The translations under genes were made by a program, and so were the position numbers. Source: a virus. From it: a stretch of 40,802 nucleotides of DNA. Where the stretch lies: the IMG/VR virus record IMGVR_UViG_3300044568_001728, positions 1 to 40,802 of that record; one strand, written 5' to 3'. Every line of letters begins with the position of its first letter. The first letter of the stretch is position 1. A model generated the notes under the pieces. The model searched no databases, had not been told where the DNA came from, and saw only the letters and a program-made list of their open reading frames with translations. Positions 1 to 40,802 of this stretch are shown one piece after another.

Positions 1-134
1 GCATGGTTAGCGAAGACATGATGGGTGGTGGCTCAATGCTCCCGCCTCGCCTCGCAGCCCGTGGTGGCGGTATGTCAATGGGCGGCGCACCAATGGGTGG
101 CGGTATGCCAATGCCATCCTCACCGATGAGCTAG
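1..134 (+). CDS. Met/Gly-rich small protein, 5'-truncated
   Basis: The window opens inside this gene; reading starts at base 3 and ends at TAG 132-134. The visible residues are rich in Gly and Met, with repeated GGGM and GAPMGGG runs. It is the end of the same gene seen complete at 39600-39848, where the N-terminal half carries a CPMCQGTG zinc-knuckle-like motif. This copy ends PSSPMS while the complete one ends PSSMS, a one-codon indel. The function is unknown. It sits in front of a basic DUF6321-like gene. Confidence 0.75.
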   Translation, partial: MVSEDMMGGGSMLPPRLAARGGGMSMGGAPMGGGMPMPSSPMS

Positions 135-136
135 TC

Positions 137-466
137 ATGGCATCGCCAGCGTGGCAACGTAAAGAAGGTCAGAACCCTTCAGGTGGACTCAACGACAAAG
201 GTCGAGCCTCGTACAAAGCACAGACTGGTGGCACTCTCAAAGCCCCGGTCAAAGGTCGCCCAACATCACCCGAACAGATGCGCCGTAAAGGCTCGTTCCT
301 GTCTCGCATGGGTGGATCGCCAGGCCCGATGAAAGACGACAAAGGTCGCCCGACCCGCAAGGCGTTAGCCCTTAAAGCCTGGGGTGCTAGCAACGAAGCC
401 GAAGCCAAATCTATGGGTCGTCGTTTACTGGAGCAGTACGCCAAGCAGAAAGCAGATAAGAAATGA
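137..466 (+). CDS. small basic protein, DUF6321-like
   Basis: A 109-residue Lys/Arg-rich protein with the pattern WQRKEGQNPSGGLN, GRASYKAQTGG, LKAPVKG, RRKGSFLSRM, DKGRPTRKALALKAWGA. I recognise this layout from DUF6321 proteins of marine and freshwater phages, recalled from memory rather than searched. The function of the family is unknown; the strong positive charge suggests nucleic-acid or virion association. The start lies two bases after the previous stop and the end overlaps the next ATG. A near-identical copy at 39851-40180 differs at residues 20-21 (DK versus AA) and near the C-terminus (D versus N). Confidence 0.8.
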   Translation: MASPAWQRKEGQNPSGGLNDKGRASYKAQTGGTLKAPVKGRPTSPEQMRRKGSFLSRMGGSPGPMKDDKGRPTRKALALKAWGASNEAEAKSMGRRLLEQYAKQKADKK

Positions 467-621
467 AAAAGCCTTTTTGGGAATCAAAGAACCCGAACAA
501 GAAGTCAAGCAAACTTGGTGCTGAGGGTATCGCCCTCGCTAAGAGCATGGCATCTAAGGCTGGCCGACCGTACCCAAACCTTGTTGACAACGCCGCAGCA
601 AGTAGAAAACTTAAGAAGTAA
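463..621 (+). CDS. 52-residue basic protein
   Basis: ATG at 463 overlaps the stop of the preceding gene (ATGA), a sign of translational coupling. The protein begins MKKPFWESKNPNKKSSKLG and has a small helical segment followed by a Lys-rich tail. No family was recognised. The right-hand copy at 40177-40338 is one residue longer (ends KLKGK, not KLKK) and is followed there by an additional gene that is missing here. Confidence 0.7.
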   Translation: MKKPFWESKNPNKKSSKLGAEGIALAKSMASKAGRPYPNLVDNAAASRKLKK

Positions 622-648
622 AGCCTGCTCACAATGTCATTTCACCCT

Positions 649-732
649 GGTGACTTGACCGAAGGTAGCCATTCAGTAAACTTGGTGTTGCCAACACAAA
701 CGTGATGTTGAAGGCTTAGAGCCTCTGTCACC
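649..732 (+). promoter_or_regulatory. structured leader upstream of lysozyme-like gene
   Basis: The gap between 621 and the ATG at 749 can fold into a closed multi-branch structure. GGTGAC (649-654) pairs with GTCACC (727-732). Inside lie GTGTT-gcc-AACAC (685-697) and AGGCT-tag-AGCCT (712-724). In the right copy (40515-40598) all three stems are intact, while the last loop changes from TAG to ACG. Stem conservation with a changed loop supports a real RNA structure. A leader that controls expression of the lytic gene is an inference. Confidence 0.45.
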
Positions 733-748
733 CTTAACAAAGGAAATT

Positions 749-1294
749 ATGCGGCAAATCACCAAAGCAATACTTATAGTTTGCGTTATGTCATCGTGCG
801 GATCGACAATGAAAGTCTCAACTGAGACACTCCCTGTTCTCCAGCTCGCACCAGTCACAACACAACCAACACTCAATGCACACGAAGCCTTACAAGCCGA
901 CCTAGCAACCACAACAACGACAACAACAGAAGTGCCGTTAGTGTCAGATCCCCTTGATTACATTGACGAATCGCGCGCAATGTACGGCAAGTGTGGTGAG
1001 TGGTACGACACGCTTATCGCTGTCGGTGGACGCGCAGAAGACTGGCCCATATGGTCACGAGTCCTGTGGACTGAATCTCGATGCCTTCCAGCACCAAACA
1101 AAACCCGTGAAGCATCCGCAGCGGCCGACTGCATTGGGTTGACACAAATATTTTTTCGGGTGCATCAAGCCTGGTTGTCGGAGTTCGGTTTCGGTAGAGA
1201 AGACCTGCTAGATCCCGTAAAAAACCTGACATTCGCTGTTGCGTTACAGAAGTCTTCGGGCTGGTCGCCGTGGGCTTATTTAAATATGCCTTGA
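749..1294 (+). CDS. lytic transglycosylase-like (lysozyme-fold) lipoprotein
   Basis: 181 residues. The N-terminus has a hydrophobic stretch ending in a lipobox-like VMSSC (Cys17), so secretion and lipid anchoring are likely. A short Thr-run linker (around residues 53-60) leads to a C-terminal domain with VLWTESRCLP (candidate catalytic Glu about residue 109), DCIGLTQI and a late SGWSPWAYL motif. This is the order found in soluble-lytic-transglycosylase/lysozyme folds: Glu, then GL.QI, then W.PW. It probably cleaves the peptidoglycan glycan strand during entry or exit. The RBS is AAAGGAAATT before the ATG. The right copy (40615 onward) is cut by the window end. Confidence 0.72.
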   Translation: MRQITKAILIVCVMSSCGSTMKVSTETLPVLQLAPVTTQPTLNAHEALQADLATTTTTTTEVPLVSDPLDYIDESRAMYGKCGEWYDTLIAVGGRAEDWPIWSRVLWTESRCLPAPNKTREASAAADCIGLTQIFFRVHQAWLSEFGFGREDLLDPVKNLTFAVALQKSSGWSPWAYLNMP

Positions 1295-1319
1295 CTTTCA
1301 TACACCCATACTTCATAAT
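1291..1319 (+). promoter_or_regulatory. early rightward promoter
   Basis: TTGACT (1291-1296), a 17-bp spacer, then CATAAT (1314-1319): five of six matches to each sigma-70/SigA consensus box at ideal spacing. It overlaps the stop codon of the upstream gene and lies about 57 bp before the ATG at 1376, in the first gap of the rightward early cluster. It probably drives 1376-6627. Confidence 0.65.
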
Positions 1320-1375
1320 CATTACTGTGCAACACCCCACCACTACGGTGAGGGTAACCAAACAAAGGGGAAACC

Positions 1376-1891
1376 ATGACAGAGATAGTTCCAGTTCCGT
1401 TATCCAATTCGCTTGAGCGACAAGGTGAAGACGGACTCCGCAATGCAATCATGCGCTCAGACAGCAGTCGAGAAGAACTTGCCAAAGCCGGGGAATATCC
1501 TCAGCTGCTCAAGGGTCTGCTGTATCTCAAAGAAATTAAGGCTGACCTTGACACGTTGATCCGTGCCACCGAAGATGACATCACCCGTCTCATGCCTGAG
1601 AAGAAGATGTTCATTGAAGAAGTCGGTACGGTCGAGCGTCGCATGAGTTCCACCCGCAAATGGGAATCGGAAGATTTGCTTAAGCACATCACGCGCTCAA
1701 CGCTTGACCCCGAAGGAACAGGCGAAGTGTCAATCAACAATGTTGTCATGCTCATTGACACACTTAAAGCGGTTCTCCCATTCACAGCGTCGCTGGGCTG
1801 GCGAGTCACCGCACTCAAAGAACTGGGCATTGATGTCTCAGAATACTCAGAAGCAACCTATGGTCGTCAGACCGTACAGATCACAAAGTAG
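1376..1891 (+). CDS. hypothetical protein upstream of RecT
   Basis: 171 residues, first gene behind the early promoter, with a strong ribosome site (AAAGGGGAAACC). It is largely helical, with a central stretch of charged heptad-like sequence (residues 45-95, LYLKEIKADLDTLIRATEDD) that suggests a coiled coil, then a C-terminal LPFTASLGWRVTALKELG segment. I do not recognise a family. Its position six bases before a RecT gene suggests a partner in recombination, such as an exonuclease accessory or annealase cofactor, but no nuclease motif is visible. Confidence 0.7.
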   Translation: MTEIVPVPLSNSLERQGEDGLRNAIMRSDSSREELAKAGEYPQLLKGLLYLKEIKADLDTLIRATEDDITRLMPEKKMFIEEVGTVERRMSSTRKWESEDLLKHITRSTLDPEGTGEVSINNVVMLIDTLKAVLPFTASLGWRVTALKELGIDVSEYSEATYGRQTVQITK

Positions 1892-1896
1892 GAACC

Positions 1897-2823
1897 ATGT
1901 CCAATATTGAAGTAGCACGTCAACTCACCCCGGCTGAAGTCAACTGGAAGACCGCACAAAAAATTGCGAACACACCGTTTGTACCTAGTGCATTCCGTGG
2001 CAAGCCCGAAGCAGTATTCGCTGCAATCTTGTACGGCGACGAACTGGGTCTAGGGCCGATGCAATCGCTTAACAGCATTCATGTCATTGAAGGTAAGCCG
2101 AGCATGGCTCCCGAACTGATGCGTGCGCTCGTCGCCCGTGCAGGTCACCGCCTAGATGTCAAGCTCGCCAGCAACGACAAGGTCGTCCTTTGGGGCAAGC
2201 GAGCCGACAACGACTCTGAAGCGACAGTCGAATGGTCTATGAAAGATGCACAGCAGGCTGGCTTGGCTGGTCGTGGCGCATGGAAGACCTACCCCCGTGC
2301 CATGTTGCTGGCTCGTGCCACATCAGAATTGTGTCGCATGATCTTCGCAGACGTTGTCGCAGGCTTGTCGTACACCCCCGAAGAAGCATCTTCTATCGCT
2401 GGTGTTGAATGGAACGACACACCCGTTGATCCGTTGCTGACCGCACCAGCACCTGTGTTGACGGCAGCACCACCAACGACAGCACCGAACGCTGAACCAC
2501 AGCAAGTGATCGTTGAAGCCGACTGGGTAGAAGACCCGCCGTACGAACCAACCATCGACTGGACAGAAGAGTTCCCCGGTGCAGAGATCCAAGATGCCGT
2601 GGTCGTACAGCCAGCATCAACCAGCACCAACGTGGCAACACCAAAGCAGATCGGAATGGTTCGTGCGCTCCTACGTGAATGGGGAGTCAACGCCGAAGAA
2701 TCATTGAGCCTTGCCTCGATGCATCTCAACCGTGAGATCACCACATTAGGAACATTGACCAAGAGCGATGCGTCATCGTTCATCACCTACCTTAAGGACA
2801 ACCACCCTGGCGGTGTCGTGTGA
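1897..2823 (+). CDS. recT: RecT-family single-strand annealing protein
   Basis: 308 residues. The N-terminal two thirds show the RecT signature: FAAILYGDELGLGPMQSLNS, then VIEGKPSMAPELMRALV, a beta-strand core, and AMLLARATSELCRMIFADVV. After an acidic Pro/Thr-rich linker (about residues 185-245), a helical C-terminal module begins near ATPKQIGMVRALLREWG, similar to the small domain found at the end of actinophage RecT/ERF proteins. It likely anneals complementary single strands in phage recombination. The gene overlaps the next by a GTGA. No partner RecE-type exonuclease was recognised in the window. Confidence 0.85.
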   Translation: MSNIEVARQLTPAEVNWKTAQKIANTPFVPSAFRGKPEAVFAAILYGDELGLGPMQSLNSIHVIEGKPSMAPELMRALVARAGHRLDVKLASNDKVVLWGKRADNDSEATVEWSMKDAQQAGLAGRGAWKTYPRAMLLARATSELCRMIFADVVAGLSYTPEEASSIAGVEWNDTPVDPLLTAPAPVLTAAPPTTAPNAEPQQVIVEADWVEDPPYEPTIDWTEEFPGAEIQDAVVVQPASTSTNVATPKQIGMVRALLREWGVNAEESLSLASMHLNREITTLGTLTKSDASSFITYLKDNHPGGVV

Positions 2824-3059
2824 ATCCGATCAAACTAATCATCATGCGCCGTCGTGCGCGCCAAGGCCACCTCAACTTGATGTCACGTCACCTGATCCAA
2901 TGTGCCGATCTTATAGATGAACTACGCCGAGAGAACCGTGCGCTGCGAATTCGTGGTGAGCGTCTCGCACAAGCCATTGAGAACAACGACTGGTCAATTG
3001 ACTATGCGATGATCCTGAGCGACAGCGTCTCAGCATGGCGGGAGTTCGACGAATCATGA
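2820..3059 (+). CDS. small basic helical protein
   Basis: 79 residues with a GTG start overlapping the RecT stop (GTGA), so probably translationally coupled. The N-terminus is very basic (IMRRRARQGHLNLMSRH) and is followed by a charged helix (LIDELRRENRALRIRGERLAQAIE) with coiled-coil character. No family was recognised. A small nucleic-acid-binding or oligomeric helper is possible, but only from its composition and its place between RecT and WhiB. Confidence 0.6.
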   Translation: MNPIKLIIMRRRARQGHLNLMSRHLIQCADLIDELRRENRALRIRGERLAQAIENNDWSIDYAMILSDSVSAWREFDES

Positions 3060-3736
3060 CAGGCGAAAGCGTTACCTTCAACTTCATCCCCGTTCAGGAC
3101 TGGGTCGAAAAAGCACGATGCCGTGGCATGGATCCAAACATCTTCATGCCCGAACCTGGCGACAGTACCGCCGAGATTAAAGAAATTTGCAACGGCAAAA
3201 TGCACAAGCGTTTCAACCGTGACAAGCAACGGTACGAGCTGGTAGGTGAACCGCCCTGCCCAGTCCGTGGACAATGCTTGCAGTATGCGATGGAACTTCC
3301 CGGCAAGGTCGTCGGCATCTTCGGTGGCACATCGGAGAAAGAACGTCGTGCGCTGCGTTCAGAGTTTCGTATGGACGGCGTGCAAAAGCGCATCCAGCAC
3401 GGCACGATTGGTGGCTACAAAGCTGAATGGCGATTCGGACTAGAGCATTGCGATGCTTGTATCGCGGCCAATGTTGAAGCAACTCGACGCAACAAAGCGC
3501 AACAGAAATCCAAAGTAAAACATGGAACATATGCTGGATATCGCTCTGAGAAGAGACTAGGGTTACCGATATGCGAAGCCTGCCAGCAAGCGTACGAGGT
3601 AGAAAAAGCCGACTACCTATCCAAGACAACAGCCCTAGAAACAGACTCACCGTTACGCCAGGTGCTGAACTTACTGCACTCAGTCACGACTGCCGACTGG
3701 CCGATAGCAAAGGATATTGCGAGTGAACAAGCCTGA
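3056..3736 (+). CDS. WhiB-like Fe-S regulator with extended Cys spacing and zinc-knuckle repeats
   Basis: 226 residues from the ATG that overlaps the upstream stop (ATGA); an in-frame ATG at 3035 has no ribosome site. Residues 16-95 match WhiB: four Cys (C22, C45, C68, C74) and the turn GIFGGTSEKERR. WhiB proteins bind a 4Fe-4S cluster and regulate transcription with the sigma factor. In the family the middle pair is normally CxxC; here C45 and C68 are 22 residues apart, an insertion of about 20 mostly basic residues. The C-terminal half has two repeats of HGT..GY..E.R.GL..C..C (about residues 111-144 and 153-184), each with a CxxC pair. It probably acts as a phage transcription switch. Confidence 0.8.
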   Translation: MTGESVTFNFIPVQDWVEKARCRGMDPNIFMPEPGDSTAEIKEICNGKMHKRFNRDKQRYELVGEPPCPVRGQCLQYAMELPGKVVGIFGGTSEKERRALRSEFRMDGVQKRIQHGTIGGYKAEWRFGLEHCDACIAANVEATRRNKAQQKSKVKHGTYAGYRSEKRLGLPICEACQQAYEVEKADYLSKTTALETDSPLRQVLNLLHSVTTADWPIAKDIASEQA

Positions 3737-3884
3737 AGTGTGCGAAGACTGCGGAAAAAAGAAAGTTCTTTACAACGTGGACTTAAGACTATCCAAGGGT
3801 GGCAGCAAAGTTTTATGCCGGGATTGCTGGCACAAGCGTGAAGCACCATTCATTAGTGGTAACTACAAGAGTCAATGGGATTGA
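3723..3884 (+). CDS. 53-residue two-CxxC zinc-finger protein
   Basis: The GTG start lies within the end of the WhiB gene (14-base overlap). The protein starts MNKPEVCEDCGKKK and has a second pair CRDCWHK, giving a CxxC-X(21)-CxxC arrangement typical of a small treble-clef or ribbon zinc finger. The role is unknown; phage mini zinc fingers often bind DNA or host polymerase, but nothing here specifies the target. Confidence 0.6.
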   Translation: MNKPEVCEDCGKKKVLYNVDLRLSKGGSKVLCRDCWHKREAPFISGNYKSQWD

Positions 3885-3885
3885 C

Positions 3886-4059
3886 ATGGGGTCTTCATAT
3901 TTTGAACCACCCGTCGAGGGTGATTGCGACACTTGCGGAGAATTCATTGAAGCCTGGGCAATCCAGCATTCATTTAACAAGCAGACGGGATATCTACGGT
4001 GCGCCCGCTGCCAAGATCTAGAAAACAAATACCAACCAAAGGGGAAATACAATGATTAA
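3886..4059 (+). CDS. 57-residue CxxC protein
   Basis: ATG at 3886 follows the previous stop by one base. An upstream in-frame start at 3799 would overlap the preceding gene heavily and is not preferred. The sequence has CDTCGEF and, later, CARCQDLENKY, a second zinc-binding CxxC...CxxC mini-protein directly beside the one at 3723-3884. The function is unknown. It overlaps the next gene by eight bases. Confidence 0.6.
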   Translation: MGSSYFEPPVEGDCDTCGEFIEAWAIQHSFNKQTGYLRCARCQDLENKYQPKGKYND

Positions 4060-4273
4060 GACCTGGCACACATTGCCGATACCAACTCGTTTGGTAATCA
4101 GTTACGACTCTACAGACGGAACACTCCGCTATGAGCGTCGCGCTGTTATCGCATTCACGATTGGCGACAACGACGACCTGACCTATATGTCGGTTTACGG
4201 CATGACCTACACCAAATCAAAACACGAATACGCATTCACCGAACAACTACAGAACGGTGTGTGGCAGTCATGA
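4052..4273 (+). CDS. hypothetical protein, beta-rich
   Basis: 73 residues, preceded by AAAGGGGAAATACA, a strong ribosome site inside the previous gene. The composition and alternation suggest a small beta-sheet protein (LVISYDSTDGTLRYERR, then LTYMSVYGMTYTK). No family was recognised. Confidence 0.6.
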   Translation: MIKTWHTLPIPTRLVISYDSTDGTLRYERRAVIAFTIGDNDDLTYMSVYGMTYTKSKHEYAFTEQLQNGVWQS

Positions 4274-4608
4274 TTATCAACTTCCCACCTGCCGTCCGTG
4301 CAGACGATCCCGTGACGTGCATTGAACCTAAGTCCCGTGCCAATGGTGCAGCACGCCTACTGGACATCTACGCATTGCACGATGTCACCGACGAAGAAGC
4401 CGTGCGACTGCTCCTGGGCCGACCCGCAACACTTGCTGATGAAGGTATTCGCCGTCGAGCATCCGACCTACGAGCTTTGGGCTGGATCGCACCAACCGGG
4501 GAGACTCGTGCCAATGACCGTGGTCGCCAGCGCATCATCTGTGCAATCACCGACAAGGGCAGAGATGCCCACATGAAACTATTCGTAAACGATGAAGGAG
4601 ACAACTGA
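4270..4608 (+). CDS. winged-helix-like DNA-binding protein
   Basis: 112 residues from the ATG that overlaps the upstream stop (ATGA); a GTG nine bases earlier is possible. The central part reads as a winged helix: a helix DVTDEEAVRLLLG, then LADEGIRRRASDLRALGWI as the recognition-type helix, then a wing APTGETRANDRGRQR followed by ICAITDKGRDAH. This resembles MarR/replication-initiator-type winged helices that test for a trailing 'T.KG...' strand. It likely binds DNA as an early regulator. It ends one base into the next start. Confidence 0.6.
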   Translation: MIINFPPAVRADDPVTCIEPKSRANGAARLLDIYALHDVTDEEAVRLLLGRPATLADEGIRRRASDLRALGWIAPTGETRANDRGRQRIICAITDKGRDAHMKLFVNDEGDN

Positions 4609-4889
4609 TGGAAAACCCACACGCTGAACCAAACAAACAACCACAACCACAAATCCATGATCGTCACAAGATCAAGACATTCCCACGACGACCCGATTTC
4701 GGTATGGGCGACCCAGTAGTGCGTGAATCCCAGCACGACATGGTCGAATACATGACCGAAGTAACCCGTGACATGAAACGAATTATGGACGAACACACGG
4801 TACTTATGAAGCAGTTACTGACTGTCATGACATCAATCCGAGATGCCCAACAGCAAGACCGTTGGAACCAGCAAAGGTACGGACGATGA
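4608..4889 (+). CDS. hypothetical coiled-coil protein
   Basis: 93 residues. A Pro/Gln/His-rich N-terminal 20 residues precede a basic segment and a long amphipathic helix (about residues 44-85, with VEYMTEVTRDMKRIMDEH and LMKQLLTVMTSIRDAQQ) predicted by eye to form a coiled coil. It begins on the last base of the preceding stop and overlaps the methyltransferase start, so it is translated as part of the early chain. No family was recognised. Confidence 0.6.
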   Translation: MENPHAEPNKQPQPQIHDRHKIKTFPRRPDFGMGDPVVRESQHDMVEYMTEVTRDMKRIMDEHTVLMKQLLTVMTSIRDAQQQDRWNQQRYGR

Positions 4890-6505
4890 CACTCACCTAC
4901 GGCAGCCTGTTCGCAGGCGTTGGTGGCTTTGACATGGGCATGGAGCAAGCAGGCTACGAGCCTGTCTTCCAGGTCGAATGGGATAAGAACTGCCAAAAGA
5001 TTCTGCATCGACATTGGCCGACAGTCCCCAAATGGGGTGATGTATGCGATGTCAACGGTGCAGACCTACCACCATGCGACGTGCTGATCTTCGGATCACC
5101 ATGTCAAGACTTATCAGTAGCAGGCAAGCGGGCTGGACTCCAAGACGGAGACAGATCATCAATGTTTTTTGAAGCCGTAAGAATTATTAAGGAGATGCGA
5201 GATGCAACTAACTCTATTTACCCAAGAGCCACCATTTGGGAAAACGTCCCAGGAGCCTTGTCAAGCAACAAAGGAGCCGACTTCGGTGTCGTCCTCTCAA
5301 GTTTGGCTGACATCGGGGCGATTACACAAGAATACGCCGTCTTGGACGCGCAATACTTCCGAAGCACCCCGCAACGACGAAGAAGAATATTTCTCGTCTC
5401 TATCTTCGATTCTGCAGCCAGCGAAAGATGTCCCGACCCGCTACTACCTCTCATCCAAGGCAGCCGAGGGGATTTTGCGAAGGGCCGAAAGGCGCGGAAA
5501 GACGCTACCCGATTTGCTTCGACAAGCATTGATTCAAGTGATGGAAAAGAAATAGTTCATACATCGTCATCATTTGGTGACTTTAGTGTCATTGGTTTCG
5601 GCACTCTTAGATCATCCGGTGGTGACTTAGGTGGTGGTTCAGAAACACTTGTTACCGCAATGGATCAAATCAATATGCCTATTTCTGAACTTGGGCCTAC
5701 ATTGACAACGACCTACGGTGCAAAGAATTATTCAAATCATCAAGAAGTAATGTCGGGATCAATTATACCTGTCGCATATTCGATCCGTGAAGATGCCAAA
5801 GCTAACAACTTCAGCGTAACCGAGACAGACACAGCCCTATGCCTCAACGGTCTAGTGCCATCAACACAATCACACCACGCACAAATCTTCATTGCCGAAC
5901 CACAACCACCATATGTTTTTGATGCTACGCGCCATGACGACTTCCGCATGGATACCGAAACCGTTCCGACCCTCAAGCAACGCATGGGAACCGGGGGTGG
6001 GCAAGTACCAATGCTTGCAGAAGCAATTGCCTACGATGATCTTAACGGTACGCTCAACACAGTACATGGTACGCTACGCGTAAAACGCAATGGCGATTTT
6101 ATTGCAGAACCAATTGTTTACGATGGCTACAACCAAAAGCTGGACGACAGCGGTGTACACCGTTCGTTGCGTATTGGTCGAGATAGTAGTGATTTTGTGG
6201 CACAACCTATCTATTCATTTGATACTCAATTTGGTAGCAACGCTGCCGTCCTTGAAGACCATTCCCCAACACTCAAATCGTCCCAACAACCGCCTTCGGT
6301 ATCCCCGCCAGGGTTGGCAGTACGTCGACTCACACCGCTGGAATGCGAGCGTTTGATGGGATGGCCCGACGATCACACCCGGTGGACAGCAGACGGCAAA
6401 GAACAAGCCGATACCAACCGCTACAAGCAATGCGGGAATGGTGTAGCGTCGCCCGTAGCTCGCTGGGTAGGCGAACAACTACGACCCGTACTGGAGACAG
6501 AATGA
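4886..6505 (+). CDS. C5 DNA cytosine methyltransferase with repeat insertion
   Basis: 539 residues from the ATG overlapping the upstream stop (ATGA). Motifs are in canonical order: I LFAGVGGFD (SAM binding, 8-16), IV GSPCQDLSVAG (catalytic Cys73), VI ENVPG (119-123), VIII AQYFRSTPQRRRR, IX RRLTPLECERLMGWP (near 480), X QCGNGVASPVA. It transfers a methyl group from SAM to C5 of cytosine, probably to shield phage DNA from host nucleases. No cognate restriction enzyme is nearby. Between motifs VIII and IX is an unusually long segment (about 270 residues) made of degenerate repeats (YD...TL+, then IAEP/VAQP), so the target-recognition part looks modular. Confidence 0.9.
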   Translation: MTLTYGSLFAGVGGFDMGMEQAGYEPVFQVEWDKNCQKILHRHWPTVPKWGDVCDVNGADLPPCDVLIFGSPCQDLSVAGKRAGLQDGDRSSMFFEAVRIIKEMRDATNSIYPRATIWENVPGALSSNKGADFGVVLSSLADIGAITQEYAVLDAQYFRSTPQRRRRIFLVSIFDSAASERCPDPLLPLIQGSRGDFAKGRKARKDATRFASTSIDSSDGKEIVHTSSSFGDFSVIGFGTLRSSGGDLGGGSETLVTAMDQINMPISELGPTLTTTYGAKNYSNHQEVMSGSIIPVAYSIREDAKANNFSVTETDTALCLNGLVPSTQSHHAQIFIAEPQPPYVFDATRHDDFRMDTETVPTLKQRMGTGGGQVPMLAEAIAYDDLNGTLNTVHGTLRVKRNGDFIAEPIVYDGYNQKLDDSGVHRSLRIGRDSSDFVAQPIYSFDTQFGSNAAVLEDHSPTLKSSQQPPSVSPPGLAVRRLTPLECERLMGWPDDHTRWTADGKEQADTNRYKQCGNGVASPVARWVGEQLRPVLETE

Positions 6506-6627
6506 ACCAACTATCGCCCGAGGAGCAACGATTCGTGGACAAAACAGTTGAAGTCATCTACTTCGCAGGACTAGCGGCAACGTGTGTCGCGATCCTGTGG
6601 TGGATCATCGGCAAGATCACGAAATAA
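6502..6627 (+). CDS. 41-residue single-pass membrane protein
   Basis: ATG at 6502 overlaps the methyltransferase stop (ATGA). Following a short charged N-terminus (NQLSPEEQRFVDK) comes one membrane segment (VIYFAGLAATCVAILWWIIG) and a KITK tail. It is the last gene of the rightward early cluster and its end overlaps the converging integrase-like gene by 11 bases. The function is unknown. Confidence 0.6.
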   Translation: MNQLSPEEQRFVDKTVEVIYFAGLAATCVAILWWIIGKITK

Positions 6628-7516
6628 CCGAGTCAGGTGCAGAACCCGACCCGAATCTGTCCCCATCAGGCTCGACCACAATCTGAGCTATGACATCAGC
6701 CTGACTAACCAGCGAAACAGGATTGAGTAGGCGCAAAGTCTGCCGAACATACCTATCGTTCGTATGGCCGAGCCACTTCGCAATCACCGGGACAGCAACA
6801 CCACGCTGAAACTGACGCTGAACAGCCCAACGACGCATATCCTGCACCGTAAGCCGACGACCAACAGCACCCGAAGCGACATCATTGATCGTCTCAGTCG
6901 CGTGCTTAGAACCAAACGTCCCACCGAGCGTAGTAGTCGCAGCGAACACCGCCGTAAGACCGAGAGTCAACACTTCAAGGCGACCGTCCACCGGGATCTC
7001 GCGCCTGTTGCCTCGACGAGAACGCACCGTGACTAGCGTCTTCCCTTCCCAAGTGCGAACATCCGTCTTACGAATCCGAAGAGCTTCAGCGCAGTCACAG
7101 CCACCCCAGGCAACCATCGCAGCGAGCCATTCCCACCGAGGCCCACGCTGAGAAAACGCTGACATGACCAGCACCATCTCATCATCGGACGGCACAGTTG
7201 AATTATCAAGCACGATGACCCGCTTCGGCATCTTCACCGAATGCAAACCGTGAACCTTCAGAACACCAGCATCGACCAGCGCATCCATCCACTTAGCGAC
7301 CCCACAAACCCGTGAAGCAACCGACGTTGATGTGTACCGAGAAGCCATCCAATCCACAAACAGTTGAGCGTTCACCGCCGTGCAATCCAGGGGATGAATG
7401 TCCACCAAGCCGCACCACCGTTGCCAAGTCATAATGTCTTTTTTGTACCGCTTACGAGTATGTATCGAGGCGTAACCCCCCAAGAAATGAGCTGTAACAG
7501 AGCGAACAGAAGCCAT
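6617..7516 (-). CDS. tyrosine-recombinase-like protein, catalytic residues altered
   Basis: 299 residues. Residues 5-90 form a core-binding SAM-like domain (TRKRYKKDIMTWQRWC, VNAQLFVDWMASR); residues 105-265 look like the catalytic domain. The residues expected for activity are mostly missing. The first Arg box (usually G-L-R-x-x-E) reads GGCDCAE, placing Asp141 where Arg should be; the HxLR box reads QDMR (His to Gln at 225, Arg228 kept); the GH pair is intact (H251); nine residues on, where the nucleophilic Tyr is expected, is Thr260. A Tyr at 256 is offset. It may be a DNA-binding relic, a regulator, or a divergent enzyme. Confidence 0.75.
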   Translation of the reverse strand: MASVRSVTAHFLGGYASIHTRKRYKKDIMTWQRWCGLVDIHPLDCTAVNAQLFVDWMASRYTSTSVASRVCGVAKWMDALVDAGVLKVHGLHSVKMPKRVIVLDNSTVPSDDEMVLVMSAFSQRGPRWEWLAAMVAWGGCDCAEALRIRKTDVRTWEGKTLVTVRSRRGNRREIPVDGRLEVLTLGLTAVFAATTTLGGTFGSKHATETINDVASGAVGRRLTVQDMRRWAVQRQFQRGVAVPVIAKWLGHTNDRYVRQTLRLLNPVSLVSQADVIAQIVVEPDGDRFGSGSAPDSVIS

Positions 7517-7559
7517 AAATAATGTTTACCACACTCAATCGCATTTATTTGCATAAAAA

Positions 7560-7611
7560 GCACGCTGACCATCCACATTTGCGAAAATATTTTGGATGTC
7601 ACGCACGCTGA
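7560..7611. repeat. nested direct and inverted repeats upstream of the integrase-like gene
   Basis: A 9-bp direct repeat GCACGCTGA occurs at 7560-7568 and 7603-7611. Between the copies lies an inverted pair CATCCA (7570-7575) / TGGATG (7593-7598) with a 17-bp AT-rich centre. Paired arm-like repeats around a weak palindrome next to a recombinase gene are what an attP site would look like. Operator sites for the recombinase-like gene would fit equally well. Confidence 0.4.
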
Positions 7612-7625
7612 ATGCCCACACCCAG

Positions 7626-7679
7626 CGGGCCGAAGGCCCGGCACAGCGAGCTGGCCGAAGGCGGGCGGTGCGCCGGGCC
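7626..7679. repeat. GC-rich palindromic cluster
   Basis: CGGGCC-gaa-GGCCCG (7626-7640) is a perfect six-pair hairpin with a GAA loop. GCC-gaa-GGC follows at 7654-7662, and GGCCCGGC (7635-7642) is repeated inverted as GCCGGGCC (7672-7679). The alternatives overlap, so only some can form at once. The cluster is in the noncoding stretch 7517-7812. It resembles the small interspersed palindromes of high-GC bacteria and may be an acquired element. Confidence 0.45.
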
Positions 7680-7754
7680 AGGTGTTCAGATCGGAAACCC
7701 CACAAACGCCCGCACCTATAACACACCCCGGATTTTGTCATGACGAAATAAACA

Positions 7755-7795
7755 CAACAAAAAACCCGCACCAACTCGGCACGGGCTTTTTGTTC
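7755..7795 (-). terminator. rho-independent terminator of the leftward accessory operon
   Basis: Read leftward, an eight-pair stem (CCCGTGCC / GGTGCGGG with two G-U pairs, loop GAGTT, 7765-7785) is followed by a run of six T. It lies 27 bases after the last leftward gene's stop at 7813. On the plus strand the stem is interrupted by two mismatches but still ends in TTTTT, so weak bidirectional action is possible. Confidence 0.7.
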
Positions 7796-7812
7796 TCGGT
7801 ATGTCGGCGCGC

Positions 7813-8100
7813 TTACTCGTTGACACCTCGCGCGCCGAGTCCGTACGCATGAATGACCGCGACCAACTCGCGCGCCGTCTCGGCTGCTGGATCATCAAGA
7901 ACAAACCAGCGACCGCCACCGCCCCCGACGCGCTCAAGCCAAAACGACCAACCAACGCGAGAGACCGAGCCGTACCGCCACCGCCAGCCGGGGACAGTCG
8001 GCAAAGTGCGCGCCACTATCGGCAAACAACCCGACCCGCACCGATGGCCCAACGGATCAAGCCCGACACACGGCAACCGATCAACCCGCGACGCGCTCAC
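7813..8100 (-). CDS. hypothetical protein, last gene of leftward operon
   Basis: 95 residues with a GTG start overlapping the stop of the tiny gene before it (GTGA). The C-terminal half reads as a normal folded protein (WFVLDDPAAETARELVAVIHAYGLG), while the first half is rich in Gly, Arg and Trp with two Cys. A longer frame beginning at 8199 would overlap the GP88-like gene. No family was recognised; the GC-rich codon use matches its operon. Confidence 0.5.
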   Translation of the reverse strand: MSASRVDRLPCVGLDPLGHRCGSGCLPIVARTLPTVPGWRWRYGSVSRVGWSFWLERVGGGGGRWFVLDDPAAETARELVAVIHAYGLGARGVNE

Positions 8101-8156
8101 CGAGTCACCCACAACATGATGACGAACCCAACCGCCCAATACATAAACCCGGTCAC
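8097..8156 (-). CDS. possible 19-residue membrane peptide
   Basis: A tiny frame linking two genes: its GTG overlaps the upstream stop (GTGA) and its own stop overlaps the next GTG in the same way. The peptide is almost wholly hydrophobic (FMYWAVGFVIMLWV) with a terminal Arg, consistent with a single membrane helix. The exact coupling on both sides argues for translation, but so short a frame could also be only a bridge for ribosome re-initiation. Confidence 0.35.
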   Translation of the reverse strand: MTGFMYWAVGFVIMLWVTR

Positions 8157-9139
8157 AACGCCACCAACCCGCGACGAACCCGAACCGAAACCGCGGCACC
8201 CAACCGACCCGCCGACTGTCCGCGATTCTTCCCGCCGTGCAATAAAAACGTCACACCGCGCACCGCGCCACCTGGCAAACAAACACGGCACGACGGACAC
8301 GCGCCCGCGCCCAATTCACCACGCCGAGCCGACGACCGCCGACCGTCCGCGCCCACAACATGAGACGACACACCGACAGAATCCCGCGCCCACTTGCCCG
8401 ACGCCGGACACTCAATAGGAGCAACCACGGGAGCAACCGCCACGGCACGCGCCCACAACGCGACCGCGTGAGCCTGATCATCCGCAAGCATCGCCAACGG
8501 CAAACCGAGTCTGTGACCCGCCCGCGCCATCTTCGCGACGTTCTCCGAATCCGCCGAAAGCATCACCCGAAAATTCTCGGGAGCAGGAAGCAGACTCTTA
8601 ACCTTGACCGCGTCGCGCGTATAGATCCAATGGGCAACACCTGGCGAAGCAACAACCGCCGAACGAATCGCGCGCCCATACCATGCCGCGAATATGTCGC
8701 CCGCCGAATGCCAACGGAACGACGGACGGGCAACACCGCGCGCCCGTTGCTGACTCTCGGAATGACGGACACACGCCACCAACGCCGAAACAACAGCCGA
8801 CTGTCCCGCGCATTCTTTCAAATGTTGAAGGTTCGCAAGGTTGACCGAAGCACCCCGAGCAAATGGCGCGTACAAGTTCTCAAGGTTCGCCGCGTAGCAA
8901 TCAATACACGCCGACGTTGTCGCGTCACATGACCCGCCCGTATCCAATGGGCCAACCGGGAGCGGGAACGCGTTCGCAACCAAAGCAGACGCGCCCCCCT
9001 TAGCCGATATCTTCACCGCTGGCGATGTCTTCGCGTCATGGTGAAGCATGAACCGCAACGACTCGCCGCAACGGCAAGAAACAAAAACCCCGCCACCCGG
9101 TTGGGCGTGAACCGTCGGCAACCAATCCGCGCCACTCAT
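8153..9139 (-). CDS. GP88-like phage protein with Cys clusters
   Basis: 328 residues from the ATG that overlaps the upstream stop (ATGA); a start 27 bases earlier is less likely. Features match my recollection of the 'gene product 88' family: an N-terminal CRCGES, a CDATTSACIDCYAAN cluster (Cys 71, 78, 81), the core FRWHSAGD (about 141-148), a strand-helix pattern with WIYTRDA and RVMLSAD, and a C-terminal CPSCRVC followed by VTFLLHG. The biochemical role is not established; the Cys clusters suggest Zn or Fe-S binding. It is the largest gene of the leftward operon. Confidence 0.55.
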   Translation of the reverse strand: MSGADWLPTVHAQPGGGVFVSCRCGESLRFMLHHDAKTSPAVKISAKGGASALVANAFPLPVGPLDTGGSCDATTSACIDCYAANLENLYAPFARGASVNLANLQHLKECAGQSAVVSALVACVRHSESQQRARGVARPSFRWHSAGDIFAAWYGRAIRSAVVASPGVAHWIYTRDAVKVKSLLPAPENFRVMLSADSENVAKMARAGHRLGLPLAMLADDQAHAVALWARAVAVAPVVAPIECPASGKWARDSVGVSSHVVGADGRRSSARRGELGAGACPSCRVCLPGGAVRGVTFLLHGGKNRGQSAGRLGAAVSVRVRRGLVAL

Positions 9140-9543
9140 AACGCCACCGCCGAACCATTCGCGCAACCGTCACAAACAAACGCGAACGAACGAGAGTCGC
9201 CCATTACATCCCACGGAACGACAGGTGCATCTAATGGATTCACCAACCGCCGAGACGCGCCCGCGCTCTCGCACGACGGACAAATGAACGAGCCCAACAA
9301 CTCGCGCAACTGTGCGCGCTTGGTTGACTTGCCACCAATAAACGCCCGCCACCTTGCCGCATCGCCCACTTCAGGAATCGCAACACCGAGCCGTTGGGCG
9401 ATCTCATCTATTACGCCGTCATCAAAAAAGTCGTCACCCGATAGGCGCGCTAGATCGTGGTCATCTAATCGGTCGGCATCAACTAAGACACACTCAGACG
9501 CGTCAAAAACTACGCCCGACTCATGCACGATAAATTTGCTCAC
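9136..9543 (-). CDS. hypothetical acidic protein with C-terminal zinc ribbon
   Basis: 135 residues. The first half is acidic (VLVDADRLDDHDLARLSGDDFFDD) and includes a helix-turn-helix-like VIDEIAQRLGVAIPEVG. The second half has CPSCESAG and CDGCANG, forming a probable zinc ribbon. It overlaps the genes on both sides by four bases. The function is unknown; its Cys layout and coupling to the GP88-like gene suggest the two act together. Confidence 0.6.
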   Translation of the reverse strand: MSKFIVHESGVVFDASECVLVDADRLDDHDLARLSGDDFFDDGVIDEIAQRLGVAIPEVGDAARWRAFIGGKSTKRAQLRELLGSFICPSCESAGASRRLVNPLDAPVVPWDVMGDSRSFAFVCDGCANGSAVAL

Positions 9544-9824
9544 GATTCCACCCCCGCAAAATGAACGCGCAACAACTCGGCGAACTCATTAACCACGGCG
9601 AGAATTTGGCAAGCATCAGAAGAAACCGAACCGCCCCGCGGCACCTGGCGAACAATGGCAACGGCAACGACCGCCACCTGCTCATCAATCCATTCAAGCC
9701 GACCCCGCACGCTTGGCCACGGAACGCTGAGTGCGGGCAGGTTGAGATCATGCACGCTAACCCCGCACGCTGGCGCGTCTTCGGACGGCGCGCCCGCCGT
9801 CATTGATTCATTACCGGTCATCAT
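9540..9824 (-). CDS. hypothetical protein
   Basis: 94 residues. A Met-Met start is preceded on the minus strand by GATAGGGGTTA, the strong ribosome leader used three times in this operon. The N-terminal 20 residues look disordered; then come a helical segment (RGRLEWIDEQVAVVAVAIVRQV) and a C-terminal helix (CQILAVVNEFAELLRVHFAG). No family was recognised. The stop overlaps the next start (ATGA). Confidence 0.6.
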   Translation of the reverse strand: MMTGNESMTAGAPSEDAPACGVSVHDLNLPALSVPWPSVRGRLEWIDEQVAVVAVAIVRQVPRGGSVSSDACQILAVVNEFAELLRVHFAGVES

Positions 9825-9872
9825 TAACCCCTATCTGTTTAGGTGATTCCCCAACGGAACCACAGCGCCCAG

Positions 9873-9905
9873 CCGAGTTACGAACTCGGAGAACCCCGCA
9901 GGGCT
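9873..9905 (-). ncRNA. repeated intergenic RNA element, copy 2
   Basis: In the 92-base gap 9825-9916. Read leftward: AGCCCTGCGGGGTT (9905-9892, a five-pair hairpin with a TGCG loop), two bases, then CCGAG-ttcgtaa-CTCGG (9889-9873). The same two-hairpin design occurs at 10219-10251 with an identical 14-mer and a compensated second stem. It starts about 11 bases after the upstream stop. It may be a processing site, attenuator or protein-binding site. Confidence 0.5.
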
Positions 9906-9916
9906 GAGCTAACAAC

Positions 9917-10171
9917 TCAAGAAACGTAGTTCAGCCAATCCTGAGCCATGCGAACCGTCAGCGCGACTAGTTCGCCGTCGTTGTACATACCGATTAACTC
10001 GGGGAACAGATCCGAAGCCATGTCGGCGATCTCGTAACCAACTAAAACAGGTTCGTCGTTCGCCTCCTCCAAGAATTCCTCCCACGTCTTGCCGGTGCTG
10101 CGGGGATCGCGAGCAATCTTCTCGTAGTCACAAACCGCCTGACACACTTTCGCGTAAATTGATAATTCCAT
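9917..10171 (-). CDS. small acidic hypothetical protein
   Basis: 84 residues, strongly acidic, mostly helical (MELSIYAKVCQAVCDYEKIA; WEEFLEEANDEP; MASDLFPELIGMYNDGE). The ribosome leader is GATAAGGGGTTCAT. The gene stands alone between two copies of a structured RNA element. Size, charge and place in an accessory operon are compatible with an inhibitor of a host protein, for example an anti-defence factor, but no family supports that. Confidence 0.6.
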   Translation of the reverse strand: MELSIYAKVCQAVCDYEKIARDPRSTGKTWEEFLEEANDEPVLVGYEIADMASDLFPELIGMYNDGELVALTVRMAQDWLNYVS

Positions 10172-10218
10172 TATGAACCCCTTATCTATGAACCCGCCGA
10201 GTAGCGAGTAGCGCGTAG

Positions 10219-10251
10219 TCGGGCTACGAACCCGATAAACCCCGCAGGGCT
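10219..10251 (-). ncRNA. repeated intergenic RNA element, copy 1
   Basis: In the 92-base gap 10172-10263. Read leftward: the 14-mer AGCCCTGCGGGGTT (10251-10238), two bases, then TCGGG-ttcgtag-CCCGA (10235-10219). Compared with the copy at 9873-9905, the outer and the fourth pair of the second stem are both changed on both strands (U-A to C-G, G-C to A-U), so pairing is kept. The seven-base loop UUCGUAR is shared. Confidence 0.5.
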
Positions 10252-10263
10252 ACGCCAGCCAGG

Positions 10264-10611
10264 TCAACCCTTAGAAACTAAATGCACGTCATGCCAATCG
10301 GACACACCCCACGACACAACTAAACGACGGTAGTTCGTCGTCGGCGCGCCGTCTTCCCAATCGTATGCCCACAGCGACCACTCGCAATCTTCATCTACAT
10401 CGGGCACCGAGTCAGCGTCAGCCGAAACAATATAAAGCCGACCCCACGACGCGCACCAGCGACCCTCCTCATCTCTCAGGCTCTCAACGAGTCCATTGTC
10501 AAGCCAGCGCGTCATCTCTGCTTCGGCTTCGGCTTGAGTGTTGAATGAGTAGAAATCGGAGTCGGCTTCGGTGTCATAAACCGCCCACCAAATTTGAGGC
10601 TTCGCGTTCAT
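10264..10611 (-). CDS. acidic Trp-rich hypothetical protein
   Basis: 115 residues, acidic with many Trp (WWAVYDTEADSDFYSF; CEWSLWAYDWEDGA; SWGVSDWHDVHLV). The start directly abuts the stop of the upstream gene, so the pair is coupled. The alternating aromatic strands suggest a small beta protein. No family was recognised. Confidence 0.6.
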   Translation of the reverse strand: MNAKPQIWWAVYDTEADSDFYSFNTQAEAEAEMTRWLDNGLVESLRDEEGRWCASWGRLYIVSADADSVPDVDEDCEWSLWAYDWEDGAPTTNYRRLVVSWGVSDWHDVHLVSKG

Positions 10612-10968
10612 TCAGATCACCCCCGAAAAACATTGAGCGACCAACGAACCGTCAGGACGAACCATCAACGAGTAAACCAACTCAGCGAAATCTTCCGCAT
10701 TGCACACTTCATTCAGATCTACGTCTGAATACTCGGTGTCTGTAAACAAGCCGACCGTCTCAAAAGCCAACGATGCAAAAGCCATCTCAGGATGGAAAAA
10801 GTCCACACCCGATTGACCGTCAGTCAACCACAGCCGACCAATCTTGCCGTTAATCAATGCGCGGCACACAAGAGACTCACAGCCCCCGCCCGTGCTGGTT
10901 CGTTCCCAATAGCCACCGGTGACCGCGTTAAGTTCGCGGATCACCTCATCCACTAATTGCTGATTCAT
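10612..10968 (-). CDS. hypothetical protein, first gene of leftward operon
   Basis: 118 residues, ribosome leader AAGGGGTTCAA. An N-terminal helix (QQLVDEVIRELNAVTGGYW) is followed by strands and a LNEVCNAEDFAELVYSLMVRPDG helix. It is acidic overall. No family was recognised. It is the first gene behind the leftward promoter at 11027-11055. Confidence 0.6.
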   Translation of the reverse strand: MNQQLVDEVIRELNAVTGGYWERTSTGGGCESLVCRALINGKIGRLWLTDGQSGVDFFHPEMAFASLAFETVGLFTDTEYSDVDLNEVCNAEDFAELVYSLMVRPDGSLVAQCFSGVI

Positions 10969-10988
10969 TTGAACCCCTTATATGTTGA

Positions 10989-11010
10989 CCGCCGAAGCGG
11001 GCGAGCCCGC
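10989..11010 (-). promoter_or_regulatory. mutually exclusive hairpins in the leftward leader
   Basis: In the leader between the leftward promoter and the ATG at 10968, GCGGGC-tc-GCCCGC (11010-10997 read leftward) and CCGC-ttcg-GCGG (11000-10989) share bases, so only one can form. The second has a stable UUCG loop. There is no T run after either, so neither is a simple terminator. A switch or stability element is possible. Confidence 0.35.
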
Positions 11011-11026
11011 ACGGACTCACCCCAAC

Positions 11027-11055
11027 ATTGAACCACACCTGGCGACCATAGTCAA
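11027..11055 (-). promoter_or_regulatory. leftward operon promoter
   Basis: Read leftward: TTGACT (11055-11050), 17 bases, TTCAAT (11032-11027), matching five and four of six consensus positions at ideal spacing. The predicted transcript starts near 11020, about 50 bases before the first leftward ATG (10968). The -35 hexamer is the same as in the rightward early promoter at 1291. Confidence 0.6.
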
Positions 11056-11264
11056 GTGTTAACCCCCCCAACATCGGGACGACCAAAACCAAACCACAAA
11101 GCCCGAAATTATTCGGAGCAAGACGTGCACCGCTACCGAGTCCCTGTCGGCAAGCACGCTCACGAGACAGCGTCAGCGGGAGACCAACCGAGGAACGAGG
11201 GCGGTAGCACCCCGTGAGGAATCGCAATCCATCGCCACCGATCAGACCCCGCGCACCCAATCGG

Positions 11265-11301
11265 GTTCGGGTTCGGGATGGCCACCGATCGGAACCCGAA
11301 C
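11265..11301. repeat. 10-bp perfect inverted repeat
   Basis: GTTCGGGTTC (11265-11274) and GAACCCGAAC (11292-11301) form a ten-pair stem with a 17-base centre. The arm itself contains a tandem GTTCGG/GGTTCG motif. The stretch around it (11235-11345) also has an imperfect direct repeat beginning CCACCGATC at 11235 and 11282, and several GATCGGAACC-like units. No T run follows, so it is not a terminator. Confidence 0.5.
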
Positions 11302-11382
11302 ACCGCGCACCCCGTCGGGATCGGAACCGCCATCGGAACCCTGAACCCACCGTGCCCCGTGCCCGAACACTCGGCGCCACCG

Positions 11383-11466
11383 GTAGACCGATGTCCTAGA
11401 CCCCGCGCCTAGACCGTACCCCTAGACCGTGCGACTAGACGGCGAGACTAGACCAACAGTCTATGT
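11383..11466. repeat. 13-bp periodic CTAGAC array
   Basis: CTAGAC occurs at 11396, 11409, 11422, 11435 and 11448, exactly every 13 bp. A sixth unit, GTAGAC at 11383, and a decayed CTATGT at 11461 keep the same phase. Four of the five perfect units read CTAGACC; the remaining seven bases of each unit vary, so the motif rather than a duplicated block is kept. CTAG is normally rare in bacterial DNA. Such a phased array is expected for iterons of an origin, a terminase-binding site, or a cooperative operator. Confidence 0.75.
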
Positions 11467-12083
11467 GCCCCACCACCTACCTCGTGACCGTGCCCAGGGC
11501 CGACCGACCCCCCCGCACGCCCATTGAGGGGCCCCACCCCCCCTATCCAATTCAACCTCCCGTATTTTTTGACTTTTTTCAAAGGGTGTCCTTGCCGGGG
11601 GCTTGGCGTCTTCGACGTTGGAAGGTCAAGGGATGTTCCGCCGTTGGCGGCTAACGCCTCACCATCGCCAGCGTGGCTGTCGAAGTTCGTTGTTGTCATC
11701 CGTGTGTTGTCACATCGGTGACTTTTACGTTGTGTCAGACCTTTTGGTCTGCCCCAATGCCCTACCGTTGGCGGCCCTACACCGTACCAACTCCCGAACC
11801 TTAACGATGTTCACTCGTTTCATTATTTAACTACCTACCCACGGCTTACTGGCTGGCATCCAATTCGACTGTTGGCTTGACTCCACGCATGGGATCCGAA
11901 CCCCCTTTCAGGTCACAATGTCCCTACGCTCCTGGTTAGACAGGCTTACTACGGGCGAGTTCCGCTTGGCGTGTCATCCCGACAGGCTCAAGCTTCGTAA
12001 GTTCGGTGACATGACAATACCATGGGGCTGTATGGTGATAGTGTCAGTTTTTGTAACAGGACAAAGTTTATTTGGGAGAAGAT
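11467..12083. other. noncoding region between the CTAGAC array and the late genes
   Basis: No convincing gene on either strand. It contains a perfect GGGGCCCC palindrome near 11528, C-rich and T-rich tracts (11540-11580), a cluster of hairpins (11638-11751), an 11-bp direct repeat CCGTTGGCGGC (11641-11651 and 11765-11775), and a CCTG/CAGG hairpin near 11931-11944. A late promoter is expected here, but I found no box pair better than a weak GTGACA...TATGGT (12006-12036). A good ribosome site, GGGAGA, precedes the ATG at 12084. Confidence 0.5.
11638..11751 (+). other. cluster of three clean hairpins
   Basis: Three separate perfect stems: CCGCC-gtt-GGCGG (11638-11650), GTCAC-atcg-GTGAC followed by TTTT (11709-11726), and CAGACC-tttt-GGTCTG (11736-11751). 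They could be parts of one structured RNA or protein-binding DNA. The middle one is too short and T-poor to call a confident terminator. Confidence 0.35.
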
Positions 12084-12368
12084 ATGGCAACTGTTGATGA
12101 TTTGATGAAGACTGTTACAAGATTAGGTAACGATGCTTTGGTTGCTCAGGCTCGGTTTGCGTTGGAGTCAGCCGGGATCTTCCTAACTCCTGATATGTGT
12201 AAGGCAGCTTTTTGTGCGGCAGCGCACATTGTCGAACTTGCGGAGCGTTCTTATGACGTGAACTCGTTGACAGCAGGCGAAATGGTCGCTACGCAGTCGG
12301 TTGGTTCGCTCGCAATGCAGATTTGGGCCACCCTTCACGACCTGACATCGGGCAAAGACCTTATATGA
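12084..12368 (+). CDS. small helical protein before terminase
   Basis: 94 residues from the ATG with a GGGAGA ribosome site; an in-frame TTG 12 bases earlier sits on that site and is rejected. Helical throughout (VDDLMKTVTRLGNDALVAQ; MCKAAFCAAAHIVELAERS; VGSLAMQIWATLHDL). It is the first gene of the late cluster and its stop overlaps the next start. No family was recognised; a packaging or early assembly role is inferred from position only. Confidence 0.6.
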   Translation: MATVDDLMKTVTRLGNDALVAQARFALESAGIFLTPDMCKAAFCAAAHIVELAERSYDVNSLTAGEMVATQSVGSLAMQIWATLHDLTSGKDLI

Positions 12369-12919
12369 CGATGCGTAAAGCGTTTGATGACGCAGATGAC
12401 ATCATTGAGGGTATCAAAGGTCGCCGTCCTACCCAGTCGAAGCCCACCAAAGTGGTGGATGACTTAAATGAAGTGGTAATTATTTCTAAAGGCGAGGCTC
12501 AACAAGCCAAAAGAGCGTCCCGTGCAGCCGACATTGAAGAAGTTCGGGTCAAAAAGGTGCTGGAAAAGGAAGAACGACGCAAGTCAGCCGAACAATTGAA
12601 GATTTTAGGGCAAGATCTGCTCGCTTCAGGGGTCGCTAGTCGGGAAATACTCCCCAAGTTGGCTCAATCCATCATTGTTGACCTCGGTTTACGCCTGGTC
12701 AGCAACGAATGGGAGATTAAGTCTGCCGAAGAAGCTACTAAGGTGGCGAAGATTTGGTATGACATCCTCAGACTAGAGTCAGGCCAAGCAACAACGATCA
12801 ACGAGAACCGTACCGGGAACCCCGAAGATCGTTTGTCGCGTTTAGAAGAGTTAAGATCAGAAGCGAAAGCTCGTGTCGAGGCTGGTTTGCGAGCAATAGG
12901 GGACGGACAAAGCGGATGA
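12365..12919 (+). CDS. probable terminase small subunit
   Basis: 184 residues from the ATG that overlaps the preceding stop (ATGA). A basic, disordered N-terminal third (KGRRPTQSKPTK) leads to a charged helical segment (QQAKRASRAADIEEVRVKKVLEKEE) and a helical domain (LGQDLLASGVASREILPKLAQ; EEATKVAKIWYDILRLESGQ), ending in another charged helix. It directly overlaps the large terminase gene. Size, helical make-up and position fit a small terminase, which binds the packaging site and recruits the large subunit; no specific motif proves it. Confidence 0.55.
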   Translation: MTMRKAFDDADDIIEGIKGRRPTQSKPTKVVDDLNEVVIISKGEAQQAKRASRAADIEEVRVKKVLEKEERRKSAEQLKILGQDLLASGVASREILPKLAQSIIVDLGLRLVSNEWEIKSAEEATKVAKIWYDILRLESGQATTINENRTGNPEDRLSRLEELRSEAKARVEAGLRAIGDGQSG

Positions 12920-14487
12920 ACTTCTTGTCCGACGACGAATTCGGTCAACTCACAGGTGCAGAACAAGACGAATACCTTCGACTGCTTGAAATAGACCTAC
13001 AAGCATGGAAACTGACAGGCAACAAACGCCAGGAGAAAGCACACGCCCTCGTCAAGAAAGTTGACTGGTTGCTCTACGGTGGTGCAGCTGGTGGTGGCAA
13101 ATCCGAACTGCTCGCCTACCACGCCCACGAACTATCAGAGAAATATCCCGGTCACCGCACACTCCTAGTGCGAACCGCACTCCCCGAACTACGACGATCA
13201 CTCATCATCCGATCCCAAGTCCGATATGCCCAACTAAACGTGGATGCAGCCCTACGATCCATTGACAACGTTAAAGCCTGGTGGTACGGCAACGGATCAG
13301 TTATCGAATACGGATTCTGCGCCCGCGACGAAGATGTTGGTCAATATATGTCTGCCGAGTACGACTTCATCGGTTTCGACGAAGCAACCCAGTTCACCCC
13401 CTACCAAATGCTTATGATGTCGGGCCGACTCCGAACCAGCCGAAAAATGACTGCGCTAGGCGTAAGAACCCACGTTATGTTCGCAACCAACCCTGGCGAC
13501 CGTGGGCATACATTCCTATACAAAATGCTGGTACAACCCACCCAACACGGCAAATACGCTGTTGTCTACGATGTGCGCGACGGATTTGAGAATCCCGAAG
13601 TAGTACGCCGAGTCGAACTTCCCGACGACCCAGCAGAGATAGACAAACTAGAAATACCCCACGACCCCACCGACCACCTCATCGTCGCGTTCGTACCGTC
13701 AACTGTGGACGACAACCCCCACATTGACCCCACATACCGCAAGCACCTATCCATGCTCCCCGAAACAGAACGCAAACAAAAACTGTTAGGCGACTGGGAT
13801 ACCTTCACCGGGCAATACTTCTCCGAATTCAACAGAGAAACCCACGTCATACCACCATTTGAAATCCCAGCAGAATGGCCCCGCTACCGAGGAATCGACT
13901 TCGGAACAGCAAACCCCTACTGCTGTCTATGGGGAGCCTGGGATCCAGCCGACGGAACCTGCTACGTCTACCGAGAGGCATACCAAAAAAACCTCACCGC
14001 AGCACAACAAGCCATGCAAATCAAAGAAATGTCCAAAACCACCGACGGCAAAAACGAACGCATCACCGCCACCGTCATCGACCCATCCACCTACAGCAAC
14101 GTCCAAGGCTTAGGACAAACCGTCGCAGGTGTATACAACTCATTAGGAGTCTCCACCAGCCGAGCCAAAAACGCCCGTATCTCAGGATGGCAAAACGTCC
14201 ACCGCTACCTGCAACCAGGCGTTATCAACGATGAGCCAAAATTAAAAATTTTCTCTACTTGCGAGCATCTGCTCCGCACCCTGCCCGCGATGCGCCACGA
14301 CAAAACCAAAGTTGAAGACGTAGACACCGACGACGAAGACCATGCAGTAGACGCACTCCGATATCTGCTAGCCTGCCGTCCGTACAATGAAATCACCCGC
14401 AAACATAAACACGCCACATATGATGCAGAGGGTAGAGTACAAAGGTTCATGGAGAAGTTGGACAAAACAAAAAAGCGGAGATGGTAA
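12916..14487 (+). CDS. terL: terminase large subunit
   Basis: 523 residues. ATPase domain: Walker A GGAAGGGKS (55-63), Walker B FIGFDEATQ (about 151-159), then a coupling-type FATNPGD motif. Nuclease domain: GIDFGTANP (about 325-333), ATVIDPSTY (about 385) and DEDHAVDALRY (near 476), giving the acidic triad of the RNase H-like fold. It pumps DNA into the procapsid with ATP and cuts the concatemer. The start overlaps the upstream stop (ATGA). Confidence 0.95.
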   Translation: MNFLSDDEFGQLTGAEQDEYLRLLEIDLQAWKLTGNKRQEKAHALVKKVDWLLYGGAAGGGKSELLAYHAHELSEKYPGHRTLLVRTALPELRRSLIIRSQVRYAQLNVDAALRSIDNVKAWWYGNGSVIEYGFCARDEDVGQYMSAEYDFIGFDEATQFTPYQMLMMSGRLRTSRKMTALGVRTHVMFATNPGDRGHTFLYKMLVQPTQHGKYAVVYDVRDGFENPEVVRRVELPDDPAEIDKLEIPHDPTDHLIVAFVPSTVDDNPHIDPTYRKHLSMLPETERKQKLLGDWDTFTGQYFSEFNRETHVIPPFEIPAEWPRYRGIDFGTANPYCCLWGAWDPADGTCYVYREAYQKNLTAAQQAMQIKEMSKTTDGKNERITATVIDPSTYSNVQGLGQTVAGVYNSLGVSTSRAKNARISGWQNVHRYLQPGVINDEPKLKIFSTCEHLLRTLPAMRHDKTKVEDVDTDDEDHAVDALRYLLACRPYNEITRKHKHATYDAEGRVQRFMEKLDKTKKRRW

Positions 14488-14981
14488 TGAGAATCGTTGA
14501 CAACTACAATTATTTGCCTGGTTGCTGTTGGATATGTCGAGGGGTCGCAAAACCCATCATTGACATGGAACTAGACCTAGATGGTCATAACAGTCCCGAT
14601 GACGTAAACCCGTCAGCCAACACCCGTCTCTACATCTGTGCCGACTGTGCGCTAGAACTAGCTCGCATGGTTGCACCAGCCCGCGCCGTAGAAATGCGTC
14701 GCTTCGGAGAATTTGCAGCAATGGAACGAGTCGCCAAAGAAATGGGTGACCGAGCCGAAATAGCAGAAGAACGCCTTGCCTTGATCGCAGGAGCAATTGT
14801 GGGTGTAGACTCGCAACCTGTAGAGCAGGCAGGCCCTACAAGTCAACTCGACGAGGATGACCCGCAGTCAGGCTCCGCACGGCCCGAAGTTGGATCACCC
14901 CTTTCCAGCAGACGCGGTCGTCCTCGTCGGGAAGACACCCCCAAACCCGAAATTAATACTGATTTCGTTGGTGACCTGTGA
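14487..14981 (+). CDS. hypothetical protein with N-terminal zinc finger
   Basis: 164 residues from the ATG that overlaps the terminase stop; it has a GGAG site seven bases upstream, while an ATG two codons earlier lies too close to that site. The N-terminus has CCWICRG and, about 30 residues later, CADCALE, a CxxC pair set with an acidic loop between. A long helix follows (VEMRRFGEFAAMERVAKEM...), then a disordered Ser/Glu/Arg tail. No family was recognised. It is placed between terminase and portal. Confidence 0.65.
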   Translation: MRIVDNYNYLPGCCWICRGVAKPIIDMELDLDGHNSPDDVNPSANTRLYICADCALELARMVAPARAVEMRRFGEFAAMERVAKEMGDRAEIAEERLALIAGAIVGVDSQPVEQAGPTSQLDEDDPQSGSARPEVGSPLSSRRGRPRREDTPKPEINTDFVGDL

Positions 14982-15187
14982 TTATCGCAGCCCTCAGCCT
15001 GGTCGCACTATCGGGCATAGTGGTCATCTTGTTACGCGAGAACCGTAGATTGACTAATCTATTGTTGGCAAAGAATCCTTCAGCTGTCATCGCAGCCGAA
15101 AAACATTCCAAGCCAGTCAAGAAAGAACAAGTCGATCCCCGGTCACGCACAGCGTGGCAATCACCAACTGAAGGCGTAGGGCCATGA
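14978..15187 (+). CDS. small membrane-anchored protein
   Basis: 69 residues, GTG start overlapping the upstream stop (GTGA). The N-terminus is one membrane helix (IIAALSLVALSGIVVILLR), followed by a short coiled stretch and a basic tail. Its stop overlaps the portal start. Role unknown; a TM protein within a head-gene cluster is unusual and could be a holin-like or superinfection-exclusion protein. Confidence 0.6.
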   Translation: MIIAALSLVALSGIVVILLRENRRLTNLLLAKNPSAVIAAEKHSKPVKKEQVDPRSRTAWQSPTEGVGP

Positions 15188-17130
15188 AACCTTGGGAACC
15201 ACCCAAACCAACAGATGTCATTGACCTATGGAACAAGGCTGACCGTTATCTGTTAAAAGAACGACGCGACTACTGGATGAACGCATCCTACAACAGCGGT
15301 CAACAATGGATTTGGTGGGATCAGACCCGCAACATCGTCCAAGAACTGGACTATGCGAACGACAACGAACGGTACACGCGTATCACCGTTGACAAGTTTG
15401 GGCCTCGCACAACAAACCTTCTATCCCGCATGAGCCGATCCCCACTCGTATGGGAAATTGAGCCATCAGGAACAGACGACGCGTCAGCTCGTCGCCAACG
15501 TCTACAAGAACAACTTCTCCTATCGGAAGCCACAGAACAAGACTGGGCTGAAATCCGTGAAGAACACCTTCTCCAAGTTCTCTATGGTGGATCGGCAGCT
15601 ATTTCTGTCGAATGGGATCCCCAACTAGGCAAGATCGTCGCCACCGACCCCGTGACCGCCATCCCGATCCCCGCTGGTGGTGTTCGCCTCACACCTCTCG
15701 GTATCAGCGAATTCTGTCTAGAACCAGGTTCACCGTCTGTTGATGACGCTCGCTACTGGATTAAATGTGTCGCTCTACCCCCTGAGCAGGTTAAAGAACG
15801 CTACAACCTTGATTGGGAACCAGTACCTGACGCTGAAGCATCATTGTCTTCACGCCACCGCACATTGCTGTCACGTCGACCACAAGGTCAACCACCTCAA
15901 CTCACCCTTGTTTACTGCTACTACGAACGCCCAACATCCCGCACCCCTGGTTGCGTCGTCCACGTCGTAAACAACAAGCAGGTATACGCCTACGGCAACG
16001 GTCAAGGCTGGCCATTCCCGTTCCCGCGCCTCAACATCGCTATCGGTATCCAGCGCAAAATCCCTCGTACATGGGTCGGGAACACACTTCTCACCCCGGC
16101 ACGAGACATCCAGTACGCCTACAACCGTGCGCGCTCAACCATCCTTGAACATATGCGTAAAGCAGCGAACGCTCGACTGATGGTTCCCGCAGGATCAATT
16201 GAAGACTCCGATACCATTACGACCGACCCAGCCGATGTACTTGAGTACAACGCTGAACTGGGCGAACCGCATTGGCAGTCAGCACCCGAAGTCCCCCGCT
16301 GGATCAGTAACGAAGCAGCGCAACTAGAAGCAGAGATGGACGACATCTTCTCCACCCACGCTGTTTCTCGTGGTCAAGCCCCTGGTGACCGCAACTCAGG
16401 ACTCGCCCTATCGGTATTGGCTGAGAAGGACGACACCCCGTTAGCACCGATGGCACGAAACCAGTCTGCTGTTTGGGCGCGTATCGGTCAAATGACGTTG
16501 CAGTTGTACCGTGCCTACGCCCAGCAATCAGGCATGGTGCGATCACAAACGATCACCACCCAGCAAGGATCGACCGTTCAGTTTGAATGGACAGCCGACG
16601 ACATTGACGAAACCCCACAAGTCAAAGTCCCGCTAGACGCGACCGCACCACGATCCAAGATCGCAACACAGTCAGTCATCACATCGCTGGCACAAACCTT
16701 CCCGGCAGCATTCCAAAACATTGACGGCATGAGCTTGTCACGACTGCTTGACCTGCCCGACCCCAAAGGTTTTATGGCATCAGCGGATCCCGACATTGCG
16801 AAAGCCGAATGGGAAAACGGTCTACTCATGCAGGCAACCCCTGTTATGCCAGCCGATTTTGACGACCATGCCAAACACATCGCCCAACACAACCGTGAGC
16901 GCAAATCCCCTGCATACGAGCTTGCAACACCTGATGTTCGACAAGCAATTGACGTTCACGTTCAAGCGCACCAAAAGCTGGCCGCTGACGAAGCAGCCGC
17001 ACAACTCGCAGCACAGCAACAGATGCCGGGATCAGAAATGCTCCCGCAAGCCAATGAAGCACCTGGCTCATTGGTTCCACAAATACAAACAGGACAGCCA
17101 GGACAACCACAGGAGATGCCACCACAATGA
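15184..17130 (+). CDS. portal protein
   Basis: 648 residues. Follows the terminase and overlaps genes on both sides with ATGA. The N-terminal part has the WNKADRYLLKERRDYWMNASYN and GQQWIWWDQ pattern of portal clips; mid-protein motifs include LLQVLYGGSAAISVEWDP, then PARDIQYAYNRARSTILEHM, matching the long stem helices of podovirus portals. The C-terminus is Gln/Pro-rich and may extend as a barrel tail. It forms the dodecameric ring for DNA entry and exit. The family is inferred from these patterns and synteny. Confidence 0.85.
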   Translation: MKPWEPPKPTDVIDLWNKADRYLLKERRDYWMNASYNSGQQWIWWDQTRNIVQELDYANDNERYTRITVDKFGPRTTNLLSRMSRSPLVWEIEPSGTDDASARRQRLQEQLLLSEATEQDWAEIREEHLLQVLYGGSAAISVEWDPQLGKIVATDPVTAIPIPAGGVRLTPLGISEFCLEPGSPSVDDARYWIKCVALPPEQVKERYNLDWEPVPDAEASLSSRHRTLLSRRPQGQPPQLTLVYCYYERPTSRTPGCVVHVVNNKQVYAYGNGQGWPFPFPRLNIAIGIQRKIPRTWVGNTLLTPARDIQYAYNRARSTILEHMRKAANARLMVPAGSIEDSDTITTDPADVLEYNAELGEPHWQSAPEVPRWISNEAAQLEAEMDDIFSTHAVSRGQAPGDRNSGLALSVLAEKDDTPLAPMARNQSAVWARIGQMTLQLYRAYAQQSGMVRSQTITTQQGSTVQFEWTADDIDETPQVKVPLDATAPRSKIATQSVITSLAQTFPAAFQNIDGMSLSRLLDLPDPKGFMASADPDIAKAEWENGLLMQATPVMPADFDDHAKHIAQHNRERKSPAYELATPDVRQAIDVHVQAHQKLAADEAAAQLAAQQQMPGSEMLPQANEAPGSLVPQIQTGQPGQPQEMPPQ

Positions 17131-17855
17131 CCGACTTTAACCCCGAAGGTGTAGTGGATTCTGCACCAGTAGAAGGTTCAGAAGCCAGTTCCACCGATGT
17201 CAATTGGGAAGACAAATACCGATCAGAAGTAGCCGACCGTGTCAAAGAACGCGAACGCTACAAGCCGATTGCACAAACATTCGCCAAGATGCATCCCGAC
17301 GATGCCCGTGCCGTACAAGAGTTTGCTAACGCTTTCGCATCAGGAGACACCGACACCGCTGTCCGATGGATGGTTGACAACGCCCGAACCCTCGCCGGGG
17401 AACGCTTTGACACTTTCATCAGCCCTCAAGCACAAGCCGCCATTGGTCAGCAAGCAATTCAAGACGGCCAATCCGCAGGTCTGACCCCCGATCAGGTTGA
17501 ACAGCTCGTCGAACAACGGATGAACCAGTTCGCCCAACAGCAGGTACAAACACAGTACGAACGACAAATTGAGGAGACGCTCGCACAACATGGACTTCAA
17601 CCCGATACGCCGTTGGCGACAGCAGCAATCGTCGCAGCATCCCGCCGACCCGACCTTGATCTTTCCTTGGCAATACGCGAAATGGAAGATCAAGTTCTCG
17701 CTCAGGCCACGCAGATCGCAGCGAAGCGTTCAGAGGCAGGTAGCCAAATGGGGACACCCATCGTCAATGGGCAAGCCTCAACCAACCTCGCAGGACAAAA
17801 CATGAGTCCTCGTGACCGGGCTATGGCACGACTGCAACAGCACGGTCTTAGCTAG
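17127..17855 (+). CDS. scaffolding protein
   Basis: 242 residues lying between portal and capsid. It is acidic and almost entirely helical, Gln- and Ala-rich (EQLVEQRMNQFAQQQVQTQY), and ends in a basic tail (SPRDRAMARLQQHG), the layout of scaffolding proteins whose C-terminal basic helix binds the coat. It would guide procapsid assembly and then leave. Identification rests on position and composition. Confidence 0.7.
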   Translation: MTDFNPEGVVDSAPVEGSEASSTDVNWEDKYRSEVADRVKERERYKPIAQTFAKMHPDDARAVQEFANAFASGDTDTAVRWMVDNARTLAGERFDTFISPQAQAAIGQQAIQDGQSAGLTPDQVEQLVEQRMNQFAQQQVQTQYERQIEETLAQHGLQPDTPLATAAIVAASRRPDLDLSLAIREMEDQVLAQATQIAAKRSEAGSQMGTPIVNGQASTNLAGQNMSPRDRAMARLQQHGLS

Positions 17856-17859
17856 CCAT

Positions 17860-17888
17860 TTGACAAACGGTAGTTGTAGTGGTGTAGC
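17860..17888 (+). promoter_or_regulatory. possible capsid promoter
   Basis: A perfect TTGACA (17860-17865), 17 bases, then TGTAGC (17883-17888), a weak -10 with three matches. It lies in the 171-base gap before the major capsid gene, where an extra promoter would make sense. A second TTGACA at 17974 with N17 leads only to ATTCAC. Confidence 0.35.
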
Positions 17889-17896
17889 ATTTCGTC

Positions 17897-17916
17897 TGTA
17901 CCTCGGATGAGGCACA
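17897..17916 (+). other. hairpin in the capsid leader
   Basis: TGTACCTC-ggat-GAGGCACA forms an eight-position stem with one A-C mismatch, downstream of the possible promoter at 17860 and about 110 bases before the capsid ATG. There is no T run, so it is not a terminator; it may stabilise the capsid transcript. Confidence 0.4.
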
Positions 17917-18026
17917 CCACATACAACCACATAACATCGGAAGATGCAAGGCAACGCTGGATGGCGTGAACCATTGACAAGGTTGTGAACCCCCACATTC
18001 ACCCGCCCTCTTAAAGGAACCCCATC

Positions 18027-19295
18027 ATGCCCGCAACACTCTCAACAGTCGATGCCATTCTCAAGGACGACTACAAGGAATATCTTGACAACCTCAACAA
18101 TGCGAACTTCATTCTTTCGCAAGTTGAAACCCGCAAAGACACCGTCCAGGGTCGTATTGCCCGCCACGCCGTCCACCTCGGACGCTCAAGTGGTGTAGGC
18201 GCACGAGCCGAAGGTGGCACTCTGCCAACCGCAGGAAACCAGGCTTTCGCAACAGTCCCGGTTCCCGTACGTTACGTTTACGGACGCATCCAGCTTTCAG
18301 GCCCAACCATCAAGCAGGCTGTCACCGACCGTGGTGCTTTCATTGATGCTTTGGATGCTGAAATGGAAGGCATCAAGAACGACGCAATGAAGGATGTCAA
18401 CCGTCAGTTGTGGGGAACGTCAAACGGCGTTATTGCACAATGTGGTACGACCACTTCAGCAACGACCGTTGTTCTCGCCTCAACCACAGGCTCGACCGCA
18501 CTCCGTCAGTTGTTCTTCGACGGTGGCATGGTTGTTGACATCGGAACCGTCGCATCCCCGACGACCGTTGCATCAGCTCGTACCATCACCTCGGTCGACG
18601 AAACCAACAAGACCATCGCCATCTCAGGTGCAGCAGTCACGACCACCTCGTCACACTTCGTTTTCCGTAGTGGTGCAGGTGGAGCGTCTAGCAACACAGG
18701 TCAGCCTGGCGACGGACAGGTCGAATTGACTGGTCTTCAGACCATCGTTGACGACACCGCAGTCCTTCACACAATCAACCCTTCGTCACAGCCGAAGTGG
18801 AAGTCCTATGTGAACAGCAACTCGGGAACCAACCGTTCCATCACCGAAACCCTCATTACTGGCTCCATCATGAAGACCCTCACCAACTCAGGTAAGAAGC
18901 CTTCGTTGTTGGTTTCGGCTGAAGGTGTCAACTTGGCAATCAGCAACTTGTTGCTCTCATTGAAGCGCAACATGGAGCAGACTCAGCTCAAGGGTGGCTA
19001 CGCAGGTATCCAGTTCTACAGCCCGTCTGTCAGCGGTAAGGGTGACGAGTCACCGACTGCCTTGTACGCAGACTTCGATTGCCCGAACAACCGCCTGTAC
19101 GGCATCAACCCCGACGTGTTGGTTTACCACCAGGTTGGCGACGGATTCCAGTTCATGGATCTTGACGGTGCAGTTATGAACCGTAAGCCCGACGTGGATG
19201 CCTACGAAGCAACCTTGTACGCCTACGGCGAACTTGCTTGCAAGCAGCGCAACGCCCACTTCGTCATCAAGGACATCACCGAGGTGAGTATCTGA
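18027..19295 (+). CDS. major capsid protein, HK97-like fold
   Basis: 422 residues after a strong site (AAAGGAACCCC). It has a helical N-terminus, a Gly-rich turn region (GRSSGVGARAEGGTLPTAG), then VRYVYGRIQLSGPTIKQA and a spine-helix-like EMEGIKNDAMKDVNRQLWG, as in HK97-type coat proteins of actinophages. A Thr/Ser-rich insertion (residues about 140-235) probably forms an added surface domain. The C-terminal P/A-domain strands end KQRNAHFVIKDITEV. It makes the icosahedral shell. Confidence 0.85.
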   Translation: MPATLSTVDAILKDDYKEYLDNLNNANFILSQVETRKDTVQGRIARHAVHLGRSSGVGARAEGGTLPTAGNQAFATVPVPVRYVYGRIQLSGPTIKQAVTDRGAFIDALDAEMEGIKNDAMKDVNRQLWGTSNGVIAQCGTTTSATTVVLASTTGSTALRQLFFDGGMVVDIGTVASPTTVASARTITSVDETNKTIAISGAAVTTTSSHFVFRSGAGGASSNTGQPGDGQVELTGLQTIVDDTAVLHTINPSSQPKWKSYVNSNSGTNRSITETLITGSIMKTLTNSGKKPSLLVSAEGVNLAISNLLLSLKRNMEQTQLKGGYAGIQFYSPSVSGKGDESPTALYADFDCPNNRLYGINPDVLVYHQVGDGFQFMDLDGAVMNRKPDVDAYEATLYAYGELACKQRNAHFVIKDITEVSI

Positions 19296-19615
19296 TGGCA
19301 GCTTCAGTCAGTATCACAACTGGCCCTGAAGTTCCGGGAAGCCGCAAGGAAGTCGTTGGTGTTATCACTTTCGACAGCTCGTATCCGACAGGTGGCGAGG
19401 CTGTCACTTTGGCGCAGTTGGGTCTTTCACGACTTGACTACCTCATCGTGACCGCTGTCAACGGAAACATCCCTGCGTGGGACGGATCAACCTCGTCGCC
19501 TAAGATCAAGTTGTTTTGGGTGGACACCACCACAGACGGCGCACCGATGGCTGAAGTTGTAAGTACGACAGACGTTTCTGCAACGACTGCTCGTTTCTTG
19601 GCAATCGGCGCATAA
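19295..19615 (+). CDS. small structural protein, possible decoration protein
   Basis: 106 residues from the ATG that overlaps the capsid stop. A start 57 bases upstream would lie inside the capsid gene and is rejected. Beta-rich (SVSITTGPEVPGSRKEVVGV; LDYLIVTAVNG; IKLFWVDTTTDG). Small beta proteins in this position often cement or decorate the capsid; that role is inferred. A strong terminator follows 24 bases after the stop. Confidence 0.6.
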   Translation: MAASVSITTGPEVPGSRKEVVGVITFDSSYPTGGEAVTLAQLGLSRLDYLIVTAVNGNIPAWDGSTSSPKIKLFWVDTTTDGAPMAEVVSTTDVSATTARFLAIGA

Positions 19616-19639
19616 ACCAAATCCCCCAACAAACGAACG

Positions 19640-19671
19640 AGCCAGCCACTTTCGACGGTGGCTGGCTTTTT
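19640..19671 (+). terminator. strong rho-independent terminator after the capsid genes
   Basis: Perfect ten-pair stem AGCCAGCCAC / GTGGCTGGCT with an eight-base loop (TTTCGACG), running straight into TTTTT. It ends the head-gene transcript just after the capsid and decoration genes, helping to set a high capsid-to-tail ratio. Confidence 0.9.
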
Positions 19672-19675
19672 CGTC

Positions 19676-19681
19676 TATAAT
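19676..19681 (+). promoter_or_regulatory. TATAAT -10 box after terminator
   Basis: A perfect TATAAT lies 27 bases before the next ATG, directly downstream of the terminator, where a restart promoter is needed. The only -35-like sequence is TTCGAC (19651-19656) with a long 19-base spacer inside the terminator loop, so the box pair is not strong. Confidence 0.45.
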
Positions 19682-19707
19682 TTCAGCATCACCACGAAAG
19701 GTTCATC

Positions 19708-20007
19708 ATGGCTACCTACTCAGCTTCTTCCGCCAAAACCATCACACTTGTTGCCAACACAGTAGACACAATCACTTTGACCGGGACTGGCAACAATTTG
19801 CACGTTTGGCAAACATCGACCACGCCTATCTATTTCACAACTGCTCAACCAGGTCAGACCCCGGCAACACCGACAGTTGCAGGTGACAACACCATCGGCA
19901 TTTTTAACAACAACAACTCAACCGATTTCCCCTGGTCGGGCAACGGCATCGTTATCAAAGTTATTTCCGCTGGTACAGGTACAGTCAACTTCGCCTTACA
20001 TGGTTGA
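19708..20007 (+). CDS. small beta-rich structural protein
   Basis: 99 residues, ribosome site GAAAGG. Thr/Asn-rich, all beta (ASSAKTITLVANTVDTITLTG; VWQTSTTPIYFTT; GNGIVIKVISAGTGTVNFAL). It looks like a virion surface protein such as a second decoration or a head fibre. No specific family recognised. Confidence 0.6.
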   Translation: MATYSASSAKTITLVANTVDTITLTGTGNNLHVWQTSTTPIYFTTAQPGQTPATPTVAGDNTIGIFNNNNSTDFPWSGNGIVIKVISAGTGTVNFALHG

Positions 20008-20014
20008 TTATTTG

Positions 20015-20020
20015 TATATA
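20015..20020 (+). promoter_or_regulatory. TATATA -10 box, possible leaderless start
   Basis: TATATA ends eight bases before the ATG at 20029, which lacks any ribosome site. That spacing would place the transcript start at or next to the ATG, as in leaderless genes common in actinobacteria. No clear -35 was seen. Confidence 0.3.
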
Positions 20021-20028
20021 GTGTTCCC

Positions 20029-20484
20029 ATGATTCGCGCAGCAAACCTCATGGGAGAAGTAGAAGGCGGTAGCCAAATGGCTGAAGTCGCCTTTGACGTA
20101 TATGACATTGCGACCCGCATCCAAAAAGGTGACGAGTCGGGCTGGCGAGGTGATCCCAGCGCATCACTCATGTTCAACCCGATCATCGGTCGATTTGAAG
20201 TGTGGATGGTTGATGCCACCGGGACACCGTATGTCGCCTGCTCACACCACCGAGCTGACCACACCTTGATCGTCAAGTTGATTGAGGGTGACTGGCAAAA
20301 AGGTAAAGCACTCCACGAAGACCTGCTCAAAAAGAACAAAGCGATCCTTGCTGCTCACGAAACAGAAGAGAAGGAAAAGCGACTAGAATTAGCAGACAAG
20401 TTGCATTGGGCATTGATTAAGGATGTCGGCCACTTGGGTGGATCCAATAAACGCAGTATTAGCATGAACGGGAAAGGCAAGTAA
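20029..20484 (+). CDS. hypothetical virion-region protein
   Basis: 151 residues. The start is uncertain: ATG 20029 would be leaderless, while ATG 20077 (MAEVAFDVYD) has an AGAAGGCGG stretch upstream. The first half is beta-rich (MFNPIIGRFEVWMVDATGTPYVA), the second a charged helix (KGKALHEDLLKKNKAILAAHETEEKEK). No family was recognised. It is followed closely by a connector-type gene. Confidence 0.6.
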   Translation: MIRAANLMGEVEGGSQMAEVAFDVYDIATRIQKGDESGWRGDPSASLMFNPIIGRFEVWMVDATGTPYVACSHHRADHTLIVKLIEGDWQKGKALHEDLLKKNKAILAAHETEEKEKRLELADKLHWALIKDVGHLGGSNKRSISMNGKGK

Positions 20485-20486
20485 AT

Positions 20487-21134
20487 ATGAACTTGGCTGA
20501 CCTTCGTAACGCTGTCAAAGATCGACTGGCGATCCGTTCTGATGGTTCGGGCAACAGCCTTGACGGACTTATCACTAATGCCTATGTGAATACTTCCATT
20601 GATGACGCGCTTAATCGTGTCAGTATGGAGCGCGACTGGTGGTGGCTTGCCACGACCGCTTCACTATCGTTTGATACGACCGACGGTGACGCAGCACTAC
20701 CATCCGATTTCATGCGCGCCAACAAATTGGTTATTAACGGCAACCCGGTCGAACCGCTACCGCTAGACACATTCCTAGACCCCAACGCCGATATGAACGC
20801 TTACGGCTGGCTGGTTTACGGCAACGCTGTCAAGATCACGCCAATCCCAACCACGACAACCACCGGGACGTTGTATTACTTCCGTAGCGAACCAGCCCTT
20901 TCGACACAAGCATCTCCCGATACCAAGTCACCGTTGATGCCCGTCGTCTACCACAAGTGCATTGTCGCCTATGCCAGCCACCTTTGTTCGGCCCGTCGCC
21001 AAGACGAGCAACGAGCAGCGTTATATCTCCAAGAATATGGCAATTTCTTGAAGTCAATGAACGACGACAACCGCGCAACGATTCAGCGTCGTATCAAGTT
21101 CTCACGGGCGATGTCAGACGCAGCCTGGAGTTAA
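20487..21134 (+). CDS. head-tail connector (adaptor) protein
   Basis: 215 residues. Pattern: NLADLRNAVKDRLAIRS, VNTSIDDALNRVSMERDWWW, TDGDAALPSDFMRANKLV, ending with a helical QEYGNFLKSMNDDNRA. A helical N-terminus plus the 'W....F.T..G...LP.DF....L' element resembles the gp4/gp6-type adaptors that bind below the portal of short-tailed phages. Position between head genes and the tail protein supports this. Confidence 0.65.
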   Translation: MNLADLRNAVKDRLAIRSDGSGNSLDGLITNAYVNTSIDDALNRVSMERDWWWLATTASLSFDTTDGDAALPSDFMRANKLVINGNPVEPLPLDTFLDPNADMNAYGWLVYGNAVKITPIPTTTTTGTLYYFRSEPALSTQASPDTKSPLMPVVYHKCIVAYASHLCSARRQDEQRAALYLQEYGNFLKSMNDDNRATIQRRIKFSRAMSDAAWS

Positions 21135-21137
21135 GGC

Positions 21138-22688
21138 ATGGGATCATTTCAAATCACCTATGACGACTTTTCAGGTGGTCAGTACATGGGTAATAAATCA
21201 ACGAACTTGCCTAAGAACACTTGGCATGGCGAAAACGTATTACCGACACCTGCTGGTCAAATTATTCCTTCAGGAAATGCAACTGCAGCAAACTGGGCTG
21301 TCACAGGAACGCCTGATACGGGGACTATTTTTGACCATTGGGTTATTGGTGGCGACTCGTATGTATTTATAAACACCATTAAAACTGGAACTAGCACATC
21401 TCGATTTTTGAAATTTGCAAGCGTAAACGATGGTGGCGCATTCCCGATCACACCAACGGCCGTAACTTTGACAGGTTTTCTTGGTGGCAATGTTGCTTAC
21501 TACCCAGCAACTTCATTATTTTATTACATCAGTACCGCAGGAAATATTTATTCAGTAACAACTGCAGGTACTGTTTCGGCTTCACCAATATCAACTGCTT
21601 TAGCGGGTCTTAGTTTAACAAACATTACTTCGTACGGCTACCGATTATTAGCCTGGGGCGGTACAAATGCTACGGCAAAGAAACGCCTTTATTATTCCGA
21701 CACAAGTTTAGCAACTTGGTCACCAACTAATTCTTACGAATTTAGCGGAACCATTCTTCAAGTAATACCTCGAACAAACGACCTGCTTGTTGTTTGCGAC
21801 ACCGGGGTCTTCAGCCTTGTGGGTGTACTGGGATCATCAATTACAAACCAACTGATTGTGCCTCAAGAAAACATTACCGAAGGCATGAAAGACGCAACCA
21901 TTGTTGGTCGCAATATGTATTTCTTAGACCAACTCGCTAACGGCTCACTTGATGGTCGCGTGTACCGTTTAACTGGATCGACCGTCCAGCCAACGGACAT
22001 TATTCCTACTGCCGATATCGTCGCTCAAACTGGTCTTGAACAAGCTCGTATTTTGGCAATCAATGATGGTCGTCTTGTAATTATGATGCGTACAGGAATT
22101 TGTTATGTTGAAACTTCCAAAGGTCAATGGTCGCGTCTTACTGCAACTACGGCAACACTTTCATCAACTGCCTCTAAACAACAACAAATTGGTCGAGCTG
22201 GGCCAAACTCACTTAACGAATTTTTGATGATTGCCTCGTTTGACATTTCAACAAAATCAATTGTTTTGAATCGCTATATACACAATGCAATTGTTCCCGA
22301 ACCTACTTTAGGGTTAATAAATATTTCAGGTTGGGGTAGTGGGGGCACTTTTCCAACTGGGACAGTAACTCTTTCTGAATATTTTCATTCAAAACCTTTT
22401 ACGGTTAAAGAAATGTTTATTGAATACAGCCCAGTTGTTGATAGTGGTGTAGTCCCAGTTGTGCAACCACAAATTCAACCAACAGGAAATGTTGACGTTT
22501 TATCTCAGAATATTGGAAGCATTTTGTCTAGTACCGGGTCAAATATCAGCCAACAAAATGTTGCTTTCGGAACATATGTTATGGAAAGATTCCGAACCAA
22601 TAATGCTGACAAAGGTTTTGGCGTTAAACCAAAAATTACATTTAGTGCCGCCACTATTAAGCGTGTGATCCTGAACTGTGAAGACTGA
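21138..22688 (+). CDS. beta-rich short-tail protein
   Basis: 516 residues, starts GSFQITYDDFSGGQYMG and consists almost entirely of beta strands with repeated short blades (about residues 95-330), suggesting a beta-propeller hub like those of podovirus tail tubes (P22 gp10-type). It follows the adaptor and precedes the collar-type fibre. The DNA is clearly more AT-rich than the head genes, suggesting exchange of the tail tip module. Function is inferred from fold reading and position. Confidence 0.65.
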   Translation: MGSFQITYDDFSGGQYMGNKSTNLPKNTWHGENVLPTPAGQIIPSGNATAANWAVTGTPDTGTIFDHWVIGGDSYVFINTIKTGTSTSRFLKFASVNDGGAFPITPTAVTLTGFLGGNVAYYPATSLFYYISTAGNIYSVTTAGTVSASPISTALAGLSLTNITSYGYRLLAWGGTNATAKKRLYYSDTSLATWSPTNSYEFSGTILQVIPRTNDLLVVCDTGVFSLVGVLGSSITNQLIVPQENITEGMKDATIVGRNMYFLDQLANGSLDGRVYRLTGSTVQPTDIIPTADIVAQTGLEQARILAINDGRLVIMMRTGICYVETSKGQWSRLTATTATLSSTASKQQQIGRAGPNSLNEFLMIASFDISTKSIVLNRYIHNAIVPEPTLGLINISGWGSGGTFPTGTVTLSEYFHSKPFTVKEMFIEYSPVVDSGVVPVVQPQIQPTGNVDVLSQNIGSILSSTGSNISQQNVAFGTYVMERFRTNNADKGFGVKPKITFSAATIKRVILNCED

Positions 22689-23521
22689 TGCCGTTCCAGT
22701 ACACATTTCGTGCCGATGACATTACGACCTGGGACGCAACAACACGCGACCTAGTTGAAAACCGTGACCGAGAACTTGAACTGAGTCTTATTAATTTGAA
22801 CGGCGCAAACCCAATTGGTGCAATTACCATGTGGGCTGGTTCTATAGCAAGCATCCCGGCAAACTATATATGGTGCGATGGTAGTTCGTATTCGACTAGC
22901 ACTTACCCTGAGTTATTTGCTGCAATTAATTATTTTTATGGTGGCTCAGGCGCAAATTTTAATGTTCCTTATATAACAATTCCGCAAACAGCAATTTTTG
23001 ATTCGGGTCGAACAACCTCAACTACAGCAACTGGCCTTACTCAATCTACGGGTCACGTTCATACGTTGACATCCCCGCAGTCCAGCGGCCACACCCATAA
23101 CTTCAACCAAACAGGCAACACGTCGTCCAGCGGCCACAACCACAGCATTTCGGCCTCGACTGGTAACGGTGGCGTAGACCACTTTCACGGTGCAACAACT
23201 GGTGGAGCATCAAATAACACCCACGCCCACACATACTTCAAACCAAACGCAGGCGCAAACAACACAACAGGTTTAGGCAACCACGGACATACCCACGACC
23301 TTACAACTGGACTCGCTACCGCATTTTCTCACGCTCATAACGCCGCAGCAAACATATCAGAAACCAATGTTGACACCGCCCACGTTCACAACGGTTCAAC
23401 AATCGCAAACAGCAACGCAGACACAGCCCATACCCATAATGCCAACGCCACAACCGCAGACACCGCACACAAACACGACATTGTTAGCCACGGCGTAATA
23501 TTCATTATTCGATACCAGTAG
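22688..23521 (+). CDS. tail fibre with phage collar domain and HxH repeats
   Basis: 277 residues. Residues 40-100 match the phage tail collar domain (GAITMWAGSIASIPANYIWCDG, then YPELFAAINYFYGG). The remainder is Thr/Ser/Asn-rich with about ten HxH motifs (HVH, HTH, HNH, HFH, HAH, HGHTH, HKH), like the metal-binding histidines that thread through T4 gp12-type fibres. It ends in a strand HGVIFIIRYQ. It probably forms a trimeric, metal-stabilised receptor-binding fibre. The start overlaps the upstream stop. Confidence 0.8.
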   Translation: MPFQYTFRADDITTWDATTRDLVENRDRELELSLINLNGANPIGAITMWAGSIASIPANYIWCDGSSYSTSTYPELFAAINYFYGGSGANFNVPYITIPQTAIFDSGRTTSTTATGLTQSTGHVHTLTSPQSSGHTHNFNQTGNTSSSGHNHSISASTGNGGVDHFHGATTGGASNNTHAHTYFKPNAGANNTTGLGNHGHTHDLTTGLATAFSHAHNAAANISETNVDTAHVHNGSTIANSNADTAHTHNANATTADTAHKHDIVSHGVIFIIRYQ

Positions 23522-23527
23522 GTAAAC

Positions 23528-24235
23528 ATGGACGAACAAATGTTAAAAGGGATACCAAAATTCCTTATCAAAATAATTGGGTCAAACGATCATAAAGGTT
23601 TTTTCGCTTTTACCCAGTTTGCCAAACCAGCAACATTTTTACATGAAACAGACGAAGACAAACGCTGTGATTACAACGCCCCACGAATAGCTCGTGGCTT
23701 TCACCATTGGAACGCCGAAACAAACCTATGCTCCTGCGGGTCGTCGGACGAACCCAATCGACTAACTGGTGGGCATTGGACGTTTGACGAAATGACAGCA
23801 CTATTCCCCGCACTTGACGCTTACCCGGCGGGCATGATCGTTTACATGGAACTGGAATGGTCGCCCGAACGAGAAGCAATGGAAGCACAAAACTTTCATA
23901 AAAACAGAGCAACGAACTTAACCCGCACCCTTCAGGAGCAATTTCGGTTGTTAATTGAATGGGAGTATGCACACAAATATTTAGGCAATGACGAAGAAAT
24001 GGCTGTCTGCGCCACAGAAATTCTTGAAGTCCTAGATCTGCCACCTTCTATAAGACAATGGATTCTTGACAATGTTCCTAACGAAAAAGTCAACAGGTTC
24101 TTGGAAGGCAGAATAGATGCCCAGCAAAGAGCAGACATTGAAACAATCCCTAATTTGACAGACGAATTCAAAGAATGGATCGTAACTAAATTCAGACAAA
24201 CCAAATCTTTTGGTGAACACGGAGTCGAATTATAA
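23528..24235 (+). CDS. unknown protein, tandem paralogue A
   Basis: 235 residues. It shares with the next gene: RCDYN, A.GFH, C.CG..EPN.LTG.H, LF...DAYPAG, TRTLQEQFR.LIEWEYAHK, CATEILE.LD and NEKVNRFLEGR.DA. The two Cys plus conserved His could bind a metal. The C-terminal half is helical. No family was recognised. Its place between the tail fibre and an oxygenase suggests tail-linked or adsorption-linked roles, or a fibre chaperone. Confidence 0.65.
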   Translation: MDEQMLKGIPKFLIKIIGSNDHKGFFAFTQFAKPATFLHETDEDKRCDYNAPRIARGFHHWNAETNLCSCGSSDEPNRLTGGHWTFDEMTALFPALDAYPAGMIVYMELEWSPEREAMEAQNFHKNRATNLTRTLQEQFRLLIEWEYAHKYLGNDEEMAVCATEILEVLDLPPSIRQWILDNVPNEKVNRFLEGRIDAQQRADIETIPNLTDEFKEWIVTKFRQTKSFGEHGVEL

Positions 24236-24903
24236 TGTCAATTGGAAATCCATTTGGCGACCACGAGGGTTATCTAAAAACCATCAACAACACCGACAAT
24301 AAAGGTATGTTCATAACTGCAATATTTGACGACCCTAAAACTTTTATGAATGGATATGATTTCAAAAACCGTTGTGATTACAACTCCCGTAAAGCAGCTC
24401 ACGGTTTTCATAAATTTGCGAATGGCATTTGTAACTGCGGGCTTGCTGTTGAGCCAAACAACCTGACAGGCAACCATTTCTCACTAGAAGATATATCGGC
24501 CTTATTTAATGTGGTAGACGCTTACCCGGCGGGAGCAATTCTTTACATTGAATTAAACAACGAAGAAGATTTCTATCTGACCCAACGTGGAAACACCCTG
24601 ACACGCACACTTCAGGAACAATTCAGATTCCTAATCGAATGGGAGTACGCCCACAAACATCTTGACAACTCCGAGGAAATAGCTATTTGTGCTACGGAAA
24701 TATTAGAGATTTTAGATATGCCCGCCGACATCAAAGAATGGATTCTGAATTCCGTTCCCAACGAAAAAGTAAACAGATTTCTAGAAGGTAGAACGGATGC
24801 CCTTCAAAGAACACAAGAGGCAATCCCCGATCTGACAGAAGAATTTAAGGAATGGCTATTAAACCAATTCAAACAAGCTAAGAACTTTGGCGAACATGAG
24901 TAA
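24235..24903 (+). CDS. unknown protein, tandem paralogue B
   Basis: 222 residues, overlapping the end of paralogue A by one base (TAATG). It is a clear duplicate of A along its whole length, with best-kept blocks LTRTLQEQFR, NEKVNRFLEGR and LTEEFKEW. A has about 13 extra residues, partly before the TRTLQEQF block. Such a tandem pair implies a recent duplication and divergence, often selected in host-range modules. Confidence 0.65.
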   Translation: MSIGNPFGDHEGYLKTINNTDNKGMFITAIFDDPKTFMNGYDFKNRCDYNSRKAAHGFHKFANGICNCGLAVEPNNLTGNHFSLEDISALFNVVDAYPAGAILYIELNNEEDFYLTQRGNTLTRTLQEQFRFLIEWEYAHKHLDNSEEIAICATEILEILDMPADIKEWILNSVPNEKVNRFLEGRTDALQRTQEAIPDLTEEFKEWLLNQFKQAKNFGEHE

Positions 24904-25054
24904 AAAAACAGAAACAAAACAAAATCCTAAACAATCTTTAGAAACTCAAAAAGCCTTGGCTCTCAAGGGTTTGCCGTTAATTGTAAATACAACCGAAATA
25001 CATAAATTAAATATTGACTTTTATCAACCTGAGTATTGCTTTAATATAGGATAA
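24896..25054 (+). CDS. 52-residue Lys-rich protein
   Basis: ATG at 24896 overlaps the previous gene by eight bases. The sequence starts MSKKTETKQNPKQSLETQKA and continues to an IVNTTEIHKLNIDFYQPEY end. It is AT-rich like its neighbours. No family was recognised. It is the third member of the AT-rich block between fibre and oxygenase. Confidence 0.5.
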   Translation: MSKKTETKQNPKQSLETQKALALKGLPLIVNTTEIHKLNIDFYQPEYCFNIG

Positions 25055-25089
25055 ACCAATGAAACACCACAGATCGTTTGGAGAATACG

Positions 25090-25779
25090 ATGTCTGAAGT
25101 TAAATACCCTGCTGGAAAAACTGGTTTGATTGCAATTTACGATGACGTTCTGTCACCCAAAACTTGCCAAAACTTATTGGACATCATCAGTCCAAACTAC
25201 GAGTCGCTTTCGTACGACGGGCGCACAATGGGTGGCGTAAACCCAAGAACCAAATTCAGCCGTGACGCTGCCTTAAATATGCAATATTTTCAAGAACACG
25301 GCCACGAATGGTCAAGCACTCTGCAATCAATTGAACACGAAATAGCAGGACATCTCACAGGCTTAATTTCCCAATACCGTTCCGAATTTGAAGCACTATA
25401 TGACTGGGAACGAATTGAAGATTCAGGATTCCAAATCCAACGGTACGAAAAGAACATGGGCTATTACCGACCCCACGTTGACTCGCTGCCGGGAACAGAA
25501 GCAGGCAATCGTGTCCTGGCCTGCATCATTTACCTCAACACCGTAGAAAATGGGGGAAGCACCAGGTTCCCAATTCACGAAGTTCGGGTCAATCCCATCC
25601 AAGGTCGAATAGTGCTTTTCCCTGCTACATGGACACATTTGCACGAAGGTATGCCACCTATCAGCAACGATAAATGGATCATATCCACCTTTTTGAATAA
25701 CACAATGCCGTACAATCCATCTCACACGAAGTTTGAAGACGCATTTTCACACCCACATGAGGATGACCACACGCATTAG
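25090..25779 (+). CDS. 2OG-Fe(II) oxygenase, prolyl-4-hydroxylase-like
   Basis: 229 residues from the ATG with a GGAGAA site; an in-frame TTG 12 bases earlier overlaps that site. The iron triad is visible: H129-x-D131 in YYRPHVDSLPG and the distal His185 in WTHLHEGM, followed ten residues later by Lys195 (KWIISTF), the usual 2-oxoglutarate ligand. The strand RVLACIIYLNTVENGGSTRFP is typical of P4H-like enzymes. It would hydroxylate a protein side chain with O2 and 2-oxoglutarate. Nearby fibre proteins are plausible substrates, by location only. Confidence 0.85.
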   Translation: MSEVKYPAGKTGLIAIYDDVLSPKTCQNLLDIISPNYESLSYDGRTMGGVNPRTKFSRDAALNMQYFQEHGHEWSSTLQSIEHEIAGHLTGLISQYRSEFEALYDWERIEDSGFQIQRYEKNMGYYRPHVDSLPGTEAGNRVLACIIYLNTVENGGSTRFPIHEVRVNPIQGRIVLFPATWTHLHEGMPPISNDKWIISTFLNNTMPYNPSHTKFEDAFSHPHEDDHTH

Positions 25780-25787
25780 GAGAAACA

Positions 25788-26039
25788 ATGTCGAAGCCGA
25801 GCCTGCTGAATGAGATAGCGGTCATCAACAATGCTAGGTATGTCCCGGTGTGTGGATACCAAACACTCCTCAACAGCCTAGACAAACCTGACCAAGTTGA
25901 CCTAGAAACCGCCATGTCCGACCAAAGTATCCAATGTTCCGCAATTGAGCGAGCGTTGCGCCAACGAGGGAACAGCATCACAGCGACGACACTACGCCGT
26001 CACCGACGAGGGGACTGTTCTTGTGGCAGGACTAGCTGA
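25788..26039 (+). CDS. small helix-turn-helix-like protein
   Basis: 83 residues after a good AGGAGAAACA site. The C-terminal half reads DQSIQCSAIERALRQRGNSI then TATTLRRHRRGDCSCG, a recognition-helix pattern (AL...G..I....LRRHR.G.C.C) recalled from actinophage DNA-binding proteins, some annotated near terminase or phosphoesterase genes. It probably binds DNA. It overlaps the following gene by 17 bases. Confidence 0.6.
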   Translation: MSKPSLLNEIAVINNARYVPVCGYQTLLNSLDKPDQVDLETAMSDQSIQCSAIERALRQRGNSITATTLRRHRRGDCSCGRTS

Positions 26040-27168
26040 AGACATCAACCGACTAGGCGAAACCAAACGACTGTCGCTGGGTCGCATCGCAGACCTACTC
26101 GACCGCAACGGCATTGACCTAGACGAAGTTGGCAAGATTCAGCGCGTCTCGCTGTACCAGTCGCTCACCAAGAACGACGAAGGCGAAGCCGAACTACACG
26201 ACCTGACAGCGATCCAGTTCTCACCCAAATGGGCAGAAGGCCCCGAATGGCCAGTCATCCAGCCAGGCCCACCAGTCAAACTCCCAGCCCGCAAACCTGC
26301 CAAAACTGTCTCAGGGTGGCGTAATTGTGCCATCCTTCCCGATATGCAGATCGGCTACTACAGAGGCGTAGACGGGCAACTACAACCCACACACGACGAG
26401 CAGGCAATCAAGGTCGCATTAGACATCGTCAAAGATGCCAACCCAACACTCGTCGTCCTCGTCGGAGACAACCTAGACCTGCCCGAAATGTCCAAATACC
26501 GTCTGACCGCCCCATACCAGCAGACCACCCAAGCCACCATCGACCGTGCCACCCTGCTCGGCTTTGAACTTCGTGAAGCAGCACCCGACGCACGGATCGT
26601 ATGGCTCGCAGGCAACCACGAAGAACGACTCCCTCGGTACTTGATTGATAATGCCAGCGCAGCGTTTGGTCTTCGACGAGGCTCAACACCCGAATCATGG
26701 CCAGTCATGTCAGTACCGTTCCTATGCCGACTAGACGAATCCAACGTGGAGTATCTACCTGGATACCCTGCCAGCCACATTTGGATTACCGAGAACCTCA
26801 AAGTAATACACGGCGACAAGGTTGCTAGCGGTGGATCAACCGCACACAAGTACCTTGCCACCCAAAAAGTCAGCGTGATCTACGGACATATCCACCGTCG
26901 AGAATGGGCAGAGCGCACAAGAGACGACCACGACGGCCCATCCACGATCCTCGCAGCATCCCCTGGTTGCCTAGCTCGCATAGACGGCGCAGTCCCCAGC
27001 ACCAAAGGTGGCGTAGACCTAGACGGCAGACCCCTCATCCAGCACGAAGACTGGCAACAAGGACTAGCCATCATCCCGTTTGACCCTGAGACAAACAAGT
27101 TTTGTTACGAGCAGATCGCTATTCATAACGGATGGGCGATGTGGCGTGGTAAGAATTACGGGCAATGA
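26023..27168 (+). CDS. calcineurin-like metallophosphoesterase
   Basis: 381 residues from a GTG with GAGGGGAC upstream; longer starts overlap the previous gene by more. Motifs: AILPDMQIG (in place of D-x-H), GDNLDLPE (about 148), GNHEERLPRY (about 197), VIHGD and YGHIHRREW (about 287), the order of two-metal phosphoesterases. The N-terminal 90 residues are helical and may recognise DNA, in keeping with the HTH-like gene just upstream. Substrate unknown: possibly nucleic-acid ends or a nucleotide. Confidence 0.8.
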   Translation: MAGLAEDINRLGETKRLSLGRIADLLDRNGIDLDEVGKIQRVSLYQSLTKNDEGEAELHDLTAIQFSPKWAEGPEWPVIQPGPPVKLPARKPAKTVSGWRNCAILPDMQIGYYRGVDGQLQPTHDEQAIKVALDIVKDANPTLVVLVGDNLDLPEMSKYRLTAPYQQTTQATIDRATLLGFELREAAPDARIVWLAGNHEERLPRYLIDNASAAFGLRRGSTPESWPVMSVPFLCRLDESNVEYLPGYPASHIWITENLKVIHGDKVASGGSTAHKYLATQKVSVIYGHIHRREWAERTRDDHDGPSTILAASPGCLARIDGAVPSTKGGVDLDGRPLIQHEDWQQGLAIIPFDPETNKFCYEQIAIHNGWAMWRGKNYGQ

Positions 27169-27485
27169 AACCTGTACTCGTCATATGGAACGATGCCCAT
27201 GCCGGGACATCCCAATGGGAACGAATTGAAGACCTCGTAGACGACGAACCGTACCAAGTTAAATCGGTTGGTTTCTTGCTAGCACCGAAAGCTGGCAACA
27301 AGCGTGGTCACGTTTCGATCACCCAATCTTGGTCGGCAGATGGATGTGTAGACTCAGTTCTCCATATCCCTGCCAAGATGGTTGTCAGGGTCATTAACTT
27401 GGCCGAGGAAACCGATGAATATCTCAATAAAACTGGTACAAACAGCACTCCACTACCTGAAGCGCGCAACACCACGGGGTCGTGA
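27165..27485 (+). CDS. hypothetical protein
   Basis: 106 residues, start overlapping the phosphoesterase stop (ATGA). Starts MKPVLVIWNDAHAGTSQWER, then a beta-rich centre (VGFLLAPKAGNKRGHVSITQSW) and a short acidic helix. No family was recognised. Its compact beta layout and coupling suggest a small accessory of the phosphoesterase. Confidence 0.6.
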   Translation: MKPVLVIWNDAHAGTSQWERIEDLVDDEPYQVKSVGFLLAPKAGNKRGHVSITQSWSADGCVDSVLHIPAKMVVRVINLAEETDEYLNKTGTNSTPLPEARNTTGS

Positions 27486-27549
27486 CGAAGAAGACGAATT
27501 GACTGCTCTGATCTACGCGTTAGAGAAGCTACTCGACAAGAAAAAGTAG
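27415..27549 (+). CDS. possible 44-residue protein in an overlapping frame
   Basis: ATG at 27415 has a GAGGAAACC ribosome site and begins MNISIKLVQTALHYLKRATP, ending LIYALEKLLDKKK. It overlaps the preceding gene's end by 71 bases in another frame. The amphipathic, basic make-up and good site favour a real gene, but the overlap lowers confidence. Confidence 0.45.
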   Translation: MNISIKLVQTALHYLKRATPRGRDEEDELTALIYALEKLLDKKK

Positions 27550-27560
27550 TGGTGTATTCT
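27533..27560 (+). promoter_or_regulatory. possible promoter for leaderless secreted-protein gene
   Basis: TCGACA (27533-27538), 16 bases, TATTCT (27555-27560). The predicted transcript start falls at about 27567, which is the GTG start codon itself. That gene has no ribosome site, in keeping with leaderless translation common in actinobacteria. Confidence 0.35.
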
Positions 27561-27566
27561 GTATAG

Positions 27567-28649
27567 GTGAAACATCTGTCCCGCCTTGGAATCTTTGCTG
27601 TATGCCTCATGGCAATGACTCCTCACGCGTCCGCAGACGGACTCATAACTGTCACCGAACCCACCGATTTTTGGGTCGAATTTGAGACAACCACACAATT
27701 CCTGGCGCAGACCTACCAGTCAGGCGACCTACCTTCCGACCCACAACTGTGGCTCTACAACGAGATAGGCGAACTGCTTATCACCAACGATGATTACATC
27801 GGACTCCAATCCAAAATAGACTTAGAACTACAACCAGGTCGCTACCGTCTACGGGCTTCCACTTGCTGCTACGAACCTGACGTGTGGCGCGACGGCATCC
27901 AATGGAACATCCAATACGAGCTGTCTTACAATGGATCACAGCCAATCACAGTCCCGCCCGAAACGACCACCACCACTATTCAGGAGACGACGACTACGAC
28001 ATGGGAGCCAACTACAACATCCACGGAACCGACGACGACCTCTACTACTACTGTCCCAGTAACGACTGTCCCTGTCGAGGAAATTCCGACCACCGTGGAA
28101 ACGACAACTACCTCGTCTTCTACTACGACCACAACGACTATTGGAAGCACCACCGTTTTGGCTACAGTCCCCCCGACGACGACTCTGCCACCGACGACGA
28201 CTACCAGCACTACGACCACATCTTTGGCTCCTACAACGACGGCGACGACTTCCACCCCGCCTACCGAACCGCCTACAACGACTACCTCGCCACCAAACGA
28301 CAGCCCACCACCGCCTGACGCAAACCCTGAAGAACTGGTCGCCTACCTAGACACAGTCACCCCTGAAGACCTAGCGACCCTAGACACCGAAGAAATCAGC
28401 CAGCTCGTAGACGACATTGCTAACGCCGAACTGACTGACGAACAAGCCGAACAGATCGCCCTAGCTTTAACCGATGCCCCGGCTGAAGTCAAAGAAGCGT
28501 TCCAAGAAGCGATCAACGTCTTCGGCGGGCAATTTGATTCCTATGTACCAACAGGCTCGACCGTACCTGTCGGAACTCGTAGAACCCTTATAGCGGTCAC
28601 AACTGCCACCTTCGCAGCGTCCACCCCTATAAGCAGAAAGAAGCCGTAA
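27567..28649 (+). CDS. secreted Thr-stalk protein
   Basis: 360 residues, GTG start. Signal peptide (LGIFAVCLMAMTPHASADG, cleavage near 24), then a beta-sandwich like pre-peptidase C-terminal domains (residues 25-130: DPQLWLYNEIGELLITNDDY, ELQPGRYRLRASTCCYEP). Next comes a Thr/Pro stalk (about 133-250) and a helical domain with LTDEQAEQIALAL and AFQEAINVFGGQFDSYVPTG. It seems a host-type surface protein carried by the phage. Thr stalks like this are common in actinobacterial exported proteins. Confidence 0.7.
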   Translation: MKHLSRLGIFAVCLMAMTPHASADGLITVTEPTDFWVEFETTTQFLAQTYQSGDLPSDPQLWLYNEIGELLITNDDYIGLQSKIDLELQPGRYRLRASTCCYEPDVWRDGIQWNIQYELSYNGSQPITVPPETTTTTIQETTTTTWEPTTTSTEPTTTSTTTVPVTTVPVEEIPTTVETTTTSSSTTTTTTIGSTTVLATVPPTTTLPPTTTTSTTTTSLAPTTTATTSTPPTEPPTTTTSPPNDSPPPPDANPEELVAYLDTVTPEDLATLDTEEISQLVDDIANAELTDEQAEQIALALTDAPAEVKEAFQEAINVFGGQFDSYVPTGSTVPVGTRRTLIAVTTATFAASTPISRKKP

Positions 28650-28810
28650 TGAAAAAGCCAGTCAAAACAGTCATCGAATCAGCGATCATGTCAGGGTCAC
28701 TTGGCCTGGTTCTAATTACCCTGTCAGGCACAACCCGAACCCAGGCAACAGTCATCGCTGTCGTATCTGTCGCATTGTTCTTCGTGTCCTCAATGGCAGA
28801 CCGTGACTAG
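28649..28810 (+). CDS. small two-helix membrane protein, holin candidate
   Basis: 53 residues, overlapping the previous stop (TAATG). A basic start (MKKPVKTVIES) leads to two membrane helices (IMSGSLGLVLITLSG and ATVIAVVSVALFFVSSM) with a short polar turn (TTRTQ). Size and topology fit a class II-type holin, and the endolysin lies about 650 bp downstream. Several membrane proteins nearby compete for this role. Confidence 0.55.
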   Translation: MKKPVKTVIESAIMSGSLGLVLITLSGTTRTQATVIAVVSVALFFVSSMADRD

Positions 28811-28820
28811 ACTAGAACCC

Positions 28821-28976
28821 ATGACCAAGCCAGTAAAGACAGCATTAATAGCATCAGTAGTGCTAGCCTGCGCTTTACTATCCCAATGCTCAGACAGGTA
28901 CAGGTATCCTTGTGACAACCCAGCCAACATCGGAAAACCCGAATGCCCGCCCGCAACGGTCGTACCCGCCCCGTAA
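28821..28976 (+). CDS. 51-residue lipoprotein
   Basis: Starts MTKPVKTALIASVVLACALL and has a lipobox LSQC (Cys23), then a short Cys/Pro-rich body (YPCDNPANIGKPECPP). I recall very similar YPCQDPANW..PEC lipoproteins from aquatic phages. It is similar in its start to the holin candidate before it. An outer-leaflet lysis or spanin-like role is possible; actinobacterial hosts with diderm-like envelopes are not established. Confidence 0.6.
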   Translation: MTKPVKTALIASVVLACALLSQCSDRYRYPCDNPANIGKPECPPATVVPAP

Positions 28977-29229
28977 AAGGCGACTGGACGCAAACGAACT
29001 AGACGCTCGACTGCGTTTCTATGTCGGCATCGGACTCATCATTATCGTCGGCGCAATTGTACTGACGATGCTATGGGGACTTTTATTCGTCATACAGCCG
29101 CTCGACGCTCAATCGCCCAATGACAAAGCGATGCTTGACATCCTCGGCCCGATTTGCTACACATTGGTGGGAGCTGCCGTCGGCATCGTAGCCACACGGG
29201 GCAACCGCCAAGACCCACCATCCGAATAA
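28912..29229 (+). CDS. two-helix membrane protein, second holin candidate
   Basis: 105 residues with a GTG start 65 bases inside the lipoprotein gene, in another frame. A basic disordered N-terminus (RPQRSYPPRKRRLDANELDARL) is followed by two membrane helices (FYVGIGLIIIVGAIVLTMLWG and LGPICYTLVGAAVGIVATR). The start could be later, but no ATG or clear site is available. The design suits a holin or membrane-anchored antiholin. Confidence 0.55.
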   Translation: MTTQPTSENPNARPQRSYPPRKRRLDANELDARLRFYVGIGLIIIVGAIVLTMLWGLLFVIQPLDAQSPNDKAMLDILGPICYTLVGAAVGIVATRGNRQDPPSE

Positions 29230-29242
29230 CCAGGAGCCTGCC

Positions 29243-29452
29243 ATGCCCTTAGTACAAGCCAACATCATCTTCACCATAGACACAGACTTCGTGCCACCCG
29301 AAATACCGGGAATGGACACCCACGACGGCGATGTCGTTCCACCCATCTCAGGTGCTGAACAAGTCGTGTACGAAGTATTCAAGAAGATACAAGAAGTGTT
29401 GCCCGAAAAGGTACACGCCTTCATACACACATCTACCCTGCTAGATCGCTAG
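29243..29452 (+). CDS. hypothetical acidic protein
   Basis: 69 residues after a clear AGGAG site. Begins PLVQANIIFTIDTDFVPPEI, continues with an acidic Pro-rich part and a short helix (VVYEVFKKIQEVLPEKVHAF). No family was recognised. It precedes the endolysin by 13 bases. Confidence 0.6.
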   Translation: MPLVQANIIFTIDTDFVPPEIPGMDTHDGDVVPPISGAEQVVYEVFKKIQEVLPEKVHAFIHTSTLLDR

Positions 29453-29465
29453 TTCTTCTGCTAGC

Positions 29466-30218
29466 GTGTCTGAAATGGCACGCAAATACACAGGCTACGA
29501 CGGCGACGCAACTGGCAAACAAGCTGGTCTAGAAGAACTCGTACGTCAACTATGTAGCAAATTCCCCCTGTTTAACAACGGTACTTGGGTCGTTCGCAAT
29601 ATGAACAACGCCAACCTGTCAAAGCCCAAGCCGTCAGTCCATTCGACTGGCCGTGCAGCCGACCTCTCATGGCGCAAGTCAGGCAAAAAAGGTTCAGGCA
29701 ACTACGCCGACGCTGTCGCCCTGTTGGACTTCCTAGTGCTACACGCCGAAGCCCTACAGATCGAAGAACTACACGACTACTTCCCACAACCACACGGTCG
29801 AGGCTGGAAATGTGACCGTGAATCGTGGACGATATATGCCAAGCCGACCATTGGGTCTGCACCCGGTGGCGATTGGATCCACCTTGAGATTTCTCCCCTT
29901 CACGCGAAGAACGCCCTGTACTACAAGGAATTCTTTGCGAACCTCGCGACGGCAGCGGGAGAAAGTCCTTCTCCGCTAACTCCCGCTGCTGGCGCACCTG
30001 CCCCTGCCCCTTTAGCATTTGCGTACCCTGGAACACCGCTGAAGATCGGTTCCAAAGGGGACGCTGTGAAACTCGTCCAGGCAGTCGTTGGCGGTGTGAT
30101 TACCGATGGCGACTTTGGGAAGAAGACTGACCATCGTGTCAAAGAATGGCAGTTGGCTCACAACATTGCAGCCGACGGTATCGTCGGGCCTGTCTCGTGG
30201 AAGGCCATGTTCGGCTGA
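29466..30218 (+). CDS. endolysin: M15-type peptidase with peptidoglycan-binding domain
   Basis: 250 residues with GTG start (an in-frame ATG follows at 29475; neither has a strong ribosome site). The motif SVHSTGRAAD (57-66) fits the SxHxxGxAxD zinc site of the M15 D-Ala-D-Ala peptidase family, and DWIHLEIS (about 136-143) provides the other catalytic His. A Pro/Ala linker (165-180) leads to a PG-binding domain (about 185-250, GSKGDAVKLVQAVVGG ... DGIVGPVSWKAM). It cleaves peptide cross-links at host lysis. Confidence 0.82.
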   Translation: MSEMARKYTGYDGDATGKQAGLEELVRQLCSKFPLFNNGTWVVRNMNNANLSKPKPSVHSTGRAADLSWRKSGKKGSGNYADAVALLDFLVLHAEALQIEELHDYFPQPHGRGWKCDRESWTIYAKPTIGSAPGGDWIHLEISPLHAKNALYYKEFFANLATAAGESPSPLTPAAGAPAPAPLAFAYPGTPLKIGSKGDAVKLVQAVVGGVITDGDFGKKTDHRVKEWQLAHNIAADGIVGPVSWKAMFG

Positions 30219-30472
30219 TGGAAGCGGTACTAGTCGCTGTCGTTACAGGTGTGTTCGCTGTACTAGCAATCCTCATAGAGAAGGGTCGCAAAGAGAACAA
30301 GCGTGACCACGGGAACGTGATGGATCGACTAGACCTCGTCTCATCAGAGATACGCAAAGACATTCGCCAGGTGCGCTACGAATTGAACGATCACGCTAAT
30401 GGGCCAGCCCACAACACTAAACCTGTTGTTCCTGCTAAAATCCCATTGAAGAAACGACCGAAGGCTGGATAG
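30218..30472 (+). CDS. membrane protein with coiled coil, holin-like
   Basis: 84 residues from the ATG on the last base of the endolysin stop. One membrane helix (AVLVAVVTGVFAVLAILIEK) then a basic/acidic coiled coil (DRLDLVSSEIRKDIRQVRYELN) and a Lys/Pro-rich tail. Single-helix proteins with a coiled coil right after the endolysin are frequent holin or lysis-control candidates in actinophages. Confidence 0.6.
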   Translation: MEAVLVAVVTGVFAVLAILIEKGRKENKRDHGNVMDRLDLVSSEIRKDIRQVRYELNDHANGPAHNTKPVVPAKIPLKKRPKAG

Positions 30473-30497
30473 CCAGTAGGAACTCTGAGGAGCATCT

Positions 30498-31112
30498 ATG
30501 GCAAACGAAGCAACAGCTGAACTGTACAGACGGCAAAGCGGACTTAATAAAGCAAAATTTACGACTGACTACGAGCAGTATCTTGCCGACCTGGCTTCTA
30601 AATACGGCATTTCAAATGACCAGTTAAACGCCAACCTTGAGTCCCGTGGCATCTTGCGTTCCGGGGAAGCAGGCACAGCCCGTACTCGACTTAGTGCAGC
30701 CGAAGAAGCAGCACGCACAAGCGCACGAACAAATTATGATTACAACGTCGCTAACGAAGACATCAACCTTGCAACAAGGCTTGCTGGCTTAATGACAGGT
30801 GGAAGTGGCGGTGGTAGCACTACGCCCGCACCCGTTACCCCACCACCTAGCGACACTTCAACTCCAGCACCAATGTATCGCAGTCCAGCCGACCCAGCGT
30901 ACGACGGTATGCGCGACCGTGGCCCACGAACACCTGATTTGTCAGGCGTGGACTTTGCAGGGCTTGGCAAAATGATGGAAGCCAACAAAAAACCGAAGCC
31001 AGTTGATCTTTCGGGTGTTAACTGGAATGCGTTAGCAGGATTTGGCGGTGGTTCGTCAAATGCAAAACCAGCGACCGTACGAGTTAATCCTGTTTCAGCG
31101 AGAAACCGCTAA
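30498..31112 (+). CDS. putative internal virion protein
   Basis: 204 residues, ribosome site GAGGAGCATCT. N-terminal helices rich in Ala, Asn and Arg (AELYRRQSGLNKAKFTTDYE; LESRGILRSGEAGTARTRLS), a Gly/Pro/Thr linker, and a C-terminal repeat-like stretch (DLSGVDFAGLGKM and DLSGVNWNALAGF). It heads a run of four genes leading to the giant protein, as in ejection-protein clusters of podoviruses. Confidence 0.6.
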   Translation: MANEATAELYRRQSGLNKAKFTTDYEQYLADLASKYGISNDQLNANLESRGILRSGEAGTARTRLSAAEEAARTSARTNYDYNVANEDINLATRLAGLMTGGSGGGSTTPAPVTPPPSDTSTPAPMYRSPADPAYDGMRDRGPRTPDLSGVDFAGLGKMMEANKKPKPVDLSGVNWNALAGFGGGSSNAKPATVRVNPVSARNR

Positions 31113-31615
31113 TGGCATTTGACCTTTCAACCCCTACCGCACAGCTCGCATTTGGTGTAGCACAACGCGCCCAAGAAGTACAAGACATGAAAGCACGCCT
31201 TGAAGCCGAAGCACGCGCCCGTGTTGAGGCTCGACTTGCACCATACGGTAACGACTTAAGTCAGTTTGACTCAACCTTTAGAAGCGTTTACGACCCTGTC
31301 GCAGCGACCCAACAGTCCCGTGCCAAAGCCATGCAGGAATATGTGACTGGGTTACCTGAACTGCTCGCTCGTTCTCAAGCCGAAAAGAGATCAGGCTCAG
31401 GTGGTGGTAGCGGTGGTGGCGGTAGTGCATATCAGCCGTACCAACCTTTTGATCCTGAAGCAATTCTTAAATTGTTAGTCGGTGGACAAACTAAACCTGG
31501 ATACACCGAACCGTATTCCGCAACCAAAAACGCTATGCGTAGCCGTGGCCCTCGACCGGGAACAGCAGTTGCACCGACATTCCAACGCACGACCAACGCA
31601 GACAGGTTCGGATGA
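31112..31615 (+). CDS. putative internal virion protein
   Basis: 167 residues, starting on the last base of the previous stop. A long helix (FGVAQRAQEVQDMKARLEAEA, ARVEARLAPYG) is followed by a Gly/Ser tract and a C-terminal part with SRGPRPGTAV. The 'MR.RGPR' motif also occurs in the preceding gene (MRDRGPRTP), suggesting a shared binding peptide. Overlaps the next start (ATGA). Confidence 0.6.
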   Translation: MAFDLSTPTAQLAFGVAQRAQEVQDMKARLEAEARARVEARLAPYGNDLSQFDSTFRSVYDPVAATQQSRAKAMQEYVTGLPELLARSQAEKRSGSGGGSGGGGSAYQPYQPFDPEAILKLLVGGQTKPGYTEPYSATKNAMRSRGPRPGTAVAPTFQRTTNADRFG

Positions 31616-33024
31616 TGGCTCCCAAGATCGGCCCTCGTGGCATCACAATTGAAGACGTGCAAAATGTCGCTAATAACGGCATCAGCCAAAAAGACGGAAC
31701 TTCTTACAAGTCAATATCTAAACCAACAGCGACATCCCCGGTCGATTACGCCGCATTACTAGCAGGTGGCCCAGCATCTACCTACGGCCAAAAGTATGCG
31801 GGTCAGCCATCAGGTGAGTACGCCAGGCAGATGATCCTCGGTGCTGCAATGCAAGCCAAAAGTATTGGTGATCTTGCAGCAATGCAAGCTGCGACCAATC
31901 GTTCACAACTTGAGAGCAAGTTTACTTCTGATCTTCTTAGTCGCACAAACGAGGTCTACCCCACGTTGCGGGCAAAATTTGATAAACCACTATTAGACGA
32001 ATCAACAATGACACGGAATTATGTCCCTGGGCCTCAAGCACAGTCGGCGCAACAACTTAGTGATCTTGAAAACGAATTAAACGATTTGTACGTGACTGGC
32101 ATGGGGAACCAACGAACATTAGCAATAGGGACAGACCCAGCAAAAGTTCGTGCATTACAAAGTTCTATTGACCAAGCCAAACGAACATTGCAATATAGTG
32201 GCTACAGTCCAGCCGAAGAAGCATTAAACGCACTACGGTCACAAGAAGAAGCAATCCGACAAACAGCAGTCAATAAACAGAATGCTTACGGTGCGTACAT
32301 GAACCGCATGAATATGTTGGGCGAAGGTAGATCACTCCCTCAACGACTCCGTGCCGGGGCGCAACGAGATATTATTGCCGACCTCACTCCAGGTCTTGAG
32401 TCGGCGGTCGCAGAGCAAGTAACACCGTACGAAACGGTCGCTCAAGGTTTTGCCAACACCCCATTGTCCCAGTTCGCCCAACAGATCGCAGTTAACCGTT
32501 ATGGCTACGACCCCGCATTGGCAGCTGGATTGTTTGACACTAGCGTTGATATTCAGTCGCTTAAAGATGAAGCCGACCTATTCGCTGCACAGAACCCACA
32601 ACTGAATATGTCCCCGGCTGAGATTGTTTATAACCAACTTGGCGAAGAAGGACTAAACCAGTATCTGCAACAACAAGCCGAACAAGCCCTAATGGGTTCC
32701 CCGTCGCAACAACGGACAGAAGCAGAACTAGCACAAGACGCAGCCAACGCACCAATTGACGCTGAACTGTATTCGGCATATGCGACAGCACCAGGCAACG
32801 TCAATTCTGCACTCAATGCCGATGTTGCTCGACAATATATGTCAGACCCCAATTTCCTCGCACAGTTCCAAGCAGGAACGACACAGATCTATGACGAAAT
32901 GGGCAAAGGAATTAGCGGTGCAGACGCAGTCAACGCTTATATGCAAAACTATTTGAACACTACAGGCGACCCAGTATCGGCTCGCATATTGGAAGAACTA
33001 CTTAGCAACATTGCATTCGGGTGA
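31612..33024 (+). CDS. putative ejection protein
   Basis: 470 residues, mostly helical and Gln/Ala-rich, with a heptad-like segment near residues 140-240 (SDLENELNDLYVTG; QSSIDQAKRTLQ; LNALRSQEEAIRQTAVN) and a C-terminal third of acidic helices. The helical, Gln-rich composition matches podovirus internal core proteins that exit with DNA. No enzyme motif was seen. Confidence 0.6.
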   Translation: MMAPKIGPRGITIEDVQNVANNGISQKDGTSYKSISKPTATSPVDYAALLAGGPASTYGQKYAGQPSGEYARQMILGAAMQAKSIGDLAAMQAATNRSQLESKFTSDLLSRTNEVYPTLRAKFDKPLLDESTMTRNYVPGPQAQSAQQLSDLENELNDLYVTGMGNQRTLAIGTDPAKVRALQSSIDQAKRTLQYSGYSPAEEALNALRSQEEAIRQTAVNKQNAYGAYMNRMNMLGEGRSLPQRLRAGAQRDIIADLTPGLESAVAEQVTPYETVAQGFANTPLSQFAQQIAVNRYGYDPALAAGLFDTSVDIQSLKDEADLFAAQNPQLNMSPAEIVYNQLGEEGLNQYLQQQAEQALMGSPSQQRTEAELAQDAANAPIDAELYSAYATAPGNVNSALNADVARQYMSDPNFLAQFQAGTTQIYDEMGKGISGADAVNAYMQNYLNTTGDPVSARILEELLSNIAFG

Positions 33025-33030
33025 TCTGAC

Positions 33031-36000
33031 ATGGCAAATGCACAAGACATTGTCAACTCAGTCATTGCTAAACAACAGTCAAGTCCAGTCGCACCACAAG
33101 CAACGGCGACCGCACCAGTCAAGTACAACCTAAAACCCATTCAAGCACCAGCACCAGCCAAAGCATCAGGTGAAGACAAAGGTGACAAAGGTTTGCTCGG
33201 TGGGCTGATCTCGTCTGTAGGAAATGTCATCAAGTTCCCGGCAACGGTCATTCAAAATGTCCCAACCATTATCGGCAAAGGCGTACAGACAGTCGGCGGT
33301 GTTGGCGAAGCATTGTTTAGCATCGGAACCAACATATTCAACGAAGACCTGTATCACTCCCGAACAGAAGTTGACTACGAAAAAGGTAAAGCACTAGGTC
33401 TTAAAGGTACTGAACTGATTGCATATTCATTGCAACGAAGTATGCCTTTGATAGCACCAATGATTACTAGCATCCCAGCGACGGGCGCGCGACTAGCCGA
33501 AACAGCCACACTCGGCGCATACGACACGGGCGCACCGGGATTCGATTACTACCAGGCTTTGCGAAAAGGCGAGCTAGGCAATATGTTGATCGAGGATGTT
33601 GGCAACGTAGTGCTGGCTGGCCGTCTAAGTGGTCTAGGCAACGTCGGTGTCAAAGCTGGTACAGCAATATCAAAGGCTGGCGCACCACGACTTGGTTCTG
33701 CTGTGTCGGGTGCAGGAATGTTTGCCGAACAGCCCATCGGAACTATCGCCCGTGGCGCAGGTCGTGGACTTAGTACAGCACCAATCGCTGCAAGGTTCCC
33801 GAAACTCGCTGAAGCAGGCGGTCGTGTCGCTGTATCCGAAACACCACTACGAGGTATCTATGGTGAAGCCGTTGACGCTCGTCGAGCATTCGCTAACACT
33901 AAATGGATGGAGTTGCAGCAGAAGATCGTTGATCTCCAAAACGAATATCGCGCTACGGGCATAGATAACAGCGAACAAATCAAGTTGCTTGAAGAACAAC
34001 GAAATGCCGTCCTCAACAAGACTGGCTTGCCCAAGATGGCTCGTGGAAAAATTGACCAACTGTCACGCGCAGGTGAAGGTCTTCGTACACAAATTGTGGC
34101 TACCTTTATTCGTTTCAAAGACAGGGGTGCAATCCCCGAAGCCGTAGACGATTTACTGGCCCAAGAATCTCGTGTCCGCAAAGCTGCCCAAACAGCAGAA
34201 AAAGCAGGCGAAACAGAACGAGCGCAAAACCTTTACGCTCAGGCTGACATCATCAAACAAAAAGCTGACATCAAAGCCTCTGACACCCAAGGCGTACTGT
34301 CACAACCTGCACCCGACTGGGTCGCTCCCGCAACAACCCTGTACACCACAGGTCAGGTCAACGGAATCATTGCCGACCTTCGTGCTGGCAAGTCAATGCA
34401 GGAGATCCTTCAAGCAATCACCCCGGAACAAGTCGGCCCTGAACTTGCTGACATGGGTTATGGCTATTCGGAACTTGCCGTCCGTAAAGCAGTTGACTAT
34501 GCCGAAGGACGTTTGACTCCAATCGAGCGCATCCAAATGGACGTGTACCAGCAGATCCAACGCAACTGGAATCAATTTTGGTGGGATCAAAGCCAGGCAC
34601 GCACGGGCTACACGACAGAAACCGTGCCGTACACCTACGCCGGGACAACGCCCGACCCTCGCAACATCTTGCTTGAACTTGCAAAACCAACATACACAGG
34701 CAATTTCAAAAAAGCATTCTTTGATGCATTGGACGAGATCGCAGTTCAATATCTTGAACAAGTAGCACCAGGTTTGGCTGCCGAATTAAAGATTGATCTT
34801 GCTGATCCGAAGCCTGGCATATGGACAAAACTTGCAGAACAAGAAGTTGGTACACCTGCCTACGATGCCGCATACAAACTGGTTCAATTAGGTTTTGACG
34901 AGCTACGAGCTAACCCTGATCTCGCTCGATTCATGCAGAACGAAATGATCTACCCGGCAGCGATGCGCGTCTCAATGCTAAACGAGCAACGCCGACTTAA
35001 ATTAGCGTTGAACAACGACATCGGTTTCGTTGCCGAACGACTGCAATCATTGCTGTCAACCCATAGCGACATCATCCCCAAGAATTTTCTTGATGCGATC
35101 ACTAAAGCCTTAGAAAAAGCCAGCGACCCTCAAGGGCAGTTTGACCTATCAACTTTTAAGCGTTTGGAACGCAACCTCGCAAGCCTTATCAAACTGACAA
35201 CCGAACGCCTCACCAAACTCCAAGAAGAACAAGGTGTTTTGGCAACACGTCAAGCAGGCGTAGACATGAAACTTATTGATGCCATAAACCAAATGGCTGA
35301 AATGCAACGCATCGTTATAGCGATTACCGAAAACCCGCAGGCAATCCTTGGCGACACTCCCAAGTTGGCTACAGCAAAACAGGCAGAGCAGGCGAACCTG
35401 TCTCGCATTGAAGCGATCCCCGACGAGATGGCTCAAGTCGACGCTGAGATTAAAGCCGAGATTGACCGTCAAAGAGAAGCCAACGCCTATTTGCAACAGG
35501 ACTTGGACAACACTCAGGTCAGCCTTGAGCAGGCCCGTATTCGCGCTACTGAAACAGCCGATGCCGAAGCGACGGTGCGCCAGCAGTTAGACCAGGAGCA
35601 GGCATACCTTGATGCATACAACAAACTGACTGAAGAAGAACTTGCAGCGTTAAGAAGCCCCGATGGCGAGAAACAACCATTCGACTTAAAAAAAGCAATG
35701 GAAATTCACGATATCTACGCAAGTGGCGACAATTTTGTTAGCAAAGGTACAGCACAATCAGTCAAAAATCGCCTAGTCGAAGAAGCCACAGACCGACTCT
35801 ATACCGCCCAAGGTGTTATGGATTTATTGTTGCCTAGCACAATGCGCCGTGCGCGCACAATGACTATCGGTTTGGCGACTGATCCAAACGCAATGTCGTT
35901 CATGCAAGAAGACTTTCGTCAACCATTTGAAAGTGCTGTTTACCAGGCGATTGGTGATCCGAAGCTAGCTAAAAAAGCTGTCAAAGATTTTATTGATTCT

Positions 36001-38895
36001 CGTACTGCAATGGACGACGATGGTGTTTCCGTTGACCAAGCGCGAATGGTTGCTGAAAGCAATTCAGGCGGTACTGATCTTCAAGGCAGAGAATTTGATT
36101 CTGACAGCGCATACATGGAAGAACTGGGTCGTGCTTGGGCTGAACAATGGATGGCAGAAAAAGACTTAGGTCGCGCCAAGCAAAAAGGCGTAGAAGCAAT
36201 TCGGAAAGAATTGGCCGCCGACAACCAAGCAATGATTGACAAGGCTATGGAAGCATCCACCGTCACAGGACAGACATTGCCGTGGATTGAACGCATGATT
36301 GAATTAGATGATCGCGCAACGCTTGCAGAAGCCACCCGTACCGTTGAAGGATTACGCCGAGAACTAGCCAGGGCTGAACAAGCAGCACAAAAAGCACAGG
36401 CTGATCTCAACCGTCTTAATGACAAAGCCAGCAAACTTGCTGAACAAGTACGACCCAAAGTTCCAAACGAGCTATTAAGCCGTCGTGCCAAGTTAGAAAA
36501 AGAAAAAGTCACTACACAGAAAGCCGTTGCCCGTCTAGCCAAAGCAGTAGAGACAGCAACCCGCCAACAAGAAAAACTGTTACAGAGCCGTGTTCGCGGA
36601 CGATTGGTTGGCATTGGCAAACTTGAACCCGAAACCGTAGTTGTTAAAATGCGCGATGCACAAGGAAATCTTGTTGATACAACCGTGCCCAATACGCGTC
36701 GTGGTCAACCCGTACTTAATAAATACGTTGTTGACAAACTGACAGACCAAGAACAACAAGCACTCAACGAGACAATCTTCATCAACAAAAAGGTTGCTCA
36801 GGTCAAAGAACAAGTCGCAGCAAACGAACCGTTACAAACCGAAGCAACAAATGTTCTCGCCCAAAGCGACATCAACCAGCAGGCACAACTCAATCGACCA
36901 GTCGGCCCGCAACTGTTGACCGAACCACCGATCTATTTCCCTGGCGGTACAACGTCGGCAGCAGCAGAACGAGTTGCTATCCCGATGACGATGCGCTCTG
37001 AGGGTCTTGCACCACAAGTCAAAGCACAATACGAAAACACGAAACAGACAGGCTTGACAGCGACATCGGTCGGACAGCAGGCAGGCAAACTCAACGAAGT
37101 CATGGGTCAGTTCTCACGCAACGTCGTGGTCGAAGAGTTCATTACCTCGCCCGAATTTGCGCTCCCAACATCCAATGTTGTCGGTATCCAACGTGTGTTG
37201 GAATTGCAACAAGATGCAATAAACGAACTACAAAACCAGGGTATCCCCCGTAACACGCCACAGTTTGAAACAGCACTCAAAAGGCGCACAGGTGAACTGC
37301 TCATTCGTGAACTGCGCTTACGAGGATACGAGCCTGTTAGCCCAGTCAAGTTTGATCCCGAAGTACCATCGCATTCCCCGGTCGGTGGACTCCAAGAGAT
37401 CGTTGGCGCAGAGACAGTAGATGCCAACACCATCGCTATGCGTATCGGCTTGCGTGACACTATCGCTTCTCGATTTGAACCAGTCCACGGCAACACAACA
37501 CCGTCGGCAGTCACCCGCGTGTTTGACAAAGTCGGCAAACTGACACAAGGTTGGAAGTCAGTCGTTCTCCCATTCTCGTTGCGTTGGCAAGTAGGCGACC
37601 TCGTCGGCAACATTATGAACGCCTGGATCCGTGGAGACATCCCGGCAAACGAAATGGTTCGGGCAATGCAAGATGTCAAGAACCGCATCACCGTAGACGG
37701 AGACGGCATCGTTCGCACACTCAAGTCAGACGTGGCCGACCAAACAATGGCAGACCCTGTACTCGCTGCACTCGTTGGTGCAGGCTTAGAAGCTCGTGGT
37801 CTTCGTGGCGCAGAACTCAAAGCAATCAGCGAAGGAACGCTTCGACCAGTAGGCGAACGCATATCGTCACGAATGTTCCCCAAGTTCCGCCAAAAAGCAT
37901 TCAACGTCAACGCCACACAAAACCTTATTGCCCGTGCTGCGGTAGCCATCACAAAACTAGAAGCCGAACTAGCCAGCAAGGGACGCACCCTTGACGAAAT
38001 TGATCCCATCACCCTGCTCAACGACAAAGTATTAAATGACGCTGTCGTCAAAGCAGTACAAGAAACGAACAGCACACTCGGCGCATTCGCAGAAATGACA
38101 CCGTGGGAACGCAACGTATTACGCCAAGTGTTCCCATTTTGGTCGTGGATCAAGTTCATCAACAAAGCTGCAGCACAACTGGTACTAGACCAGCCCGACC
38201 GTGTTCTGTTCTACGGCCACATAGGTTCGATGTACACCAGCGGTGAAGGCAAAGACCTGATGGACTGGTTGAAAGACAAGACCCCAACACCGTTCGGTTT
38301 CATGGACTTCCGATTCTTGAACCCGTACTCGGACGCGCTGATCTTTAGTCGCAACCCGTTTGAAGCAGTCAGCCAAACTTTTACTCGTCCGTCGCCAGTC
38401 ATTATGACCGGGATAGATGCAGCGAACGCTCTCGGTTTCTACGCCACAGGAAAGAACCTGATCCCATACGGTGGCATGAGTCGCCCTGGTTACCTTGAGG
38501 GTCGCCCAGGTGCTTCAGCCCGTGGCGTAGGTGACCTTGCAGGCGAACTTGGTTACATGGCATTGAACCGTTTCGGTGGCCCATTCCGCAATGTTCTGAC
38601 CGTATTGCCAAACGAGATACCCGTCATTGCTCCCGAAGGCAGGTTGATCGGCACAGATGTGGCTATCGGTACACGCAACCGTTACCCGCAAGGCTCTGCA
38701 CGAACCCAAGGTATCTACGCCGAACCTCGACTGAACCCCACCCTTGCCCGTGTCGGTGCAATCCTCGCATCGTTGGGTATTCCAGCACCAATGTTTGACA
38801 CCGAAAAGGCTTACGCCCAAGGCGAAACACAAGCAGCTAAAGATGAGAAAGCCCGACTTAGAAGGGTTGTCGCCCGACTACAGTCGGTGCAATGA
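33031..38895 (+). CDS. giant 1954-residue internal virion/ejection protein
   Basis: The largest gene, 14% of the genome. Residues 50-110 have amphipathic hydrophobic stretches (GLLGGLISSVGNVIKFPATV). Coiled coils are evident near 725-865 and 1100-1190. The C-terminal third holds NIMNAWIRGDIPANEM and, near 1688, MTPWERNVLRQVFPFWSW, a block I recall from large actinophage minor virion proteins. A mobile ATPase or lysozyme domain was not found. It likely forms part of the internal core that is injected to build a channel through the host envelope. Confidence 0.75.
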   Translation: MANAQDIVNSVIAKQQSSPVAPQATATAPVKYNLKPIQAPAPAKASGEDKGDKGLLGGLISSVGNVIKFPATVIQNVPTIIGKGVQTVGGVGEALFSIGTNIFNEDLYHSRTEVDYEKGKALGLKGTELIAYSLQRSMPLIAPMITSIPATGARLAETATLGAYDTGAPGFDYYQALRKGELGNMLIEDVGNVVLAGRLSGLGNVGVKAGTAISKAGAPRLGSAVSGAGMFAEQPIGTIARGAGRGLSTAPIAARFPKLAEAGGRVAVSETPLRGIYGEAVDARRAFANTKWMELQQKIVDLQNEYRATGIDNSEQIKLLEEQRNAVLNKTGLPKMARGKIDQLSRAGEGLRTQIVATFIRFKDRGAIPEAVDDLLAQESRVRKAAQTAEKAGETERAQNLYAQADIIKQKADIKASDTQGVLSQPAPDWVAPATTLYTTGQVNGIIADLRAGKSMQEILQAITPEQVGPELADMGYGYSELAVRKAVDYAEGRLTPIERIQMDVYQQIQRNWNQFWWDQSQARTGYTTETVPYTYAGTTPDPRNILLELAKPTYTGNFKKAFFDALDEIAVQYLEQVAPGLAAELKIDLADPKPGIWTKLAEQEVGTPAYDAAYKLVQLGFDELRANPDLARFMQNEMIYPAAMRVSMLNEQRRLKLALNNDIGFVAERLQSLLSTHSDIIPKNFLDAITKALEKASDPQGQFDLSTFKRLERNLASLIKLTTERLTKLQEEQGVLATRQAGVDMKLIDAINQMAEMQRIVIAITENPQAILGDTPKLATAKQAEQANLSRIEAIPDEMAQVDAEIKAEIDRQREANAYLQQDLDNTQVSLEQARIRATETADAEATVRQQLDQEQAYLDAYNKLTEEELAALRSPDGEKQPFDLKKAMEIHDIYASGDNFVSKGTAQSVKNRLVEEATDRLYTAQGVMDLLLPSTMRRARTMTIGLATDPNAMSFMQEDFRQPFESAVYQAIGDPKLAKKAVKDFIDSRTAMDDDGVSVDQARMVAESNSGGTDLQGREFDSDSAYMEELGRAWAEQWMAEKDLGRAKQKGVEAIRKELAADNQAMIDKAMEASTVTGQTLPWIERMIELDDRATLAEATRTVEGLRRELARAEQAAQKAQADLNRLNDKASKLAEQVRPKVPNELLSRRAKLEKEKVTTQKAVARLAKAVETATRQQEKLLQSRVRGRLVGIGKLEPETVVVKMRDAQGNLVDTTVPNTRRGQPVLNKYVVDKLTDQEQQALNETIFINKKVAQVKEQVAANEPLQTEATNVLAQSDINQQAQLNRPVGPQLLTEPPIYFPGGTTSAAAERVAIPMTMRSEGLAPQVKAQYENTKQTGLTATSVGQQAGKLNEVMGQFSRNVVVEEFITSPEFALPTSNVVGIQRVLELQQDAINELQNQGIPRNTPQFETALKRRTGELLIRELRLRGYEPVSPVKFDPEVPSHSPVGGLQEIVGAETVDANTIAMRIGLRDTIASRFEPVHGNTTPSAVTRVFDKVGKLTQGWKSVVLPFSLRWQVGDLVGNIMNAWIRGDIPANEMVRAMQDVKNRITVDGDGIVRTLKSDVADQTMADPVLAALVGAGLEARGLRGAELKAISEGTLRPVGERISSRMFPKFRQKAFNVNATQNLIARAAVAITKLEAELASKGRTLDEIDPITLLNDKVLNDAVVKAVQETNSTLGAFAEMTPWERNVLRQVFPFWSWIKFINKAAAQLVLDQPDRVLFYGHIGSMYTSGEGKDLMDWLKDKTPTPFGFMDFRFLNPYSDALIFSRNPFEAVSQTFTRPSPVIMTGIDAANALGFYATGKNLIPYGGMSRPGYLEGRPGASARGVGDLAGELGYMALNRFGGPFRNVLTVLPNEIPVIAPEGRLIGTDVAIGTRNRYPQGSARTQGIYAEPRLNPTLARVGAILASLGIPAPMFDTEKAYAQGETQAAKDEKARLRRVVARLQSVQ

Positions 38896-39266
38896 TCTAC
38901 AAACTAGAAGTCCACGGTCGACGACCCACCACCCTTAACCAGGAACGCAAGGTCAACAACTGGGGAGCCAGGGCTAGCGACACTAAATGGTGGCGAGCGC
39001 AGTACGCCGAACTGGCAGCCGACATCCCGCCGATGAAGCGAATCCACATCTCGGTCACCCCCCTGCACAAGAACGGCAGGTCACCACAGGATGTTGGAGC
39101 CTGCTTCCCCGCAGCCAAAGCCGGGATAGACGGACTCGTAGACGCTGGGGTTATTCCCGACGACACACCTGACATTGTTGTTAGGCTAGACTTTCATGCA
39201 CCAGTTGTCTGTGGAGAAGACGGACTCCGAATCGAGATCAGGAACGCCGAGGAAAACAATGTATAA
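38892..39266 (+). CDS. RusA-like Holliday junction resolvase
   Basis: 124 residues, start overlapping the giant gene's stop (ATGA). Key pattern: beta strands, then RSPQDVGACFPAAKAGIDGLVDAG and VIPDDTPDIVV, the RusA order D...AK..D.L...G...DD, followed by a strand RLDFHAP. The acidic residues would bind metal for resolving branched recombination or packaging intermediates. The usual DN motif is replaced by DVGAC, so it is a divergent member. Confidence 0.65.
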   Translation: MIYKLEVHGRRPTTLNQERKVNNWGARASDTKWWRAQYAELAADIPPMKRIHISVTPLHKNGRSPQDVGACFPAAKAGIDGLVDAGVIPDDTPDIVVRLDFHAPVVCGEDGLRIEIRNAEENNV

Positions 39267-39591
39267 AGACTCAGTTAAAAACTTAGCTGCAAAAATGACT
39301 AAGAAAAAGACAACCAATGGTACTGCCGACACCCAAGCCCGCCGTGCTGGTGACCGTGGTGTCCCGTCTGACTTTACTGCTTCATTAGGTAGTGGTAATC
39401 AATATCGCACTACTGGTTCGTCTTCTAAAAAAATCAATGATGGAAAACGTGTTTTTGAAACCAAAGATACAAAAGGCATGAACCAATACTTTATAATGGG
39501 TAATGATGGAGAATTGATTGAAGTTTTTGATATTTACAACAGCGGTCAAAAGTCTTCCGATGCAATCGTGACACCAAGAACTCGACGTTAG
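39259..39591 (+). CDS. hypothetical basic protein
   Basis: 110 residues from the ATG with a GAGGAAAACA site, overlapping the preceding gene by eight bases. Basic N-terminus (KNLAAKMTKKKTT), a Ser/Gly/Thr-rich middle, and a C-terminal beta segment (MNQYFIMGNDGELIEVFDIY). No family recognised. Confidence 0.6.
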   Translation: MYKDSVKNLAAKMTKKKTTNGTADTQARRAGDRGVPSDFTASLGSGNQYRTTGSSSKKINDGKRVFETKDTKGMNQYFIMGNDGELIEVFDIYNSGQKSSDAIVTPRTRR

Positions 39592-39599
39592 GAAAACTG

Positions 39600-39848
39600 A
39601 TGAACCCAATGAATGGTAACCCACTCTCAAATTTAGCTTCACAAATGGCTGGCGGTGGCGGTATGCCGATGGGTGGCGAATCAGAAATGATGCCGTGTCC
39701 CATGTGCCAAGGTACTGGCATGGTTAGCGAAGACATGATGGGTGGTGGCTCAATGCTCCCGCCTCGCCTCGCAGCCCGTGGTGGCGGTATGTCAATGGGC
39801 GGCGCACCAATGGGTGGCGGTATGCCAATGCCCTCGTCAATGAGCTAG
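39600..39848 (+). CDS. Met/Gly-rich protein with CPMCQGTG zinc knuckle
   Basis: 82 residues. Very rich in Met and Gly (MAGGGGMPMGGE; GGGMSMGGAPMGGG). A single CPMCQGTG motif (about residues 33-40) matches one half of a DnaJ-type CxxCxGxG zinc site, so zinc binding would need dimerisation. The end of this gene recurs at 1-134. Confidence 0.65.
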   Translation: MNPMNGNPLSNLASQMAGGGGMPMGGESEMMPCPMCQGTGMVSEDMMGGGSMLPPRLAARGGGMSMGGAPMGGGMPMPSSMS

Positions 39849-39850
39849 CC

Positions 39851-40180
39851 ATGGCATCGCCAGCGTGGCAACGTAAAGAAGGTCAGAACCCTTCAGGTGG
39901 ACTCAACGCTGCTGGTCGAGCGTCGTATAAAGCACAGACTGGTGGCACTCTCAAAGCCCCGGTCAAAGGTCGCCCAACATCACCCGAACAGATGCGCCGT
40001 AAAGGTTCGTTCTTGTCGCGTATGGGTGGATCGCCAGGCCCGATGAAAGACGATAAGGGTCGCCCGACTCGCAAGGCTTTAGCGTTAAAAGCATGGGGTG
40101 CTAGCAACGAAGCCGAAGCCAAATCTATGGGTCGTCGTTTACTGGAGCAGTACGCCAAACAGAAAGCGAACAAGAAATGA
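39851..40180 (+). CDS. small basic protein, DUF6321-like (second copy)
   Basis: 109 residues, almost identical to the gene at 137-466, with GLNAAGRAS in place of GLNDKGRAS and KANKK in place of KADKK at the end. Many nucleotide differences are silent, which points to selection on the protein. Function unknown; strongly basic. Confidence 0.8.
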   Translation: MASPAWQRKEGQNPSGGLNAAGRASYKAQTGGTLKAPVKGRPTSPEQMRRKGSFLSRMGGSPGPMKDDKGRPTRKALALKAWGASNEAEAKSMGRRLLEQYAKQKANKK

Positions 40181-40338
40181 AAAAGCCTTTTTGGGAATCA
40201 AAGAATCCGAACAAGAAGTCAAGCAAACTTGGTGCTGAGGGTATCGCTCTTGCTAAGAGCATGGCATCTAAGGCTGGTCGACCGTATCCGAACCTTGTTG
40301 ACAACGCAGCAGCTAGCCGAAAGCTTAAAGGTAAATGA
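40177..40338 (+). CDS. 53-residue basic protein (second copy)
   Basis: Matches the gene at 463-621 except at the end (KLKGK versus KLKK). ATG overlaps the preceding stop (ATGA), and its own stop overlaps the next ATG in the same way. Confidence 0.7.
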   Translation: MKKPFWESKNPNKKSSKLGAEGIALAKSMASKAGRPYPNLVDNAAASRKLKGK

Positions 40339-40487
40339 TGAAACCAAATCCTAAAAAAGTTGGCCTTGTAATGCGCGAATTCAAAAGCGGTGGTTTGCAT
40401 TCAGGCAAAGGTGGCAAAGTCGTCACCAATCCTAAGCAGGCTCTCGCTATCGCACTCTCAGAAGCGAACATTAAACAGAAGAAGTAA
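40335..40487 (+). CDS. 50-residue DUF6496-like protein, absent from left copy
   Basis: Two in-frame ATGs at the start; the first overlaps the preceding stop. The sequence has VMREFKSGGLHSGKGGKV then NPKQALAIALSEA, matching the DUF6496 pattern as I recall it (MREFK.G.L.SG....V....QAIAIALSEA), found in many phages and bacteria. Function of the family unknown. In the left copy of the overlap the whole gene is missing and the flanking genes are joined. Confidence 0.7.
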   Translation: MMKPNPKKVGLVMREFKSGGLHSGKGGKVVTNPKQALAIALSEANIKQKK

Positions 40488-40514
40488 CCCCTGCTCACAA
40501 CGTCATTTCGCCCC

Positions 40515-40598
40515 GGTGACTTGACCGAAGGTGACCATTCAGTAAACTTGGTGTTGCCAACACAAACGTGATGTCGAAGGCTACGAGCCTCTGTCACC
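40515..40598 (+). promoter_or_regulatory. structured leader, second copy
   Basis: Same fold as 649-732: closing stem GGTGAC (40515-40520) / GTCACC (40593-40598), the inner GTGTT-gcc-AACAC stem, and AGGCT-acg-AGCCT (40578-40590). The last loop differs from the left copy while the stem is kept. Confidence 0.45.
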
Positions 40599-40614
40599 CT
40601 TAACAAAGGAAATT

Positions 40615-40802
40615 ATGCGGCAAATCACCAAAGCAATAATTATTATTTGCGTTTTGTCATCGTGCGGATCGACAATGAAAGTCTCAACCGAGACGCTCCC
40701 TGTTCTCCAGCTCGCACCAGTCACAACACAACCAACACTCAATGCACACGAAGCCTTACAAGCCGACCTAGCAACCACAACAACGACAACAACAGAAGTG
40801 CC
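40615..40802 (+). CDS. lysozyme-like lipoprotein, 3'-truncated second copy
   Basis: The first 62 codons of the gene seen complete at 749-1294, cut by the window end. Changes in the signal region (IIIICVLSSC here, ILIVCVMSSC there) keep the hydrophobic stretch and the lipobox Cys. Confidence 0.75.
   Translation, partial: MRQITKAIIIICVLSSCGSTMKVSTETLPVLQLAPVTTQPTLNAHEALQADLATTTTTTTEV

Follow-up and report, generated by a model that had tools for sequence, protein, structure and literature searches.

Two gaps between genes on the minus strand of a viral DNA record (IMG/VR IMGVR_UViG_3300044568_001728; the whole 40,802-nucleotide stretch analysed is termed the window) each harbor a small tRNA-like RNA element, designated A and B, and 51 distinct copies of this element were found across 17 viral contigs, the window included. 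The tRNA-like structure itself is very likely real. On the basis of sequence comparison, we favor, at a probability of roughly 0.45, a role for it as a cis-acting, tRNA-mimicking intercistronic element which would process or insulate the polycistronic phage mRNA, with punctuation of the message, by cutting or by end formation, as the first choice.

Fold and surroundings of the window copies

The preliminary description of this region reported two gaps of 92 bases, each with an identical 14-mer, two further bases and a five-pair stem with a seven-base loop. These observations are borne out: the gaps span 9825-9916 and 10172-10263, the 14-mer AGCCCTGCGGGGTT is present exactly twice on the minus strand (9892-9905 and 10238-10251), and the stem that follows it after two bases carries the loop TTCGTAR. 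The stems, TCGGG/CCCGA in element A and CCGAG/CTCGG in element B, differ on both sides at pairs 1 and 4, as had been noted. The hairpins described as a two-hairpin element are thus present, but the count falls short, the fold being a three-way junction (P1, P2 and P3) followed by a 3′ hairpin (P4). Furthermore, the bounds given, 9873-10251, were too narrow, the 6-bp closing stem P1 and the 3′ hairpin P4 having been overlooked (Table 1).

When folded as single sequences with RNAfold, both window copies form the three-way junction and P4. P2 has the form CCC-TGCG-GGG in these copies, while P3 is a 5-bp stem with the loop UUCGUAR and is stacked flush on P1, with no base between them. On the minus strand each gap is ordered, 5′ to 3′, as the three-way junction P1/P2/P3, P4, ribosome-binding site and start codon. 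The folding energy is unexceptional for the composition of copy A (z -0.78), and copy B has a z of -2.51.

Table 1. Elements, stems and flanking reading frames in the window (positions of the window)
Feature	Position	Strand	Details or basis
Element A, tRNA-like three-way junction	10213..10255	(-)	sequence, R1 match, RNAfold, covariation
P1 of element A	10250-10255/10213-10218	(-)	6-bp closing stem GCGTAG/CTACGC
P2 of element A	10240-10249	(-)	small hairpin, within the 14-mer
P3 of element A, T-arm-like	10219-10235	(-)	loop 10224-10230
P4 hairpin of element A	10192..10209	(-)	7 bp, ACTCGCT/GGCGGGT; three bases past P1, the first two being G73-C74
Likely ribosome-binding site AAGGGG ahead of ATG 10171	10178..10183	(-)	sequence
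Element B, fold as in element A	9867..9909	(-)	sequence, R1 and covariance searches, RNAfold
P1 of element B	9904-9909/9867-9872	(-)	6-bp closing stem GCTCAG/CTGGGC
P2 of element B	9894-9903	(-)	
P3 of element B	9873-9889	(-)	loop 9878-9884
P4 hairpin of element B	9843..9863	(-)	8 bp, GTGGTTCC/GGAATCAC; likewise three bases past P1
Likely ribosome-binding site AGGGG ahead of ATG 9824	9828..9832	(-)	sequence
ORF upstream of element A	10264..10611	(-)	stop codon 8 nt ahead of P1
ORF between elements A and B	9917..10171	(-)	84 aa, no known family
ORF downstream of element B	9540..9824	(-)	

Both elements lie at gapped junctions, while the neighboring junctions at 10612/10611, 9543/9540 and 9166/9136, where the reading frames abut or overlap, carry none. 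An operon leader at 10969-11070 (-), with a similar counterpart in contig L003, contains G+C-rich inverted repeats of its own before AAGGGG and ATG and is without the tRNA-like fold. A cytosine methyltransferase gene (4862-6505) and an integrase-like ORF (6617-7516) adjoin the operon, and the window phage may be temperate.

The two copies flank one small gene, encoding an 84 amino acid protein, and the preliminary description raised the idea of a toxin-antitoxin type unit, in which the elements would be the RNA part. Nothing other than this flanking position speaks for the idea, which we consider hardly credible, as the element, across the 17 contigs, separates many genes that are unrelated to one another. 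Neither Pfam nor NCBIfam has a family matching the protein, and its PHROG and PADLOC matches are marginal; the closest toxin-type match, to DrmC (E 0.0018), is itself a marginal one, and relatives of the protein were found only in the contig of L003. Type III toxin-antitoxin systems have a ToxN-like endonuclease gene preceded by RNA repeats in tandem; such a system was rejected here, as no toxin family was found and the element repeats are not in tandem.

Further copies, covariation and distribution

The covariance search put forward as a test in the preliminary description returned many further copies in which the pairing is kept. Copies were gathered through pattern scans of IMG/VR, the first of which (14-mer plus loop) identified four contigs with the same layout between other genes, and through two covariance models, R1 and R2; 41 of the 51 copies were measured in a first set and ten in a later set. 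The copies cluster, a single contig carrying as many as seven (L076). The seed of R1 comprised 14 copies and included neither of the window copies; with this model, copy A scored 23.0 bits (E 5.7e-4) while copy B reached 16.3 bits (E 0.046). Among 56 unrelated decoy loci the top score was 17.2 bits, so that R1 by itself does not set copy B apart, and the standing of copy B rests on a predicted fold and a place identical with those of copy A and its relatives.

Pattern-scan loci lacking the full fold were set aside as chance matches, including 41 of 44 newly returned loci in one scan and 14 of 18 in another; the matches in L069, L091, L093 and L096 were discarded for want of a full fold. The L090 locus was likewise set aside: it does fold, but on inspection by eye P1 there runs into coding sequence. 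The count furthermore omits near-duplicates of L095 (L092 and L097), partial elements (L021 1-34 and L086 11001-11026) and weak matches (L026 5848, window 8234 on the plus strand and L083 9631). A pattern scan of genome_contigs gave two loci, both attributed to chance, one a terminator-like hairpin and the other apparent coding sequence.

No blastn match in cultured phages was found for the window operon or for an L004 element, and the L068 element gave only a 20-base match (E 0.8) in the same comparison. Searches by tblastn with two clamp-like genes and one other neighbor found no near relative. At the gathering cut-off, Rfam had no match in the window and L003-L006; matches below threshold were to tRNA-Sec (L084 6285-6356; 24.2 bits against a cut-off of 47) and to an antisense plastid family. 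A literature search, covering mainly open-access titles and the openings of abstracts and thus weak evidence of novelty, found no such element described.

The preliminary description held that structure is kept through compensatory changes, and covariation across the further copies agrees, pointing to conservation of structure rather than of sequence. In a plain MAFFT alignment of ten copies (A5), for which the structure was supplied by the analyst, 98.6% of the cells pair, double-sided changes are seen in 10 of 14 pairs, and covariation scores 0.643, compared with 0.210 in shuffles and at most 0.141 in slid controls. Alignment A3 (32 copies), which was fitted to the model, scores 0.560 against 0.143. 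A2, whose 14 copies were in part chosen with a pattern that fixes most of P1, scores 0.437 against 0.148, while its count of double-changed pairs is not exceptional, being matched by 83 of 500 shuffles. A P4 of at least 6 bp is found at an offset of 2-4 in 44/51 copies, while 200 shuffled sets averaged 1.4 such copies and never exceeded 5.

By terminase and portal, the element-bearing phages fall into at least two lineages that are unrelated to each other. The window's lineage is characterized by a phrog_979 TerL, with a 98% identical TerL in L082, and a P22-like portal, and the other by a phrog_38 TerL and a phrog_104 portal; lineage B of the two is distantly related to Streptomyces phages. 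Elements at unrelated junctions can be 93-95% alike (L074 3878 and L078 18275: 95%), and those at homologous junctions are 63-98% alike. Relative to the window, L026 harbors one extra gene-plus-element unit between homologs of the same two genes, while L086 is without one such unit that is present in L076. The DNA homology between the window and L026 ends at 9844, beside element B, and resumes at 10973. Sliding-clamp-like genes with elements on both sides are found in L049 (472-1134), L051 (1245-1928) and L076 (15417-16061); the assignment is by Pfam DNA_pol3_beta_2, above cut-off in L051 and below it in L049, and for L076 by blastp to both.

Likeness to tRNA

The elements share with the acceptor/T-arm half of tRNA their stacked acceptor-like and T stems, a strict T-loop (UUCRANY) in 32/51 copies and the bases R73-C74, while differing from tRNA in their length of 41-49 nt, the absence of a D arm, a tiny hairpin in place of the anticodon arm and a tail that mostly reads CUA rather than CCA. 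The T-arm likeness proposed in the preliminary description therefore stands, with the reservation that the window's own loops, UUCGUAA and UUCGUAG, are a less canonical variant. Part of the loop count reflects selection, as 25 copies match a T-loop search pattern; among the 26 copies selected by no such pattern, 14 carry the strict T-loop. Non-canonical loops are present in 13/51 copies, namely UUCGUAR in seven, both window copies included, and GUCRUA in six.

Past P1, R73 is found in 49/51 and C74 in 50/51 copies, and base 75 is U in 43/51 and C in a single one. Where copies were selected by no tail pattern (n=33), R73 is present in 31 and C74 in 32. The sole C74 exception, L026 7452, also reads C74 by eye if P1 is extended to 7 bp. 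P1 and P3 stack flush in 33 of 41 copies and together comprise 11 bp in most, compared with the 12 bp of the acceptor and T stack of tRNA. The window copies thus have stacked acceptor/T stems without a canonical T-loop. With no D arm, there is none for a D/T-loop contact, and P2 sits where the anticodon arm would be.

ARAGORN called no tRNA genes in the element-bearing contigs. When the Streptomyces phage Immanuel3 was searched with R1, eight of the ten matches fell within annotated tRNA genes. A T-arm match between the annotated tRNA-Pro and tRNA-Gly of this phage (L088 16125-16141) is possibly an unannotated tRNA. In the lone L094 element (9337-9388, minus strand), P1 and P2 are joined by a D-loop-like linker of 7 nt, CATGGTG; this element is perhaps an intermediate between tRNA and the shorter form.

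Possible roles at gene junctions

When same-strand ORFs are compared, one ends before and another starts after the element in all copies. With the flanking ORFs picked by length and ribosome-binding site, which leaves a few distances uncertain (one gap of -5, one of 38), the stop codon is located 6-8 nt ahead of P1 in 26/41 copies and in 8/10 of the later set, and the next start codon 35-53 nt past P1 in 37/41 copies. The frame of the stop codon relative to the next start is random (16/14/11 among 41 copies), making a fusion by read-through unlikely, and read-through or frameshifting was set aside on this ground. An intrinsic terminator was also rejected, as the tails, judged by eye, are mostly purine-rich and lack a U run. 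In Immanuel3 (L088 41100-43000, minus strand), gene gaps contain other inverted repeats, belonging to another family, before GGGAGAG ribosome-binding sites.

In the reading that we favor, the operon mRNA would be split into single-gene messages by a tRNA-processing nuclease of the host, RNase P being the most likely, which would cut on the 5′ side of P1, directly past the stop codon. Pairing in P1 and the P4 that follows should protect the new 5′ ends; the element would punctuate the operon in the way that tRNAs punctuate mitochondrial transcripts. In these phages genes are gained and lost as gene-plus-element units. The flush stacking of P1 and P3, the location of P2 in the place of the anticodon arm and the succession of R73-C74, P4, ribosome-binding site and start codon argue for this reading, and a processing role, as contemplated in the preliminary description, is in our judgement plausible. 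RNase P would be the likeliest enzyme, since stacked acceptor and T stems, a T-loop and R73-C74 are features read by bacterial RNase P. According to the portion of the source available, RNase P RNA pairs with R73-C74-C75, and in one study RNA without the RCC motif was not cleaved (PMC12710915), while the accessible text of a further source lists phage RNAs and an mRNA among known RNase P substrates (PMC11143913). Against this enzyme are U75 in the place of the C of RCC, the 11-bp stack, the missing D arm and the non-canonical loops of 13/51 copies. Against punctuation more generally, the upstream message would be left with an unprotected 3′ end if only one cut were made. More tentatively, several unrelated phage lineages may use truncated tRNA mimics, which recruit the host tRNA-processing machinery, to punctuate polycistronic mRNAs, with each accessory gene travelling with its own mimic.

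Other functions were ranked behind punctuation, with translation insulation second, stability or protein binding third and a DNA site fourth. As a translational insulator or a control of re-initiation, the folded block would, in the absence of cleavage, stop run-through or scanning by the terminating ribosome and present P4 and the ribosome-binding site. The tight spacing of the stop codon and the presence of the window elements at gapped junctions, with none where neighboring ORFs abut or overlap, are consistent with such a role; we nevertheless hold it to be doubtful, since the T-loop, the near-invariant C74 and the likeness to tRNA genes are left unexplained and the random stop/start frame makes read-through fusion unlikely in any case. 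A stability element of the 3′ or 5′ end, or a binding site for RNase Z, for a block to RNase E/J, for a T-arm-binding modification enzyme or for a phage protein, would dispense with RNase P and could account for the conserved T-loop and for a three-way junction and P4 ahead of the next gene. This is unlikely, as no candidate partner protein was identified and C74 is easier to reconcile with RNase P than with RNase Z, a 3′ CCA being an antideterminant for the latter according to the part of the source available (PMC4919913).

The gain and loss of gene-plus-element units (L026 versus the window, L086 versus L076), the break of the window/L026 homology by element B, the 93-95% likeness of elements at unrelated junctions and the integrase-like ORF at 6617-7516 could also be explained by a single-strand DNA recombination site that bounds gene cassettes in the manner of attC. 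Integron attC sites are defined by R and L boxes, a bottom-strand fold and an integron integrase. We regard a site of this type as very improbable here, since homologous recombination at repeats would give the same pattern and the T-loop, P4 and ribosome-binding context indicate RNA. The wobbles in P1 and P3, counted on the sense strand of 41 copies, comprise 14 G.U and one A.C, a count biased by finders that permitted G.U and not A.C; this excess on the coding strand likewise argues for RNA rather than a bottom-strand DNA site.

Among known systems, RNase P substrates and viral tRNA-like structures, such as plant virus 3′ ends, phage M3 RNA, C4 RNA and T4 gene 32 mRNA, share tRNA mimicry inside a longer RNA, as far as the accessible text describes them (PMC11143913); the present elements differ in their many copies, their location at gene junctions of DNA phages and their fixed layout of stop codon, P4 and start codon. 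By position, the nearest phage precedent in the sources consulted is the ESAS of Cluster K mycobacteriophages, the SAS/ESAS being repeats that precede the starts of non-structural genes, with an inverted repeat upstream of the ribosome-binding site; its authors state, in the portion available, that changes in the ESAS repeat do not generally support RNA pairing (PMC3203893), whereas the pairs of the present elements covary, which sets them apart from SAS/ESAS. Mitochondrial tRNA punctuation, as outlined in the available part of PMC8601606, likewise places tRNA-shaped units between cistrons as proposed cutting points, although the present elements are not functional tRNAs and the cutting is here a proposal from sequence.

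tRNA-like structures are already known, and it is their use here that is uncommon. Unmatched in Rfam 15 at the gathering cut-off, and having a fold of about half a tRNA and a fixed place at gene junctions, the element would constitute a new family of structured phage RNA, and its distribution shows genes being exchanged as modules bounded by an RNA spacer. It offers a direct test of the idea that phages control the expression of individual operon genes with borrowed tRNA-processing enzymes. If punctuation is indeed its role, it would represent a viral parallel of mitochondrial tRNA punctuation, in which an inserted gene brings along its own cutting site.

Follow-up and report, generated by a model that had tools for sequence, protein, structure and literature searches.

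What reads a phased array of short hexamers that sits in a ~1.1 kb noncoding stretch between the leftward and late operons of a freshwater actinobacterial phage, and for what purpose? The first-pass annotation of the window, by which we mean the whole 40,802-nucleotide stretch analysed here, had described five CTAGAC hexamers in strict 13-bp steps and named an iteron origin, a terminase site and a cooperative operator as candidates. The five copies are indeed present on the + strand, at 11396, 11409, 11422, 11435 and 11448 (span 11396-11453), and the GTAGAC at 11383 and the decayed CTATGT at 11461 lie in phase exactly as claimed (Table 1). This is the longest phased hexamer run both in the whole window and in the noncoding part 10969-12086. 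In 2000 dinucleotide-preserving shuffles of that noncoding part, the longest run was 2 (1986 times) or 3 (14 times), and shuffles of the whole window (n=60) likewise gave 2 or 3.

The annotation had also held that the spacers vary while motif and period are kept. The hexamer and the period are fixed, but the spacers are non-random, and across relatives the unit reads CTAGACCGnnnGn. An inverted half-site caps the right edge of the array, and relatives have AGTCTG, AGTCCA or AGTATG at that position. A check for CTAGAC elsewhere in the window, which the annotation had proposed, gave a divided answer: the hexamer is over-represented (29 versus 9.7 expected), yet among the 16 + strand copies that lie beyond the array, 15 are CTA-GAC (Leu-Asp) codons read in frame within listed genes, the remaining one (28807) falling outside listed genes. 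Thus, the excess elsewhere reflects codon usage and does not represent further sites.

The array lies ~415 bp from the start of the leftward gene and >600 bp from the first late gene, a small coding sequence that is followed by a 198-aa protein and then by the terminase large subunit (TerL). PHROGs and Pfam scans of the main window proteins recovered structural genes, RecT, RusA, WhiB, a tyrosine recombinase and a C5 methyltransferase. To the right of the array, the core of the leader (11761-11956) is retained in distant relatives as well as close ones. The leader (11583-12083) had no match in Rfam, and we rejected it as a covarying RNA because changes affecting both partners are seen in just 2 of its 28 predicted pairs. 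Rfam and tRNA scans of the whole window gave no match at gathering thresholds, and below-threshold Rfam hits to mir-541 and isrB were dismissed as chance or hairpin effects. A blastn search of the array region against cultured phages returned no match.

Table 1. Features of the window around the phased array, in order of position.
Feature	Position	Strand	Basis
First gene of the leftward operon, 118 aa, without family match	10612..10968	-	PHROGs/Pfam scans
Left motif GTCGGCAAGCA, possible left limit of the variable module	11146..11156	+	Kept in relatives with and without array
13-bp phased array: GTAGAC, 5 x CTAGAC, decayed CTATGT; unit CTAGACCGnnnGn	11383..11466	+	Read from sequence, shuffles, unit profile
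Last direct unit plus inverted half-site, CTAGAC-CAACA-GTCTAT (CTAGAC-N5-GTCTAT), capping the right edge	11448..11464	.	Sequence; similar in relatives
GC-rich segment separating array from boundary	11503..11546	+	Sequence, relatives
Conserved right boundary CTCCCGTATTTTTTG (11557), then AT-rich tract (11563-11582)	11557..11582	+	Conserved in relatives; analogous to Beephvirinae terminal-repeat end
Noncoding leader (~500 nt), kept in close relatives	11583..12083	+	Sequence comparison
Leader palindrome GTCACATCGGTGAC = GTCAC-ATCG-GTGAC	11709-11722	within leader	Sequence
198-aa protein immediately before TerL; candidate small terminase from its position only, without family match	12323..12919	+	PHROGs/Pfam scans
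Terminase large subunit (TerL)	12916..14487	+	PHROGs/Pfam scans

Among close relatives (group A1), 13 checked loci, the window included, carry an array of 3 to 8 units (3, 6 or 8). In 12 of these 13 array-bearing loci the rightmost unit lies 109-111 bp before the boundary CTCCCGTATTTTT; in the exception (L020) it lies 120 bp before it and is followed by a decayed CTATAC unit. The right edge of the array is fixed in A1, with additional units placed leftward. The first-pass annotation had counted related genomes with the same flanking genes and no periodic motif as evidence against its reading, and such genomes exist: in L004, L006 and L023 both boundary and left motif are retained and TerL is 98-100% identical, but there are zero TAGAC units. 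The array is therefore dispensable or replaceable, not universal. No recognised substitute cassette was found in these three loci, and no DnaA boxes were seen in the array slot of group A. Searches that require exact CTAGAC overlook decayed arrays. In a distant relative (L042:1-210), many CTCGAC/TCGA repeats occupy the slot of the window's CTAGAC array, as judged by eye.

We scanned viral contigs for three CTAGAC at period 13 and obtained 39 stretches. Part of them are trivial tandem repeats, a second part comes from A1, and a third set makes up what we call family B (array carriers L087, L088, L091, L095, L098, L104, L105, L113 and L118, plus copies). This set has no blastn similarity to the window, yet its array lies upstream of a terminase of 619-620 aa. 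The family B TerL is 43% identical to that of Streptomyces Beephvirinae (Immanuel3, Percastrophe and relatives) and ~46% identical to that of E7 and F5, isolated phages of 'Ca. Planktophila' (PMC10202952). By blastp, A1 and B share almost no other proteins. Unit profiles built separately for A1 (37 units) and B (33 units) nevertheless agree: TAGAC is invariant, and both show preferences for C before it, CG after it (C6, G7) and G11.

A neutral minisatellite without function might be expected to differ in copy number among close relatives, as the array does; however, the hexamer and the period are fixed while the spacers diverge, the unit recurs in an otherwise unrelated family at a like place, and the right edge is fixed. 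We regard a minisatellite as very improbable. The extended unit in two phage families, together with the fixed boundary distance and the variable copy number, makes a protein-binding array well supported; that a protein does bind is what we infer from these features.

Outside these phages, three CTAGAC at period 13 occurred in 0 of 396 genomes of the phylum to which an Actinomycetota MAG belongs, and a scan of genome contigs for TAGAC arrays gave, among the matches listed, mostly near-identical tandem repeats unlike the phage array. In Actinoallomurus chromosomes (L167, L184, L202), TTAGACC units preceded by TGG recur every 13 bp. We rejected these as kin of the phage array; they resemble tandem TGGTCTAGACCA-type operators (DasR sites), by half-site only. 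We found no description of the phage cassette in the open-access papers searched.

The family B slot can be compared with the genome ends of cultured phages. Records of Immanuel3, FlowerPower, WRightOn and Stella have exact direct terminal repeats of 253-275 bp, that of FlowerPower having been reported as 253 bp (PMC9753666), and the Abafar record has one of 396 bp. Searches with a profile built from the B boundary recover E7 and F5 (E about 6e-4 and 9e-4); among five Beephvirinae, the matches are confined to Immanuel3. Two of the Immanuel3 matches are collinear and fall exactly across the end of the terminal repeat and on the CRP-like site that follows, but they are weak (E 0.84 and 0.44, single-strand search). 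This weak alignment and the shared gene order lend moderate support to a B module that would sit at the right end of the direct terminal repeat. Because the same profile does not match the window, a genome end at the window's own boundary would be placed there by analogy only. On this genome-end reading, the terminal repeat would end at CTCCCG in A and near TACTCCCC in B, which would put the array at the genome end. The Beephvirinae repeats (Immanuel3, FlowerPower, WRightOn) also hold several ATGTCC hexamers, but they have no CTAGAC array, the ATGTCC spacing is irregular, and the link to the window region is by analogy. In the Immanuel3 repeat itself (L240:1-275), some of these irregularly spaced ATGTCC hexamers are close to Streptomyces-type DnaA boxes.

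Contig edges also cluster at this place. Of 48 B contig edges within 4 kb of TerL, 20 fall 300-600 bp upstream, where 3.6 are expected; the interval was chosen post hoc, so p = 7e-11 is too small. Several A contigs begin at the boundary. We did not accept such edges as proof of a physical genome end, since left-side contigs have no mirror cluster, and the clustering could also stem from assembly breaks at a border between conserved and strain-variable sequence. Exact terminal overlaps of 113-127 bp were likewise rejected as genome ends because they resemble assembler k-mer overlaps. The two ends of the window (1-936 and 39718-40802) are 93-95% identical over ~0.95 kb, with a gap, so that instead of bearing an exact terminal repeat the record appears to be a circular genome of ~39.7 kb that was closed using the sequences of two strains. 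In one contig (G022:C1:40180-40683), the leader is inverted before TerL at the contig end, which is either an assembly artefact or a real inversion.

The array could be a packaging signal, that is, a recognition array for the terminase small subunit in the manner of the lambda cosB R sites or the short repeats at T7 ends. Its position upstream of the terminase in both families, the alignment of the B module with the Immanuel3 repeat end and the contig edges all fit such a signal, although the edges are open to the assembly explanation above. The terminases themselves do not fit: TerL is nearly invariant between A1 phages that have the array and those that lack it, and the candidate small terminase is 94-97% identical in array-less G018 and G006.

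The family B slot bears further on this question, as it holds different cassettes in different phages: a CTAGAC array, DnaA boxes (TTATCCACA), a TAGACA/TGTCTA inverted repeat, or others. Family B was sampled as the best 80 of >600 contigs together with contigs found through a second gene. Among 45 distinct B modules, 18 have DnaA boxes, 12 the CTAGAC array and 9 an inverted TAGACA...TGTCTA pair; the rest comprise 3 with the inverted pair plus GTCTCAC-N3-GTGAGAC and 3 others. An enlarged set of B loci has 26 DnaA, 15 array, 14 inverted-repeat and 18 other cassettes, and the 62 rows of our TerL tree are labelled 25 DnaA, 11 array, 14 inverted repeat and 12 other, the last being a catch-all. The class rules differ slightly among these three counts, those for the 45 modules were written after the modules had been read, and the class definitions and boundary patterns were fixed while viewing the data. 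The distance from the first site to the boundary is similar in all three main classes, with medians of 102 bp (array), 104 bp (DnaA) and 100.5 bp (inverted repeat). In the DnaA cassettes, perfect TTATCCACA boxes follow one another in tandem, often at a spacing of 12-13 bp, and in G027, G028 and G031 paired boxes lie inside the module while at most two other perfect boxes occur per genome. The slot of isolate E7 holds TTAGACATA-N9-TATGTCTAA, a form of the inverted-repeat cassette.

On the best 62-row TerL tree, the four cassette labels need 21 changes, and sister TerL proteins are accompanied by different cassettes. Well-supported branches alone force at least 10 changes for DnaA, at least 10 for the inverted repeat and at least 3 for the array. 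At the same time, the labels cluster on the tree more than in shuffles. Many changes combined with residual clustering indicate that cassettes are inherited for a time and then exchanged. The motif does not follow the terminase, and DnaA boxes in the slot would be unexpected for a terminase site, which leaves a packaging signal unlikely. Near-identical TerL with and without the array, together with cassette exchange, argue against a TerL-specific site and for a protein-docking array. These comparisons make it probable that the array is a docking site, open to exchange, at which a sequence-specific DNA-binding protein would bind.

DnaA boxes in the same B slot suggest the recruitment of an initiator and hence an origin-like function. 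We favour, with a probability of about 40%, a replication-initiation docking cassette near the genome end. The array units would be direct sites for a DNA-binding protein, ~110 bp left of the conserved boundary; in family B, the matching slot would lie just inside the predicted direct terminal repeat at the genome end. An initiator, supplied by the host or by an unrecognised phage gene, would occupy neighbouring units in several copies beside an AT-rich tract; for its reader, the CTAGAC array would be what DnaA boxes are for DnaA in sister phages. By eye, an AT-rich tract lies ~100 bp from the array in the window, and AACAAAAAATATTTGCTAAAG is seen in B. DnaA-box origin clusters resemble the array in having short directional sites, several copies ~12-13 bp apart, an AT-rich tract nearby and, in other family B phages, the very same slot; they differ in motif (TTATCCACA in place of CTAGACCGnnnGn), and initiation by the array is a proposal.

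Other observations temper the origin-like function. The annotation had recognised no replication initiator, and our PHROGs and Pfam scans bear this out: no polymerase, primase, helicase or initiator is among the main window proteins. An origin would thus need a host or unrecognised initiator. The array shares with plasmid and phage iterons (lambda ori, P1 oriR) a series of phased direct repeats for an initiator. In contrast, typical iterons are near 17-22 bp, while the array has a core of only 6 bp and a period of 13 bp, and the scanned window proteins, a set that leaves small ORFs aside, include no Rep-type or other iteron-binding initiator. Neither GC skew nor third-position skew switches at the array, as a bidirectional origin would predict; a flat skew would leave room for a unidirectional or rarely used one. 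DnaA can also double as a transcription factor, so DnaA boxes are no proof of an origin.

This last point leads to the main rival of an origin, a transcriptional operator. A host or phage regulator would bind the array cooperatively and control the leftward operon, the late leader promoter or both, with operators exchanged along with their regulators. Like cooperative operator arrays of phage regulators, the array consists of repeated short sites in a divergent region, here between the leftward genes and the late leader, and the existence of several cassettes, inverted repeats among them, fits regulator exchange. The surroundings look regulatory, with the GTCAC-N4-GTGAC palindrome in A and CRP-like TGTGA-N6-TCACA sites behind the boundary in family B and Beephvirinae. 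However, a scan limited to sigma-70-type promoters found no match in the region, the array stands hundreds of base pairs from the genes on either side, DnaA boxes are among the alternative cassettes, and, among the handful of B genomes compared, no regulator gene of the phage goes with the cassette. We consider an operator possible but less than probable. Among the candidates first put forward, the origin thus gains from the B DnaA boxes, the operator keeps its place and the terminase site is weakened by the TerL comparisons.

A broader proposal, which we hold to be doubtful, gives actinobacterial phages a modular cassette for initiator docking close to the genome end, with DnaA boxes traded for CTAGACCGnnnGn arrays of a second initiator or DnaA-like factor. 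If true, origin specificity would be swapped like a cassette, abundant freshwater phages would have a cis-site where host DnaA and another factor replace each other, and the phage's choice of replication initiator (or regulator) would become directly testable. Since E7 and F5 are isolates and E7 has an inverted-repeat cassette, tests in culture are possible.

The identity of the reader was approached through gene content. The annotation had suggested the WhiB-like or recombinase-like protein, neither of which gains support: L023/G006 encodes copies 96% and 98% identical to these without an array, and at the blastp level the compared B genomes have neither in common with the window. What the window shares with the compared B genomes are small widespread proteins and, in some, the C5 methyltransferase, which we rejected as an array-linked gene because it occurs in non-array genomes too. 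No gene convincingly tracks the cassette among 12 B genomes, only two of which are array-bearing. The reader may be a host protein with single sites or a small unrecognised phage protein.

The recombinase also raises the prospect that the array represents integrase arm-type sites of an attP, since the window encodes a tyrosine recombinase (6617-7516) and the arm-type sites of integrases such as those of lambda and L5 can be short direct repeats. The near-identical recombinase of array-less L023/G006 means that the array does not accompany the integrase; the gene is also ~4 kb from the array, and none of the compared B genomes shares it at the blastp level, although B has the array. An attP function is hardly credible on these grounds. 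Elsewhere in the window, 23921-24219 and 24601-24896 are 71% identical, probably a duplicated late gene.
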